Source of the DNA: Ignavibacteriota bacterium
GTDB taxonomy: Bacteria > Bacteroidota > Ignavibacteria > UBA10030 > SZUA-254
Assembly: GCA_025358305.1 (NCBI GenBank)
Contig: JANYJZ010000005.1
Location: 62,001 to 126,000 of the forward strand
Direction of reading: 5' to 3'
DNA length: 64,000 nucleotides
Both the position numbers and the translations under genes were made by a program. Positions 1 to 64,000 of the stretch are shown piece after piece (the first letter of the stretch is position 1; each line of letters starts with the position of its first letter). The notes beneath the pieces were generated by a model. It made no database searches. It saw only the letters and a program-made list of their open reading frames with translations, and was not told the DNA's origin.

Positions 1-1545
1 TACGTCGGATTCTGGAACAACGCCGTGGTCCGCAACACGAACCTCGTCCGTCCCGGCACGCCCGGATATTTCGACCATAGCGGCAACGGTTATGACGGCC
101 AGAATCGGCTTGCGTACTCCTTCGACTTCGACGGCATCCCCGGCGGACCTCCCGCGGACAGCTACCTCGGCATCAAGCTTCTCGGAACGACGCCGTTCCC
201 CCTCGGCGTCGATTCCCTCGGAAATCTCGCCGCACATACGTTCTATAACGCCTGGCAGTTCCGTCAGAGCAGCGGGGAGAGTGCTTACCTTTCGCCGACA
301 GACGATTTTCTCGAAGGGCAGCCCTTCCTGAGCCGGTACACTCGAATGACCCAGTCGATGCCGCAAGCGAGCATCGACCCGTTGCGCACGGCTCCCAAGA
401 ATGTGACGTATCTTCTCTCGACGGGACCCTGGCACAGGATCGATCCGGGCCAGACCATCGAGGTGGTCTTCGCCGTGGTCTGCGCCCGGAAGTCCGGCAG
501 CGCTCCCGCGAACCTCGACGTCCCCGCTCAGCGCGCGACGCTCATGACGAACGTCAAATGGGCCCAGCAGGCATACAACGGCGAGGACGCGAACGGTAAT
601 AACAGCCTCGATCCGGGGGAGGACATCGCACGCCGCGATTCCGTCTCTCCGAACGAGGTGGGATTGCGCTATGACCCGGACGGCGTCATTACGCGCTATC
701 TCCTCCCCGCGCCCCCGAAACGCCCCAAGGTCCGGGTCGACGTACAGAACCAGTCCGCAACGATCTACTGGGACAAATCGTCCGCGGAGGAATCGATCGA
801 TCCGATCACGGGCCAGAAGGATTTCGAGGGATACCGGATATATCGCTCCAATACGGGGGCGGATTTTCTCTCTCCGCAGGATTACCTCCTCAACCTCTCC
901 CTCGTCGGTGAGTTCGACCGCTCCGACGACAACATCGGCTACAACACCGGGTTCAGCAAGGTTCAGCTCAGCGCTCCAGTGACCTTTACCGGGGACACGG
1001 TCCAGTACTGGTATCGCTTTCCTCCCAAGGATGCGGGTGCGACGCTCCTCAACGGCTGGCAGTACGTCTACGGCGTCTCCTCGTTCGACCAAGGGGACTC
1101 CGCGAACAATGTCGAAAGTCTGGAAAGCGCTAAGTTCCTCCAACGCGTCGTGCCGGGGACTCCTTCGGTCTCCGATAATACGACCGAGATCGGCGTCTAT
1201 CCCAATCCCTACTACGCGAACGCGTACTGGGACGGCGGCCGGGAACGGCTCCGGAAGATCTATTTCTATAACCTCCCGAAGCTGTGCACCATCACCGTCT
1301 ACTCGCTCGGCGGAGATGTCGTAGCCGTTCTGGACCATGACGCCGCGACGTACAAGGGCCAGGGTATCGACTGGTTCACGCAGTTTGGGGACCGCTCGAC
1401 CCCCGCAACGTTCGCCGGCGGAGAGCACGCCTGGGACCTCATCACGAAGTTCGATCAGGCGATCGCGACGGGGCTCTACCTCTTTACGGTGGAAGACAAG
1501 GATTCGGGCACGATCAAGCGCGGCAAGTTCCTTATCATTAAATGA
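1..1545 (+). CDS. secreted protein with T9SS-type-A-like C-terminal sorting domain, 5'-truncated by window edge
   Basis: Frame open to base 1 (YVGFWNNAVVRN...); C-term YPNPYY...ITVYSLGGDVVAVL...GLYLFTVEDKDSGTIKRGKFLIIK resembles a Por secretion C-terminal domain. Confidence 0.7.
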   Translation, partial: YVGFWNNAVVRNTNLVRPGTPGYFDHSGNGYDGQNRLAYSFDFDGIPGGPPADSYLGIKLLGTTPFPLGVDSLGNLAAHTFYNAWQFRQSSGESAYLSPTDDFLEGQPFLSRYTRMTQSMPQASIDPLRTAPKNVTYLLSTGPWHRIDPGQTIEVVFAVVCARKSGSAPANLDVPAQRATLMTNVKWAQQAYNGEDANGNNSLDPGEDIARRDSVSPNEVGLRYDPDGVITRYLLPAPPKRPKVRVDVQNQSATIYWDKSSAEESIDPITGQKDFEGYRIYRSNTGADFLSPQDYLLNLSLVGEFDRSDDNIGYNTGFSKVQLSAPVTFTGDTVQYWYRFPPKDAGATLLNGWQYVYGVSSFDQGDSANNVESLESAKFLQRVVPGTPSVSDNTTEIGVYPNPYYANAYWDGGRERLRKIYFYNLPKLCTITVYSLGGDVVAVLDHDAATYKGQGIDWFTQFGDRSTPATFAGGEHAWDLITKFDQAIATGLYLFTVEDKDSGTIKRGKFLIIK

Positions 1546-4154
1546 GTCTGATGCGACGGAAGCTTCTTCCATATCTCCTCTTCGCGATCCTCGTCCTCGG
1601 CGGGTGCAGCAAGGACCTTCCCGACCAGCCGGTGGCGAACAAGCGTCCGAAGACGTACCTATGGCTTTTTCCCGATTCGACCTTGCGCGAGGGCAACAGC
1701 CGCCAGCGGATCCGCTGGTGGGGCGACGATCCTGACGGCGTCGTTCGCGGCTATCTCTTCGCCTCCGGAAAGGTCTCGCTTGCGTCCGGCGGAGCCGACA
1801 CGGTCACGTGGCGATGGGTAACCCGAAACGATACGCTCCTGGCATTTCCCCTCCTTGTCCGCCAGGATACGTTTCAGGTCCTCGTTCGGGCGGTTGACAA
1901 TACGTTTACCAGCATCATCCCGGAGCAATCGGTCGTCCGGCTTTCACCCGTGCCGTACGTCGATCTCAACGAGAACGGCGTCCTCGATGGGGGCGAGGAG
2001 CTTCCGACGCTCGCCGGTGCGATCGACTTGAAAGGCGCCGATCTGGGGATGCCGCTCCTCAACCAGCCTCCCTCGCTCGTCTTTGCCCAGAATCCGAACG
2101 ACCCGACGGCCGTTATGCAGCAGCCGGAGACCACCTTCACGGCCGCGACGTTCTCCTGGGTCGGGAGCGACCCGGACGGCGATGCAACGATTGCGAGCTA
2201 CGAGATCGCCCTCAACAGCAGTTCCGACCCGACCCGTTGGGTCTCGGTCCCCGGCAACGTCCACCTCCTGTCGCTTGTCGTGCCTCGTTCCCGCAGCGAC
2301 GCGGCGGGTGCTGAGGTTGATGCGGACCTCTACAGCGGCACGTTTTCCACCAGCCGACAGTTCCGCGGCACCCTTGCGCATCTCAATCTCGACGCCCAGA
2401 ACGTCTTCTACATTCGCGCCAGGGACGTCGCAGGCGACGTGAGCCCGACGATCCAGATGCCGGCGGCGGGACGCTCCTGGTACGTTAAAAAGCCGCACGG
2501 GAAGCTTCTCATCATTTCAGACTACATCGCATCCGACAGCGCCGCCGCGCTCGGGTACTACCGGACGATCCTGCCGCTTGTCGGAAGCGCCTATTCGGAA
2601 TTTGAAGTGCTCAACATCGGGCGCGGGCTCACCCCCCAGCAGAAGAAGGAGAGCAAGGTCGGTTCGATGGTGCCGCCGTTCATTGATCCGGCGTTCCTCT
2701 ACACCCTCCATTTGTTCGACGTCGTCCTCTGGTACACGGAACAGTATCCGAGCCTCGGCGTCGCCCAGTATCCGCTCTTCGAGTATGTCCGAGATGCGTC
2801 GCATCGCGGCAAGGTCATCTTCAGCACGATGTTCGAGAACTCGATCGATCCCCGAGGCGCATTGCGCGACTTTGCGCCCATCGACAGCGTCAGTTCGGTC
2901 GATCTGTCGACCAACCGACTTCTGCCGACCTCCGGCGATACACGAATACCCCTGGGATATTCGCTCTATCCCGACTCTTCAGACCTGACGGACATCTATC
3001 CGACACTCAGGTTCTTTGATCCGTCGCGCCCGGCGCTCCCGAATATATCTCTCTTCATGCGGCCGGTCTATAAGCGCGCCGATGCGCGGTATCTCTACCA
3101 CGTCCAGAACGACACGCGGCTCCCGCTCCGATACGTCTATACGCCGACGACGAACGAGCTGAAGTCCGTCACAAGCGTGGGAGCTTCGGCATGGTCCTGC
3201 GGCGCCAACGGCGCGATCATCGCGACGACCGACAACGGCGCTTCATGGAAGGCGCAGCAGAGCGGCTCTTCGGCCAACCTCAACAGCATCCAATTCCTTG
3301 ACGCGGTCAACGGCTGGATCGTCGGCGACGGCGGGACGATATTGAACACGACCGACGGAGGCGCGACCTGGGCGAACCGCACCGTCCTGGCGCTCCAGGA
3401 CTGCCTTTCCTCCTGGTTCTCATCGGCAACGAACGGCGTCGTGGTCGGCACGAACGGATTCCTCATCCGGACGACGAACGGCGGCGCGACATGGAATTCG
3501 CCGAACAGCCGGACCGACAAGCCGATCCGGTCGGTGCATTTCTCCGACGAATTCAACGGCGTTGCCGTCGGCGACAGCGGTCTTATCATCCACACGACGA
3601 ACGGCGGGGGTCTCTGGACGCTCGTCACGCCCGTCACGGGCAACCGGCTGAACGCGGTGCGCTTCGCCACGACGACGACGGCGTACGCCGCCGGAGCGGG
3701 CGGCGTCCTCATCAGGACGACCGACGGCGGCGCAAGCTGGAACTCGCAGCCCGGTCTTGCGACCGCGGAGATCCGTTCGATGTTCTTCCTGAACATCCAA
3801 GACGGCCGGCTCACGGGCGCCAACGGCGCACTCTTCGAAACGCACGATGGCGGCACGACCTGGATAGCGAAGGCGAGCGGGGTCGGTCAGCACCTCAACG
3901 GGGTCACGATCTCAAGCTCGGCGAACGCACTCGCTGTCGGAACATCCGGCATCGTCATCGGCACGTCGAACGGTGGGGGCTCCTGGCAGCCTGTGCCGGA
4001 CGGCCTCCTCAATGTCGGCGTCATCGACGGCATTGGTTCCGACGGGAAGCGAAGTTTCGCCTTCCTCGGTTTGCCTCTCCATTACCTCGACGGCGACAGG
4101 AACGGCATGATCGAACTCTTGAAGCACATCATGCTGCAGGACTTTGGGCTCTGA
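1542..4154 (+). CDS. lipoprotein with seven Ycf48/BNR-like beta-propeller repeats
   Basis: Lipobox LVLGGCSK; seven repeats with T(T)(D/N)(N/G)GxxW (ATTDNGASW, NTTDGGATW, RTTNGGATW, HTTNGGGLW, RTTDGGASW, ETHDGGTTW, GTSNGGGSW). Start overlaps upstream stop. Confidence 0.8.
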   Translation: MSLMRRKLLPYLLFAILVLGGCSKDLPDQPVANKRPKTYLWLFPDSTLREGNSRQRIRWWGDDPDGVVRGYLFASGKVSLASGGADTVTWRWVTRNDTLLAFPLLVRQDTFQVLVRAVDNTFTSIIPEQSVVRLSPVPYVDLNENGVLDGGEELPTLAGAIDLKGADLGMPLLNQPPSLVFAQNPNDPTAVMQQPETTFTAATFSWVGSDPDGDATIASYEIALNSSSDPTRWVSVPGNVHLLSLVVPRSRSDAAGAEVDADLYSGTFSTSRQFRGTLAHLNLDAQNVFYIRARDVAGDVSPTIQMPAAGRSWYVKKPHGKLLIISDYIASDSAAALGYYRTILPLVGSAYSEFEVLNIGRGLTPQQKKESKVGSMVPPFIDPAFLYTLHLFDVVLWYTEQYPSLGVAQYPLFEYVRDASHRGKVIFSTMFENSIDPRGALRDFAPIDSVSSVDLSTNRLLPTSGDTRIPLGYSLYPDSSDLTDIYPTLRFFDPSRPALPNISLFMRPVYKRADARYLYHVQNDTRLPLRYVYTPTTNELKSVTSVGASAWSCGANGAIIATTDNGASWKAQQSGSSANLNSIQFLDAVNGWIVGDGGTILNTTDGGATWANRTVLALQDCLSSWFSSATNGVVVGTNGFLIRTTNGGATWNSPNSRTDKPIRSVHFSDEFNGVAVGDSGLIIHTTNGGGLWTLVTPVTGNRLNAVRFATTTTAYAAGAGGVLIRTTDGGASWNSQPGLATAEIRSMFFLNIQDGRLTGANGALFETHDGGTTWIAKASGVGQHLNGVTISSSANALAVGTSGIVIGTSNGGGSWQPVPDGLLNVGVIDGIGSDGKRSFAFLGLPLHYLDGDRNGMIELLKHIMLQDFGL

Positions 4155-4157
4155 CGT

Positions 4158-7046
4158 ATGAACGCCTCTCTCGCACATATGCATCGTTTCCGCAGGGGCT
4201 TTGCCCTCGCGCTTCTTCTCATCCTCTGCGGAACGATCTCGATGGCGCAGGTGACATCGAAGGGGACGATCAAGGGCAAGGTGACCGATGGGAAGACGGG
4301 GGAGAGCCTTCCGAGCGTCAATATCACGGTGAAGGGGACCTATTACGGAGCCGTGACCGACTTTGACGGCAATTTCACCGTCACCGGCATCAGCCCTTCT
4401 ACCTACACGATCGAGTTCTCCCTTCTCGGCTATAAGACGACGCAGTACACAGGGTTCAAGGTCGCCGCAGGCGACAATCCGCCGCTCGTCATCAAGCTCG
4501 AAGAGACGGTCCTGAGTCTCGGCCAGGAGATCGTCATCATCGGCGATAAGCCCCTCTTCGACATCGAGGAGACGCAGAGCACGCGCTCCATCACCAGCGA
4601 GGACATCAAGGTCGCCGCCGTCCAAAACGTGGTGGATGTCGTCGCGCTGCAGACCGGCGTCGTCCAGGCCGATAACGAGATCCACATCCGCGGCGGCAGG
4701 AGCTACGAGAACGCCTACCTCATCGACGGCGTGTCGGTCCAGGATCCCTTGGGCGGCACCGGGTTCGGCCTCCAGCTTGCGCCGGCGGCGATCCAGGAAG
4801 TGGACGTCATCACGGGCGGGTACAACGCGGAATACGGCCAGGCCACTTCCGGCGTCGTCAACATCACGACGAAGGAGGGAACAAAAGAGTACAACGGCAG
4901 TCTCGGGTACAAACGCAACCACTTCGGGTTCAATGCCGAGTCCCGGGCGAACACGAACACCGACATCTTCGACATGAGCTTGAGCGGCCCGGAGCCCATC
5001 ACGCGCTTCGTCCTTCCCGCCCTCGGCATCAACGTCCCGGGTTCCGTGAGCTTTTTCGGTACGTTCTACGGCAACCTCACCGACGGGTACACGCGCTGGG
5101 TCGAACGGATCGTCGGGGGAGCTCCTCAGGGCTACGTGACGAGTGCGCCGACGAACCTCGTCTCGTCCCTCTTTGGCGGGAGCTCCAGCCTCTCCCCGCG
5201 CAGGAGCAACAACTGGTCGTGGCTCACGAAGCTCACCTGGAAGCCGACGTCAACGTTCAAGGTCTCCTACAGCTATTCGCACTCCATCACGATCGACCAG
5301 AACTCTCAGACGGTCCAGGCGACGCTCGAACGCGTCGACCCCAATCCCGGCTACCAGTACGAGTTCCAGAATATCCCGGACAGCGCGAATACGTTCACGC
5401 AACAGAATATCCAGCATTCCATCTCGATCACGCACACCTTAAGCCCGAGCACGTTCTACGAGGTGAAGCTCAGCCGGTACACCGCGCACGTGCGCGGCGA
5501 CGCGAACGGCAAGTACTTCGACCAGTACACCGAGCCGAAGGACATCATCACGTACCCCATCCAGTACTACAACCTCAAGACCGACACGATCGGCGTCATC
5601 CCCGGCGACGGGTTCTACGATATCGGCAATCCGACGCGCTGGCGCGATCACTTCATCAGCGAGTACACGATCAAGGGCGACCTGACGAACAATTTCACGG
5701 AGAAGCACAAGTTCAAGGCCGGCGTGGAGATGCGCTTTCAGAGCATGCAGATGGTGGACATCGTCTCCCCTTGGTTCAAGCCCTTGGGCCTGAATTACGA
5801 CATCTATGAGGTGAACCCGGCGCTCGGCGCCCTCTACGCCCAGGACAACATCACCCTCAAGGGCATGATCCTGAATTTCGGCCTGCGGATGGACTACTGG
5901 TTCCCCGGCAAGTTCGTCGACGCCGTGCTGTCGGAGCCGAGTGATTCGATCAACGTCTCGCCGGCGGTCCAGAAGTCGTATTTTGACGAGACGTTCAGCC
6001 TTTTCGGACAGCGGTTGAAGGCGCGCATCAGCCCCCGACTCGGCATCTCGCATCCGGTATCGGACAACCAGACGCTCTTCTTCTCGTATGGTCACTTCTC
6101 CAAACTTCCGCGGCCGCAGTTCGTCTATTCCAAGCTTGAAAAGACAAGCGCGCGCTCGACCTTTCAGACTGTCGGCAATCCCAACCTCAACCCGGAAACG
6201 ACCGTTGCCTACGAGCTCGGCCTGCGCAACCAGCTGAGCGAGAGCGACGTGCTCACCCTGACCGCGTACTACAAGGATATTTTCGATTATATCACGGCCC
6301 GCACGGTCCAGGCGACGAGCACGCGCATCTCCGGCGGGAGCTACACAACGTACGTCAATCTCGATTACAGCCGCATCCGCGGCCTCGAACTGGAGTACAA
6401 GACGCGCATCGGCGCGTGGTTCCGCGGGACGCTCTCCGGATCGTACTCCATCGCCACGGGGAAGAGCTCGGCGGCCGACGAGGCCATCTTCAACCTCCAG
6501 CAGGGCCTCGAAGAGAATATCAAGGAGGTCCCCGCGGTGTTCGACCGTCCGATCCAGTTCAGCCTGAACCTCAACTTCACATCGAAGAAGGGGGACCCGC
6601 TCTTCGGCTTCGGCAAGGGGATCCTCGAGGACTACAACACTTATATCCGGTTCTTCTACGAATCGGGAAAGCGGTACACGAAGCAGATCCCCGTCGGCGT
6701 CGACCCGGTGTCCGGCCGCGTGCAGTTCGTCCCCGACTTCAAGAACCCGTTGTCAGAGATCTCGGACCCATGGTTCTATATCGACCTGAACTTCGAGAAG
6801 TACTTCGCGCTGAGCTTCGGCAGGCTCGTGCTTTCGCTGGAGGTGCAGAACCTCCTCGATAGGAAGAATTCACAGATCATCAACCCCGTCACCGGCCGAG
6901 CGTACCAGTACGGCGATCCGACGGTGCAGTCGGTGAACGACCCGCTCTATCCGGACCTCACCTATCCGGTGACCGCATTCCCCTACAACCCGGCTCGGTA
7001 CCTCACGCCCCGGACATATCGACTTGGCATGGAGTTCGCTTTCTGA
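4158..7046 (+). CDS. TonB-dependent receptor with N-terminal CarboxypepD_reg-like domain
   Basis: Signal peptide; GTIKGKVTDGKTGESLPSVNITVKGTYYGAVTDFDGNFTV; plug LIDGVSVQDPLGG, GGYNAEYGQATSGVVNITTKEG; C-term YRLGMEFAF. Confidence 0.9.
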   Translation: MNASLAHMHRFRRGFALALLLILCGTISMAQVTSKGTIKGKVTDGKTGESLPSVNITVKGTYYGAVTDFDGNFTVTGISPSTYTIEFSLLGYKTTQYTGFKVAAGDNPPLVIKLEETVLSLGQEIVIIGDKPLFDIEETQSTRSITSEDIKVAAVQNVVDVVALQTGVVQADNEIHIRGGRSYENAYLIDGVSVQDPLGGTGFGLQLAPAAIQEVDVITGGYNAEYGQATSGVVNITTKEGTKEYNGSLGYKRNHFGFNAESRANTNTDIFDMSLSGPEPITRFVLPALGINVPGSVSFFGTFYGNLTDGYTRWVERIVGGAPQGYVTSAPTNLVSSLFGGSSSLSPRRSNNWSWLTKLTWKPTSTFKVSYSYSHSITIDQNSQTVQATLERVDPNPGYQYEFQNIPDSANTFTQQNIQHSISITHTLSPSTFYEVKLSRYTAHVRGDANGKYFDQYTEPKDIITYPIQYYNLKTDTIGVIPGDGFYDIGNPTRWRDHFISEYTIKGDLTNNFTEKHKFKAGVEMRFQSMQMVDIVSPWFKPLGLNYDIYEVNPALGALYAQDNITLKGMILNFGLRMDYWFPGKFVDAVLSEPSDSINVSPAVQKSYFDETFSLFGQRLKARISPRLGISHPVSDNQTLFFSYGHFSKLPRPQFVYSKLEKTSARSTFQTVGNPNLNPETTVAYELGLRNQLSESDVLTLTAYYKDIFDYITARTVQATSTRISGGSYTTYVNLDYSRIRGLELEYKTRIGAWFRGTLSGSYSIATGKSSAADEAIFNLQQGLEENIKEVPAVFDRPIQFSLNLNFTSKKGDPLFGFGKGILEDYNTYIRFFYESGKRYTKQIPVGVDPVSGRVQFVPDFKNPLSEISDPWFYIDLNFEKYFALSFGRLVLSLEVQNLLDRKNSQIINPVTGRAYQYGDPTVQSVNDPLYPDLTYPVTAFPYNPARYLTPRTYRLGMEFAF

Positions 7047-7048
7047 CG

Positions 7049-8092
7049 ATGACACCTCGCCACACATATCGCATGAGACCGGCGCGGACAATGGTTCTCG
7101 CTTTCGCGCTCCTCCTCCTCTTGGCGGGGTGGTCGAACGCGCAGCTCATCCCCAACCTCGGGGGCCAGCGCGCAGGCATCTCCGCCTTCCAGTTCCTCAA
7201 GATCGACGCAGGCTCCAGGGGCGTCGGTATGGGAGGGACGTTCGTGGCGGTCGCCAACGACGTCTCGTCGCTCTACTGGAACCCCGCGGGGCTCGCACAG
7301 ACGACCGAGAACGAGGTCCTCGTAACCCATACGAACTACGTCGTCGACATCCAGCACGAATTCCTCGCGTTGTCGTATCACCTTTCGTCCAATGACGCCG
7401 TCGGGTTCTCCGTCACTTCGCTTCACATGGACGACATGGAGATCACGACCGAGACCCAGCCGTTCGGCACCGGACGGTATTTTTCGTTCGGCGACATCGC
7501 GTTCGGAGCGACTTACAGTCGCAAGATGACCGACCAATTCAGCTTCGGCGTAACGCTGCGCTATGCAGAGGAGACGCTCGACATCCTGAAGATGCGGGGC
7601 CTGATGGCGGATATCGGGACGTATTACTGGACCGGCCTCGGCACCTCGAGGTTCGCCGTCGTCGTATCGAATTTCGGTGGGGACGTCGCCCCGACGGGCG
7701 AGGCGCCCCAGCTCAGCGGCACCCCCGTCACGTCATTCCAGTCCTTTTCTCCGCCGACGCGGTTCAAGATCGGCTTTGCCATGGAGCCGTTCGACATGAA
7801 GGACCAGCGGCTGACGACCTCCATCGAACTGAACCATCCGAATGACAACGCTGAGAACTTCCACCTGGGCATCGAGTACGCGTACCAGGAGCGGCTCTTC
7901 CTCCGGACCGGCGTGAAGCGTACGATCGGGGGTTCCCTGTTCGGCCCTGACCAGACCGGCTCCAGCGACGTCGGCCTCGGCATGGGCGTCGTTGTCCCGT
8001 TCGGCGCGAGCCGGGTGCTCGTCGATTACGCTTTCGCCAACTTCAACGCGCTCGGGAACATTCATATGTTTTCCGTAGGAGTGACCTACTAG
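7049..8092 (+). CDS. PorV/PorQ family outer-membrane protein
   Basis: Signal peptide then FLKIDAGSRGVGMGGTFVAVANDVSSLYWNPAGLA, typical of PorV/PorQ proteins. Confidence 0.85.
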   Translation: MTPRHTYRMRPARTMVLAFALLLLLAGWSNAQLIPNLGGQRAGISAFQFLKIDAGSRGVGMGGTFVAVANDVSSLYWNPAGLAQTTENEVLVTHTNYVVDIQHEFLALSYHLSSNDAVGFSVTSLHMDDMEITTETQPFGTGRYFSFGDIAFGATYSRKMTDQFSFGVTLRYAEETLDILKMRGLMADIGTYYWTGLGTSRFAVVVSNFGGDVAPTGEAPQLSGTPVTSFQSFSPPTRFKIGFAMEPFDMKDQRLTTSIELNHPNDNAENFHLGIEYAYQERLFLRTGVKRTIGGSLFGPDQTGSSDVGLGMGVVVPFGASRVLVDYAFANFNALGNIHMFSVGVTY

Positions 8093-8097
8093 CCTCC

Positions 8098-9300
8098 ATG
8101 AAACCTCTCATCGTTCATATCCTGTTCGTTCTCATCGTCCTCCTCTTTGTCGCGGGAGGGTGCGAGCAGCGCTTCGATCTGTCGCAGCTGCCGGACCCGG
8201 GCCAGGCGGTCTCCCTTGGCGATACGAACTACGTCGAGATCTATCCGCCCTGGGTCGGGTTCGAGAGTCCGCAGGCGGTCCTCGTAGGGAACGACCAGCT
8301 CCTCTATGTCGCGGACCATGACCGCAATGAGATCGAGATGCTCGACGCAGGCGGGACGGTCCTGAGCCGCAGGAGCATCCTCCACCCGACCTGTCTTGCG
8401 CAGAATTCGAAGCTTGACCTCTACGTCGGCGGGGAGACCATCGCGCCGAATGGCGTCGATACCATCGGGGCGATCTACCGGATCTATCTCGCCCGGTTTG
8501 ACACTTCGTACATCTCCCGGATCGACACCGTCATCAACGGGTCGACGGGGGACACACTTGTCACGGTGACGCGGCGCGACACGTCGTACTTCGCCAATCA
8601 CGCCCTCGACCGCGCGGAGACGCGCATTGTGTGGCAAGACGCCGCTCGGCCCGGCCGCCGGTACACGGGCATCGGCATCATCCCCGACAACGGATACCTC
8701 GTGACGCGCACCGGACCCGACAACATCAGCTTCGTGGACCCCGATTCGCGCGTGCTCCTCTTCAACAGGAACGACCTCCTTGAGACGCCCCTCGGAGACC
8801 TCGTGACACGGCCTTCCGGCGGAACGGCCATCACGGATATCCGGAACCTCACGGGCATCATGATCTTTCCGTCGAGCAGGGATTTCATCGTCACGCAGAG
8901 CTCCGACGGGATCGCCTACGGCGCCGTCTGGATGGTCTACCAGAGCACGGCGGATTTCACGGGATGGCTCCCGAAGTTCGATCCTTCGCGCGCGGACCAG
9001 CGGGGCACCGATTTCATCCTACCGAACCGCTACCAGAACGCCACGTCCGCCGCCTTCGACCGGCGCCGGCGCGAGATCTTCATCGTTGACGCGCAATTGG
9101 ACAGCGTCGTGAAGTTCAACCGCAACGGCCAATTCCGCTCCGAGTCCTTCGGATCGGCGAAGTCCAAGTCAGACCTCCTTCCGGGCCTGAACAATCCGCG
9201 CGGGGTCGCCTTTTCCAACGACTGTACGCTCTACATCGCCGATACGGGCAACAAGATCATCCGGCGGTTCAGGCTCTCGACGCAGACCACGTGTAATTGA
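8098..9300 (+). CDS. lipoprotein with NHL-like repeats
   Basis: Lipobox VAGGCEQ; C-term LNNPRGVAFSNDCTLYIADTGNKIIRRFRL is NHL-like. Confidence 0.7.
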   Translation: MKPLIVHILFVLIVLLFVAGGCEQRFDLSQLPDPGQAVSLGDTNYVEIYPPWVGFESPQAVLVGNDQLLYVADHDRNEIEMLDAGGTVLSRRSILHPTCLAQNSKLDLYVGGETIAPNGVDTIGAIYRIYLARFDTSYISRIDTVINGSTGDTLVTVTRRDTSYFANHALDRAETRIVWQDAARPGRRYTGIGIIPDNGYLVTRTGPDNISFVDPDSRVLLFNRNDLLETPLGDLVTRPSGGTAITDIRNLTGIMIFPSSRDFIVTQSSDGIAYGAVWMVYQSTADFTGWLPKFDPSRADQRGTDFILPNRYQNATSAAFDRRRREIFIVDAQLDSVVKFNRNGQFRSESFGSAKSKSDLLPGLNNPRGVAFSNDCTLYIADTGNKIIRRFRLSTQTTCN

Positions 9301-9326
9301 CTGCATTGCCCCAGGAGACCAAACTC

Positions 9327-10433
9327 GTGAAGACACTGACTCTTTGTAGCCTGCTTCTCATGATTCTTCCGAGCGCATACGCGCAGGACCGCACTGCTCC
9401 CGCTTCCGGTGGCAAACATTCTACGATCTCGATTATTGCGCGCGATTCCGCGACGGGCGACATAGGCATCGTCGTCCGATCGGGCATCCTCGCCGCAGGG
9501 TCGATCGTCCCGTGGGCCAAGGCCGGCGTCGGCGGGGTCGCAACGCAGGGTGCTGCGAACACGCAGTGGGGAGAGGGGGCACTCGGACTCCTCGCGCAGG
9601 GGTTTCATGCCCGTGAAACGCTCGATAGCTTGGTCCACCTCGATCCCGGATCAGCCTACCGGCAAGGAGCGATCCTTGACGCGGCCGGGAACGCTGCGGC
9701 ATATACGGGACCTCGATGCGAACAATACGCAGGGCAATATTCGGGAACCAGCTTTAGTGTCATCGGCAATCTTCTTACAGATGAATCGGTTATCACCGTT
9801 GTCGCAAGAACGTTCGAGGCTTCTCACGGCGATTTGGCCGATCGCCTCCTTGCGGCGATGGATGCAGGCGAACGGCGCTCAGGGGAAAAAGGTCCACACC
9901 GGTCCGCAGCGATCCTCGTCGTACGAAAGGAGGGGGGATACGGAGGATTGAACGACCGCTTCATCGACCTTCGCGTCGACGATGATTCCCTCCCCTTGGT
10001 GGCTCTCCGCCGGCTCTACGGCATTTGGGCTCAGGAATATCTCTTCGAAGCGCGGCTCCGCTCCGTCGATGCCCTGCGCCGGGACAGGAACTTCTCCGGT
10101 GCGGAACAGGAGATGCAACGTCTCGTCGGGAGCATGAACGCCGTGCTCCGGGACCATCCCGACGACCCGGACGTCCTTAGCCAGGTCGCCCGGACGCTCG
10201 CCACGAACAACCTTGATCTGGAACGCGCCCTGGAGCTCGCCAAGAGGGCTATAAAGCTCGCCCCGGGCAAACTCACGCATCTTGATACACTCGCGGAGTG
10301 CCATCTCGCGCTCGGTCATTTTGACGAGGCTATCGCCATTGAATCGGAACTCGTGACGCGGGACCCCTCGAACGACACATTCTGGAAGCAGTTGCAGAAA
10401 TGTAAGGACGCCAAAGCGAAAGCCGGCCGCTAG
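9327..10433 (+). CDS. secreted DUF1028 protein with C-terminal TPR-like region
   Basis: HSTISIIARDSATGDIGIVVRSGILAAGSIVPWAKAGVGGVATQGAANTQWGEGALGLL is DUF1028-like; GTG at 9327 after GGAG precedes a signal peptide; TPR-like C-term ALELAKRAIKLAPGKLTHLDTLAECHLALGHFDEA. Confidence 0.75.
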   Translation: MKTLTLCSLLLMILPSAYAQDRTAPASGGKHSTISIIARDSATGDIGIVVRSGILAAGSIVPWAKAGVGGVATQGAANTQWGEGALGLLAQGFHARETLDSLVHLDPGSAYRQGAILDAAGNAAAYTGPRCEQYAGQYSGTSFSVIGNLLTDESVITVVARTFEASHGDLADRLLAAMDAGERRSGEKGPHRSAAILVVRKEGGYGGLNDRFIDLRVDDDSLPLVALRRLYGIWAQEYLFEARLRSVDALRRDRNFSGAEQEMQRLVGSMNAVLRDHPDDPDVLSQVARTLATNNLDLERALELAKRAIKLAPGKLTHLDTLAECHLALGHFDEAIAIESELVTRDPSNDTFWKQLQKCKDAKAKAGR

Positions 10434-10488
10434 GCCCTCTGACGTCTTCGGCTCGAGCAAGACCATCCGCGATGTTCTTTCGCAATAC

Positions 10489-10514
10489 GACCGCAGAAAT
10501 GCGGTCTTTTTTTT
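10489..10514 (+). terminator. intrinsic terminator downstream of DUF1028 gene
   Basis: GACCGC AGAAAT GCGGTC followed by a T-run. Confidence 0.8.
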
Positions 10515-10720
10515 GTCCCCAGGCGCGCTGGCGCATTCCACTGCAAAAAACGGATGAGGCCACGGTGGCCGTCAGGGCTCGGGCAGAATGCTCAGATCTT
10601 GGGGGATGGGGAGGTCTAGAGGATATCGGTGCTGTTCAGCCAGAGCTGAATTGCCTGGAGGAATCGCTCGCGCCAGACGCGGGCTTCGCCCGCCAGTTTG
10701 GCGGCAAGGGGGGCAAAAAA

Positions 10721-10884
10721 ATGCGTGCCCCGGGCGATTGTACCAAGGGGAGGCGACTCGGTGACAATGTGGGTGCCCAGGGCACGCGAATGGTGTTGCG
10801 ACATGAGCGGTGAAGCATTCTGTGAGCCCAGCTGTCGGATCAGGGGGAGGCGACCTGATGGCGACGTGGGGGCCGGGCTCACAA
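10721..10884 (-). ncRNA. candidate tandem two-stem-loop structured RNA (sRNA or 3'-UTR element) with C-rich loops
   Basis: Two units (10821-10883 and 10723-10787) fold into the same three-stem hairpin with compensatory differences and an identical 11-nt loop GTCGCCTCCCC; the last unit is followed by ATTTTTTT on the minus strand. Confidence 0.5.
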
Positions 10885-10915
10885 GATGCGATTCACGTGT
10901 CATGACCATGACCTC

Positions 10916-11335
10916 TCAGTGCTCGTCCAGGCCGTTCGGTACGTCGAATGGAAAATCTTGGTTCATCGCCATCCTACCGAGGACCTGTGTGATCTTCTCA
11001 AAATCCCTTGATTTATCAAAAAAGTAGTCTGCGCCGGCTTCGACGCACTCCTTCCGGATCTGCACGAACGGAAAGTTCGTGAACATGATCGCGATCGGCG
11101 AGGGGTGCAGTTTCTTGAGCTCCCTCAACAGGTCGATCCCGCTGCCGCCCGGCATCTGGACATCAAGGATGACGACGTCGGGTCTCAGGGTAAGGATCGC
11201 AGCGCTCGCGTCCACGCTGTTCGGGGCATGACCGACGATGGTCACGTTTTGTAGATCGCTCAGCATCGTCATGATCCGAGCCCGGACGATCAGAGAGTCG
11301 TCCACGATGAATACGGTGATCGCTGTTGTCCTCAT
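10916..11335 (-). CDS. single-domain (REC-only) response regulator
   Basis: VFIVDDSLIVRARIMTML...PDVVILDVQMPGGSGIDLLRELK; start taken at MRTTAITVF. Confidence 0.85.
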   Translation of the reverse strand: MRTTAITVFIVDDSLIVRARIMTMLSDLQNVTIVGHAPNSVDASAAILTLRPDVVILDVQMPGGSGIDLLRELKKLHPSPIAIMFTNFPFVQIRKECVEAGADYFFDKSRDFEKITQVLGRMAMNQDFPFDVPNGLDEH

Positions 11336-11482
11336 CTGGGTTGTCAATGGGCTTCCCCGCCTGCAGTATGGTACGAATTCGGCGGTTTGAAGAACATAGG
11401 ACGCGTGCGGATTTTTACGTAGGATATCGCCCAACCGGGTGTCGGTGTTTGTCCTACAAGGGGGGACGAACGAACGCTGGGG

Positions 11483-12124
11483 TCAGTTCGTCAGCTGGTT
11501 ATTCACGGCGTAGCGAATGAGTTCGGCGGTCGTCGAGCATTTCATCTTCTCCAGGATCCGGGTCCGGTACGTGCTGATGGTCTTCACGCTCAGGGAAAGC
11601 TCCGCGGCGGCTTCGGAGACCGATCTCCCCTTGGCGATAAGGAGGAGCACCTGGAATTCACGGTCGGAAAGGAGCTCGTGGGGGAGCCGCTTCCGGTCGG
11701 CCGACAGATCGTCAATGATGAGCTCGCTCAACGAGGCACTGAGGTACTTCCGCCCGGCCAGGATCGTGTGCACCGCATCGACGATCTCGTCCGACGGCGA
11801 GTCCTTGTTGAGGTATCCCGAGGCGCCGAGCCGCAGGACCCGGACCGCGAACTGCTCTTCGGGGTGCATCGTCAGGATCAGGACCGGGAGCTCGGGGTAG
11901 AGCCGCTTGATGTCCGACAGGGTGTCGAGACCGCTCTTCCCGGGGAGATTGATGTCGAGGATGACGAGATGAAAGGAGTGTTGCGAGAGGAATTCCATCG
12001 CCTCCGCCGCAGTGCCCGCCTCGCCGGTGACGGAGAGGCCCGCGGTCTCGTCGATGATGCGCTTGAGCCCCTGGCGCACGATGACGTGGTCGTCGACGAT
12101 GAGGATGTGCTTAGCTGCCTTCAT
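11483..12124 (-). CDS. NarL/FixJ-family response regulator
   Basis: ILIVDDHVIVRQGLKRII...VILDINLPGKSGLDTL; C-term HTH LSDREFQVLLLIAKGRSVSEAAAELSLSVKTISTYRTRILEKM. Confidence 0.9.
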   Translation of the reverse strand: MKAAKHILIVDDHVIVRQGLKRIIDETAGLSVTGEAGTAAEAMEFLSQHSFHLVILDINLPGKSGLDTLSDIKRLYPELPVLILTMHPEEQFAVRVLRLGASGYLNKDSPSDEIVDAVHTILAGRKYLSASLSELIIDDLSADRKRLPHELLSDREFQVLLLIAKGRSVSEAAAELSLSVKTISTYRTRILEKMKCSTTAELIRYAVNNQLTN

Positions 12125-13424
12125 GCGGCTTCTCCAGAGGTAAGACGATGCGCGCGGTCGTCCCCGCGCCGGGTGTTCCCGTGATCTCGACGGTCCCGCC
12201 GAACTGCGATGCGCGCTCCCTGATGCCGAGGATGCCGAACGATTTGAGCACGGCGAGGTTGTCCCGTGAAATCCCCTTCCCATTATCGATGACTTCGAGA
12301 ACGACGGAGCCGCTCTCCTGGATGAGGAGGATGCGCACCTTTGTTGCGTGCGCGTGCCGGGCGACGTTCGTCAGCGCTTCCTGGAGGATGCGGAAGACGG
12401 CCGTTGACCGCTGGTCGTCGAGGACGACGGCCTCCGGCCGGAAGGTCACGCTGCATGTGATGCCGGTATGGTGCTCGAACTCCTGCGCCTGCCACTCGAT
12501 GGCGGCCTGGATGCCGAGATTGTCGAGGACGCCCGGGCGGAGTTCCGTGGCGATCCTGCGGATCGATTTGATCGCGGAGTCGATAAGTTGCGTCATTTCC
12601 TGCGTCTTCTCGGCGAACATCGGCACGCCTGCCGGCAGTTTCTTCTCCAGCCAGGAGACATCCATCTTGAGTCCGGTCATCGCCTGGCCGAGCTCGTCGT
12701 GGATCTCGCGCGCGATACGGGTACGCTCCTCTTCCCGTGCGGATTCGACGTACGCGGCAAGCTTCCGGAGTTCGGCCTGCGATTGAAGGATCTGCTGTTC
12801 CGCGTGCTTCCTTCCACTGATGTCCTGCATCGAGCCGACCATGCGGTGTGCGACGGCCGCCGGGTCGCGGATGACGAACCCGCGGTCGAGGATGTAGGCG
12901 AACGTGCCGTCGGCCCGCTCGTAGCGGTACTCGTCCGACCATGTGCTTCCCCCGGTGTCGATGAGGCGGTGAATGCCGGCGATGATGCGCTCCTTGTCCT
13001 GGGGATGGAGATGCGTATACCAGCCAGTGATGTCGGGCGGTACATTGATCCTGTCGTGGCCGAAGAGCGTATAATAGTTCTGATTCCACCAGAGTGCGTT
13101 CGTGTCGAGGTTCCAGTCCCATACGACGTCGTTCGTTGCGTCGGAGACCAGCTGAAGACGTTCCTGGCTCTCCACGATCGTGCGGGAAAAAAGTTCCCGT
13201 TCGGTCGAATACCGGCGGATAAGAACGAACAGGAGCGTGCCTGTGAAGGCGACGTAGAGCCATCCCTTCAAGGTCTGCATATGCGACAGGACGACCGGGT
13301 CGCTGACGACCGATTCGAGGATGTTGTCCGACAGGAGGATCCAGAGGGCGCCGACGATCATGTAGATGAGAACGATCCTGAGAGCGGGAAGTCGCGGGCT
13401 GTCGCTGTGTGTTTCGTGGGTCAT
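12111..13424 (-). CDS. membrane PAS sensor histidine kinase, HisKA_3 (NarX/DegS-like)
   Basis: Two N-terminal TM segments, PAS domain, REIHDELGQAMTGLKMDVSWLEKKL, ATPase VIDNGKGI; overlaps the regulator start. Confidence 0.9.
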   Translation of the reverse strand: MTHETHSDSPRLPALRIVLIYMIVGALWILLSDNILESVVSDPVVLSHMQTLKGWLYVAFTGTLLFVLIRRYSTERELFSRTIVESQERLQLVSDATNDVVWDWNLDTNALWWNQNYYTLFGHDRINVPPDITGWYTHLHPQDKERIIAGIHRLIDTGGSTWSDEYRYERADGTFAYILDRGFVIRDPAAVAHRMVGSMQDISGRKHAEQQILQSQAELRKLAAYVESAREEERTRIAREIHDELGQAMTGLKMDVSWLEKKLPAGVPMFAEKTQEMTQLIDSAIKSIRRIATELRPGVLDNLGIQAAIEWQAQEFEHHTGITCSVTFRPEAVVLDDQRSTAVFRILQEALTNVARHAHATKVRILLIQESGSVVLEVIDNGKGISRDNLAVLKSFGILGIRERASQFGGTVEITGTPGAGTTARIVLPLEKPHEGS

Positions 13425-13757
13425 GGTTTCTCATCATCACCGCATTGTCGACGGAGGGGAATCGCACCGAGCCGGCACATCGTCAACGCGAACGACCGAT
13501 GTGCTGGGAATTCAGGATCGGTGCATCCTTGATTCGTGTCACAGAGTACACTTCGGAGTGATGTGGGGAGGCCTCATTCCCACGCGGCCATTCCGATGCA
13601 TGAATGTACGATATGCCTCCATGAAAGGCAATACGTACGCCTCAGAACGCCTCCACATCAGAACGCCTCCACCCTCCAGAAAAGGGTCCGTCCGGCGTAC
13701 TTTTTCCATCCGCGGCCAAGGAAGTTGGCTTCGGGAACGATAATTTTCGCCGTTGAG

Positions 13758-13786
13758 TTGCAACTCTACGCATTAATTGCTACATT
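13758..13786 (+). promoter_or_regulatory. putative sigma70-like promoter with palindrome over -35
   Basis: TTGCAA-17-TACATT; perfect palindrome GAGTTGCAACTC at 13755-13766. Confidence 0.4.
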
Positions 13787-13899
13787 ATCGCCGTAATCGC
13801 CCGCTTATGGCGGATCTCTCACGACCGGGTATCGCTCGGTGCGCGAAAGACCCGATCGTGCGGGGCTTCTGAGAGTCCGAATTCCTTTCTCTGTCGTTC

Positions 13900-13989
13900 G
13901 GAGAGGTGGGTGAGCGGCTTAAACCAGCGGTTTGCTAAACCGCCATACGGGGTTAACCTGTATCGAGAGTTCAAATCTCTCCCTCTCCG
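13900..13989 (+). tRNA. tRNA-Ser(GCT)
   Basis: Acceptor GGAGAGG/CCTCTCC; anticodon arm GCGGT-TTGCTAA-ACCGC; long variable arm; T-arm GAGAG-TTCAAAT-CTCTC; CCA not encoded. Confidence 0.95.
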
Positions 13990-14061
13990 CAAGTACGCTT
14001 CACACAGGAGATCCGACCGTGTGCATCATGCGCTTCTAGAGGACATCGCGTGATGACGGTA

Positions 14062-14090
14062 TTGCGGTTGAACCGCCGGCGCAATATAAT
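14062..14090 (+). promoter_or_regulatory. putative promoter of micro-operon
   Basis: TTGCGG-17-TATAAT; perfect -10 hexamer. Confidence 0.5.
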
Positions 14091-14211
14091 ACAGAAGAAT
14101 CGGCAGGAAGGTGCAGTGTTGTGTCGGCGGGAGGGCCTGTACCGACGGTGGAAATGTGCATTTCTGAACTCTGTGGTAGTTGTGCGGGCGTGTCTTTCAC
14201 TGGAGGCATAC

Positions 14212-14328
14212 ATGAGTTCCGCAGATGACAGTCTCATCGTTTTCGAATATCCTGCATCCCCTTTTCAACCGCGATCGACTGACGCGGTGACATCCTGCGT
14301 ACGGCTCGCTCGCACAGCTACAATGTGA
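14212..14328 (+). CDS. small ORF, 38 aa
   Basis: SD GGAGG upstream of ATG; MSSADDSLIVFEYPASPFQPRSTDAVTSCVRLARTATM. Confidence 0.35.
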   Translation: MSSADDSLIVFEYPASPFQPRSTDAVTSCVRLARTATM

Positions 14329-14392
14329 AGCATGACAGGGCCGCCGCACGGCGGACCTGTCAAGGCGTTGCATCTTTATTCCGGAGGCGTTC

Positions 14393-14617
14393 ATGCAGAA
14401 TCGTACAACCCGCTCCACGCGTAAGATCGAGGATGATATCGCGAAGTTGCCCGTGAGCAGGCAGCGGAAATATCAACTCCGGAAGCGGGCATGCTCGCTC
14501 TGCATCATCTGTGGTCAGGAAAGCTACTCGGACACCTCGTTTTGTCTCAATCACAATCTCAAGCGCGGGATCGTCCGGCCCGGACGCAACGGGCACAGGC
14601 GGGTCTCGGTCGGCTGA
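14393..14617 (+). CDS. 74-aa cysteine-rich protein, probable zinc-binding
   Basis: SD CCGGAGGCG; CSLCIICGQESYSDTSFCLNH has a Cys/His arrangement typical of zinc knuckles. Confidence 0.6.
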   Translation: MQNRTTRSTRKIEDDIAKLPVSRQRKYQLRKRACSLCIICGQESYSDTSFCLNHNLKRGIVRPGRNGHRRVSVG

Positions 14618-14675
14618 GGACGAAGGGAACGGCGGTCATTCGCCGCGTCACGTTCTCCCTGGGAGGTGCCTCACG

Positions 14676-14768
14676 ATGGTGAACATCCGTTACTTCCTTC
14701 CCGCACCCGCCCGCTGCCACTGCCGATCGTGGATTGATGGAGAGTGTGCCAAGCTGAGCTTGGCATGA
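14676..14768 (+). CDS. small ORF, 30 aa
   Basis: SD GGGAGG 10 nt before ATG; MVNIRYFLPAPARCHCRSWIDGECAKLSLA. Confidence 0.3.
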   Translation: MVNIRYFLPAPARCHCRSWIDGECAKLSLA

Positions 14769-14806
14769 GGGTTCATCGTTCCACGACATACTCTCTCTCT
14801 TGGAAA

Positions 14807-14836
14807 AGGCCCCAACCGGGGCCTTTATTTTTTTTT
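14807..14836 (+). terminator. intrinsic terminator
   Basis: AGGCCCC-AACC-GGGGCCT followed by TTATTTTTTTTTT. Confidence 0.9.
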
Positions 14837-14888
14837 GGGCCGCGAATGCGGACACTTTCAGGGAAACCCCGGAATTTCCCCATGCGGG

Positions 14889-14917
14889 TTGCATTTCAGG
14901 GCGGTGCTTCTTATATT
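14889..14917 (+). promoter_or_regulatory. putative promoter of gltX leader or sRNA
   Basis: TTGCAT-17-TATATT. Confidence 0.4.
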
Positions 14918-15084
14918 TCAGGCGAAGAAAGCACCCGCGCCGATCTGAATGTCACTCACGACGGCTCACGGTTCGAAGGGAAGCACGCCCGCGGCGGCGA
15001 TGTGAGAGCATCCCGGTCGATCATTGGTTTCGTCGTGGTCTCCTCGGCTCGCCTGTGTTCAACATTCGGAATCCACGAATGGCC

Positions 15085-15109
15085 ATCCCCTGACTTCGGG
15101 GATTTTTTA
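15085..15109 (+). terminator. intrinsic terminator directly upstream of gltX
   Basis: ATCCCC-TGACTTC-GGGGAT then TTTTTTATTTATTTT. Confidence 0.75.
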
Positions 15110-15128
15110 TTTATTTTCATGAAGCGCT

Positions 15129-16595
15129 ATGTCTTCCCCCGCAGTACGTGTCCGTTTCGCTCCCAGCCCGACTGGGTTTCTCCACGTCGGAGGCCTTCGG
15201 ACCGCATTGTATAATTATCTCTTCGCCCGCCGTACGAACGGCGTCTTCATCCTCCGGATCGAGGACACGGACCGCGCCAGATACGTCGAAGGGGCAGTGG
15301 AGAATCTCGTTTCCACGCTCCGATGGGCGGGGATCGACTTCGACGAGGGACCCGGCAAGGACGGCGGCGTTGGGCCGTATGTCCAGTCCGAGCGCCTCGA
15401 GATCTATCGGAAGCATGCAGAGTCGCTCTTCGCGAGCGGGAACGCGTATTACTGCTTCTGCACCTCGGTGCGCCTGGAGGAGATGCGAAAGCAACAGGAC
15501 GCGCTGCGGCTTCCCCCGAAGTACGACCGCCACTGTGCGAAGCTGACGCCGGACGAGGTGTCGGCGCTCATCGCGGCAGGGACGCCCCGTGTGCTCCGGT
15601 TGCGCGTTCCGGTCGGCGCGACGATACGATTCCACGACGTCATTCGGGACGACGTGGAGTTCTCGAGCGACGCGATCGACGACCAGGTCCTCATAAAGTC
15701 CGACGGCTATCCGACATATCACCTCGCCAACGTCGTCGACGACCATCTCATGAAGGTCACCCACGTCATTCGGGGCGAAGAGTGGCTTTCGAGCACGCCG
15801 AAGCACATACTGCTCTACGGATACTTCGGCTGGGAGAAGCCCGTCTTTGCGCACCTGCCGCTGCTCCTGAATCCGGACCGTTCGAAGCTCAGCAAGCGCC
15901 AGGGCGATGTTGCGGTGGAGGAGTACCGCGCGAAGCAGTACCTCCGTGAGGCGCTCGTGAACTTCGTGGCCCTCCTGGGCTGGAACCCGGGGGATGACCG
16001 CGAGATCTTTCAGATGGAGGAACTCATCAAGGAGTTCTCGTTGGAGCGTGTCGGCAAGTCTGGGGCGATCTTCAACCAGACGAAGCTCGGCTGGCTCAAC
16101 GAACAGCACCTCCGGTCCAAGTCCGACCGCGAGCTCCTCGGCATGCTCCAGTGCGAGCTTGCCGGTTCGCCCTTCAAGGAGAAGACTTTCCCTGATGCGT
16201 ACCTCCTCAGCGTCATCACGGTCATGAGAGAGAGGGTCTCGTTCATGCGGGATTTCGTCGAGAAGGGCGCCTACTTCTTCGAAGCGCCTGCGTCGTACGA
16301 GGAGGAGATGGTCCGGAAGCGATGGACGTCCGAATCCGCAGGGCAGATGGAGCATCTTGTGCGGGAGTTCTCTCTTCTCACAGTTCCGGGACCCGCCGAA
16401 TTCGAGTCCGCGCTCCATCGCTCGGCGCAGTCGCTCGGTGTCGGAAATGGGGTCCTCATCCACGGCGTGCGGCTTGCCGTTTCCGGCGTCAGTGGGGGGC
16501 CCGGAATCTACGAGATCCTCGCGATCCTCGGGAAGGACGAAACGATCACGCGCATTCGCGCGGCGATCAGCCGTCTCGCTCCGACAGCCCGGTAA
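15129..16595 (+). CDS. gltX: glutamate--tRNA ligase
   Basis: VRFAPSPTGFLHVGGLRTALYNYLFAR; KLSKRQGDVAVEEY. Confidence 0.97.
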   Translation: MSSPAVRVRFAPSPTGFLHVGGLRTALYNYLFARRTNGVFILRIEDTDRARYVEGAVENLVSTLRWAGIDFDEGPGKDGGVGPYVQSERLEIYRKHAESLFASGNAYYCFCTSVRLEEMRKQQDALRLPPKYDRHCAKLTPDEVSALIAAGTPRVLRLRVPVGATIRFHDVIRDDVEFSSDAIDDQVLIKSDGYPTYHLANVVDDHLMKVTHVIRGEEWLSSTPKHILLYGYFGWEKPVFAHLPLLLNPDRSKLSKRQGDVAVEEYRAKQYLREALVNFVALLGWNPGDDREIFQMEELIKEFSLERVGKSGAIFNQTKLGWLNEQHLRSKSDRELLGMLQCELAGSPFKEKTFPDAYLLSVITVMRERVSFMRDFVEKGAYFFEAPASYEEEMVRKRWTSESAGQMEHLVREFSLLTVPGPAEFESALHRSAQSLGVGNGVLIHGVRLAVSGVSGGPGIYEILAILGKDETITRIRAAISRLAPTAR

Positions 16596-16630
16596 CGAAG
16601 GAACAATTGAACACCAACATCACGTAGGTC

Positions 16631-18328
16631 ATGGCGGACAGCACGCAAGAGCAGGGTGGAGCGTCCCCTGCGGCAAAACCTTTGAACTTCATACAGGAGA
16701 TCGTCGAGGCCGACATCCAGGCGGGAAAAAACGCGGGGGCCGTTCAGACGCGATTCCCTCCCGAGCCGAATGGTTACCTCCACATCGGCCATGCGAAATC
16801 CATCTGCCTGAATTTCGGGATCGCGAGGGATTACCACGGCTCCTGCAATCTCCGGTTTGACGACACGAACCCCGTCAAGGAGGACGTCGAGTACGTCGAC
16901 TCCATCCGGGAGGACATTCGCTGGCTCGGTTTCGACTGGGGCGGCCGGGAATTCTACGCCTCCGATTACTTCCACCAGCTCGCCGTCTACGCTGTGCAAC
17001 TCATCACGGCGGGGCACGCGTTCGTCTGCGACCTCACGGCCGAGGAGATCCGGCAGAGCCGCGGCACGCTCACGGAACCGGGCACGGAAAGCCCGTATCG
17101 CGACAGACCGGTCGATGAGAATCTCACACTCTTCTCGCAGATGCGAGCGGGGGAGTTCCCTGACGGCGCACGGACGCTCCGGGCGAAGATCGACATGGCG
17201 TCGCCGAATATCAACCTCCGGGATCCGGTCATGTACCGCATTCTCCGGGCCGAGCACCACAGGACGGGAAACACATGGTGCATCTATCCGACGTACGACT
17301 GGGCCCACGGGCAGTCTGACTCCATCGAGCGCATCACCCACTCCGTCTGTACGCTGGAGTTCGAGGACCATCGTCCGCTCTACGACTGGTATATCCGGGA
17401 ACTCGGCATCCACCACCCGCAGCAGATCGAGTTCGCCCGCCTGAATCTGACGTATACGGTCATGAGCAAGCGAAAACTCCTCCAACTCGTCGAAGAGAAA
17501 GTCGTCAACGGCTGGGATGATCCGCGGATGCCCACGATCTGCGGACTTCGCCGACGGGGGTTCACGCCGGAGTCGATCAGGCTTTTCGCTGAACGCATCG
17601 GCGTCTCCAAGCGCGAGACGATGATCGACGTGTCGACCCTCGAGGATTGCGTCCGGGAGGACCTCAACAAGCGGGCTCGCCGAGTTCTGGCGGTCCTGCG
17701 TCCGCTGAAGGTCGTGATCGACAATTATCCCGAAGAGAAGGTCGAAGATCTCGATGCGGTGAACAATCCTGAGGACCCTTCCGCGGGCTCACGCACGGTC
17801 CCTTTTTCGCGGGAGTTGTACATCGAACAGGATGATTTCCGCGAGATCGCTCCGCCGAAGTATTTCCGACTTACTCCCGGGGCCGAGGTGCGGCTGCGGT
17901 ACGCATATATCATCAAGTGCGTGAGCGTGGTGAAAGATTCTTCCTCCGGCGAGGTCGCCGAGGTCCACTGCACCTATGATCCGGAGACGCGCAGCGGCAT
18001 GGCGAACAGCGGCAGAAAGGTGAAAGGGACGATTCACTGGGTGTCCGCCCGTCACGCTCTCGACGTCGAAGTGCGCCTTTATGACCGCCTCCTTCTCGCC
18101 GCCGAAGCCGGTGGCGATGACTGGAAGGACCGCCTCAACCCCGATTCACTCTCGGTGCTTAACGGCTGCAAGGCGGAACCATCCCTTGCCCAATCGACGA
18201 TCGGTGACCTCTTCCAGTTTGAGCGGTTGGGGTACTTTTGCCCCGACCGCGACGGCTCGAACGGACGGCCCGTCTTCAACCGGACTGTCACGCTGCGGGA
18301 CACCTGGGCGAAGTTGCAGAAAGGGTGA
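16631..18328 (+). CDS. glnS: glutamine--tRNA ligase
   Basis: [52 protein letters not shown]. Confidence 0.97.
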
Positions 18329-18408
18329 GGACGAGCCATCGTACGGCCACCCGAATCTTGACTCTCATGCCGGAAAGCAATATATTTTGCAGAGTTTTTT
18401 AACCTCCT

Positions 18409-18777
18409 ATGTCTGACCGCGCGATTATCCGGATCCGGAATGCTTCGTTCTATGCCTATCACGGCGTTCAGAGTGATGAACAGTCCATGGGGGGGAAGTT
18501 CGAAATCGACGTGGATGCGCACGCGGACATCCTCGCCGCCATGCAGGGCGACAACCTGAAGCGGACCGTCGATTACGAGGCCCTCTACCGGCTGGTGACG
18601 GAGCACGTGACTTCGAGGAAGTACTACCTCATTGAGGCGCTCGCTTATGCGATCGTCGAAGGGGTGCTCCGTGAGTTCCCCATCGTAGACCTGGTCACTG
18701 TACGTGTGAGAAAACCTCACCCTCCCGTCAAGGGAGTCGTCGATTATGCTGAAGTAGAGGTCTCGGGACACCGCTAA
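18409..18777 (+). CDS. folB: dihydroneopterin aldolase
   Basis: IIRIRNASFYAYHGVQSDEQSMGGKFEIDVD...TVDYEALYRLV. Confidence 0.9.
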   Translation: MSDRAIIRIRNASFYAYHGVQSDEQSMGGKFEIDVDAHADILAAMQGDNLKRTVDYEALYRLVTEHVTSRKYYLIEALAYAIVEGVLREFPIVDLVTVRVRKPHPPVKGVVDYAEVEVSGHR

Positions 18778-18782
18778 CGCCT

Positions 18783-19286
18783 ATGTACCACGTCTACCTT
18801 TCATTGGGCTCAAACCTCGGGAACCGCGAGCAGTATCTCGCCGATGCGCTTGAGGGGATCAGGGGGATCGCCACGGTCGACTGCCAGTCCTCCGTGTACG
18901 AAACGGAGCCGGTGGCAATGCTCGACGATGCGGACCCGTTCCTGAACATGGCCGTCGGCATTCAGACGACCGATGACCCGCCGCTCCTTCTCGTCCAGTT
19001 GAAGAAGATCGAGAGGAAGCTGGGGCGAAAGGGCTCTTCGCACAGAATGTCGCGGAGCATCGACATCGATATCGTTCTCTACCGCGGCCTGGCCTATGAG
19101 GATCATACGGTCACGGTCCCGCATCCAGCGCTGACGCACCGGCGATTCGTCCTGGAGCCTTTGCACGAGATCGCGCCGATGGCGGTTCACCCGGTCCTGG
19201 AAAAGACCATCGCCTCGCTGCTCCGTCTCTGCCATGACCGGCACCGCGTCATGAAATTCGATTCATTTCTCATACCGACACCATAA
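18783..19286 (+). CDS. folK: 2-amino-4-hydroxy-6-hydroxymethyldihydropteridine pyrophosphokinase
   Basis: VYLSLGSNLGNREQYL; SRSIDIDIVLY; VPHPALTHRRFVLEPL. Confidence 0.93.
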   Translation: MYHVYLSLGSNLGNREQYLADALEGIRGIATVDCQSSVYETEPVAMLDDADPFLNMAVGIQTTDDPPLLLVQLKKIERKLGRKGSSHRMSRSIDIDIVLYRGLAYEDHTVTVPHPALTHRRFVLEPLHEIAPMAVHPVLEKTIASLLRLCHDRHRVMKFDSFLIPTP

Positions 19287-19298
19287 CCCCGTGACCCA

Positions 19299-19976
19299 GT
19301 GACGCAATCACTCTCTCAACTCATCGAGCATTCTGAAATCCGCCACATCGCGATCGAGGGGGTCATCGGAGCCGGAAAGACGACCCTTGCCAAGATGCTC
19401 GCGGACAAACTTCCGGCGAAACTCGTCCTGGAGAAGTTCGAGGAGAACCCGTTCCTTGGAAAATTCTACGAGGACCAAGACCATTACGCCTTCCAGACGC
19501 AGCTCTTCTTTCTCCTCAGCCGGTACAAACAGCAGCAGGAGCTCATTCAGGCCGATCTCTTCAACCGTTTCCTCATCACGGATTATATCTTCGAGAAGGA
19601 CAAGATCTTCGCGTATCTCAACCTCGAGGACGACGAGCTGAAGCTCTACGAGACGGTTCTGACGGCCATTGAACACAAGGTCCCGACCCCCGACCTCATC
19701 GTCTACATCCAGTGCAGCGTCGAGCGCCTCATGACGAACATCAAGAAGCGGGGAAGGGACATCGAGCGCAACATGTCGGAGCAGTATATCCGGGACCTCA
19801 ACGAGGCATATAACTATTTCTTCTTCCGCTACAAATCCGCACCACTGCTCATCGTCAATGCGACGCAGATCGATTTTGTCCACAATCCGAGCCACTTCGA
19901 CGACCTGATCTCGGAGATTTTCCGGGCCAACAAGGCACCGGTGGAATACTACAACCCGGCAATCTCAAGGAAGTAA
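19299..19976 (+). CDS. deoxynucleoside kinase
   Basis: IAIEGVIGAGKTTLAKML; LFNRFLITDYIFEKDKIFA; IKKRGRDIE. Confidence 0.9.
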   Translation: MTQSLSQLIEHSEIRHIAIEGVIGAGKTTLAKMLADKLPAKLVLEKFEENPFLGKFYEDQDHYAFQTQLFFLLSRYKQQQELIQADLFNRFLITDYIFEKDKIFAYLNLEDDELKLYETVLTAIEHKVPTPDLIVYIQCSVERLMTNIKKRGRDIERNMSEQYIRDLNEAYNYFFFRYKSAPLLIVNATQIDFVHNPSHFDDLISEIFRANKAPVEYYNPAISRK

Positions 19977-19977
19977 G

Positions 19978-20187
19978 GTGATCCGATTATTGCTGTACGC
20001 GGTGATCGCGTACTTTTTCTGGAGGATCGTCCGCGTGTTCTCCACCCCACGGCAGTACCGGCGGGAGGATGCTCCGCACACAGAGGCCCCGAAGAGTGCG
20101 AAGCCCGATTTTTCAAACATCAAGGACGCCGAGTTTGAGGACCTTCCGCCGGCGCCCCCGAAAGACCCCCCGACGCCCAGCACGTGA
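19978..20187 (+). CDS. small single-TM proline-rich protein
   Basis: GTG start 1 nt after dNK stop; N-terminal TM LLLYAVIAYFFWRIV then Pro-rich tail. Confidence 0.5.
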   Translation: MIRLLLYAVIAYFFWRIVRVFSTPRQYRREDAPHTEAPKSAKPDFSNIKDAEFEDLPPAPPKDPPTPST

Positions 20188-20253
20188 GACGATCGCGCAC
20201 CTCCCCGGCCCGTGTGAATTGATTCTTGTCTCCCTGTTCGGTATCTTTGTAGC

Positions 20254-21222
20254 ATGACACCTCCCCGGAGTGCCACAATAGCCCCCGAAGCGACCGAAAT
20301 CCCCCTGGACCTTGCATCGGAGATCCTGCGGCTCAAAGAGTCCCTCCATGCGGTGATCCTCGCCCATTACTACCAGGAATCGGAGATCCAGGATCTGGCG
20401 GATTTCGTTGGGGACAGCCTTGAGCTTTCCCGCAAGGCCGCGAGCACCGACGCCGACGTCATTGTGTTCGCCGGAGTCCATTTCATGGCGGAGACGGCGA
20501 AGATCCTTTCCCCGGACAAGACCGTACTGCTGCCAGACCTCGCCGCCGGCTGTTCGCTCGCGGAAGGATGCCCCGCACCGATCTTCCAGCGCTTCCGCGA
20601 GGAGCATCCGGACCACGTCGTCATTTCTTATATCAACTGTTCGGCGGATGTGAAGGCGCTGAGCGACATCATCTGCACGTCGAGCAACGCCGAGAAGATC
20701 ATCCGTCAGATCCCGCCGGGGCAGCCCATCATCTTCGCTCCGGACAGGAACCTCGGCGCGTATCTCGTCCGAAAGACCGGCCGAGACATGCTCCTGTGGC
20801 AGGGATCGTGCATCGTTCATGAGACCTTCAGCGAACGAAAACTCCTCGAACTCCGCTCGCTCTACCCGGCGGCCGAGCTCATTGCCCACCCGGAATGCGA
20901 AGAAGTCGTCCTGCGCCAGGCGGGATTCATCGGTTCAACGAGCGCCCTCCTGAGGCACGTGCAGGAACATTCGGCGACCGAGTTCATCATCGCGACCGAG
21001 GCCGGGATCATTCACCAGATGCAGAAGGCATGCCCCGGGAAGCTTTTCATCCCGGCGCCGCCAGAAGAGAGCTGCGCGTGCAACCAGTGTCCCTACATGA
21101 AGCTCAACACGATGGAAAAACTCTACCGTTGCATGAAGCGGCGCTCCCCTGAGATCACGCTCGACCCGGACCTCATCCGGAAGGCCCGTGCGCCGATCCG
21201 CCGGATGCTCGAGATGAGTTGA
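20254..21222 (+). CDS. nadA: quinolinate synthase
   Basis: [54 protein letters not shown]. Confidence 0.95.
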
Positions 21223-21267
21223 CGCGCCCATCGATGGGCCGGAGACGATCGCGTTCGAGAACCACGC

Positions 21268-23523
21268 ATGACTAACGACGATACGACAACCACCGCAACT
21301 CTTCCAGTTATCGGGATGACGTGCGCCAGCTGCGCGGGGCGAGTCGAGAAAGCGCTCACGAAGGTGGCCGGCGTTGAATCCGCAGCGGTGAACCTCGCAA
21401 CGGACAAGGTGACCGTCACATTCGATCAGGCCAGAACGACGCTCCCGACCCTCGCTGCATCCGTCCAGGATGCCGGCTTCACCCTCATCCTTCCTGCCGC
21501 CGAAGGCGTTTCCGTGGATGCAGGGGAGACCCACCAGCAGAAGGCGTACCTCCAACTCCGGAGAGAATTCATCATCGCGCTCGCGCTCGCCGCCCCGATC
21601 ATGATCCTCAGCATGGTCGGGATGACGCACTGGTTCATGGCGGCCTCGCCGGTCTCGATGAACGAGGTGCAAACGCTTCTCCTCGTTGCCACCACCGCTC
21701 TCATCGTCTTTTCTGGAAAACGGTTCTACGTCGCCGCGTGGCGTCTCGCGCTCCACGCAGGAGTGGATATGAACACCCTTGTCACCGTCGGCACCGGAGC
21801 GGCGTATCTCTACAGCGCCGCCGTCGTGCTCTTCCCGGGACGGTTTTCCTCTCTCCCGGGGGGGCGGGGGGTCTATTTTGACACCGCCTCGACGATCATC
21901 GCGTTCATCCTCATGGGAAAGATGCTCGAGGCGAAGGCCAAGCTCCGCACGTCGGACGCCGTGACGGCGTTGATGCGGCTGACGCCGAAGACCGCGCACA
22001 TCGTCCGGAACGGGAAGGAATTCGAGATCCCCATCGCCATGCTCGGTGTAGGTGATGTCATCCTTGTCCGCCCGGGCGAGATGGTGCCGATCGACGGCGT
22101 CATCACGACAGGGGAGTCGTCGGTGGACGAGAAGATGGTGACCGGGGAGGGCATTCCCGCGGAGAAGAAGGCCGGTTCCGCCGTCATCGGCGGCACGATG
22201 AACAAGAACGGGAGCTTTCTCTTTGAGGTGACCGCGGTCGGCGCCGATACGTTCCTCTCGAAGATCATCACGATGGTGCAGGATGCGCAGGGGTCGAAGG
22301 CGCCCATCCAGGCGCTCGCGGACCGGATCGCAACGGTGTTCGTTCCGGTTGTCATCGGGATCGCGATGGTGACCTTTGTCCTCTGGCTGACGGTGGGGGG
22401 AGGTCCGTTTTCCACTGCAATGATGAATTTCATCGCTGTGCTCATCATCGCCTGTCCCTGCGCGCTTGGGCTGGCGACACCGACCGCGATCATGGTTGGG
22501 ACGGGGAGAGGAGCCACACTCGGGATCCTCTTCCGGAACGCCGCGAGCCTCGAACGGGCGCACGACGTTGATGTCGTCGTTTTTGACAAAACGGGGACGC
22601 TGACGAAAGGGGCGCCGGAGGTGACGGCAATCGCGCCGCTCAATGGGTGGGACCGCAACCGGCTTCTCGAACGCGCCGCAGCGGTCGAATTTCACTCGCA
22701 GCACCCGCTTGCCTCCGCGATCGTCGAGAGCGCCCGGGTCGGCGGGATCGCGGTGCCCGGTGAGATGCACGTTACATCATTCCGGGCGCTCGAAGGCTTT
22801 GGCGCAAGTGCGACGGTGGGGGTCGACTCGGTCATCGTCGGGAATGGGGCGCTCATGGACTCCTTAGGCGTCGAACTCGATACCGCACGACCGGCGGCCG
22901 ATGCGTTCGCCGCGCAAGGCCGGACGGCGGTGTACGTTGGCGTGAACGGCGTCTGTGTCGGCGTCATCGCTCTTGCCGACGAGATACATGCGACCTCTGC
23001 GGCGACGGTTGCGGGGATGTTTCGGATGGGGCTTGACGTGGTCATGATGACCGGGGATACCGAAGCGTCCGCTCACTCCGTTGCTGCGCAGGCAGGCATC
23101 CGCAGGGTCGTTGCGCGCGTGCTTCCCGAAGGGAAAGCGCTGGAGATCAAGAAGCTTCAATCGAAAGGCCACGTCGTGGCGATGGTCGGCGACGGCATCA
23201 ATGACGCTCCGGCCCTTGCCCAGGCGGATGTCGGGATCGCCCTCGGCACCGGCACAGATGTCGCCATCGAAACTGCCGACATCACCCTCATGAAGGACGA
23301 CCTCGCGGGCGTGAGCACGGCGATCGCCCTTTCCCAACGGACGATCAGCACGATCCGGCAGAACTTCTTCTGGGCGTTCGCGTACAACGTCGTCGGCATC
23401 CCGCTCGCGGCGTTCGGGCTCCTGAGCCCGGCGATCGCCGCGGCGGCGATGGCGCTGAGTTCCGTGAGCGTTGTGGCGAATTCCCTGCGCCTGCGACGCG
23501 TAAAGCTCCCCGTCCGTCCGTAG
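21268..23523 (+). CDS. copA: copper-translocating P-type ATPase
   Basis: HMA domain GMTCASCAGRVEKAL; CPC in IACPCALGLATPTAIMVGTG; DKTGTLTKG; MVGDGINDAPALAQADVGIA. Confidence 0.93.
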   Translation: MTNDDTTTTATLPVIGMTCASCAGRVEKALTKVAGVESAAVNLATDKVTVTFDQARTTLPTLAASVQDAGFTLILPAAEGVSVDAGETHQQKAYLQLRREFIIALALAAPIMILSMVGMTHWFMAASPVSMNEVQTLLLVATTALIVFSGKRFYVAAWRLALHAGVDMNTLVTVGTGAAYLYSAAVVLFPGRFSSLPGGRGVYFDTASTIIAFILMGKMLEAKAKLRTSDAVTALMRLTPKTAHIVRNGKEFEIPIAMLGVGDVILVRPGEMVPIDGVITTGESSVDEKMVTGEGIPAEKKAGSAVIGGTMNKNGSFLFEVTAVGADTFLSKIITMVQDAQGSKAPIQALADRIATVFVPVVIGIAMVTFVLWLTVGGGPFSTAMMNFIAVLIIACPCALGLATPTAIMVGTGRGATLGILFRNAASLERAHDVDVVVFDKTGTLTKGAPEVTAIAPLNGWDRNRLLERAAAVEFHSQHPLASAIVESARVGGIAVPGEMHVTSFRALEGFGASATVGVDSVIVGNGALMDSLGVELDTARPAADAFAAQGRTAVYVGVNGVCVGVIALADEIHATSAATVAGMFRMGLDVVMMTGDTEASAHSVAAQAGIRRVVARVLPEGKALEIKKLQSKGHVVAMVGDGINDAPALAQADVGIALGTGTDVAIETADITLMKDDLAGVSTAIALSQRTISTIRQNFFWAFAYNVVGIPLAAFGLLSPAIAAAAMALSSVSVVANSLRLRRVKLPVRP

Positions 23524-23617
23524 ACCCTTGGCCGTTTCCTCTTTCGAGTTTTTTTTCCTACATTTGAGTGTATTTGATGATCATGCTCACCCTCTCCGAC
23601 CGAAAAAAGGCATTTGA

Positions 23618-26326
23618 ATGACCTATCGCGACTCCTTTTACACCAAGACCACGCTCACTCTCGGGGGGACGCCCCGAACGATCTTTTCGCTGAAGAAGCT
23701 CAAGGATCAGGATGCCGTCAACCGGCTTCCGATGTCGCTGAGGATTCTTCTTGAGAATCTTCTCCGCCACGAAGACGGCGTTTCCGTGCGCCGGGAAGAC
23801 ATCGAGGCGCTCCTCGCATGGAACCCGGCCGCTGCTCCGCACGCTGAAATATCGTTCATGCCGGCGCGCGTTCTCCTCCAGGATTTTACCGGCGTACCGT
23901 GCGCGGTGGATCTCGCCGTCATGCGAGACGCCATGGTTCGCATGGGGGGAGACCCGAAAAGGATCAATCCTCTGCAGCCGGTGGACCTTGTCATCGATCA
24001 TTCGGTGCAGGTCGATCAATACGGCACGGCGGGTGCCTTCCTCTTCAATGCTGAGAGGGAATTCGAAAGAAATCAGGAACGATATGCGTTCCTGCGCTGG
24101 AGCCAGCAGGCCCTCAGCGGGTTCAGGGTCGTCCCGCCGGATACGGGCATCGTGCATCAGATCAATCTCGAATATCTCGCGAGCGTCGCGTTCACCAAGA
24201 CGGAGTCCGGCGAGTCGTTCGTCTATCCCGACACGCTCGTCGGCACCGACTCGCATACGACCATGATCAACAGCCTGGGTGTCCTCGGGTGGGGGGTCGG
24301 CGGCATCGAAGCGGAAGCGGCTATGCTTGGCCAGCCGGTTTCGATGCTCATTCCGAATGTTGTAGGATTCAAGCTCTCGGGAACGCTTCCTCCGGGCGCG
24401 ACGGCGACCGATCTCGTCCTGACAGTGACGCAGATGCTCAGGAAGAAAGGCGTCGTGGGGAAATTCGTCGAGTTCTACGGCGACGGGCTGGCGTCGCTCA
24501 CGCTCGCCGACCGCGCCACGATCGCGAACATGGCGCCGGAATATGGCGCCACGATGGGATTCTTTCCGATCGATCAAGAGACCCTGAACTATCTCCGCTT
24601 CACCGGCCGGAGCGAGGACCAGGTGCGTCTCGTCGAGGCCTACTTCCGTGAGCAGGGCCTCTTCGTCACTCCGGAGAGCCCCGTCCCGCAGTTTTCAGAC
24701 CACCTTTCGCTCGAGCTTTCTTCGGTCCTTCCGAGCATTGCTGGTCCGAAACGGCCCCAGGACCGCGTGCTCTTGTCCGATGCGCGCGCATCGTTTGCCG
24801 ACGCACTTGCGGGCCTGGTCGAGGCGAAACACACGCTTGTCGTCGGCGCGGCGGATGTAACACAAAAGAGCGTTTCGGTGTCGTACAATGGTTCGGACTT
24901 TCAGGTCGGCCACGGCTCCGTGGTGATCGCGGCGATCACGAGCTGCACGAACACGTCAAATCCGTCCGTCCTCATTGCTGCCGGGCTCCTTGCGAAGAAT
25001 GCCGTGGCGCGTGGCCTCCGGTCGAAGCCGTGGGTCAAGACGAGCCTTGCTCCGGGATCAAAGGTGGTCACGGAGTACCTCAATGAGGCAAAGCTGTCGG
25101 GAGCACTCGATACGCTGGGATTCAACCTGGTCGGATACGGCTGCACGACATGCATCGGGAACAGCGGACCGCTTCCGGAGCCGATCGCCGCCGCGATCAC
25201 CTCGAATGACCTTGTTGCCGTCGCTGTCCTTTCGGGGAACAGAAACTTCGAAGGAAGGGTCAATCCGCATGTCCGAGCGAACTATCTCGCGTCTCCTCCT
25301 CTCGTCGTCGCATACGCGCTCGCAGGTACGATGGACATCAGCTTTGAACATGATCCGATCGGCATGGACAGGAACGGCCAAGCCGTATATTTAAAGGATC
25401 TTTGGCCCTCTCCGGTTGAGATAGAATCGACCATGCGTTCATGCGTCAAGTCGGATATGTTCCGGAATCAGTATGCGAATGTTTTTGCCGGCGACGACCA
25501 CTGGAAGAGCCTCAAGGTACCCGCGGGGGATCGGTACGAATGGCAGGCCGATTCCACGTATATCAAGGCCGCCCCCTACTTCGACGACATGCCCGCCGAA
25601 CCGGCGGCGGTCCGGGACATCACCGGGGCGCGGGTGCTTGCCGTCCTGGGGGATTCCGTCACGACCGATCACATCTCGCCGGCAGGATCCATTTCACTCA
25701 AGAGCCCTGCCGCCAAGTATCTTCTTTCTCATGGTGTTGACCAGAAGGACTTCAATTCGTATGGCGCGCGGCGGGGGAATCACGAGGTCATGGTTCGGGG
25801 GACGTTCGCGAACATCCGGCTGAGAAACCTCCTCGCACCGGGAACGGAAGGAGGCTGGACCGTCCATCCGCTGGTGAAAGAGCCGATCTCCATCTTTGAT
25901 GCCGCCGTGAGGTACGCCGAGGAGCATATCCCGCTCATCATCATCGCCGGGAAGGAGTACGGCTCGGGGTCGTCCCGGGACTGGGCCGCGAAAGGACCCC
26001 GGCTACTCGGTGTGAAAGCCGTCATCGCAGAGAGCTTCGAACGCATACACCGGAGCAACCTTGTTGGGATGGGCGTGCTCCCGCTGCAGTTCGAGGAAGG
26101 GGAAAGTCGCGCGAGCCTTGGGTTGACCGGCATTGAAACGTATTCGATCGAGGGGATCGCAGGGCCGATGGTTCCGAGGAAGAAGCTCACTGTCCATGTG
26201 TCAGACCTGGAGGGGAAGGAACGCTCCTTTCGGGTGCTCTGCCGTATCGACACACCGATGGAGGTCGATTACTACAGGAACGACGGGATCCTGCAGTACG
26301 TCCTTCGTTCGCTCCTGAAGAAGTGA
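23618..26326 (+). CDS. acnA: aconitate hydratase AcnA
   Basis: [61 protein letters not shown]. Confidence 0.96.
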
Positions 26327-26340
26327 TCCTGTAACGCCCC

Positions 26341-26382
26341 GAGGCGTCGCATCTCGCGCAGGAACACGCGAGACGCCGCCTC
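26341..26382. terminator. inverted repeat between convergent acnA and lon
   Basis: GAGGCG...TCTCGCG-N8-CGCGAGA...CGCCTC; no clear T-run. Confidence 0.4.
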
Positions 26383-26388
26383 TGTTCA

Positions 26389-28851
26389 TCATGCCCGGAC
26401 TTCGGCTTGGTCAGCCATCTTGCTTGCCGCTTTCGCCACGTCGCACTCCGCGAACGCCAGCCGGAGTACGTCTTCCATCTCCCTCACGAAGTGAAACGTC
26501 ATCTCCCGCTGCACTTTCTCCGGCACTTCGTCCAGGTCTCGCCTGTTCTTCTCGGGCAGGATGACCGTACGGACGCCGGCCCGATGAGCCGCGAGCAACT
26601 TTTCCCGGATCCCTCCCACCGGCAGGACAGCGCCGCGAAGCGTGATCTCGCCGGTCATGGCGAGATCGTTCCTGACCGCCCGGCCCGTGAGCACCGAAAC
26701 GAGCGCCGTGAGGATCGTGACGCCCGCAGAGGGACCGTCCTTCGGCACCGCGCCTGCGGGGAAATGCACATGGAGGTCGAAGCGTTCCCGGAAGGACTCG
26801 TCGACACCGAGCCGTTCCGACTGTGAGGCGATGTAGCTCAGCGCGGCTTGGGCCGATTCCTTCATGACGTCGCCGAGCTGGCCGGTGAGGATGAGGTTCC
26901 CTTTGCCCTTGATCTTCGTGGCCTCGATGAAGAGGATGTCGCCGCCGACCGGCGTCCAGGCGAGGCCTGTGGCGATCCCCGGTCTGTTGATTCGCTCGAT
27001 GACCTCCGAAAAGAAGACCTGCTTGCCGAGGTACCTGCTGAGCGACTCAGGCGTGACCGTGACGGCCGCAGCGCCTCCATTCTCGACGATGTTCTTTGCG
27101 ATGGCGCGGCATACGTCGGCGATCCTCCGCTCCAGGGAGCGGACGCCCGCTTCACGCGTGTAGTTCCTGATCATGGAGAGGATCGCGGACTCCTCGAACG
27201 AGACCTGGGCGTCCGTGATCCCGTGGGCGGCGAGCTGCTTCGGGACGAGGAACCCCTTGGCGATCCCGAGCTTCTCTTCGTCGACGTAGCTCGGGATCTC
27301 GACGATCTCCATCCTGTCCCGAAGCGGGGGAGGGATCGTCTCGAGCATATTCGCCGTGGCGATGAAAAGCACGTTCGACAAATCGAACGGGACCTCAATG
27401 TAATGATCGCTGAAGCTCGAGTTCTGTTCGGGGTCGAGCACCTCGAGAAGGGCGGAGGACGGGTCGCCTCTGAAATCCCGGCCGAGTTTGTCGATCTCAT
27501 CGAGGACGAAGACCGGGTTGTTCGAACCCGCCTTCTTGAGGCCTTGGATGATCCGTCCCGGAAGCGCACCGATATAGGTTCGGCGATGTCCGCGGATCTC
27601 CGATTCATCGGAGACGCCGCCGAGAGACAGCCGAACGAACTTGCGGCCGAGTGCGTTGGCGATCGAGCGTCCGAGCGAGGTCTTGCCCACGCCCGGGGGA
27701 CCGACGAAGCAAAGGATCGGGCCGCGCATGTCGTTCTTGAGTTTTCGTACGGCGAGGTATTCCAGGATCCGTTGTTTCGCCTTCCCGAGGCCGTAGTGGT
27801 CACGTTCGAGGATGCTGTTCGCCGCGGCGATCTCGAGGCGGTCGGGCGTCGAGACCTGCCAAGGAAGATCGAGGATCCATTCGAGGTAGGTGCGGGCGAC
27901 GACGTACTCCGCCGATGACGGCTGGATCTTGCCGAGCCGTTCGATCTCCTTCTCGGCCGTCTTTCTCACCTCGTCGGGCATCGCCTTACGGGAAAGCCGC
28001 GACTTGAGTTCCCGTGTCTCCTCGTTCTCATTGTTCTCGCCGAGTTCCTTCGTGATCGCTTTGAGCTGTTCTCGAAGGAAATATTCCCGCTGGGTCTTGT
28101 TCACCTCTTCCTGGACGTCGGTCCGGATCTTGTCGCCGATCTCGAGCCGGCTGTAGCAGGTGCTCAGGAGCGTCTGGGCCTTCCGGAGGCGTTCGCTGAC
28201 ATTCTCGGTTTCGAGGATCTCCTGCTTCTCCGCGATCCCGGCCGCGACGAGCGAGACGGCGATGTCAGCGACGGCGCCCGGGGAGTCGAGCGTCCCAAGG
28301 AGATTCACGTGCTCTGGCTTGATCTCGTCGGAAAGGTCGGCGATCTCATGAAAGACCTTCTTGATCGCTGCGACGGCCGCAGCGTCGTCGGAAGTCGCCG
28401 CAGGGGCTTCGTTCAAGCGGTATGCGATGACCCGGACCGTCGGCTCATCCTGTGTCACGGAAAGGACGCGAACGCGGTCCATCCCCTGGACGAGGATGCT
28501 TTTCGTGCCGTCGGGAAGGGCGTACGTCTTCAAGATCTTTGCGACCGTGCCTGTCGTATAGAGGTCCTTACTTCGCGGAGAATCCACCGTCGGGTCGCGT
28601 TGGGCCAGTATGAGCAGGGGCAGATCTTCCCTGTCCGCTTCGCGCACAGCGCGCAGGCTCACCCCTCGGCCGATCGTCAGGGGGACGACCTGGCGCGGGA
28701 AGAGCACCGCATTGCGTAAGGGAAGGACGAGGTAGGTCTCCGGAACGTTTGAACGGAGTATTTCCTCGTGTTCTGATTTGTCGTTCGTCTTCATTCGTAC
28801 CATGTATGTCCTTTCATCGAATCGTGTGAATGCGCGCATCGTCTTCATCAT
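26389..28851 (-). CDS. lon: endopeptidase La (Lon)
   Basis: [64 protein letters not shown]. Exact start uncertain (several in-frame Met). Confidence 0.96.
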
Positions 28852-29050
28852 GAGTGCGATGAGTGCCGGTCATTCCCTCAATGGCTCAAAAGGCGTGCCA
28901 TCATCGGAGTGGTGTGATTCGTGGGGAATTCGATGAGTTTCTTCCCATCGCGTCGCACGAGCGTCCACGTCGTACACGACGAGTTGGCAGAATGCGGGTG
29001 CATTGTTGCAGTCCCTCTGACACACTGACGCGATCAGCGCGGAGGGAGGG

Positions 29051-29079
29051 TTGACTTTGTACGCAATTCATTGTACTTT
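29051..29079 (+). promoter_or_regulatory. putative promoter of acyP-ispF
   Basis: TTGACT-17-TACTTT. Confidence 0.5.
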
Positions 29080-29095
29080 TCATCCTTGAAAACTG

Positions 29096-29371
29096 ATGGC
29101 GGACGTCGGCGTTCATATCGTTGTCACAGGCCTCGTTCAGGGTGTCGGCTTTCGCTACTTTGTCGCCCGGCGGGCGGAGCGGCTGCAGCTTGCAGGCCTC
29201 GTGCGGAACATGCCGGACGGCGCGGTCGAAATCGAGGCCGAAGGGCCGCGTGCAATGTTGGAAGAATTGATCCGTGAGGTCCGCGTCGGACCGCGTTCGT
29301 CACGCGTAGCGGACGTGACGGTGGGGTGGTACCAAGCGAAGCACGAAATGACAGAATTCAGAATCCAGTAA
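29096..29371 (+). CDS. acyP: acylphosphatase
   Basis: VHIVVTGLVQGVGFRYFVARRAERLQLAGLVRNMPDGAVEIEAEG. Confidence 0.92.
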   Translation: MADVGVHIVVTGLVQGVGFRYFVARRAERLQLAGLVRNMPDGAVEIEAEGPRAMLEELIREVRVGPRSSRVADVTVGWYQAKHEMTEFRIQ

Positions 29372-29387
29372 CGATCTCAGCGTCGCG

Positions 29388-29882
29388 ATGGCAGTTCGGT
29401 TCGGGGTAGGATACGACGTTCACCGGCTTGTGATCAACAGGAAGTTGATACTCGGTGGCGTGGAAATTCCGTTCATCAAGGGGCTCATGGGCCACTCCGA
29501 TGCGGACGTGCTCTGTCACGCATTTGCCGATGCGCTCCTGGGCGCGATCGCCCTGGGAGACATCGGGAAGCATTTTCCCGATACGGACCCCCGTTTCAAG
29601 GACGTTTCCAGCCTCGTTCTTCTCCAGCATGTCGCACAGCTCATCGCCGACCGGCAGTTCGGGATCATCAATCTTGATGCGACGGTCATTCTCCAGCAGC
29701 CGAAGATCGCGCCGTACGTGAAACGGATGCGGGAGAACGTTTCCCGTGCGCTCGGCATCTCGATCGACCAGGTCTCCGTGAAAGCCACCACGAGCGAAGA
29801 GCTCGGATTCGTCGGGACGGGCGACGGCGCGGCAGCGTACGCCATCGCCGCGTTGGAATCGCTCCCGCCGCCGGCGAAATGA
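29388..29882 (+). CDS. ispF: 2-C-methyl-D-erythritol 2,4-cyclodiphosphate synthase
   Basis: RFGVGYDVHRLV; MGHSDADVLCHAFADALLGAIALGDIGKHFPDTDP; KATTSEELGFVG. Confidence 0.96.
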   Translation: MAVRFGVGYDVHRLVINRKLILGGVEIPFIKGLMGHSDADVLCHAFADALLGAIALGDIGKHFPDTDPRFKDVSSLVLLQHVAQLIADRQFGIINLDATVILQQPKIAPYVKRMRENVSRALGISIDQVSVKATTSEELGFVGTGDGAAAYAIAALESLPPPAK

Positions 29883-29912
29883 TGACTCCGGTGACGCAAC
29901 AGCGAGGGCGAC

Positions 29913-30374
29913 GTGGGTGATACGGTTCACGATCTGTTCAAGGAAGGGCTCCTCCTCCTTGAACGGTATGGCTGGTGGGTGGCGGCCGGTTCGGTCGCCA
30001 TGCTCATTTCGAGCCTCTTGGTGCTTCGGCTCATTCTCGTGAGGATCCCGGAGGACTACTTCGTCCGGCAGACGCCTCTGCTGGCGGGGAAGCGGCACCC
30101 TGCCTGGGAGATCGCACTCTTGATCGTGAAGAACCTCCTGGGAGCCGTGCTTGTCCTGCTGGGGCTCGTCATGTCGATCCCCGGGGTGGCGGGCCAGGGA
30201 TTCCTCACCGTCCTTGCCGGACTGTCGCTCATGAATTTCCCCGGCAAACGGCGCCTCGAACAGATTATCGTCGGTCAACCGGTGATCTACGGACCGATAA
30301 ATACCATACGCGCGAGAGCCGGCCGTCCGCCCCTGCTGCTCCTCAACGCTCATAAGAAGGTACCCCTGGCATGA
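29913..30374 (+). CDS. membrane protein, PGPGW-like
   Basis: Two hydrophobic helices; SIPGVAGQGFLTVLAGLSLMNFPGKRRLE. Confidence 0.55.
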   Translation: MGDTVHDLFKEGLLLLERYGWWVAAGSVAMLISSLLVLRLILVRIPEDYFVRQTPLLAGKRHPAWEIALLIVKNLLGAVLVLLGLVMSIPGVAGQGFLTVLAGLSLMNFPGKRRLEQIIVGQPVIYGPINTIRARAGRPPLLLLNAHKKVPLA

Positions 30375-30997
30375 TGGACATCCTCTATGCGGTCGATGTT
30401 GCGGTGTTCAAGTTCTGCAATCAAACGATCGCGAACCCGCTCTTCGATTGGCTTATGCCGTTCCTCACTGATCTTAACAAGCATTGGTGGGGACTGGCGC
30501 TCTTCGCCCTGTGCTGGCTGGCGCTGTTCGTGAAGGGGGGAAAGAAGGGGCGCATCGTCGCGACGCTTCTTCTCTTCCTCATCGTCCTCACGGACCAGAT
30601 CAACAGCACCATTCTGAAGTCCCTGTTCGGGCGCCTGCGCCCATGCGCCGAAGTGGCCGGCGCGGCCGTTCTCAGCGACATCCGGCTCCTGGTGGATTGC
30701 GGAAGCGGGTATTCGTTCCCGTCATCGCACGCGGCGAATAATTTCGGCGCAGCGTTCCTCCTCTCCTTCTTTTACCGCTCCTGGAGCGTCGCGTTCTACA
30801 GCTTCGCGGGTGCAGTGGCATTTTCCCGCATCAGCGTAGGCGTCCATTATCCATCCGACGTCGTCGGCGGCATCGCCGTCGGCGCGGCGTGCGCGGGGAT
30901 CGTCATTCTCGGGTGGATGCTCCTGGCGTCGCACGTTCCGCGCCTGGATTATGACCCCCTGGTATCCTCCGCGAACTCCGGTTCCGGCGAACCATGA
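30371..30997 (+). CDS. PAP2 family phosphatase
   Basis: KSLFGRLRPC...GYSFPSSHAANNFGAAF...FSRISVGVHYPSDVVGG. Confidence 0.9.
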   Translation: MMDILYAVDVAVFKFCNQTIANPLFDWLMPFLTDLNKHWWGLALFALCWLALFVKGGKKGRIVATLLLFLIVLTDQINSTILKSLFGRLRPCAEVAGAAVLSDIRLLVDCGSGYSFPSSHAANNFGAAFLLSFFYRSWSVAFYSFAGAVAFSRISVGVHYPSDVVGGIAVGAACAGIVILGWMLLASHVPRLDYDPLVSSANSGSGEP

Positions 30998-32619
30998 CCA
31001 TGCGGAAGCACCACCTGGCGCTTCTGGCGGCGGCTTCCGGCATCCTCATGGGGATCGCATTCCCTCCGTTTACGTTCGGCTCGGTCGCCTGGTTCGCTTG
31101 GATCCCCCTCTTCTTCCTCGCAGAGGAGCTCCGCGCGGACCGTTCGTTCCTCCGGTGGATCTACTTCTCCATGTTCGTGTTCAATGCGATAACGCTCTAC
31201 TGGACCGGCGGGTTCATCCATGGCAAGGATCTCTACATGATGCTCGCAGGGACGATGCTCCTGGTCGGACACCCGCTCTTGTTCAGCGTGCCGTTCCTCG
31301 GCTGGAGGTTCCTGCGGCGCCGGGTAGGCGTTGCGGGGTCATGGGCGGCCTTCCCGTTCCTCTGGGTCACCCTCGAATACCTCCACTCCATCAATCAATT
31401 TTCATTCCCCTGGCTCCTCTTCGGCAATACGCAGACGAACGACCTGACGATGATCCAGATCGCGTCGGCGACGGGCGTCTACGGGATATCGTTCATCGTG
31501 GCGGCGTCGAACGTCGTAGGATATCTTCTCCTGTCCGGGATCTTGCGGAAGGAGAGACGCGTCCTCGCACTTCCCTCGGTCGCACTCGCCGCAACGCTCG
31601 TCTGTTTATGGGCTGTGCCGCGGTTCGTCGGTGCCCGCATCCTGGCGACGCGGACGGCGACGAACTCCTCCCGGGAGGTGCGCGTGGGAGTCGTGCAGCC
31701 GAATATCGATCCCTTCGAGAAATGGTCCGGACATGAGGAATCGCAGATGGAGGGGTTGCTCCGCCTGACGGGGTTCATCGCCGACAACGGCGTCGATCTT
31801 GTGCTCTGGCCCGAGACGGCCACGCCGTTCTATCTCCTCCATCCGTCGAGCAGCATGTGGCTCTCGAGGGTCCGGGAGGTCGTCGACCGGCGCTCGATCA
31901 ACCTCCTCTCGGGTGTCCCGGACATCGTCTATTACCCCTCCGACGCCGAGGCTCCTCGGGGGAGCAAGATATCGGAGAACGGACACCGGTACGATTCGTA
32001 CAACAGTTCCATGCTCCTTCAGCCCCGCCAGGCGGAAATCCAGAAGTACGCCAAGATCGTTCTCGTCCCGTTCGCGGAACATGTCCCGTATTCCGAGTCG
32101 CTGAACTTCCTCAACGCGGCGCAGTGGAACTTCGGCCTCGGGGGATGGAGCATCGGCAGGGACACGACGGTGTTCCAGTTTCAAGCGCGGTCCGGGCCCG
32201 CACGCTGCGCGAACTTCATCTGCTATGAATCGGTCTTTCCCGGCTTTGTCGCCGGATTTGTCCGCAAAGGGGCAGAGTTCCTGACGGTCGTCACCAATGA
32301 TAGCTGGTGGGGGAACACGTCGGGAGCCTATCAGCATGAGCGCTTCGCAGTCCTGCGCGCGGTGGAGAACCGCCGCTGGGTCGTCCAGTGCGCGAATGGT
32401 GGCATCTCCTGCGTCATCGACCCGGAAGGACGGGTCAAGGACTCATTAGGGATGTACAGGGCCGGCGCATTCGTAGCGCGAGTCCAACTCAATGACGAGA
32501 TCACCTTCTATACGGAGCACGGCGATTGGTTCGCCAGGCTCTGCGTGGCGATCGCCGGGGGTACGCTGGCGCTCGCCCTTCTCGGTTCCGCACTCGGTCA
32601 CAAGAGGAGTACGCAATGA
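30994..32619 (+). CDS. lnt: apolipoprotein N-acyltransferase
   Basis: Multi-TM N-term; nitrilase-type VGVVQPNIDPFEKW, VLWPETATPFYL, CYESVFPGF, VTNDSWWGNTSGAYQHERFAVLRAVENRRWVVQCANGG. Confidence 0.94.
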   Translation: MTMRKHHLALLAAASGILMGIAFPPFTFGSVAWFAWIPLFFLAEELRADRSFLRWIYFSMFVFNAITLYWTGGFIHGKDLYMMLAGTMLLVGHPLLFSVPFLGWRFLRRRVGVAGSWAAFPFLWVTLEYLHSINQFSFPWLLFGNTQTNDLTMIQIASATGVYGISFIVAASNVVGYLLLSGILRKERRVLALPSVALAATLVCLWAVPRFVGARILATRTATNSSREVRVGVVQPNIDPFEKWSGHEESQMEGLLRLTGFIADNGVDLVLWPETATPFYLLHPSSSMWLSRVREVVDRRSINLLSGVPDIVYYPSDAEAPRGSKISENGHRYDSYNSSMLLQPRQAEIQKYAKIVLVPFAEHVPYSESLNFLNAAQWNFGLGGWSIGRDTTVFQFQARSGPARCANFICYESVFPGFVAGFVRKGAEFLTVVTNDSWWGNTSGAYQHERFAVLRAVENRRWVVQCANGGISCVIDPEGRVKDSLGMYRAGAFVARVQLNDEITFYTEHGDWFARLCVAIAGGTLALALLGSALGHKRSTQ

Positions 32620-33647
32620 ACACGATCGATCTTCGAAGCGACACTGTCACGATTCCCACGCCAGCGATGCTTCAGGCGATGATGAGCGCCAGCGTCGGCG
32701 ATGATGTATACGGTGAGGATCCTACGGTAAACGCGCTGCAGGAAAAGGTTTCCGCTCTGTTCGGTAAAGAATCGGCTCTCTTTGTCCCAAGCGGGACGAT
32801 GGGGAACCAGGTCTCCATCAAGACGCATACCGAGCCCGGCGACGAGGTCATCGTCGAGGAGGAGGCGCATGTCTTCGTTTACGAAACGGCCGGTCCCGCG
32901 ATCCTCTCCGCCGTCCAGCTCAGGACGGTACGGGGGACCAGAGGAATGCTCTCGGCCGACCAGATCCGGGAAACCGTTCGGCCTCCTGGGTACCACCTAC
33001 CAAGGACGCGTCTGCTCTGCCTCGAAAACACGCACGGACGCTCCGGAGGCGTGGTCTTGCCGGTCAAGGACTTGCGCACAGTGAGCGACTACGCCCGAGG
33101 GGAAGGCCTCAAGATTCATCTCGACGGCGCGCGGATATGGAACGCTTCGGTGGCTTCTGGGGTGGCTCTCCGGGACTACGGCAGCTGTTTTGATTCGTTG
33201 TCGGTCTGTTTTTCGAAGGGGCTCGGTGCTCCGGTCGGATCGATGATCGTGGGGGACAGGGCCTTCATCGACAGGGCCCGGCACTTCAGGAAGATCTTCG
33301 GCGGGGGGATGCGCCAGGCGGGATTTCTTGCGGCGGCGGCAACATACGCGCTTGACCATAACATCGCGCGGCTCGCGGATGACCACAAGAACGCCCGGTG
33401 GTTTGCCGAGTCGCTCATGGGCTTGAGCCAACTTGAGATAGATCTCGATAATGTCCAAACGAATATGGTCATTATGGATGTCAAGAGAAGTGGAAGATCT
33501 CAACGAGAGGTCCTAGAGCTCCTCGCTGGGAAAGGGGTCCTCCTGACGCCTGAGCGGCACTCGGGCATACGGGCGGTCACGCATCTCAATGTCTCCCGGA
33601 CGGACGTAGAGACTGCTTCGAAGGTCTTCCATTCCATTTTCCAGTAG
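32616..33647 (+). CDS. ltaE: low-specificity L-threonine aldolase
   Basis: MNTIDLRSDTVTIPTPAMLQAM; VGDDVYGEDPTVNALQ; IHLDGARIWNA; SVCFSKGLGAPVGS. ATG overlaps lnt stop. Confidence 0.92.
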   Translation: MNTIDLRSDTVTIPTPAMLQAMMSASVGDDVYGEDPTVNALQEKVSALFGKESALFVPSGTMGNQVSIKTHTEPGDEVIVEEEAHVFVYETAGPAILSAVQLRTVRGTRGMLSADQIRETVRPPGYHLPRTRLLCLENTHGRSGGVVLPVKDLRTVSDYARGEGLKIHLDGARIWNASVASGVALRDYGSCFDSLSVCFSKGLGAPVGSMIVGDRAFIDRARHFRKIFGGGMRQAGFLAAAATYALDHNIARLADDHKNARWFAESLMGLSQLEIDLDNVQTNMVIMDVKRSGRSQREVLELLAGKGVLLTPERHSGIRAVTHLNVSRTDVETASKVFHSIFQ

Positions 33648-33653
33648 GGATCC

Positions 33654-34109
33654 ATGAACAAGGAGAATTTCAAGCATTTGTCTCAGGTCCGGGTGAGGAA
33701 CTACGAGGTCGACTGGCAGGGGATCGTCCATAATGCGATCTATCTCCTGTATTTTGAGGTAGCACGCATCGAGTACCTGAAGGAGCTCGGTCTCACGATC
33801 GACATGAAGAGCATTCAGGGGTCGTCGAGGGTGGTCGTCGCCCGAAACGAAGTGAATTACCGCTCTTCTGCACTCTTCGACGAGCTCATGAACGTCTTCA
33901 CGAGGGTAAGTTACATCAATGAGACGAGTTTCGCGTTCGAAGGGTTGATGGAGGAGGCTCTCTCAGGCAGGCTCATCGCGGAGAACGTTTCGGTGCACGT
34001 TTGGCTCGATCCCGTGACGGGAGCACCGGTTCGGGTGGGGGAGGAATTCCGGGGCATCATCCGCCGATATGAAGGCGGAACTGTGGCGATCCGGGGGCCG
34101 TTGACCTGA
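33654..34109 (+). CDS. acyl-CoA thioesterase, 4-hydroxybenzoyl-CoA thioesterase-like
   Basis: RVRNYEVDWQGIVHNAIYLLYFEVARIEYLKELG hotdog motif. Confidence 0.85.
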   Translation: MNKENFKHLSQVRVRNYEVDWQGIVHNAIYLLYFEVARIEYLKELGLTIDMKSIQGSSRVVVARNEVNYRSSALFDELMNVFTRVSYINETSFAFEGLMEEALSGRLIAENVSVHVWLDPVTGAPVRVGEEFRGIIRRYEGGTVAIRGPLT

Positions 34110-34138
34110 TTTTTGCCACCGGAAGGGGCATATTTTTC

Positions 34139-34167
34139 TTGCTTTTCTCTTATCCTCTTCTTATATT
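34139..34167 (+). promoter_or_regulatory. putative promoter of rimP-nusA-infB operon
   Basis: TTGCTT-17-TATATT. Confidence 0.5.
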
Positions 34168-34183
34168 GACCTACCCTCAGTAT

Positions 34184-34212
34184 AAAGTCCCTCCGAAAGG
34201 GACTTTTTTTTT
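34184..34212 (+). terminator. intrinsic terminator in rimP operon leader
   Basis: AAAGTCCC-TCCGAAA-GGGACTTT followed by TTTTTT. Confidence 0.8.
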
Positions 34213-34246
34213 ACGTTTTTTGCTGAAGAATCACGGGTTTATCAGT

Positions 34247-34705
34247 TTGAGTACGGGTATCGCGGAACACATCGAAGCACTGGCTCAGCCGATCGTTGAA
34301 TCGAACGGCGCTTTCCTGGTAGAGATCCTCCTTCGGGGGGAAAACCGGGGGAAGGTTCTCGAAGTGTATATCGATACCGATGAGGGCATCACGACGGAAC
34401 AATGCGCAAAGGTGAGCCGCGAACTCTCCAAAGCTCTCGATGCCGCCGACGTGATCCGCGGGGTGTATCAGCTCATCGTTTCTTCTCCCGGAACCGACAA
34501 GCCGCTCAAGTTTCTCCGCCAGTTCAAGAAGAACATCGGCCGTACCCTCTCGATCCGTCTGCACGCGCCGGCCGGTCCTGTAGAGGGAGTGCTCGTGGAA
34601 CTTGACGGAGAGACGATCGTCCTTCGCACGGGCGGCAAGCAGGAGGAGATCTACAGGGTTCCCTTCGCCGAGATCGCGGAAGCCCGGGTGCAAACACCCT
34701 GGTGA
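34247..34705 (+). CDS. rimP: ribosome maturation factor RimP (TTG start inferred)
   Basis: VLEVYIDTDEGITTEQCAKVSRELSKALD...YQLIVSSPGTDKPLKFLRQFKKNIGR. ORF-track start at 34139 lies in the promoter/terminator. Confidence 0.85.
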   Translation: MSTGIAEHIEALAQPIVESNGAFLVEILLRGENRGKVLEVYIDTDEGITTEQCAKVSRELSKALDAADVIRGVYQLIVSSPGTDKPLKFLRQFKKNIGRTLSIRLHAPAGPVEGVLVELDGETIVLRTGGKQEEIYRVPFAEIAEARVQTPW

Positions 34706-34744
34706 AGTTGTTGATGAAGCGTTCAATTTAAAAGGATAGCACGG

Positions 34745-36130
34745 ATGAATCACGAGATTGTTGAAACCTTTTCCCAGATGGTCCGAGAAAAACGGATCGA
34801 TAAGGATATGCTCACCGGCATCATCGAGGACGTCTTCTCGATGATGGTGCGTAAGAAGTACGGACTGGAAGCGCGATTTGACGTCGTCGTCAACATGGAC
34901 AAAGGGGAGATCGAGATCTACCTCGAAAAGGCCATCGTCGAGACCGTCGTTGATCCGAACCTCCAGGTCGACCTCGCCACGGTGCGGAAAAAGACCGACG
35001 AACCACTCGAAGTGGGCGATGATTTTGTCGAGGTCGTCGATCTCCAGAGCTTCGGACGCCGCCTCATCGTGAGCGCGAAGCAGAATTTGAACCAGCGGAT
35101 CAAGGAAGTCGAAAAAGAGATCATCTACAACGAATACAGCACCACCGTCGGCGAGATCATCGTCGGCGAGATCTACCAGATCCGCAAGGGTGAGATCCTC
35201 ATCAACCACAACCGGAACGAACTCATCCTTCCGAAAAGCGAACAGATCGCTCGGGAGCGGTACCGCAAAGGGGAGACCTTGCGCGCCATCGTCAAGGAGG
35301 TGCGCAAGAGCACCTCGAACCCGATGGTCATCATTTCCCGGGCGGACCCCAAGTTCCTGGCGAAGCTCTTCGAGATCGAGATCCCCGAGATCTACGATGG
35401 CATCATCGAGATCAAGGCCGTCGCTCGGGAGGCGGGTGAACGGTCCAAGGTGGCGGTGGAGTCCCACGACGACCGCATTGACGCCGTCGGCGCCTGCGTC
35501 GGCATGAAGGGCGTCAGGATCCATGCGATCGTGCGCGAGCTCAACAACGAGAATATCGACGTGATCCCGTACTCTGAGAACCCGACGGTCTTCATCCAGC
35601 GCGCCCTGGCGCCCGCGAAACTCAAGAGCATCGAGATCGACGCCGCAACGAAGCGCGCAAGTGTCCACGTGGACAAGGACCAGGTCTCGCTCGCCATCGG
35701 CCGAAACGGCCAGAACGTCCGTCTGGCATCGAAGCTCACGGGCTTCGAGATCGACCTCGTGAAAGAGGGCGTCGAGGACGAATACGATATGGATCTTGCC
35801 GAATTCCGGGAAGAGCTCGGAGAGGAGCTCTATGTGCGGCTCGTGGACGAGGGATACGAGACGGCGCGCAATGTCCTGGAAGCGAACATGGATGATCTCC
35901 TCGAGGTCGAAGGCCTCACCGAGGAAAAGGTGAAGTCCATTAAGGAGATGATGCAGAGCGAGTTCGAACGCGCAGACGTCGCGGAGGACGATGAGGAAGA
36001 GGAAGTGGTCGTCGCCGTGAAAGAAGAAGCCGTCGCCGAGAAGGAAGAGATCATCGCCGAAAAGGGGGCCAGCGATTCGACGGAGGTCGTTGACGAGAAG
36101 AAAGATCCGAACGAACAGCAGCCATCGTAA
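34745..36130 (+). CDS. nusA: transcription termination/antitermination factor NusA
   Basis: S1/KH arrangement; ISRADPKFLAKLFEIEIPEIYDGIIEIKAVAREAGERSKVAV; DPNLQVDL. Confidence 0.96.
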   Translation: MNHEIVETFSQMVREKRIDKDMLTGIIEDVFSMMVRKKYGLEARFDVVVNMDKGEIEIYLEKAIVETVVDPNLQVDLATVRKKTDEPLEVGDDFVEVVDLQSFGRRLIVSAKQNLNQRIKEVEKEIIYNEYSTTVGEIIVGEIYQIRKGEILINHNRNELILPKSEQIARERYRKGETLRAIVKEVRKSTSNPMVIISRADPKFLAKLFEIEIPEIYDGIIEIKAVAREAGERSKVAVESHDDRIDAVGACVGMKGVRIHAIVRELNNENIDVIPYSENPTVFIQRALAPAKLKSIEIDAATKRASVHVDKDQVSLAIGRNGQNVRLASKLTGFEIDLVKEGVEDEYDMDLAEFREELGEELYVRLVDEGYETARNVLEANMDDLLEVEGLTEEKVKSIKEMMQSEFERADVAEDDEEEEVVVAVKEEAVAEKEEIIAEKGASDSTEVVDEKKDPNEQQPS

Positions 36131-36157
36131 ATACCATTCGAGCACAACGAGCGTCAC

Positions 36158-38833
36158 ATGAGCGATAAAGCGCAGACACGTAAGAAGATCTATCAGATTG
36201 CGAAGGAGATCAATATCTCCCACGAGACTCTGATCGATTACCTGAAGAAGAAAGGGCATGCCGTCAAGAGCCATATGTCGGTCGTTGACGACCCGATGAT
36301 GCATGACATCAACGCCCACTTCAAGAAGGACAAGGAAGTCGCCGAGAAACACCAGCGGAAGATCCAGATCATCCGGGAATCCCGGAAGAAGGTGGAAGCG
36401 AAGGCCGCGTCCGATGCCGCCGAACCTGCCAAGGAGAAGGCCTCGAAGAAGGTGAAGGGGGAAGAGCCCATCGCACAGCCCCCCGTCCCGACGGAGACTG
36501 AGGTCGAGGAAGCCGTTGAGGAGACGTCCGAGGATCTCGTCGCCGCTGCGGGAGACGAACCTGTCGCTGAAGAAGCGACCACGGAAGAAATCGCTGCGGA
36601 AATGCCTTCGGCCGCCCTGGCCGTGGAGACCCCCGCCGCTGAGACGAAGCCGAAGAAGAAAGAGCCCGACATCATGGCGCGCAGGACGCCGAAGATGGGC
36701 CTCAAGATCAAAGGAAAGATCGACCTCGAAGAGGTCAACCGGACGAACGCCGTGCACGAAGGCGCCGGACCGGACAGCGACAAGCAGGCCGCCACCACCG
36801 ATGACGCGGCGAAGAAGAAAAAGAAGAAGAAGCGCATCCGCACGGAGCCCGTGGCCGCGCCGGTCGAAGAGACGGACGATCTTCTGCGCAAGTCGAAGAA
36901 GAAGAAGAAGCTGAAGCACCGAGAGGTGGACAAGGAAGAGGTCGAGGAGGCGATCAAGCGTACGCTCGCCGAGATCGACGACACCGGCACGGCGACGACC
37001 CAGCGCGCAGCGTTCAAGAAGAAGCGCCGAGAGAAACGCGCCATCGAGGAGCAGAAGCAGGCGGAAGAGAAGGAACGCGAGCAGTCCATCCTGCGGGTAA
37101 CAGAGTTCGTCTCCGTCCACGAGCTCGCCAATCTCATGGGAGTCAATGTCGCGGACGTCATCAAGAAGTGCATCGAGCTCGGCCTCATGGTCTCGATCAA
37201 TCAGCGCCTCGACAAGGACACGATCACGCTCGTCGCCGACGAGTTCGGGTACGAGGTGAAGTTCTTCTCCGAACTGACCGAGGATATCATCCCCGACATC
37301 ATCGATGTCGCGGACGACCTCAAGCAGCGGCCGCCGGTCGTCACGATCATGGGCCACGTCGATCACGGAAAAACGTCGCTCCTCGACTACATCCGCAAAG
37401 CGAATGTCGTGTCCGGCGAAGCAGGCGGGATCACGCAGCACATCGGTGCCTACATGGTGAACATCCGGGGGAAGAGCATCACGTTCCTCGACACGCCGGG
37501 CCACGAAGCGTTCACCGCCATGCGCGCGCGCGGCGCACAGCTCACCGATATCGTCGTCCTCGTCGTCGCAGCCGACGACAGCGTCATGCCGCAGACCATC
37601 GAAGCGATCAGCCACGCCCAAGCGGCGAACGTGCCGATCATCATCGCGATCAACAAGACCGACAAGCCTGAATCCAACCCCGACCGCATCCGGCAGCAGC
37701 TCTCTGAAAAGAACGTCCTCGTCGAAGCGTGGGGCGGAAAGTACCAGGATGTCGAGCTCTCCGCCAGGACAGGGAAGAACATCGAACTCCTGCTCGAAAA
37801 GATCCTTCTCGAGGCGGAAGTCCTCGACCTGAAGGCGAACCCCAACATCCCCGCCCGCGGCACCGTCATCGAAGCGCAGGTCGACAAGGGGAAAGGCACG
37901 ATCGCAACGGTCCTCGTCCAGAAGGGTACGCTGAAGATCGGCGATTCGTTCGTGGCCGGCATCCAAAGCGGCAAGGTCCGCGCGATGTCGGACGAGAGGG
38001 GACAGCGCATCGATCTCGCCCTGCCCTCCACGCCGGTGCAGATCCTCGGCTTTGACGGCATTCCCCAGGCCGGCGACGGCTTCGGCGTGGTCCCGAGCGA
38101 CCGTGAGGCACGCGACATCTCCTTGCGGCGCCAGCAGCTCAAACGCGAGCAGGATTTCCGGCTCATCCGCAGCGTCACGCTCGACGACATCTCGAAGAAG
38201 ATCCAGGACGGACAGATCAAGGAACTCAAAGTGATCGTCAAGGGCGACGTGGACGGTTCGGTCGGCGCCCTCGCGGACTCGCTCATGAAGATCGCGCACG
38301 CCGAGGTCCGGGTAAACGTCATCCATCATGCCGTCGGCGCGATCACGGAGTCCGACGTCCTCCTCGCTGCGGCCTCCGCCGCGGTCATCATCGGCTTCCA
38401 CGTGCGCCCGAATTTGAATGCGCGGCGCCTCGCCGAACAAGAGAACGTCGACATCCAGCTCTACAACATCATTTACGACGCGATCGAGGACGTGAAGAAG
38501 GCCCTCGAGGGTCTCCTCTCTCCGGAAAAGAACGAACAGATTACCGCCACCATCGATGTCAGGGAGGTCTTCAAGGTCCCGAAGATCGGCGCGATCGCGG
38601 GCTGCTACGTCCAGGACGGCAAGATCACTCGCGGCAACAAGGTGCGGATCGTCCGGGACGGCATCGTGGTCTTTGAAGGCGGTCTGTCGTCGCTCAAGCG
38701 CTTCAAGGACGACGTCCGGGAAGTTGAGTCGGGATTCGAATGCGGCATCGGGCTCGAGAATTTCAACGATATCAAGGTCGGCGATACGATCGAAGCGTTC
38801 AAGATCGTCGAAACCCTAAGAAAGCTCGCGTAA
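36158..38833 (+). CDS. infB: translation initiation factor IF-2
   Basis: [76 protein letters not shown]. Confidence 0.97.
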
Positions 38834-38842
38834 GGCTCCGGC

Positions 38843-39211
38843 ATGTCACTGCGCACCGACAGGGTCGCCTCGCTCGTGAAGGAAGAGGCGGGGCTCTTCA
38901 TCTCGAGGGAGCTCAACGCCCCCACACTCGGTCTGATCACGGTGATGGACGTTTTCATGACGCCCGACCTCAAGATCGCGAAGATCTATGTGAGCATCCT
39001 CGGCACACCCGAGGTGAAGAAGGCCTCGATGGAATCGCTCGAGGACCGCAAAGGCGAGCTGCGCTCCTTCATCGGATCGCATCTCCGGCTGAAGTTCACG
39101 CCGAGCATCCAGATCTATCTCGATGAGACGATGGAACGGGTCGATAAAATCAACCGTCTGATTCAACAAATTCATAAAGATGACGGGTCGAAATCGGAGC
39201 AGCCGCAGTGA
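38843..39211 (+). CDS. rbfA: 30S ribosome-binding factor RbfA
   Basis: RTDRVASLVKEEAGLFISREL...LITVMDVFMTPDLKIAKIYVSILG. Confidence 0.92.
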   Translation: MSLRTDRVASLVKEEAGLFISRELNAPTLGLITVMDVFMTPDLKIAKIYVSILGTPEVKKASMESLEDRKGELRSFIGSHLRLKFTPSIQIYLDETMERVDKINRLIQQIHKDDGSKSEQPQ

Positions 39212-39244
39212 CTTGCCCCGGCCTCAACGCGTGAGCACCGGCCG

Positions 39245-40210
39245 ATGGCGAAGGGGAATATGATCGTTGCACGATCGCTGGGGGAAGTCGCCTACGAGCG
39301 GAACTCCGTCGTCACCGTCGGCACCTTTGACGGCGTACATTGCGGGCATGAAGCCATCATCCGTGAGGTGACGGCCAGATCGAAGACGCGCGGTGCGCGA
39401 AGCGTTGTCGTGACGTTCGATCCTCACCCGAAGGAGATCGTGGGTTCGGGTCCGGTGGCGTTCCTCGCATCGCTGGAGGAACGGCTTTCGAAGTTCCGAG
39501 AGCTCGGCATCGATTTGGCGTTCGTCGTCGCCTTCACATTTGATTTTTCGCGGTTGACGTCCCGGGAGTTTTTCGAGCGCTACATCGTTCGCGGCGTCGG
39601 GGTTTCGGACGTCATCGTCGGACACGATCACATGTTCGGCCGGAACCGCGAAGCGGGCTTTCGCGAGCTCCAGAAGATGGGCGGCGAATCGGGATTCAGC
39701 GCCAGCGTCCTGGAACCTGTCACCGTCGACGGCGATATCGTCAGCAGTTCCTCGATCCGGCGGATGCTCTCCGAGGGCGACGTCTCCCGGGCAGCGAGGT
39801 TCCTCGGCCGCGAGTACGGCGTCCGGGGCTTGGTCGTCCACGGAGAAGGCAGAGGAAAAGAGCTCGGCGTCCCGACGGCGAACATCGAACCGGATTTCGC
39901 CAAGAAGCTCATTCCGTCCGGCGGCGTGTACGTCGTGCGCGTGATCAGGGCGGGTTCGGAGCAGTTCGGAATGCTCAACATCGGCCAGAGGCCGACGTTC
40001 GGTCCCGACGGCCGGAGGACGCTCGAGGTGAACATCTTCGCGTTCGACGGCGAGCTCTACGGGGAGTCCGTCGAAGTCCGGTTCCTCAAGCGCTTGCGCG
40101 ACGAACGGAAGTTTTCATCGGTAGACGATTTACGCAGACAATTACAGATCGACCGCAGCGAATCGCTCGCGTACATCGCTGCACAATCAACAGCACAAGC
40201 CTCATCATGA
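39245..40210 (+). CDS. ribF: bifunctional riboflavin kinase/FAD synthetase
   Basis: VVTVGTFDGVHCGHEAIIREV; SSSSIRRMLSEGDV; RGKELGVPTANIE. Confidence 0.96.
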   Translation: MAKGNMIVARSLGEVAYERNSVVTVGTFDGVHCGHEAIIREVTARSKTRGARSVVVTFDPHPKEIVGSGPVAFLASLEERLSKFRELGIDLAFVVAFTFDFSRLTSREFFERYIVRGVGVSDVIVGHDHMFGRNREAGFRELQKMGGESGFSASVLEPVTVDGDIVSSSSIRRMLSEGDVSRAARFLGREYGVRGLVVHGEGRGKELGVPTANIEPDFAKKLIPSGGVYVVRVIRAGSEQFGMLNIGQRPTFGPDGRRTLEVNIFAFDGELYGESVEVRFLKRLRDERKFSSVDDLRRQLQIDRSESLAYIAAQSTAQASS

Positions 40211-40222
40211 AGGAGCATTGAT

Positions 40223-40492
40223 ATGCCGTTACGCAAGGAACAGAAACAAGAGATCATGAAGAAATTCGGGAAATCGGCTACGGATTCCGGTTCGCCGGAA
40301 GTGCAGGTCGCGCTTCTGACGCTTAGGATCAACGAACTCTCCGGACACTTCGAAAAGAACAAGAAGGACCACCATTCGCGCCGCGGGCTGTTGACCATGG
40401 TGTCAAAGCGGCGAAAGCTTCTCGACTACCTCCAGTCGAAGAGCATCGACCGGTACCGCAAGACCATCCAGGAACTCGAACTACGAAAATAA
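40223..40492 (+). CDS. rpsO: 30S ribosomal protein S15
   Basis: [51 protein letters not shown]. Confidence 0.97.
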
Positions 40493-40544
40493 CAGAAGGC
40501 TGCATACAGCAGACACATTAGGTGCAATTGAAGAAAGAACAGTC

Positions 40545-42779
40545 ATGGTAATCACAAAGAAGATCGACATCGGGGGACGGATTATGTCCCTCGAAACGGG
40601 TAGGTTCGCCAAACAGGCGGACGGCGCCGTCATGGTAACATACGGCGAAACGATGGTGCTTGCCACCGTCGTTGCGAATAAAGAACCGAAAGAGGGACAG
40701 GACTTTTTCCCGATGCAGGTAGAATATCGTGAAAAGACGTCGGCCGCAGGAAAGATCCCCGGCGGATTCTTCAAAAGGGAAGCTCGTCCGACCGAGAAGG
40801 AGGTCCTCTCCTCGCGTCTCATCGACCGGCCGATCCGGCCCATGTTCCCCGAGACGTACCGCTGCGAGACACAGATCATGCTGTCGGTCTACTCGTCGGA
40901 CATTGAGAACGACGGTGACCTCCTCGGTGCCATCGGCGCCTCGGCGGCTCTCTCCATCTCGGACATCCCGTTCGAAGGACCGACCGCGGAAGTGCGCGTC
41001 GGGCGCGTCGACGGCCAGCTCGTCATCAACCCCACGTTCCCGCAGCTCGTCACAAGCGACATGAATGTCACCGTCGCCGGCACGCTCACTTCGATCGTCA
41101 TGGTCGAAGGCGAGTCGAAGGAGATCTCCGAGCACGAAATGCTCGAAGCGATCAAGTTCGCGCACGGATACATCCGTCAGATCTGCGAGCTCCAGGTCGA
41201 GCTCCAGAAGGCATGCGGCGTTCCGAAGCGCATCGTCACTGAGAACCCTGCGAAGAAGGCGCTCTTCGATGTCATCGCCGGCATTGCCCGCAATGACATT
41301 CGAGCGATCTTCAGCAAGCCGGTCAAGAAAGAAGTGCTCAGTCAGGGCATCGACGCGATCCGCGACAAGGCGATGGAAGGCCTCAAGGCGACCATCACGA
41401 CGCTCAACCTTCCCGTGAAGGAAGGCCACCCGAACGCGGCGGCAAACCTCATGGAAGCCTACAAGCTCATGATCAAGGACGCGTTCCACGATGTGGAATA
41501 CGAGGAAATGCGCCGGATGATCCTCACGGACGGCAAACGGCTCGACGGACGCTCGGTCACCGATATTCGGCCGATCGCATGCGAGATCGCCGTTCTCCCC
41601 CGAACGCACGGTTCAGCCCTGTTCACCCGCGGCGAGACGCAAAGCCTGACGACCGCAACGCTCGGCACGAAGGACGACGAGCAGAGGATCGATGGGCTGC
41701 TTGCCGAAAGCACGAAGAGGTTCATGCTGCACTACAACTTCCCGCCGTTCTCCGTCGGCGAGGTCGGCAGACTCGGCAGCACGGGGCGCCGTGAGATCGG
41801 GCACGGCGCACTCGCCGAACGGTCGCTCATCAACATGCTCCCGATCGAGGCGGATTTTCCGTATACGATCCGCATCGTTTCCGACATTCTCGAGTCGAAC
41901 GGTTCCTCTTCGATGGCCACTGTCTGTGCGGGTTCGCTCGCGCTCATGGACGCCGGCGTGCCGGTGAAGAAGGCCGTCGCTGGCATCGCGATGGGACTCA
42001 TCAAGGAAGGGGACAAGATCGCAGTCCTGAGCGATATTCTCGGCAACGAGGATCATCTCGGCGACATGGATTTCAAGGTCGCTGGCACGAAGGACGGTAT
42101 CACCGGCTTCCAGATGGACATCAAGATCCAAGGGATCTCCTTCGATATCTTCGAGAAGGCGCTCGCCCAAGCGAAGGTCGGCCGTGAGCATATCTTGGGG
42201 ATCATGGACAAGACCCTGGCGCAGCCGAAGCCGGATCTTTCACCGTACGCTCCGCGATTGACGACGATCAAGATCCCGACGGATATGATCGGTGCGGTCA
42301 TCGGACCGGGCGGAAAGATGATCCGCCAGATCGTGAAGGATACGGGCGCGGAGATCAACATCGAGGATGACGGAACCGTCACCATCGCTTCCATCTCGGC
42401 AGAAGGAAGTGCCAAGGCGCTCGCGATCATCAGCAAGATCGTCGAGATCCCCGAAGTCGGGAAGCTCTATCCGGGCAAAGTGACGCGCACGATGGACTTC
42501 GGCGCGTTCGTGGAATTCCTTCCCGGGAAAGAGGGGCTCGTCCACATCTCGCACCTTGCCACGAACCGCGTCAATAAGGTAACCGACGTGGTCAACGTCG
42601 GCGACCCGCTCGACGTGATTCTTCTGAAGAAGGACGAGGAAGGCCGGTATAATCTGAGCCACAAGGCGACGATGCCGGGCTACGATGCGGCCGCAGAGGC
42701 GGCCAAAGACGAAGAGCGGAGACGCGAACGCGGTCCCCGGCGCGACGACCGTCGCGGCGGAGGCGATCGCCGGCGCTAA
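40545..42779 (+). CDS. pnp: polyribonucleotide nucleotidyltransferase
   Basis: Duplicated RNase PH domains, KH (IPTDMIGAVIGPGGKMIRQI), S1 (GKVTRTMDFGAFVEFLPGKEGLVHIS). Confidence 0.97.
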   Translation: MVITKKIDIGGRIMSLETGRFAKQADGAVMVTYGETMVLATVVANKEPKEGQDFFPMQVEYREKTSAAGKIPGGFFKREARPTEKEVLSSRLIDRPIRPMFPETYRCETQIMLSVYSSDIENDGDLLGAIGASAALSISDIPFEGPTAEVRVGRVDGQLVINPTFPQLVTSDMNVTVAGTLTSIVMVEGESKEISEHEMLEAIKFAHGYIRQICELQVELQKACGVPKRIVTENPAKKALFDVIAGIARNDIRAIFSKPVKKEVLSQGIDAIRDKAMEGLKATITTLNLPVKEGHPNAAANLMEAYKLMIKDAFHDVEYEEMRRMILTDGKRLDGRSVTDIRPIACEIAVLPRTHGSALFTRGETQSLTTATLGTKDDEQRIDGLLAESTKRFMLHYNFPPFSVGEVGRLGSTGRREIGHGALAERSLINMLPIEADFPYTIRIVSDILESNGSSSMATVCAGSLALMDAGVPVKKAVAGIAMGLIKEGDKIAVLSDILGNEDHLGDMDFKVAGTKDGITGFQMDIKIQGISFDIFEKALAQAKVGREHILGIMDKTLAQPKPDLSPYAPRLTTIKIPTDMIGAVIGPGGKMIRQIVKDTGAEINIEDDGTVTIASISAEGSAKALAIISKIVEIPEVGKLYPGKVTRTMDFGAFVEFLPGKEGLVHISHLATNRVNKVTDVVNVGDPLDVILLKKDEEGRYNLSHKATMPGYDAAAEAAKDEERRRERGPRRDDRRGGGDRRR

Positions 42780-42801
42780 GCCGTTCTGTACGCTGACAAT
42801 G

Positions 42802-42853
42802 GATGCCCGCTCCGATACATCTTCGTGGAAGATCGGGCGGGCATCTTTTTTTT
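42802..42853 (+). terminator. intrinsic terminator after pnp
   Basis: GATGCCCGC...GCGGGCATC then T-run; inner ATCTTC/GAAGAT stem. Confidence 0.9.
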
Positions 42854-42905
42854 ATCCCCGCGATGCGCGGGGAAACATCATCGCTCATATTATTGAATCA
42901 TCCTC

Positions 42906-44435
42906 ATGACGCAGAACGCAATCCTCATCATTCTCGACGGATTCGGCATCGGCAAGAATCCGAACATCGACGCGATCGCGCAGGCCCGGAAGCCCTTTAT
43001 CGATTCGCTCTTCCGGACGTACCCCTGGACCGCCGTGAACGCCTCGAGCGAGGACGTCGGCCTGCCGATGGGCCAAATGGGGAATTCGGAGGTCGGCCAT
43101 ATGAACATCGGAGCGGGCAGGGTGGTCTACCAGGAGATCACGCGCATCAACAGGTCGATTCGGATGGGCGACTTCTTCGAGAAGCCCGCGTTCCTCGGAG
43201 CGATCGAACACGTGAAGGAGAAGGGATCATCGCTTCATTTCATCGGGCTCCTCTCCGACGGCGGCGTTCACAGCCTGAACACGCACCTCTATGCGCTCCT
43301 CGCTCTCGCGAAGAGGCATGACCTCACGAAAGTGTACGTTCACGCGTTTCTCGACGGACGTGACACACCGCCTCAGCAAGGAGCGCAATACCTTGCCGAA
43401 CTCCTGGAAAAGATGCGCGAGATCGGGACGGGGGAGCTCGCGACGGTCATCGGACGCTATTACGGGATGGACAGGGATAACCGGTGGGACCGGACGGAAT
43501 TGACCTACCGCATGATGACTGAAGGCACGGGCACCCGTACCGAAGATCCGATCGCCGCCGTGCGCACCTCGTACGCGGCCGGCGTGACGGACGAGTTCAT
43601 CGCCCCGATCGTCGCTGAGGAGGGCGGCCGTGCCGTCGCGTCCATCGCGGACGGAGATGCGGTGATCTACTTTAATTACCGCACGGACAGGACGCGGCAG
43701 CTCACGCGCGCATTCATCGACAATCCGTTCGACAAGTTCGCACGGCGCAAACTCCAGATCTATTACGCGACGATGACGCAGTATCACGAGGACTTCCACT
43801 GTCCGGTCGCGTTCCCTCCGACGGTTCTCACCAAAACGCTCGGAGAGATCATCTCCAGTCTGGGCTTGAAACAGCTCCATATTGCCGAGACGGAAAAGTA
43901 TGCTCACGTGACGTTCTTTTTCAACGGGGGAAGGGAAGAGCCGTTCCCGGGTGAGGAGCGCGTTCTCGTCCCCTCGCCACGCGGCGTTGCGACGTATGAC
44001 CTGAAACCCGAGATGAGCGCCTATGGGATCACGGAGAAGGCCTTGGAGGGCCTCTCATCGCATGCGTACGCGTTCGTCGTTATGAACTATGCGAACACGG
44101 ACATGGTGGGCCACTCGGGAAAGATGGCGGCCACGATTCAAGCGGTCGAGGTCGTCGATGACTGCCTGAGCAAGGTGGTGCCCGCCGCGCTCGCCAACGG
44201 ATATACCGTCCTAATCACTGCCGATCACGGGAACGCGGACAAGATGGTGGACGACAACGGGGGTCCGTTGACGTCGCACACGACGAATTTAGTGCCGTTC
44301 CTACTCATTCATGATGGGGAAAAACGGGAATTGCGACCGGGGGGCAAACTTTCGGACATCGCACCGACCATTCTCCAGGTCATGCAGATCCCCGTGCCTA
44401 TAGAGATGGACGGCACGTCGCTCATCGTGAAGTGA
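42906..44435 (+). CDS. gpmI: 2,3-bisphosphoglycerate-independent phosphoglycerate mutase
   Basis: ILIILDGFGIG; GLPMGQMGNSEVGHMNIGAGRVVYQEITRIN; ADHGNADKMVD. Confidence 0.96.
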   Translation: MTQNAILIILDGFGIGKNPNIDAIAQARKPFIDSLFRTYPWTAVNASSEDVGLPMGQMGNSEVGHMNIGAGRVVYQEITRINRSIRMGDFFEKPAFLGAIEHVKEKGSSLHFIGLLSDGGVHSLNTHLYALLALAKRHDLTKVYVHAFLDGRDTPPQQGAQYLAELLEKMREIGTGELATVIGRYYGMDRDNRWDRTELTYRMMTEGTGTRTEDPIAAVRTSYAAGVTDEFIAPIVAEEGGRAVASIADGDAVIYFNYRTDRTRQLTRAFIDNPFDKFARRKLQIYYATMTQYHEDFHCPVAFPPTVLTKTLGEIISSLGLKQLHIAETEKYAHVTFFFNGGREEPFPGEERVLVPSPRGVATYDLKPEMSAYGITEKALEGLSSHAYAFVVMNYANTDMVGHSGKMAATIQAVEVVDDCLSKVVPAALANGYTVLITADHGNADKMVDDNGGPLTSHTTNLVPFLLIHDGEKRELRPGGKLSDIAPTILQVMQIPVPIEMDGTSLIVK

Positions 44436-44498
44436 TCCTCCGGAGCGGTCTTTCCCCCTCCCGTTGCGGGTAGGGGGAGGGTCAACGCGCCGTGCCGA

Positions 44499-46202
44499 TC
44501 ACTGCTGGACGGCGGCGACGGCGTCGGGGAGGGGGGCGATCTTCGCCGTCGGCTGGATCGTGATGACCTGGTGCTTGAGTTCGTCGATCTGGAGGACCTC
44601 GTTGAGCTCGCGGATGAAGTCGAGACCGTGCTTGTTGAGGAAGTAGACGATGTTGAGTTCGCGTTCCTGGAGGTTCCCGTTGGGGAGGATCGCGTTGGAG
44701 ACCTTTTCCACCTGGCGAAGGGCGGTCTCGTGCTTCCGGGTCTGCGCCTCCATCACTTTTTCCTTGAGTGCGACGAGGTTTGACTCGATCTTCGAGCGGG
44801 AGGTCTCCAGGGCGCCGAGAAGGGTCGGGTCGATGTAGTTGAGCCCGAACTTCATCTCGTTCATCTTGTCGTTGAGGTGCTGGAGCGCCTCGGAGAACAT
44901 CTCGTCGACGTTCACTTCGGATGTCAGTTCGACGACCTTGCGGTTCACGCGATTGATGTCGTCGAAGAACTCAATAAGTTCGAGCTGGAACTTTTCGATG
45001 ATCCGGAGCGACTTTTCCTCGACGATCGTCGCGCTTGCGCGGGGGTAGATCACCGGCATGTCAATCCCAAAATTCTCGTAGACCGGCTTGAGCTGGGCAA
45101 AGTATCCGACCTCCGATGGGCCAGCGACATAGGCGATCGTCGGAAGGAGCGTGTCCTGGCAGATCGGTCGCAGGGCGACGTTCGGACTGAGGAGCTCCGG
45201 CGTGTCTGTCGCGATGGCAAGGAGCTCGTCCTTCTGGATGAAGTGACGGGTGCCTTTCAGGCTGAAGTCCGTCTCCCGGGGCTCGATGAAGTACCGGCCC
45301 CCCTTGTGGTAGAGGAAGAGGTTCATGGCTTTCGTTTTGATCTGTGCGTGGTACCGGCCCTCGAGTTCCGCGCTCCGCTGGATGATGAGCTGTGACACTT
45401 TCGGGAACTCCAGGATCTCCTTCGTGAAGAGAGGCGTGAGGATCTTCTTCAGCCTGCGGTCGTTTGCGGAGATGAACACGAGCCCCTCGTCCGCAAAGAG
45501 CCGATTCATGAACGTCGCGAACGCCGCGTTGAAATTCACCGGCGCCCCGTAGGTCTCCCGGAGAAGCGAGAGCACCTGAGGTTTGAATTCGGAGTGCGAC
45601 AGGGCGTTCTGGACTTGGTCAAGAAACGTGTCGCGGTACGAATCGAGCATGAGCTCACCGACCGGGCCGAGGTTCTTACCCGCCGCTTTTCCGTTCACGA
45701 GATATTCGATCGTCACCGGCCGATGTTCCGTATTGAGCAGACCGACCTTGCTCACTTCCTCCAGATCGTGATCCTCACCCTCCAGCCAGAAGACCGGTAC
45801 GAACCGGTAGTCCGGATAGGCCTTGCGCAGCTGTTTCACGAGCTTGATGGCGGTGATGGTCTTGTAGATCGTATAGATCGGGCCGCCGAGCATACCGACC
45901 TGCTGCCCGGTCACCACGGCGAACGTATTACTCTGTTCCAGGTCCGCGATGTGGCCGAGAGTCAGTGCGGAGCAGTTCCATCGTTGATTCTGCTCCCGGA
46001 GAACTTCGCCGAGGAGCCCCCGGTGGCCGATGCGGGCATTGACTCGGGCTGCGAGGTTCGGCAAGTGCTGCATCGAACGGAAGTCCGAGGCAAAGTACTG
46101 CTGGACCTTGGGAAAATCGAAGAGATAGTCACGGAAGAGGCGGGAGAACCCCCCGGTGGATTCGGAGAAATCTTCGAAATTGACGTACTGTACTTTGGTC
46201 AT
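44499..46202 (-). CDS. bshC: putative cysteine ligase BshC (bacillithiol biosynthesis)
   Basis: VVTGQQVGMLGGPIYTIYKTITAIKLVKQLRKAYPDYRFVPVFWLEGEDHDLEEV, diagnostic for BshC. Confidence 0.95.
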   Translation of the reverse strand: MTKVQYVNFEDFSESTGGFSRLFRDYLFDFPKVQQYFASDFRSMQHLPNLAARVNARIGHRGLLGEVLREQNQRWNCSALTLGHIADLEQSNTFAVVTGQQVGMLGGPIYTIYKTITAIKLVKQLRKAYPDYRFVPVFWLEGEDHDLEEVSKVGLLNTEHRPVTIEYLVNGKAAGKNLGPVGELMLDSYRDTFLDQVQNALSHSEFKPQVLSLLRETYGAPVNFNAAFATFMNRLFADEGLVFISANDRRLKKILTPLFTKEILEFPKVSQLIIQRSAELEGRYHAQIKTKAMNLFLYHKGGRYFIEPRETDFSLKGTRHFIQKDELLAIATDTPELLSPNVALRPICQDTLLPTIAYVAGPSEVGYFAQLKPVYENFGIDMPVIYPRASATIVEEKSLRIIEKFQLELIEFFDDINRVNRKVVELTSEVNVDEMFSEALQHLNDKMNEMKFGLNYIDPTLLGALETSRSKIESNLVALKEKVMEAQTRKHETALRQVEKVSNAILPNGNLQERELNIVYFLNKHGLDFIRELNEVLQIDELKHQVITIQPTAKIAPLPDAVAAVQQ

Positions 46203-46406
46203 GTGTCCAAGGATGGAAGGGAGTATGGGTGAAAATATACTCTTTCACACCCACAGAAGCAAACTACCGGACGCATCGCCCCGGCGAGGGCTCCGGCACA
46301 GCCGGCGTTGGCCTGCTCTCGCTGCCGTATCGTTTCCACAGGCCTCCGGGCGTTCTGTGCGAGGAGCTCCGTCTCGATATTCGGACGAAATAGTCCATGA
46401 ATTTGA

Positions 46407-46435
46407 TTGACTACGAATTATAATTTGTTTATATT
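46407..46435 (+). promoter_or_regulatory. putative promoter of cytochrome bc operon
   Basis: TTGACT-17-TATATT in an AT-rich stretch 42 nt before the ATG. Confidence 0.6.
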
Positions 46436-46476
46436 TCTTAGTTTTCAATCCAATTTATAACATTTTCAGTCTAGGA

Positions 46477-47154
46477 ATGGATACTCCGAACCAACCGAAC
46501 GTGGATCCAAAACCGGTGATCCCGGCCTCGACCGCGGCTGCTCCGGCATCGCCAGAGAAGCAGGCGGCTCCCGCCGTGAAACCCCCCGCCGCAGCTCCGG
46601 CAAAGCCCGCCGCCGCAGGCGTGAAAAAGCCGAAGCAGGACAAAGCTCCCGAAGATGATCCCGGCATCTGGCGCATAAGCCGGCGGAACTTCTTTTCGAT
46701 CGCGGGCTGGGCCGCATTCTTCGTCTTCATCGCCACGTCGACGATCGCATCGCTCCGCATGATGTTTCCCAGGATCCTCTACGAGCCGCCCTCCGCGTTC
46801 AAGGCGGGCTTTCCTGATGACTATTTGGTCGGAGAGGTAAGCGAGAAGTACAAGGACGAGTTCCGCGTCTGGATCGTCCGGGAGTCGGAAGGATTTTACG
46901 CTCTTTCGGCCATCTGCACGCACCTTGGATGCACGCCGCGGTGGCTCTCGTCGGAGAGCAAGTTCAAGTGTCCCTGTCACGGGAGCGGCTTCCGGATGAG
47001 CGGCATCAATTTCGAAGGCCCGGCTCCGCGTCCGCTCGAACGCCTCAAGATCTCCCTTGCCGATGACGGCCAGCTGCTCATCGACCGCAAGATCAAGTTC
47101 CTCTACGAAAAAGGGGACTGGGCCAAGCCCGATTGCTTCTTGAAGTACAGTTAA
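46477..47154 (+). CDS. Rieske iron-sulfur protein with Pro/Ala-rich N-terminal extension and Tat-like motif
   Basis: CTHLGC and CPCHGSGF cluster ligands; SRRNFFSIAGWAAFFVF. Confidence 0.92.
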   Translation: MDTPNQPNVDPKPVIPASTAAAPASPEKQAAPAVKPPAAAPAKPAAAGVKKPKQDKAPEDDPGIWRISRRNFFSIAGWAAFFVFIATSTIASLRMMFPRILYEPPSAFKAGFPDDYLVGEVSEKYKDEFRVWIVRESEGFYALSAICTHLGCTPRWLSSESKFKCPCHGSGFRMSGINFEGPAPRPLERLKISLADDGQLLIDRKIKFLYEKGDWAKPDCFLKYS

Positions 47155-47182
47155 GGTCTAGCGTAAAACCAGAGGAGAAGGA

Positions 47183-47959
47183 ATGCTCAAGATTCGCGAA
47201 AAGCTTCAGCAGTCGGAAGTCTGGAAGTCCATTTTCCGGCACAACTATCAGGACACCAATCGTAACAGGGCGCTGCAGATCGTGGACAACGTGTTCCTCC
47301 ACCTGCATCCCGTCCGCATCCAGCGCCACGCCACGAACGTCGGGTTCACGTGGGGCATGGGGGGCATCACGTTCCTTCTGTTCATCATCCTCACCATCAC
47401 GGGCGTCATCCTGATGTTCTACTACCGGCCCGCGTCCGAGTACGCGTATGAAGATATGAAGTACCTCATGAACGACGTCGCGTTCGGACCGCTCATCCGA
47501 AACATGCACCGCTGGGCCGCCCACGCGATGGTCATCACCGTCATGCTGCATATGTTTCGGGTCTTCCTGACCGGTTCGTACAAACCCCCGAGACAGTTCA
47601 ACTGGGTCGTCGGAGTGCTCCTCCTCGTCCTGACGCTCCTCCTGAGCTTCACCGGGTACCTGCTGCCGTGGGACCAGCTCGCGATATGGGCTGTGACGGT
47701 CGGGACCAATATGGCGCGAGCGACGCCACTGCTGGGGCATGAGGGCCCGTTCGGCGCGGCACTCGGCATGCGCATCGACAACGACGTCCGTTTCGTGCTC
47801 CTGGGAGGGACCCAGGTCGGCCCGCCGACGCTGTTGCGATTCTATGTCGGCCACTGCATCTTCCTGCCGCTCATCGCTTCGATCTTCATGATCGTCCATT
47901 TCTGGCGGATCCGGAAGGACGGCGGCATCTCCGGCCCCACATCGACAACCAAAGAATAA
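47183..47959 (+). CDS. cytochrome b, N-terminal (b6-like) subunit
   Basis: [65 protein letters not shown]. Confidence 0.94.
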
Positions 47960-47982
47960 TAACAAGAGGATAGACGAGTACG

Positions 47983-48867
47983 ATGCATAATCTCTGGGAA
48001 TTAATCTCGAAGCCGGATAATATCCCGATCGTCGGTTTGCTGTTCTTGGTGATCGGATATACCTGGTGGGCGTTCCACAAGGCGCTGAAGAACGACAGGC
48101 AGGGGTATCTCGACGAGGCGCGACTCAACGAGAAGATCCAGGTGTGGCCGAATCTCGTCCGCGTGGAATTTCTTGCAGCGCTCTTCGTGATGGTCATCCT
48201 GCTGTTCTGGTCATTCCTCATCGATGCGCCGCTTGAGGCGGCCGCCAATCCCACGCTCACGCCGAACCCCTCGAAGGCGCCCTGGTACTTCCTCGGCCTG
48301 CAGGAAATGCTCGTCTACTTCGATCCCTGGATCGCGGGCGTCGTCATGCCGAGCATCATCATCGTCGGCCTCATGGCGATCCCGTACATCGACGTGAACG
48401 AGAAGGGGAACGGATACTATACGTTCAAGGAGCGCAAGTTCGCGATCATCACTTACTGCGTCGGCTTTCTCATTCTCTGGGTCGCACTCATTATCCTCGG
48501 GACGTTCTGGCGCGGTCCTGGTTGGTACTTCTTCTTCCCATGGCAGGAATGGGACACGCACCGCGTCGTCGCTTTGACGAACGTCGACTTTACCGAACTC
48601 TTCGGCATCCACACGCGCTTCGCGGACAACAGCCTTAATCCGCTCGCGGTGGCCATCGGGACGATCATCATCCTGGGATACTACTCGCTGGCCGGCCTGT
48701 TCTGGCTCAAACGGAAAAATACCGAGATCTTGAAGAAGCTCGGTTTTGCGAAGTACAACATCACCGCGTTCCTCTTCCTGACGATGGCCGCCCTTCCGAT
48801 CAAGATGTTCCTGCGGATCGGCTTCAACGTCAAGTACATCTTGGTGACACCCTGGTTTAACATTTAA
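47983..48867 (+). CDS. cytochrome b, C-terminal (subunit IV-like) subunit
   Basis: NPSKAPWYFLGLQEMLVYFDPWIAGVVMPSIIIVGL. Confidence 0.9.
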   Translation: MHNLWELISKPDNIPIVGLLFLVIGYTWWAFHKALKNDRQGYLDEARLNEKIQVWPNLVRVEFLAALFVMVILLFWSFLIDAPLEAAANPTLTPNPSKAPWYFLGLQEMLVYFDPWIAGVVMPSIIIVGLMAIPYIDVNEKGNGYYTFKERKFAIITYCVGFLILWVALIILGTFWRGPGWYFFFPWQEWDTHRVVALTNVDFTELFGIHTRFADNSLNPLAVAIGTIIILGYYSLAGLFWLKRKNTEILKKLGFAKYNITAFLFLTMAALPIKMFLRIGFNVKYILVTPWFNI

Positions 48868-48891
48868 CACTTTGAACTCTCAGCGCTCCCT

Positions 48892-51477
48892 ATGAAAGGT
48901 TTGTTCGACATCTTCACCAAACGGGCGGATACGCCCATCGAATCCCGTGACTACGGGAAGCTCTACCTCATCCTTTCCGGTATCCTCTTCATCGGCACGA
49001 TGTGGGCGGTCGTCGACGAGATCTCGACCCGACGCCCCTGGAAGGAGTACGAGAAACAGTACTTCGACCTGAGCGCCGCACGCTGGCAGGACAAGCTCAA
49101 GGAGTCGCAGGCGTCATTCGACACCACGGCCGAGCAAGCCGCCAAAACGGCTGTGCAGGAAGCGGAAGCGAAACTCGCGTCCGACGACGCTGTGAGGATC
49201 CAGAAAGAGATCAACGGGATCGACGAGGAACTACTCAGCGCGAACAGAAAATTCACCTTCGCCAAGAGCCTCGGGGACGAAGCGTACTACTTCTGGAAGA
49301 AATCGATTCACGAAGGCAAGGAAGATGAAGCCTACAAGAAGACGCTCCGTGAGCACGAGGGGGAGATGGCGAAAGCAAACCTCGTCGTCGAGGGCCTCAA
49401 CGCCCGCCACGACTCGCTCTCGAAGATCCTGAACGGGTTCCGCGCCGCGGTGAAAGAGACGCGCACCAAACAGAAGGAACTCTATGCCCAGATCGATCTT
49501 GCAACTTCGAAGATCGAGAAGGCGCAGACCTCGCCCATCCTCATCCGTCAGGTCATGATGAACGGTTTCGACCGTTCCAATTTCGGGATACCGAAGGCGC
49601 GCATCGACCGCTGCCAGACCTGCCACGCAGGATGGAAGGACGATATGATGGCGGACGCGCCTCAGCCGTTCACGAAGCATCCTTTTCCGGAACTCCTGAA
49701 GATCCACGACCCCGAGATCTACGGCTGCACGACCTGCCACCGAGGCCAGGGCCCCGCCCTCACCGCAGGGATGGCGCACGGCGACGGCGACCCGTATTGG
49801 GACTGGCCGATGTTGAAGGGGAAGGAAGTCTACGCTTCCTGCAACGGCTGCCACCAGAATCAGCTCTACGTCAAGAACGGCGACCAGCTCAACCGGGCGA
49901 AACAGACGCTCTCGGAGGCGGGATGCTTCGGCTGCCACGAGATCAAGGGATTTCTCGAAATCCCGAAGATCGGACCTGAGATCAACAACATGTCGGCGAA
50001 GGCGAAGCCGGACTGGATCTTCCGCTGGGTCAGGAATCCGAAGGACTACAATCCGCACACGCGAATGCCGAACTTCCGCTTCACCGACGATCAGTCCGAA
50101 GCGATCACCGCCTACCTCGTGAAGATCAGCAAGGACGAGCCGTACCGGCCGCAGAAGGGCATCGCCGGAAACGGCAATCCGGAACGTGGGAAGGCGCTCT
50201 TCGAGTCTGTCGGCTGTAAGGGATGCCATGTGGCGGGCACGGACACGCGCATGCGCGATGCGCGGGGATTCAGCTACGACATCGCGCCCGAGCTCACCCG
50301 CGCGGGAAGCAAGCTTGACCCCGACTGGGCATACGAGTGGATCAAGAACCCCCGTCAGTTCCGCCCGACTACGAGGATGCCGAGTCTCCGTCTGAGCGAT
50401 CAGGATGCGCATGATATCATCTCGTACCTCATGACCTTCCATGACGACAGGAAATTCGAACAGAAATCGCTCGCGCTCGATTCTCCGGACCTCATCAAGA
50501 AGGGTGACAAACTCATCCGCGAATACGGATGCGCTGGCTGCCACTCGATCAAGGGGATGGAAAAGGAGAGCCGCGTCAGCGTTGCGCTGACGAATATCGG
50601 CCGCAAGCGTGTCGACGAGATCGACTTCGGGGATACGAAGGTCCCCCATACCTGGGACGATTGGATCTTTGGCAAGCTCAAGGATTCGCGCCAGTACGCG
50701 ACGGAGAGGATCGCATCGAAGATGCCGGTCTTCGCCTTTGCTGACAGCGAGATCGTCGTCCTGCGTACGCTTCTCCGGGGACTGGTCAAGGAAGGCCCCG
50801 AAGAACCGTACCAGCAGAAGTACGATAAACGCCTGCAGTCCATCGAGGCCGGCCGCGTCCTCACGCAGTACTACAATTGCATCAACTGCCATCAGATCGA
50901 GGAGATCGGCGGCTATGTGAAGGCGACACTCGACGATGAGGGGATGGCGCCTCCATATCTCTATCCCGAAGGCTCAAAAGTGCAGGAATCGTGGCTCCAC
51001 GACTTCCTCAAAGCGCCTGCGCCCATTCGTCCATGGCTGAATTTGCGGATGCCGACGTTCCAATTGACCGACGCCGAGATCACCATCATTTCCAGGTACT
51101 TCCTCGCGCTCCACAACAAGGAACTGGAACTGCGTGACTACCAGGCGATCGCGCTTGAATCGAAACACGTGACTGTCGGTAAGAGCCTGTTCACGGACCT
51201 CCAGTGCCTCAGTTGCCACTACACCGGCACGATCCCGGCCGGCAAGGGGCCCGGCGATCTCGCGCCGAACCTCGCCATGGCTCGGACGCGCCTGAAGCCG
51301 GAATGGATCTCTTCTTGGATCGGGAAACCCGATTCCGTCCAGCCCGGCACGCGCATGCCGAGCTTCTATCCTGATCTCAACGACAAGTCGCCCTATTCGG
51401 AAGAGTTCAACGCCGACGCCAGAGAGCAGATCAAGGCGATCCGGGACTACGTCGTCTCGATCGGCAAGAACAAGTAA
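48892..51477 (+). CDS. membrane-anchored octaheme cytochrome c with N-terminal coiled-coil
   Basis: Eight CxxCH (CQTCH, CTTCH, CNGCH, CFGCH, CKGCH, CAGCH, CINCH, CLSCH); one N-terminal TM. Confidence 0.93.
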   Translation: MKGLFDIFTKRADTPIESRDYGKLYLILSGILFIGTMWAVVDEISTRRPWKEYEKQYFDLSAARWQDKLKESQASFDTTAEQAAKTAVQEAEAKLASDDAVRIQKEINGIDEELLSANRKFTFAKSLGDEAYYFWKKSIHEGKEDEAYKKTLREHEGEMAKANLVVEGLNARHDSLSKILNGFRAAVKETRTKQKELYAQIDLATSKIEKAQTSPILIRQVMMNGFDRSNFGIPKARIDRCQTCHAGWKDDMMADAPQPFTKHPFPELLKIHDPEIYGCTTCHRGQGPALTAGMAHGDGDPYWDWPMLKGKEVYASCNGCHQNQLYVKNGDQLNRAKQTLSEAGCFGCHEIKGFLEIPKIGPEINNMSAKAKPDWIFRWVRNPKDYNPHTRMPNFRFTDDQSEAITAYLVKISKDEPYRPQKGIAGNGNPERGKALFESVGCKGCHVAGTDTRMRDARGFSYDIAPELTRAGSKLDPDWAYEWIKNPRQFRPTTRMPSLRLSDQDAHDIISYLMTFHDDRKFEQKSLALDSPDLIKKGDKLIREYGCAGCHSIKGMEKESRVSVALTNIGRKRVDEIDFGDTKVPHTWDDWIFGKLKDSRQYATERIASKMPVFAFADSEIVVLRTLLRGLVKEGPEEPYQQKYDKRLQSIEAGRVLTQYYNCINCHQIEEIGGYVKATLDDEGMAPPYLYPEGSKVQESWLHDFLKAPAPIRPWLNLRMPTFQLTDAEITIISRYFLALHNKELELRDYQAIALESKHVTVGKSLFTDLQCLSCHYTGTIPAGKGPGDLAPNLAMARTRLKPEWISSWIGKPDSVQPGTRMPSFYPDLNDKSPYSEEFNADAREQIKAIRDYVVSIGKNK

Positions 51478-51498
51478 ATTCCATTCGGTACGGAAGAC

Positions 51499-51522
51499 AA
51501 AAGCCCTCGGAAGAGGGCTTTT
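51499..51522. terminator. bidirectional intrinsic terminator
   Basis: AAAAGCCCTC-GGAA-GAGGGCTTTT between convergent genes. Confidence 0.85.
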
Positions 51523-51550
51523 GTCGTTTAGAATGTCGCCGAGGTGCGGA

Positions 51551-52390
51551 TCAGTGAGGTCCGATCGCCGCTATGGTTGCGCCGAGGAGGTCCGCGAACC
51601 GCTGCTTGACCATGTTCGCCACGTCCGTCACTTCCGCGTGGGAGAGCTTCTCCGGCAGCATCCCCGTGGCGAGGTTGGTGATGCACGAGAAGCCCGCCAC
51701 CCTCATGCCGAGCGATGCTGCGAGCGTCGCCTCGTTCACCGTCGACATGCCGACTGCGTCCGCTCCGATCTGCCGCGCCATCCGGATCTCGGCGGCGGTC
51801 TCATATGAGGGGCCCTTCAACCCAAGGTAGACCCCGCGTTTCAGAGGGATCCCGGCCGCTTTGGCACTGCGCACGATCGTACCGATCAATGCTGCATCAT
51901 AGCAGCTTGGGCCGCCTCTTCCGCCGCCCGGAGACGCAAGTGGCGTCTCGAACGTGAGATTGATCTGGTCCTCGATGAGCATGAGGTCACCGGGCGCAAA
52001 GCGCGTATTGACGCCGCCGGCTGCATTCGTGGCAATGAGCGTACGGATCCCGAGGGCATGGGCGACGCGGATGGGGTAGAGGACCGTCTCGAGAGATCCG
52101 GATTCGTAGTAATGCACCCTCCCCTGGAATGCAAGGACCGAGATGCGGCCGATCATGCCGGCGATGATCCGGCCCTGATGGCCGAAGACGGTGGATCGGG
52201 GATAGTGGGGGATCTCCTTCGTCGGAATGGCGTCGGCGTGGATAAAGCTTTCCGCAAAATCACCGAGTCCCGATCCGAGGATCACCGCGATGGCCGGCCG
52301 GACGCTGATGCGTTCGGAGATATACTGCGTCGTCTGACGCAGGCGCGCCGCTGCGGTTCCGGATCGGCGGTGTGGATCACTCTTTTTCAT
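51551..52390 (-). CDS. purine nucleoside phosphorylase
   Basis: AVILGSGLGDFAESF; STVFGHQGRIIAGMIGRISVLAFQGRVHYYESG; TNAAGGVN; VGMSTVNEATLAASLGMRVAGFSCITNLATGM. Confidence 0.95.
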   Translation of the reverse strand: MKKSDPHRRSGTAAARLRQTTQYISERISVRPAIAVILGSGLGDFAESFIHADAIPTKEIPHYPRSTVFGHQGRIIAGMIGRISVLAFQGRVHYYESGSLETVLYPIRVAHALGIRTLIATNAAGGVNTRFAPGDLMLIEDQINLTFETPLASPGGGRGGPSCYDAALIGTIVRSAKAAGIPLKRGVYLGLKGPSYETAAEIRMARQIGADAVGMSTVNEATLAASLGMRVAGFSCITNLATGMLPEKLSHAEVTDVANMVKQRFADLLGATIAAIGPH

Positions 52391-53270
52391 AGGGTACTCC
52401 GTCAGCGGCAGGGGGGGTCGCCCGGCCGATAAAGCCCGCCAGCACGACGATCGTCGCGACGTAGGGGATCATCTGGATGAACTGGATGTATTCGGTGCCG
52501 CCCTGGAGCTGGATGACGAGACTCTCGGCAAACCCGAAGAGGAGCGCGGCGCTCGCCGCGCCGACGGGGTTCCACTTGCCGATGATCATGGCCGCAAGAG
52601 CGATGAACCCGCGCCCCGCGGACATTCCATCGGTGAAACTGTGCTGATCGATCGCCAACCAGGCACCGCCCAGCCCGGTAAGCGCGCCGCTGATGAGCAC
52701 GCCCACGTGGCGGATCCTTGCGACGTTCACGCCGAGCGTGTCGGCGGCCTGCGGGTTCTCACCGACGGAGCGTAGACGCAGCCCGAATCTCGACCAAAAC
52801 AAGATGAAGTGCGAGAATATCGCGATCGCGATCGTCCCAAGGATGAACGGGTTATTCAGGATGGGGACGTCCGGAAGGAAAGTCCAGCCCTCCATGCCGA
52901 CGATCCTTGCGGAGTTACTTGAACTATGAAAGATGATCTGGCAGGAAAATTTCGTCGCGCCCAGGGCCAGGAGGTTGATGGCGATGCCGCTGACGATCTG
53001 GTCCGCCTTGAACGTGATGGAGATGATGCCATGGAGGAATGCGACGCCGATCCCGGCGATGATCCCCGCGGCGATGCCGGCGGCCGGGCTTCCCGTATAG
53101 TAGATCGCCGTCGTCGTGGCGAAGGCGGAGACGAGAAGGATCCCCTCGAGCGCAATATTGACGACGCCGCCTCGCTCGCTGAAGGACGCGCCGAGCGCCG
53201 GGAGGGCGTACGGAATGGAGATCCGTAAGGTCTGGGCGAGGAATGCCACCGTCAAGAACGACTCAGACAT
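52377..53270 (-). CDS. ABC transporter permease (BMP/nucleoside type)
   Basis: PYALPALGASFSERGGVVNIALEGILLVSAF, typical of nucleoside ABC permeases. Confidence 0.9.
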   Translation of the reverse strand: MSESFLTVAFLAQTLRISIPYALPALGASFSERGGVVNIALEGILLVSAFATTTAIYYTGSPAAGIAAGIIAGIGVAFLHGIISITFKADQIVSGIAINLLALGATKFSCQIIFHSSSNSARIVGMEGWTFLPDVPILNNPFILGTIAIAIFSHFILFWSRFGLRLRSVGENPQAADTLGVNVARIRHVGVLISGALTGLGGAWLAIDQHSFTDGMSAGRGFIALAAMIIGKWNPVGAASAALLFGFAESLVIQLQGGTEYIQFIQMIPYVATIVVLAGFIGRATPPAADGVPYEKE

Positions 53271-54351
53271 GTCCTGCCGCCGTTTCTCTCACGAGCTGGA
53301 AGTGTTCGATCCAGCGCTGAAATACTCGTGTCAGGATGATGAGAAGGATGATGACGACCGCCTGAAGGATATTGATGATCTCCTTCGGGACAAGGGTATT
53401 GACCGTCAGCCCCCCGTATTCGAGGAGACCGAAGAAGAGGGAGGCGGCGATGATCCCTCCCGGGTTGTTCTTTGCCAGAAGGGCGACCGCAATGCCGATG
53501 AATCCGATCCCTTCCGAGAAGCCAAGTTCGAAGTAGTGCTTGTATCCGAGGACGAAATTGCTCCCTACGAGACCGGCAAATCCTCCCGCGATGAGCATGG
53601 TCTTCACGGTGGTCCACTTCACGGATATGCGGCCGTACGTCGCGGCGTGCGGATTCAGTCCGACGGCCCGGATCTCATATCCCAGGCGCGTCTTCCAGAT
53701 GAGGTAGGAACAGAGACCGCAGGCCGCGAAGGCGATGAGGATGCTGAAGTTTGCCGGCGAGCCGTGCAGCGCCGGGAACACGAGATCGAGGCGGGCGATC
53801 TCAGCCGACGGGGCGATGGTCGGCGTATGCACCGTTGCCGGTACTGCAAAGACGTTCGTGACGAGGTAGCTCACGAGGGCTGCGGCGATGAAGTTCATCA
53901 TGATCGTATTGATGACCTCATGCGCCCCGAACCGCGCTTTGAGGATGCCTGGGATGCCACCCCAGAGAGCACCCCCCGCGATCCCTCCGAGGAGGCAGAA
54001 GGGGATGAGAAGGAACGCGGGAAGCCCGGGGAACGAGCACCCGATGATCGCGGTGGCGATGGCCCCGATGGTGAGCTGACCCTCGGCGCCAATGTTGAAC
54101 AATCCTGCGCGGAATGCTACTGCGGCCGAAAGCCCGGTCAGCATGAGGGGCGTTGCTTTGAATAGCACCTGGCCGATGCCGTACGGCGTTCCCAGCGTCT
54201 CCGAAAAGAATCGTGAGTAAACCAAGACGGGGTCCTTGCCGATGGCAGCCATGACGACAGCTCCGGCGAGCAGGGAGAGAACAAGGGCAAGGAACGGAGG
54301 GACAAGACGCACAAGCAAGGAAACGGCGCGCGCAGAGGTTGTCCGGATCAT
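53263..54351 (-). CDS. ABC transporter permease (BMP/nucleoside type)
   Basis: LTGLSAAVAFRAGLFNIGAEGQLTIGAIATAIIG; overlaps neighbours. Confidence 0.9.
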   Translation of the reverse strand: MIRTTSARAVSLLVRLVPPFLALVLSLLAGAVVMAAIGKDPVLVYSRFFSETLGTPYGIGQVLFKATPLMLTGLSAAVAFRAGLFNIGAEGQLTIGAIATAIIGCSFPGLPAFLLIPFCLLGGIAGGALWGGIPGILKARFGAHEVINTIMMNFIAAALVSYLVTNVFAVPATVHTPTIAPSAEIARLDLVFPALHGSPANFSILIAFAACGLCSYLIWKTRLGYEIRAVGLNPHAATYGRISVKWTTVKTMLIAGGFAGLVGSNFVLGYKHYFELGFSEGIGFIGIAVALLAKNNPGGIIAASLFFGLLEYGGLTVNTLVPKEIINILQAVVIILLIILTRVFQRWIEHFQLVRETAAGHV

Positions 54352-55844
54352 GCGGGCACCTTCTTGCTTCCGGTCATGTAGCGCCCGAGTTCACGCTCCG
54401 AGGTCGACGCCGCTTGCACGACGGCGACGATCTCGCCGCCGTACATCACGGCGATCCGGTCAGAGAGTTTGAGAAGCTCTCCCAGGTCGGAGGAAATCAA
54501 GAGGATGGCCCGGCCTTTATTCCGTTCCGACATCAGCGTACCGTGGACAAAGTCGATGGCGCCAATATCGAGACCCCGAGTCGGCTGGTTCGCGATGATG
54601 AAGGATGCCCCCTTCGAAAGCTCGCGCGCGATGACCGCCTTCTGCTGGTTGCCGCCGGAAAGCTCGCGTATCCGTTGTTCCTTCGAACTCAGCCGGATGT
54701 CGTACTCGCTGATGAGTTCCTCTGCGTGCGCCCGAATGGCCCGCTCATGAACATGCCATGAACTGTAGAACCGTCGTTCGCCTTGCCGTCCGAGGACGAG
54801 GTTCTCGGAGATCGAGAAATCGAGGATGATGGCTTGGCGCATCCTGTCGTCCGGGATGTGTGCGCTCAGCGTGCTCTCGTCCAAGAGAACCGCACCGAGG
54901 GTCATCCGACCTGCGTTCGGCGCCCGGAGCCCCGCGAGCACCTGGGCCAATTCCGCCTGTCCGTTCCCTTCGACGCCAGCGATCCCGAAGATCTCACCCC
55001 GCCGCACGGAGAACGAGACGTCTCGGAGAGCCGGCGTATTGCGGTCCCGGAGAAGCGTTAGGTGCTCCACCTCAAGGAGGGCGGGGGCAGCCGGCACGAT
55101 CGTCCGCACGCTGTCCGAAAGGATGTCCTTGCCGACCATGAGGTGAGACAGTTCGAGGGCGGTCGTGACCGATGTCGCGGTCGACCGAACGACCCGCCCG
55201 TGCCGCATGACCGTCACCTCGTCGCTCACGGACATCACCTCGCTCAGCTTGTGAGAGATGAGAATGACCGTCTTGCCCTGATTCTTCATCTGGCGGAGTG
55301 TCTCGAAGAAATCCTCGATCTCCTGGGGCGTGAGAACGGGGGTCGGCTCGTCGAGGATGAGGATGTTCGCGCTCCGGTAAAGAAGCTTGAGGATCTCGAC
55401 GCGCTGCTGGAGGCCGACGGAGAGCGATCGAACTGTCGCGCGGGGATCGATGGGGAGCCGGAAGCGTTCCGAGAGGTCCTTGATGGCTTTATTCGCGGCG
55501 GTCCGGTCGATCATGCGGAGCGCTGTGGTCGGCTCGCTTCCCAGGATGACGTTTTCGGCGACCGTGAGCGGCGGGATGAGCATGAAATGCTGGTGGACCA
55601 TGCCGATCTGATGCGCGATCGCCTGAGCGGGAGACCTCAGGGCGACGCGCTCTCCCCGCAAGGAGATCGATCCCGCATCGGGCTGGTACATCCCGTACAA
55701 GATGTTCATGAGCGTGGATTTACCCGCGCCATTCTCGCCCACGAGCGCATGGATCGTTCCCTCCGTTACGGCGAGACTGACGTCATCATTCGCTTTAAGA
55801 GTGCCAAAATGCTTCGTGATATTGCGAAGTTCAATGGCGAGCAT
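54348..55844 (-). CDS. ABC transporter ATP-binding protein (double-domain, sugar/nucleoside type)
   Basis: Two ABC domains; VGENGAGKSTLMNILYGMYQPDAG; ELSGGNQQKAVIARELSKGASFIIANQPTRGLDIGA. Confidence 0.94.
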   Translation of the reverse strand: MLAIELRNITKHFGTLKANDDVSLAVTEGTIHALVGENGAGKSTLMNILYGMYQPDAGSISLRGERVALRSPAQAIAHQIGMVHQHFMLIPPLTVAENVILGSEPTTALRMIDRTAANKAIKDLSERFRLPIDPRATVRSLSVGLQQRVEILKLLYRSANILILDEPTPVLTPQEIEDFFETLRQMKNQGKTVILISHKLSEVMSVSDEVTVMRHGRVVRSTATSVTTALELSHLMVGKDILSDSVRTIVPAAPALLEVEHLTLLRDRNTPALRDVSFSVRRGEIFGIAGVEGNGQAELAQVLAGLRAPNAGRMTLGAVLLDESTLSAHIPDDRMRQAIILDFSISENLVLGRQGERRFYSSWHVHERAIRAHAEELISEYDIRLSSKEQRIRELSGGNQQKAVIARELSKGASFIIANQPTRGLDIGAIDFVHGTLMSERNKGRAILLISSDLGELLKLSDRIAVMYGGEIVAVVQAASTSERELGRYMTGSKKVPA

Positions 55845-55862
55845 GGAGGGCGCGCGCGGCGG

Positions 55863-56873
55863 CTATTGGTAGGGTACGACGATTTCCCCGGCAATGATCT
55901 TTCCCCGGAGCCGTTCGACCGCGCTATGGACCGAATCGGGGATGAGAGCTCTGTTGTTGTCGTCGTAGACGTAGTCGATGCCGCGCGACTTCAGGTCGAA
56001 GGTCATAACCTTGCCGCCGACGAAGGTGTTGTTCTGGATCGCCTTGATGGATTCAAATACCGACGTGTCGACGATCTTCGTCATGCTCGTCAGGATAAAT
56101 CCCGGCGCCTCGTGATATTGGTCAGAGTCGACGCCGATCGCAAGGGCGTGACGCTCGCGTGCGGCCTCGAATACGCCGAGTCCCGTGACGCCGGACGCAT
56201 GATAGATGATGTCCGCGCCGCCGGCATATTGGCCCAGAGCGATCTCTTTGCCCTTGCCGGGGTTCTTGAAGGCTTCTCCGGTGATCCCGGCGTAGGCGAT
56301 GAGGACCTTGCAGGCGGGATTGGCGGTCTTTGCCCCGGCAGCGTAACCTGTCTCAAATTTCTTGATGAGCGGGGATTGCATGCCTCCGACGAAACCGATG
56401 ACATTGGTCTTCGTCATGAGCGAAGCGAGCGCTCCCACGAGGAATGACCCCTCTTCCTCCTTGAACTCTAGCGCCACGAGGTTGCGGGGGAGAGGCTTTG
56501 CCGGGTCGACGGAGTAGTCGACGCACGCAAAGTTCTTGTCCGGAAACTCCCGGGCGACGTTCGTGATGTCGTCGGTGAAGATGAACCCGATGCCGAAGAT
56601 GAGGGGGATATCGGCACGGCTCGCAAATTGGCGTAACGCTGCTTCCCGGTCCGCACCCGGCCCCGGTTCGACATACTCGTAGTCGACGCCGAGCTCGCGT
56701 TTTGCCTTTTCGAGCCCTCTGTACGCGGCATCGTTGAAGGATTTGTCGCCCCGTCCTCCGACGTCGAACACGAGGCCGATCTTGAGGCCTTTTTTCGGCA
56801 GATCTTCAGTTTTTTTCTGGCCGCATCCGGCGAGGAGAAGCAGCGCTGCAAGAAAGATGACGAGGTGTTTCAT
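55863..56873 (-). CDS. BMP-family ABC transporter substrate-binding lipoprotein
   Basis: Lipobox LLAGCGQ; IGLVFDVGGRGDKSFNDAAYRGLEKAKRELG. Confidence 0.93.
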   Translation of the reverse strand: MKHLVIFLAALLLLAGCGQKKTEDLPKKGLKIGLVFDVGGRGDKSFNDAAYRGLEKAKRELGVDYEYVEPGPGADREAALRQFASRADIPLIFGIGFIFTDDITNVAREFPDKNFACVDYSVDPAKPLPRNLVALEFKEEEGSFLVGALASLMTKTNVIGFVGGMQSPLIKKFETGYAAGAKTANPACKVLIAYAGITGEAFKNPGKGKEIALGQYAGGADIIYHASGVTGLGVFEAARERHALAIGVDSDQYHEAPGFILTSMTKIVDTSVFESIKAIQNNTFVGGKVMTFDLKSRGIDYVYDDNNRALIPDSVHSAVERLRGKIIAGEIVVPYQ

Positions 56874-56891
56874 AGATTCGCCTGGGAATGG

Positions 56892-57467
56892 TTAGTCTTG
56901 AGGGGGGACAAAACATCTTCGACAGCGGGCTTCATACATATTATGTGCTCCCACGACCACTAATTCCTGTTGGTTCGTGATCCGCTGTGTGCGGTCGGCA
57001 GGGTTACCGCAGGACATACATATCGCGAGCGTCTTCGTGATGTATTCGGCCACGGCGAGGAGCTGCGGCATGGGCTCGAAGGGTTTCCCTCGATAGTCCT
57101 GGTCGAGTCCGGCAACGATGACACGTTTTCCTTCGTTCGCGAGTTCCTCGCAGACATCGACAAGGTCCGGGGTAAAGAACTGTGCCTCATCGATACCTAT
57201 CACTTTAGCATCCCTTGCTAAAGATCGTATCTCAAGAGGGTTATCGATCACGGTTGAGATAAGAGATTGCTCACTGTGGGAGACAATGTGATTCGGGCTG
57301 TAACGGTTATCAATCTTCGGCTTGAAGATCATCACCGATTGTTTGGCAATCTGAGCCCGCCGCAGTCTGCGGATGAGTTCCTCGGTCTTGCCGCTGAACA
57401 TGCATCCACAAACCACTTCAATCCAACCGGTATTCGCCGGCATATTGTGCAGAGTTACGGCTTCCAT
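56892..57467 (-). CDS. tdk: thymidine kinase
   Basis: [35 protein letters not shown]; CxxC pairs. Confidence 0.95.
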
Positions 57468-57472
57468 AAGCG

Positions 57473-57910
57473 TTACTTTCTCACGATTTTTCTGAGAACT
57501 GAACCGTCGAACGGAAGCGGAAGAAGCTCACCGGAACGCAGGGAGGTCGTTCTGCCGCGGGAGTCTGCCATGATCACCTCGACATCTCCAAGGAGGTCGC
57601 TGATTACCTGACGGCATGCTCCGCATGGCGAAATGAATGATGCGGCGTCTGAAATGATCGCAATCGACCTAAAATTGCGCTCACCTTCTGAAAAAGCCTT
57701 GAAGATGGCCGTACGCTCGGCGCAGATCGTCAGGCTGTACGAGCTGATCTCGATGTTGCAGCCAGAGACGACCTTACCCGACTTCGTTAGGAGAGCCGCC
57801 CCCACTCTGAAGTGGGAATAGGGCGCATGCGCACCATGCATCGCTTTGCGGGCAGCAGCGATCAGGCTTCTCTGTGAGGCGGTTAATGATTTCTTTGTCA
57901 TAATGGGCAA
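57473..57910 (-). CDS. cdd: cytidine deaminase
   Basis: [48 protein letters not shown]. Confidence 0.95.
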
Positions 57911-57943
57911 AATATAGAAAATACCACCCTGAAATGCAAGGTT

Positions 57944-58618
57944 CTATCTGTGTGTCGCCTGAAAGATCGATAATGTCTCGAAGAAATATCTTTTTTGGGC
58001 GGCAACGGATGTATGGTAACCCGCGTTCTGAAACAACGAGAGGATTCGGTCCACGTCGACATCGGTCGAGAGGATGAAATATATGCTCCCCCCGCTCCGG
58101 AGGTACCCGGCAGACTCATTCGCCAGCCGCTGAAGAAAGTCATACCGGTTCCCGCCGTGCCAGGCCCGGCCGGACATGTCGGCTGCCTCCCCCGGGTAAT
58201 AGGGGGGATTGCAGAGAATGAAGTCGAAATTTCGGTGCATGGCGGAGAGGCCGGCGAAGAGATCGCTCCTCAAGGGTATGATCTGCTTTGAGAGCATGTT
58301 AGTCGCCGCATTCTCCAGCGTCGCGGTGACCGCGGCAGGATTGACGTCGAGCGCCACCATCCGTGCTCCCTTGCTCGCTGCGACCAGCGACAGGAGCCCA
58401 GAGCCGCACCCGACATCGAGGCCTTTCATCTCGTGGAAATTCAGCGTGGCGAGGTATCTGCCAAAATATCTGCTTGTGAGGTACAAAGAGGGGTGAAAGA
58501 CGGTCGTCGGTACCCGGAGTTTGAATCCGCTGACCATCACTTCGTCCGTCCGGGAGATCCTCCTCCGTACGTACGCGTGAAAGATAATGAAATGGGAGAT
58601 CCTACGCAGGAGGCTCAT
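57944..58618 (-). CDS. class I SAM methyltransferase (HemK/PrmC-like)
   Basis: GLDVGCGSGLLSLVAASKGARMVALDVNP; FDFILCNPPYYPGE (NPPY). Confidence 0.85.
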   Translation of the reverse strand: MSLLRRISHFIIFHAYVRRRISRTDEVMVSGFKLRVPTTVFHPSLYLTSRYFGRYLATLNFHEMKGLDVGCGSGLLSLVAASKGARMVALDVNPAAVTATLENAATNMLSKQIIPLRSDLFAGLSAMHRNFDFILCNPPYYPGEAADMSGRAWHGGNRYDFLQRLANESAGYLRSGGSIYFILSTDVDVDRILSLFQNAGYHTSVAAQKRYFFETLSIFQATHR

Positions 58619-58764
58619 TGTATGTCAGGAATGCTCGAGGAGCGGGCAAAAAACAGATAGCGGCTTCCCTCCCCCCGTGGAACGGAGAGGTACAAACCCA
58701 CGAACTCGATGATCCGCTCGTTGTTATCGATGCGGTAATTGCGAGAATGTTTTTTAGCTGACAT
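58615..58764 (-). CDS. uncalled small ORF, 49 aa, overlapping methyltransferase start
   Basis: Read directly: MSAKKHSRNYRIDNNERIIEFVGLYLSVPRGEGSRYLFFARSSSIPDIQ*; stop shares ATGA with downstream start. Confidence 0.4.
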   Translation of the reverse strand: MSAKKHSRNYRIDNNERIIEFVGLYLSVPRGEGSRYLFFARSSSIPDIQ

Positions 58765-58864
58765 GCTTTAAAATCATTTCCAGAAAGAAGATAAGTCCGT
58801 TAATATAATCTCTTTGCATGCGATATTAAATTGAACAAAGCGATACGTTCTCGCTCATGCGCGA

Positions 58865-59974
58865 TCACGGCGGCGACCGTTGGTCCCTCTCGCTGACCGG
58901 TGTAGTCTCGCTAGGCGAGAGAAGATCGTGGAGAGCCTGAAACATGCTCTCAGCCGTGTATCGGGTGAGACAATGCACATCGCCGTAGCGACACTCTGGA
59001 CTCATGCATGCTCCGCACTCGAGGTCGCCGGAATGGAACGTCCGCGTGTGCACTCCGAGCGGGGCGGACCAATCGTGCCTGCTGGAGCCAAAAAGTGCGA
59101 TAGTCGGCACCCCCGAATTCCATGCCATATGCATCAGCCCGGAATCATCGCTCACGATGGCGGAAAGGAGCTGGACGGTCGCAAACGCCTCGGCAAGACT
59201 CGTTTGACCGATGAGGTTGATGACGTGTCCAGGGATACTCCCTGCGAGTCTTCTCCCGGATTCGGCTATTCTCTCATCCCCCATGAGGACGATGCTTGCC
59301 TGCTTGCGATTCACAAGCATCGTCGCGAGATCGGCGTATTGCTCGAGGGGCCAGTTCCGCGTCTTCCAGAGACCGGCTGGGTTGACGCACACGAGCGGGG
59401 CAATGCCGTCCCACCCGAGAGAAAGGAGGCGCCCGCGCGCGCTGGCGACCAGGGATTCCTTGACGGGAAGATCGTAATCGGGTCTGATCCCCAGGAAGCC
59501 GGCGGAGATGAAGGTCTCAAGCGCTCGTTCTCCAGCGGGTGTCGACGAGAACCGGTCGAACTCCGCCCAAAACGGCGGAATGGAAAGTCTCCGAATTATC
59601 CGAGTCACCCAGTTTCGTTGGAGATCGATGACCATCTCATATCGTAGTTTAGCCAGAGACGTCCCCCAGCGCATCGCCGCCGCTGCCCGTCCCCAGCGTG
59701 TTCGAATGTCGGGCAGGACATGAACGGTGTCGAAGAGTTGCAACGCTCCGGGTAGATCACGGCTCGCCTCACAAGTAAGGAAATCGATCCGTGCGTCCGG
59801 GAGCATCTTTCGGATCGCCGTGCAGAGCGGAAGCGTGATGGCAACGTCGCCGATGGCATGAAGGCGGATCACGAGAATCCGTTCCGGCGGATTATCCCCC
59901 ATCCAGGGGTTGTTGGAAATATCTTCCGTACGTACGAGTCGATCAGGCGAGACTCTCTCCCCCAAGAAGTTCAT
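58865..59974 (-). CDS. glycosyltransferase family 9 (heptosyltransferase-like)
   Basis: ILVIRLHAIGDVAITLPLCTAIRKMLPDARIDFL; VCVNPAGLWKTRNWPLEQYADLA; SDDSGLMHMAWNSGVPTIALFG. Start at MNFLGER overlaps upstream stop (ATGA). Confidence 0.88.
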   Translation of the reverse strand: MNFLGERVSPDRLVRTEDISNNPWMGDNPPERILVIRLHAIGDVAITLPLCTAIRKMLPDARIDFLTCEASRDLPGALQLFDTVHVLPDIRTRWGRAAAAMRWGTSLAKLRYEMVIDLQRNWVTRIIRRLSIPPFWAEFDRFSSTPAGERALETFISAGFLGIRPDYDLPVKESLVASARGRLLSLGWDGIAPLVCVNPAGLWKTRNWPLEQYADLATMLVNRKQASIVLMGDERIAESGRRLAGSIPGHVINLIGQTSLAEAFATVQLLSAIVSDDSGLMHMAWNSGVPTIALFGSSRHDWSAPLGVHTRTFHSGDLECGACMSPECRYGDVHCLTRYTAESMFQALHDLLSPSETTPVSERDQRSPP

Positions 59975-61620
59975 ACGGGCGAAGGAGGAAGTGAAATCCT
60001 GGCTTTGACGCATTCGGGAGGAATGAGGTCGGCATGGTGCGTGAAGATGACCGTCGAGAGCCCGGACCGTTCCTGGGCAAGTCGCGCCCAAACCTCTCTC
60101 TCGAGCTCGGGTTCGAAAGCCGCGTTGATCTCGTCGAGGAGAAGAAGTGGGGGAGACGACGCGAGCGCTCTTGCCAGGGCTATCCTCGCCCGCTGGCCTC
60201 CGCTCAACGCATATCCCCGTTCTCCGACGACCGTATTAAGGCCCTCCGGGAGGGAGGCAATGAATGTTTCGAGACAGCATGTCCAAAGGAGGCCGGCGAG
60301 CCGTTCGGGCCCCATGTCAGGGGAAGAAATGCCGATGTTCTCACGCAAGGTTCCATGAAAAAGGACCGGCTCCTGGCCGGCGAACCCGATCTGCTGGTGT
60401 AGGGCAGCCGGGTCCCAGTCACCGACACCGACACCGTCGAGCAAGACGCGGCCATCCAACGGCTGGTCAAGTCCCAGCAGAAGTGTCGCAAGGGTCGATT
60501 TTCCGCTCCCGCTCGGCCCCGAGATGACGCTCCAGGTTCCCGGGAGGCATTCAAACGAGATCTGACGTAGGACCGGCCGTTCCGGAGTGTATTCGAAGGA
60601 GACGTGATCGAATTTGACCTCGCCCCGGATTGGCGCCGCATGCGACCCCACGGCGGCCGGGGTGGATCTCTCGGCCGACAGGAACTCGGTGACCCGGTCG
60701 ATCGCACCAAAGACGTTCTGGTGCGAAACAATAATGCGCGCCTGCGAGATCAACGCCATGGAGAGGGTATATGCGTAGAAGTAGAAAGCGATGACACTCC
60801 CGATAGACCACTCCTGGAAGAATGCGTGCGAGCTGCCAAGGTAAAAGATGCCGAGGAGAAGGGATGAAAGAAGAAAGTAGACGAACTGGTTGACGAACAC
60901 ATGCTGGCGCGACGACGAAAGCTCTGACTGGTGCGCATCGGCGAGGATCGCGTCATAGCGTTCGAGCGCCCGTCGTTCCCCGCCCATCGCTTTCACTTCG
61001 CGGATGGCGGCGAGGGTCTCCTCAAAGAAGGCGCTTGCCCGTGCATGGATCGACTGGCTCCGTCCCGAGGAACTTCGGATCGAACGGCTCGTGTAGAAGA
61101 TGACCGGCAGGGGAAGGAGGAGGAGAGGGATCACGACAAGCGTGGCATACACATTGAGCGCCGCCATGAGGAGGATGCATCCGAAGACGAAGAGCGTGTT
61201 TTGAAAGAGGGGGGCAAGGAGGCCCGCGGGAAGGGTCTGGACCCTCCCAATATCCTCGGAAAGCCGTGCCGAGAGTTCACCGAGGAGTTGTGTACGATGG
61301 AACGACATCGGCTCATCCAGGAGTTTCCGGTAGAAGTCCCGGCGCAGCGCATTGCGGAGCTGAAACCCGATCGACTGCATCATCATCTGCTGTCGGAACC
61401 CCGCTAGTGTGGAGATCGCGAGCATGCAGACGAGGCCGAAAGCAAGCCAGGTCGTGTCCCAGGACGGCAAGGCCGGGTGGAGCAGCTTGTCGACGATCAG
61501 CTTGAGGAGCCAGGGGTAGATCAGCGACGTTGCCGACACGAGCGTCAGAAGGACCAGTCCGAAAAAGAGAGCCCACCGTGACTCGGAGATGTACGACCAG
61601 AGAAAAAGAGCTCGTTTCAA
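59971..61620 (-). CDS. ABC transporter, fused permease/ATP-binding (TTG start inferred)
   Basis: GPSGSGKSTLATLLLG; ALSGGQRARIALARAL; TTG at 61620 preceded by AGGTACTCC and directly before the TM domain. Confidence 0.85.
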   Translation of the reverse strand: MKRALFLWSYISESRWALFFGLVLLTLVSATSLIYPWLLKLIVDKLLHPALPSWDTTWLAFGLVCMLAISTLAGFRQQMMMQSIGFQLRNALRRDFYRKLLDEPMSFHRTQLLGELSARLSEDIGRVQTLPAGLLAPLFQNTLFVFGCILLMAALNVYATLVVIPLLLLPLPVIFYTSRSIRSSSGRSQSIHARASAFFEETLAAIREVKAMGGERRALERYDAILADAHQSELSSSRQHVFVNQFVYFLLSSLLLGIFYLGSSHAFFQEWSIGSVIAFYFYAYTLSMALISQARIIVSHQNVFGAIDRVTEFLSAERSTPAAVGSHAAPIRGEVKFDHVSFEYTPERPVLRQISFECLPGTWSVISGPSGSGKSTLATLLLGLDQPLDGRVLLDGVGVGDWDPAALHQQIGFAGQEPVLFHGTLRENIGISSPDMGPERLAGLLWTCCLETFIASLPEGLNTVVGERGYALSGGQRARIALARALASSPPLLLLDEINAAFEPELEREVWARLAQERSGLSTVIFTHHADLIPPECVKARISLPPSPV

Positions 61621-61627
61621 GGAGTAC

Positions 61628-62851
61628 CTAGGCAGTAACGAGGGTGACCTTCGTGACTTCCGGCGGACAATTGAGGCGGAAGGGCACGCCGACCGTCCCG
61701 ACTCCCCGGGAGACGTACATCTGAGCGGTCCCCTTCGTGTAGAGTCCCGCGATATATCGTGACGACATTCCTGCGGGGGTGATGGTCTTGCCGCCAAATT
61801 TGCCGAACACGACCTGGCCGCCATGCGTGTGTCCGGCGAGCATGACCTCCACGTTGCGCACCGAGGCATGGTCGAAGAAAATGGGCCGGTGGCACAGGAG
61901 GACGCGTGCTGTGCCGTCGGGAATGCCGATGTGAGCCTGGTTGAAGTATGGGATGGAGTATTTGAAGGACGTGGTATCGTCGATGCCGAGAACGGCGATC
62001 TGTTTTCCCCCGCGCTCGATCATAATATGACGATTCCGCAGGAGCTTGATCCCGCACTGCTCGACCTGTGCGGCGACGGCGTTCACTTGATGCGTGTAAA
62101 AATCATGATTGCCGAGGACACCGTACACGCCGTTCGGCGCACGGAGACTCGAGAACGCTTCGGCGAACGGATAGACCTCGTTGAGAGAACTATTGACGAA
62201 ATCTCCGGGGACCGCGATGAGGTCGGCCCCGAGCGAATTGACGACCGCAGCATATTCCTCCATCTGCTCCTTGAGCATAAAGACGCTGGAATGGATATCA
62301 CTGATGAGCGCAATGGAGAAACCGGAGAATTCGATTGGGAGGTTCCGGATCGGGATCGTGATGGAGGTGACCTCGTACTCGTCGGACCGGTATGTAGCGT
62401 ACGCTGTCCCCGCGAAGACGACGCCAGCCGAGGCCGCGAGGCTCTTGCGAAGGAAGATCCTCCGCTGCGAATCGAACTGGCTCGGCGGAGTTGTGGGGTT
62501 TACTCTTGGGGCGGGATCGTTCGAGACCTGCCTTTTCGCAACGATCGCCCGGACAGCCAATCTCGGTAACGCCAGGATCTGCGTCGCAAGCCAGACCAGG
62601 AGCACAAGGAGAGAAGTAAAGTGCCAGAAATAGACCGGGTACACGACAGCGTAGATCAAGGCCTTGGGAAGGAGTTGAAGGCGAATGTCCCAGGCGAACA
62701 AGGCCACGAGTGGAATGGTGCCGAACACCAGTGCGGCAATGGAGAGCCGGCGGAGGGACCGAGATCCATTCGTCGCGTTGAGGTGCAGGCGAAGTATCCA
62801 GAACAGGAACATCTGGATGACGATGAGAACAAGCGTGAGACTCAGTCGCAT
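61628..62851 (-). CDS. membrane-associated metallophosphoesterase
   Basis: ALISDIHSS...VPGDFVN...GVLGNHDFY...GHTHGGQVVFGKFG. Confidence 0.93.
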   Translation of the reverse strand: MRLSLTLVLIVIQMFLFWILRLHLNATNGSRSLRRLSIAALVFGTIPLVALFAWDIRLQLLPKALIYAVVYPVYFWHFTSLLVLLVWLATQILALPRLAVRAIVAKRQVSNDPAPRVNPTTPPSQFDSQRRIFLRKSLAASAGVVFAGTAYATYRSDEYEVTSITIPIRNLPIEFSGFSIALISDIHSSVFMLKEQMEEYAAVVNSLGADLIAVPGDFVNSSLNEVYPFAEAFSSLRAPNGVYGVLGNHDFYTHQVNAVAAQVEQCGIKLLRNRHIMIERGGKQIAVLGIDDTTSFKYSIPYFNQAHIGIPDGTARVLLCHRPIFFDHASVRNVEVMLAGHTHGGQVVFGKFGGKTITPAGMSSRYIAGLYTKGTAQMYVSRGVGTVGVPFRLNCPPEVTKVTLVTA

Positions 62852-62945
62852 GGATTGCTGGCCCCACCAAGCATGAATACCGGTTTAAACATAGAGTAAA
62901 GTATCGAAAAAAAAGGACTTCTTCAATCTTTGGACGGAACTCCGG

Positions 62946-64000
62946 TCAACCGGGGCGGTGTTCCCCTGAATTGGCGAGACGGGTCATTTTTTGCTGGAGA
63001 AGGGGAAGCGAGCAGGCGTAATATGGGGCAAGGGCGATCCGCCGGAACACCCTGCGATTGAGCGATCGCGGCCGCGCAAGGACCTTGCGGAACATCGCGC
63101 GCGACTGCCAAAGGCGGAACTTAGCGTGGGTAAACCGGTGAAGCACGCGATAGAAGTCGGGGACAAAGGACCCTTCGTACATCAGGGCGAGGTCTTCGCT
63201 GTCAGTCCAATTCTGTTTCTCGCCCAACTGCTTTCGAACGTTCTCATAGAACGGTGTGCCCGGCAGCGGATATGAAACGGAGACACCTATATCGTCGGGC
63301 TGGCACCGTTTGACCATGTCGAGCGTCCGCTCAATATCGTCTCGATCCTCGCCCGGATAGCCGTACTGCAGGAAGAAGCCTACCTCGATGCCATGCTCGT
63401 GGAGGAGGTTTGAGGAACGCTCGATCTGTTCTATCGTGGTGCCCTTGTCCATCGCATCGAGGATCTTCTGCGATCCCGATTCGGCACCGATCCACACCGT
63501 CCTGCAACCGCTTCTGGCGAGAGAGCGTATCGTTTCGTCCTTCAAGAGAAGGTCTGCCCGAGAGAGACATTTATAGGGTATCGCGGCATCCTGTCGAATG
63601 ACCTCGTCGGCAAATTCTGCCACCCACCCGGGTGTGAGGCCAAAGATGTCGTCGCAAAACCAGAGGTGATCGGGATGCACTGTCGCCTTGAGGTCGAGCA
63701 TCTCTGCGACGACATTCTTCGGCGTCCGAGAGTGGTACACCTGTCCGTAGAGCGGCTTGGCACACCAATTGCAATGAAAGGGACATCCCCTGGTCGTTAC
63801 CATGTTCACGGAGAAGTATCCGTGGCGCTGGGTCCAGGTGGATCGGTACCGATCCAGATCGACGAGATCCCGGGCTGGGAACGAAAGTTCATCGAGGTGC
63901 TGGAGGACGCTTCGCTGTTCCGTGCGGTGCACACCGCCGTCGGAAAGGTACGCGATGCCGTTGATGCTCCCCCGGTCTCTCGTACCAGGGCGGAGGACGT
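62946..64000 (-). CDS. B12-binding-type radical SAM protein, truncated at right edge
   Basis: CPFHCNWC; frame stays open to base 64000 (VLRPGTRDRGSINGIAYLSDGG...). Confidence 0.88.
   Translation of the reverse strand, partial: VLRPGTRDRGSINGIAYLSDGGVHRTEQRSVLQHLDELSFPARDLVDLDRYRSTWTQRHGYFSVNMVTTRGCPFHCNWCAKPLYGQVYHSRTPKNVVAEMLDLKATVHPDHLWFCDDIFGLTPGWVAEFADEVIRQDAAIPYKCLSRADLLLKDETIRSLARSGCRTVWIGAESGSQKILDAMDKGTTIEQIERSSNLLHEHGIEVGFFLQYGYPGEDRDDIERTLDMVKRCQPDDIGVSVSYPLPGTPFYENVRKQLGEKQNWTDSEDLALMYEGSFVPDFYRVLHRFTHAKFRLWQSRAMFRKVLARPRSLNRRVFRRIALAPYYACSLPLLQQKMTRLANSGEHRPG

Follow-up and report, generated by a model that had tools for sequence, protein, structure and literature searches.

We analysed a window of 64,000 nucleotides (the whole stretch of DNA, to which the positions below refer) from an Ignavibacteriota bacterium. 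A two-component cluster on its minus strand encodes a PAS histidine kinase (HisKA_3; 12111-13424, from the Pfam scan), a LuxR/NarL-type response regulator (11483-12283; Pfam Response_reg and GerE) and a REC-only response regulator (10916-11434; Pfam Response_reg, 8.7e-21) whose likely start is near position 11334 (MRTTAITVF). Homologues of the REC-only regulator occupy the same place in the related genomes G005 and G009, and a more diverged one does so in G010. Just downstream of the REC stop codon, the first-pass annotation had described two tandem minus-strand stem-loops with identical loops, read as a candidate anti-Shine-Dalgarno (anti-SD) small RNA. Both were found where they had been placed, with stems at 10884-10820 (32 nt past the REC stop codon) and 10787-10723. 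Unit A (10820-10884, minus strand) consists of an outer stem, an inner stem and an apical loop, and unit B (10723-10787, minus strand) has the same architecture, with ~69% identity to unit A and compensatory changes. The apical segment GTCGCCTCCCC is the same in the two units (10844-10854 and 10747-10757, both on the minus strand). Its 11 invariant nucleotides take in the closing G-C pair, so that the loop proper is the 9-nt UCGCCUCCC. The structure is asymmetric, with a C-rich internal loop of 6-11 nt on the 5' side only, between the outer and inner stems.

Unit B is followed on the minus strand by ATTTTTTT, which includes seven Ts (10721-10715) and resembles an intrinsic terminator, as had been suggested for the 3' end of a putative transcript; unit A is followed by GAATGCTT, with no T-run. 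The minus strand from 10900 to 10700 (201 nt) folded at -83.3 kcal/mol, compared with -56.6 +/- 4.2 for 200 shuffled sequences (z -6.3), none of which folded as well as the native one. A covariance model of type I hairpins (R1), run against 464 kb of the organism's own genome, returned the two window units only (unit A, 83.3 bits, E 3.7e-18; unit B, 85.7 bits, E 9e-19), the next best match having an E value of 3.9. In the 3.2-Mb genome as a whole, GTCGCCTCCCC occurs exactly three times, each time in such a hairpin, and the third of these is on contig C7.

A 97-aa open reading frame (10909-10616) spans the hairpins and was judged, from the RNA-type conservation, to be a chance overlap. On the plus strand, an ordinary terminator-like hairpin (GACCGCAGAAATGCGGTCTTTTTTTT, 10488-10525) follows a DUF1028 gene (9297-10433); it is separate from the RNA and convergent to it. 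The sole Rfam match of the window was a 90-nt tRNA gene (13900-13989, plus strand). In agreement with the earlier view that the hairpins belong to no named family, Rfam release 15 gave no match to them at gathering score in the window, and at relaxed thresholds no plausible family covered the hairpins in the window or at twelve homologous loci.

A covarying hairpin family with two loop subtypes

Related hairpins share a common unit, with an outer stem of 12-13 bp, a 5' C-rich loop of 6-11 nt, an inner stem of ~10 bp and an apical loop of 9 nt. Two loop subtypes were seen, type I (UCGCCUCCC, as in both window units) and type II (GCCCUCCCA), which have a CUCC core in common that is shifted by one position between them; the longest C-run in the loops is three to four. 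The compensatory stem changes claimed for the window pair proved real when 11 type I sequences were compared. Base pairs were retained in 99.5% of cells, and 10 of the 22 pairs had changed on both sides, where shuffling predicts 2.5 and none of 500 shuffles reached the observed number. The signal was destroyed in slid-partner controls, which paired at 26-45%, and RNAalifold recovered the same fold unprompted. Type II hairpins behaved similarly (97.5% paired, both-side changes in 11 of 22 pairs).

CUCC lies within the predicted apical loop in 30 of 33 copies, and at least four Ts follow the hairpin in 24 of the 33. Conservation of the loop extends over 9-11 nt, with columns that stay invariant as the stems change; the C-rich bulge is conserved as well, the outer stem partly so, and the orientation of bulge and U-tract is consistent across copies. 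Modules occur in arrays of one, two and three, in which the stems covary and the loop is constant. Because CUCC is constant while the stems covary, even at locus L080, where the loop is kept on an outer stem of wholly different sequence, the family bears the signature of an RNA in which the stem is the scaffold and the loop the working part. A tandem triple that ends a two-component cluster in G005 (C34:78286-78578, locus L041) has a third unit with no CUCC loop (ACUUCCCCCU).

Of 15 genomes from the same bacterial family, BLAST with the window sequence picked out relatives in 10. The covariance models extended this count: R1 had been built from 11 copies, R2 from type II copies. At E <= 1, R1 matched 14 of the 15 genomes, each with at least one match of ~1.5e-8 or better. 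Copies number one to seven per genome; seven were reached in one well-assembled genome once R2 was applied. Outside the bacterial family, R1 gave no match with stricter filters in 398 genomes of the phylum, and R2, likewise filtered, gave only one weak, partial match in 394 genomes of the class (G587, E 0.002, 38 nt). In a pattern scan of named genomes the relatives were Ignavibacteria or Ignavibacteriales MAGs. Pattern matches in Omnitrophota, Pedosphaera and an uncultured bacterium are probably due to chance; none fits R1, and R2 matched two of them weakly, over the loop segment only. The third copy, the second loop subtype and the family-wide distribution go beyond the first-pass annotation.

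Repeats that are multi-copy, palindromic and tandem could also be a small mobile element of the REP or MITE kind, spread as DNA, and one copy (L078) adjoins an integrase-like gene. We consider such an origin very improbable, as the copies are few, their synteny is kept across genera, the compensatory changes are those of an RNA, the U-tract orientation is fixed and blastn against plasmids and phages gave no match. An RNA-level function of the family is very likely, and the family itself is real, likely new and, as far as was searched, restricted to one family of Ignavibacteria.

Genomic addresses and putative transcription

Three genomic addresses of the hairpins recur across genera. At the first, found in 11 genomes, the hairpin follows a gene encoding a T9SS sorting domain and precedes one for a secreted protein (in G008 the following gene is a different one). 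In G004 (contig C145, L016:49-139) a group II intron match (RF00029, above gathering score) lies ~100 nt upstream of the hairpin, at a spot occupied in relatives by the end of the T9SS-sorted gene. The second address, in six genomes, carries type II hairpins after uvrC and before tRNA-Val and pyrR-pyrB. A role as pyrimidine attenuator was ruled out for these copies, since the tRNA-Val gene and a separate PyrR-like site stand between the hairpin and pyrR. Sub-threshold matches to the PyrR binding site RF00515 between tRNA-Val and pyrR (L028:1813-1914 and L034:1922-2034) are likely an Ignavibacteria pyr attenuator. The third address is the end of the PAS kinase, LuxR-type regulator and REC-only cluster, with two units in the window, three in G005, where they lie behind a further hybrid kinase, and one more diverged unit each in G009 and G010. 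No hairpin accompanies the other clusters of this two-component type in G011 and G010.

Many copies lie 6-160 nt past a stop codon or directly past a tRNA gene (tRNA-Phe at L060, tRNA-Leu at L024). At five loci (L032, L036, L045, L078 and L080) the upstream gene is divergent or there is no co-directional gene close by; these copies are therefore unlikely to be 3'UTRs and, if transcribed, are probably independent RNA genes. Upstream of the G011 paralogues L045 and L079, which are in unrelated loci, 31 of 50 bases are in common (maximum in 500 shuffles, 27; 36 pairs tested), which suggests that a promoter was copied along with them. Three close relatives have TTTTG-n19-TATATT directly before the hairpin, a pair of elements that we take to resemble a Bacteroidota promoter; an upstream search for a promoter motif common to all copies gave nothing significant. 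In the window, no promoter is visible in the 32 nt between the REC stop codon and unit A, and the simpler assumption is therefore that the REC transcript would run on into the hairpins or that a promoter within the REC gene would drive them.

The position of many copies just past a stop codon or tRNA gene, with a U-tract at the end, may indicate that the hairpin acts only in cis, as a specialised intrinsic terminator or as a stabiliser of mRNA 3' ends. GC-rich hairpins followed by a U-tract are indeed the form of intrinsic terminators. However, a terminator requires no conserved loop, no internal bulge and no length of 65 nt, and here loop and bulge are conserved in sequence and the units form tandem arrays. 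Moreover, unit A, internal to its array, and several other copies have no T-run, and the five loci named above have no co-directional gene before them. A purely cis-acting 3'-end element is thus unlikely in our judgement.

The anti-Shine-Dalgarno reading of the loop

The 3' tail of the organism's own 16S rRNA reads GGAUCACCUCCUUU (given also as GAUCACCUCC). The type I loop, UCGCCUCC, agrees with the tail segment UCACCUCC at seven of eight positions and copies UCxCCUCC; the type II loop agrees less well. SD use was counted in genes for secreted proteins, which have more dependable starts, and GGAG or GAGG was found before 23 of 80 of them (~29%), a moderate use; these motifs precede 14% of first ATGs, compared with 7% of internal ATGs. 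In 129 start regions of the same genome, position -1 of first ATGs is often C (45%) and rarely A (9%), a bias that may be genuine or stem from mis-called starts. Since SD use is moderate and the loop is like the 16S tail, the anti-SD idea is possible, and we regard this reading of the loop as plausible.

The likeness to the 16S tail could also be read as that of a decoy, in which the loop mimics the anti-SD and titrates its binders, for example the pocket of bS21, bS18 and bS6 by which the anti-SD is occluded in Bacteroidia (PMC8710568). The poorer fit of the type II loop (GCCCUCCCA) to the tail tells against this; in addition, the occlusion is known from Bacteroidia, and the organism's own genome uses SD sequences. 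We therefore hold a 16S tail decoy to be highly unlikely. A broader and quite improbable idea is that the multi-copy anti-SD mimics would bind ribosomal or translation factors, or compete globally with the ribosome for SD sequences, and so form a lineage-wide switch between SD-led and SD-independent translation.

Targets of the loop were looked for in several ways. Its complement, GGGAGGYGA, has 120 sites genome-wide, 3-fold more than the reversed control (41). Thirty listed sites were read, including the three in the hairpins, and hardly any lay before a start codon; the duplex energy of the loop at start regions was no better than at internal ATGs (-5.6 vs -6.3). A genome-wide set of targets was set aside, as the complement is enriched overall and not at starts; a narrow set is possible. 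Downstream of the T9SS-type copies, the ATG of the secreted-protein gene is preceded by GGAG in nine of nine hairpin-bearing genomes read. However, this gene was dropped as an adjacent target because GGAG, GAGGA or AGGA is likewise present in hairpin-less orthologues (G008, G009, G010 and G011). The candidate anti-SD small RNA of the first-pass annotation is therefore upheld as to the conserved, covarying RNA with a terminator-like 3' end, no Rfam match and an invariant C-rich loop that resembles the 16S tail, and the tests did not support its trans-acting anti-SD role, the loop complement not being concentrated at ribosome-binding sites and the GGAG beside one copy recurring, or nearly so, without the hairpin.

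The lack of target enrichment would be expected of an RNA that an RNA-binding protein (for example of KH, S1 or RRM type) recognises at the loop and the C-rich bulge, and that acts either as a sponge or as a 3' tag conferring stability. The long invariant loop, the conserved bulge and the partly conserved outer stem fit such a function. Conservation of 9-11 nt in the loop exceeds the need of SD pairing alone, and several copies with tandem arrays are found in sponge RNAs as well. Yet no candidate protein was seen beside the copies, and a strict protein site would less readily tolerate the one-position shift of CUCC between subtypes. We regard protein binding as possible and rather doubtful.

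Antisense action through the C-rich loop is the best single mechanism, and we give it about an even chance; protein binding and a plain 3'-end function are its main rivals. In the antisense model, each unit is a long hairpin exposing two unpaired C-rich stretches, the apical loop with its CUCC core and the 5' bulge, and, as most copies end in a U-tract, the hairpin may also serve as its own terminator. The window units would most likely be transcribed as the 3' part of the mRNA for kinase, LuxR regulator and REC protein, or from a promoter within the REC gene, and the transcript, ending at the U-tract (10721-10715), would function as one small RNA or as two. The C-rich loop would nucleate pairing with G-rich sites (GGAG, the SD core) in a limited set of mRNAs, and this pairing would block ribosome binding, as in the hairpin-module anti-SD small RNAs of Alphaproteobacteria. 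We infer the transcription, processing, action in trans and targets of the hairpins.

Relation to known small RNAs and implications

The 6C RNA of actinobacteria has two hairpins with C-rich loops. The present loops lack a run of six Cs, stems and phylum differ, and there is no Rfam match. The anti-SD small RNAs of Alphaproteobacteria (SmelA075/SmelA099, ar14/NfeR1, cuckoo and CcsR1-4) have ultraconserved loops containing CCUCC in one to four tandem modules (PMC3927594, PMC10746234, PMC10253847). SmelA075 and SmelA099 consist of three or four hairpins with the loop CCUCCUCCC in each, on variable stems, and have several copies per genome (PMC3927594); NfeR1 silences ntrB through three redundant motifs (PMC10746234); and CcsR1-4 share a transcript with a DUF1127 gene, from which RNase E releases them (PMC10253847). 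The present family is like them in its constant loop on variable stems, its repeated modules and its several copies per genome, and also in that some of the alphaproteobacterial RNAs are made from the 3' portion of an mRNA. By anatomy, the window looks like a two-module version of this design. Unlike those RNAs, the present family has an asymmetric C-rich bulge, usually a U-tract for each unit, and a place in another phylum, and its loops are UCGCCUCCC or GCCCUCCCA, not CCUCCUCCC. No DUF1127 neighbour of the CcsR kind was found by Pfam around the window copies, the C7 copy and in three other flanking proteins, or by eye at the remaining loci; the proteins scanned with Pfam were two-component, DUF1028, T9SS-sorted and PyrR-like. 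As the loop motif differs, the scanned neighbours include no DUF1127 gene and no family model matches, the window hairpins are not a member of the ar14/cuckoo/CcsR group.

PmaR of Agrobacterium also exposes an accessible C-rich loop on a long stem and pairs with mRNAs through it; its loop is larger, its effect mostly activating and its pairing mostly away from ribosome-binding sites (PMC6234868). FopS of Bacteroides, from the nearest studied phylum, comprises paralogous small RNAs of ~65-70 nt in several copies, one member derived from a 3'UTR and others intergenic or antisense, which pair through the 5' end beside start codons and have sigma-ABfr promoters (PMC11697453). The parallel with the present family lies in the multi-copy ~70-nt size and the mixed intergenic and 3'UTR origin. 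FopS as described has no C-rich loop module, unlike the present hairpins (PMC11697453). As to promoters, the present family offers for comparison TTTTG-n19-TATATT in three closely related genomes and no motif common to all copies.

Taken as a whole, the locus is best explained as a tandem pair of new, Ignavibacteria-specific hairpin RNAs of ~70 nt, with antisense as their most likely action, an account that we hold at about half confidence. They may act as small RNAs in adjusting translation, and they likely form a new RNA family whose function, we infer, is like that of the alphaproteobacterial hairpin-module anti-SD RNAs. SD use is suppressed in Bacteroidia, and in a group related to them the present family appears to have arrived at the alphaproteobacterial design independently. 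The finding adds a well-supported RNA family, outside Rfam, in a deep-branching and hardly studied Bacteroidota/Chlorobi lineage. If the antisense reading is true, it would link an RNA of this kind with a conserved two-component cluster and provide a natural test of how anti-SD regulators work in a lineage in which SD sequences serve only a fraction of the genes.
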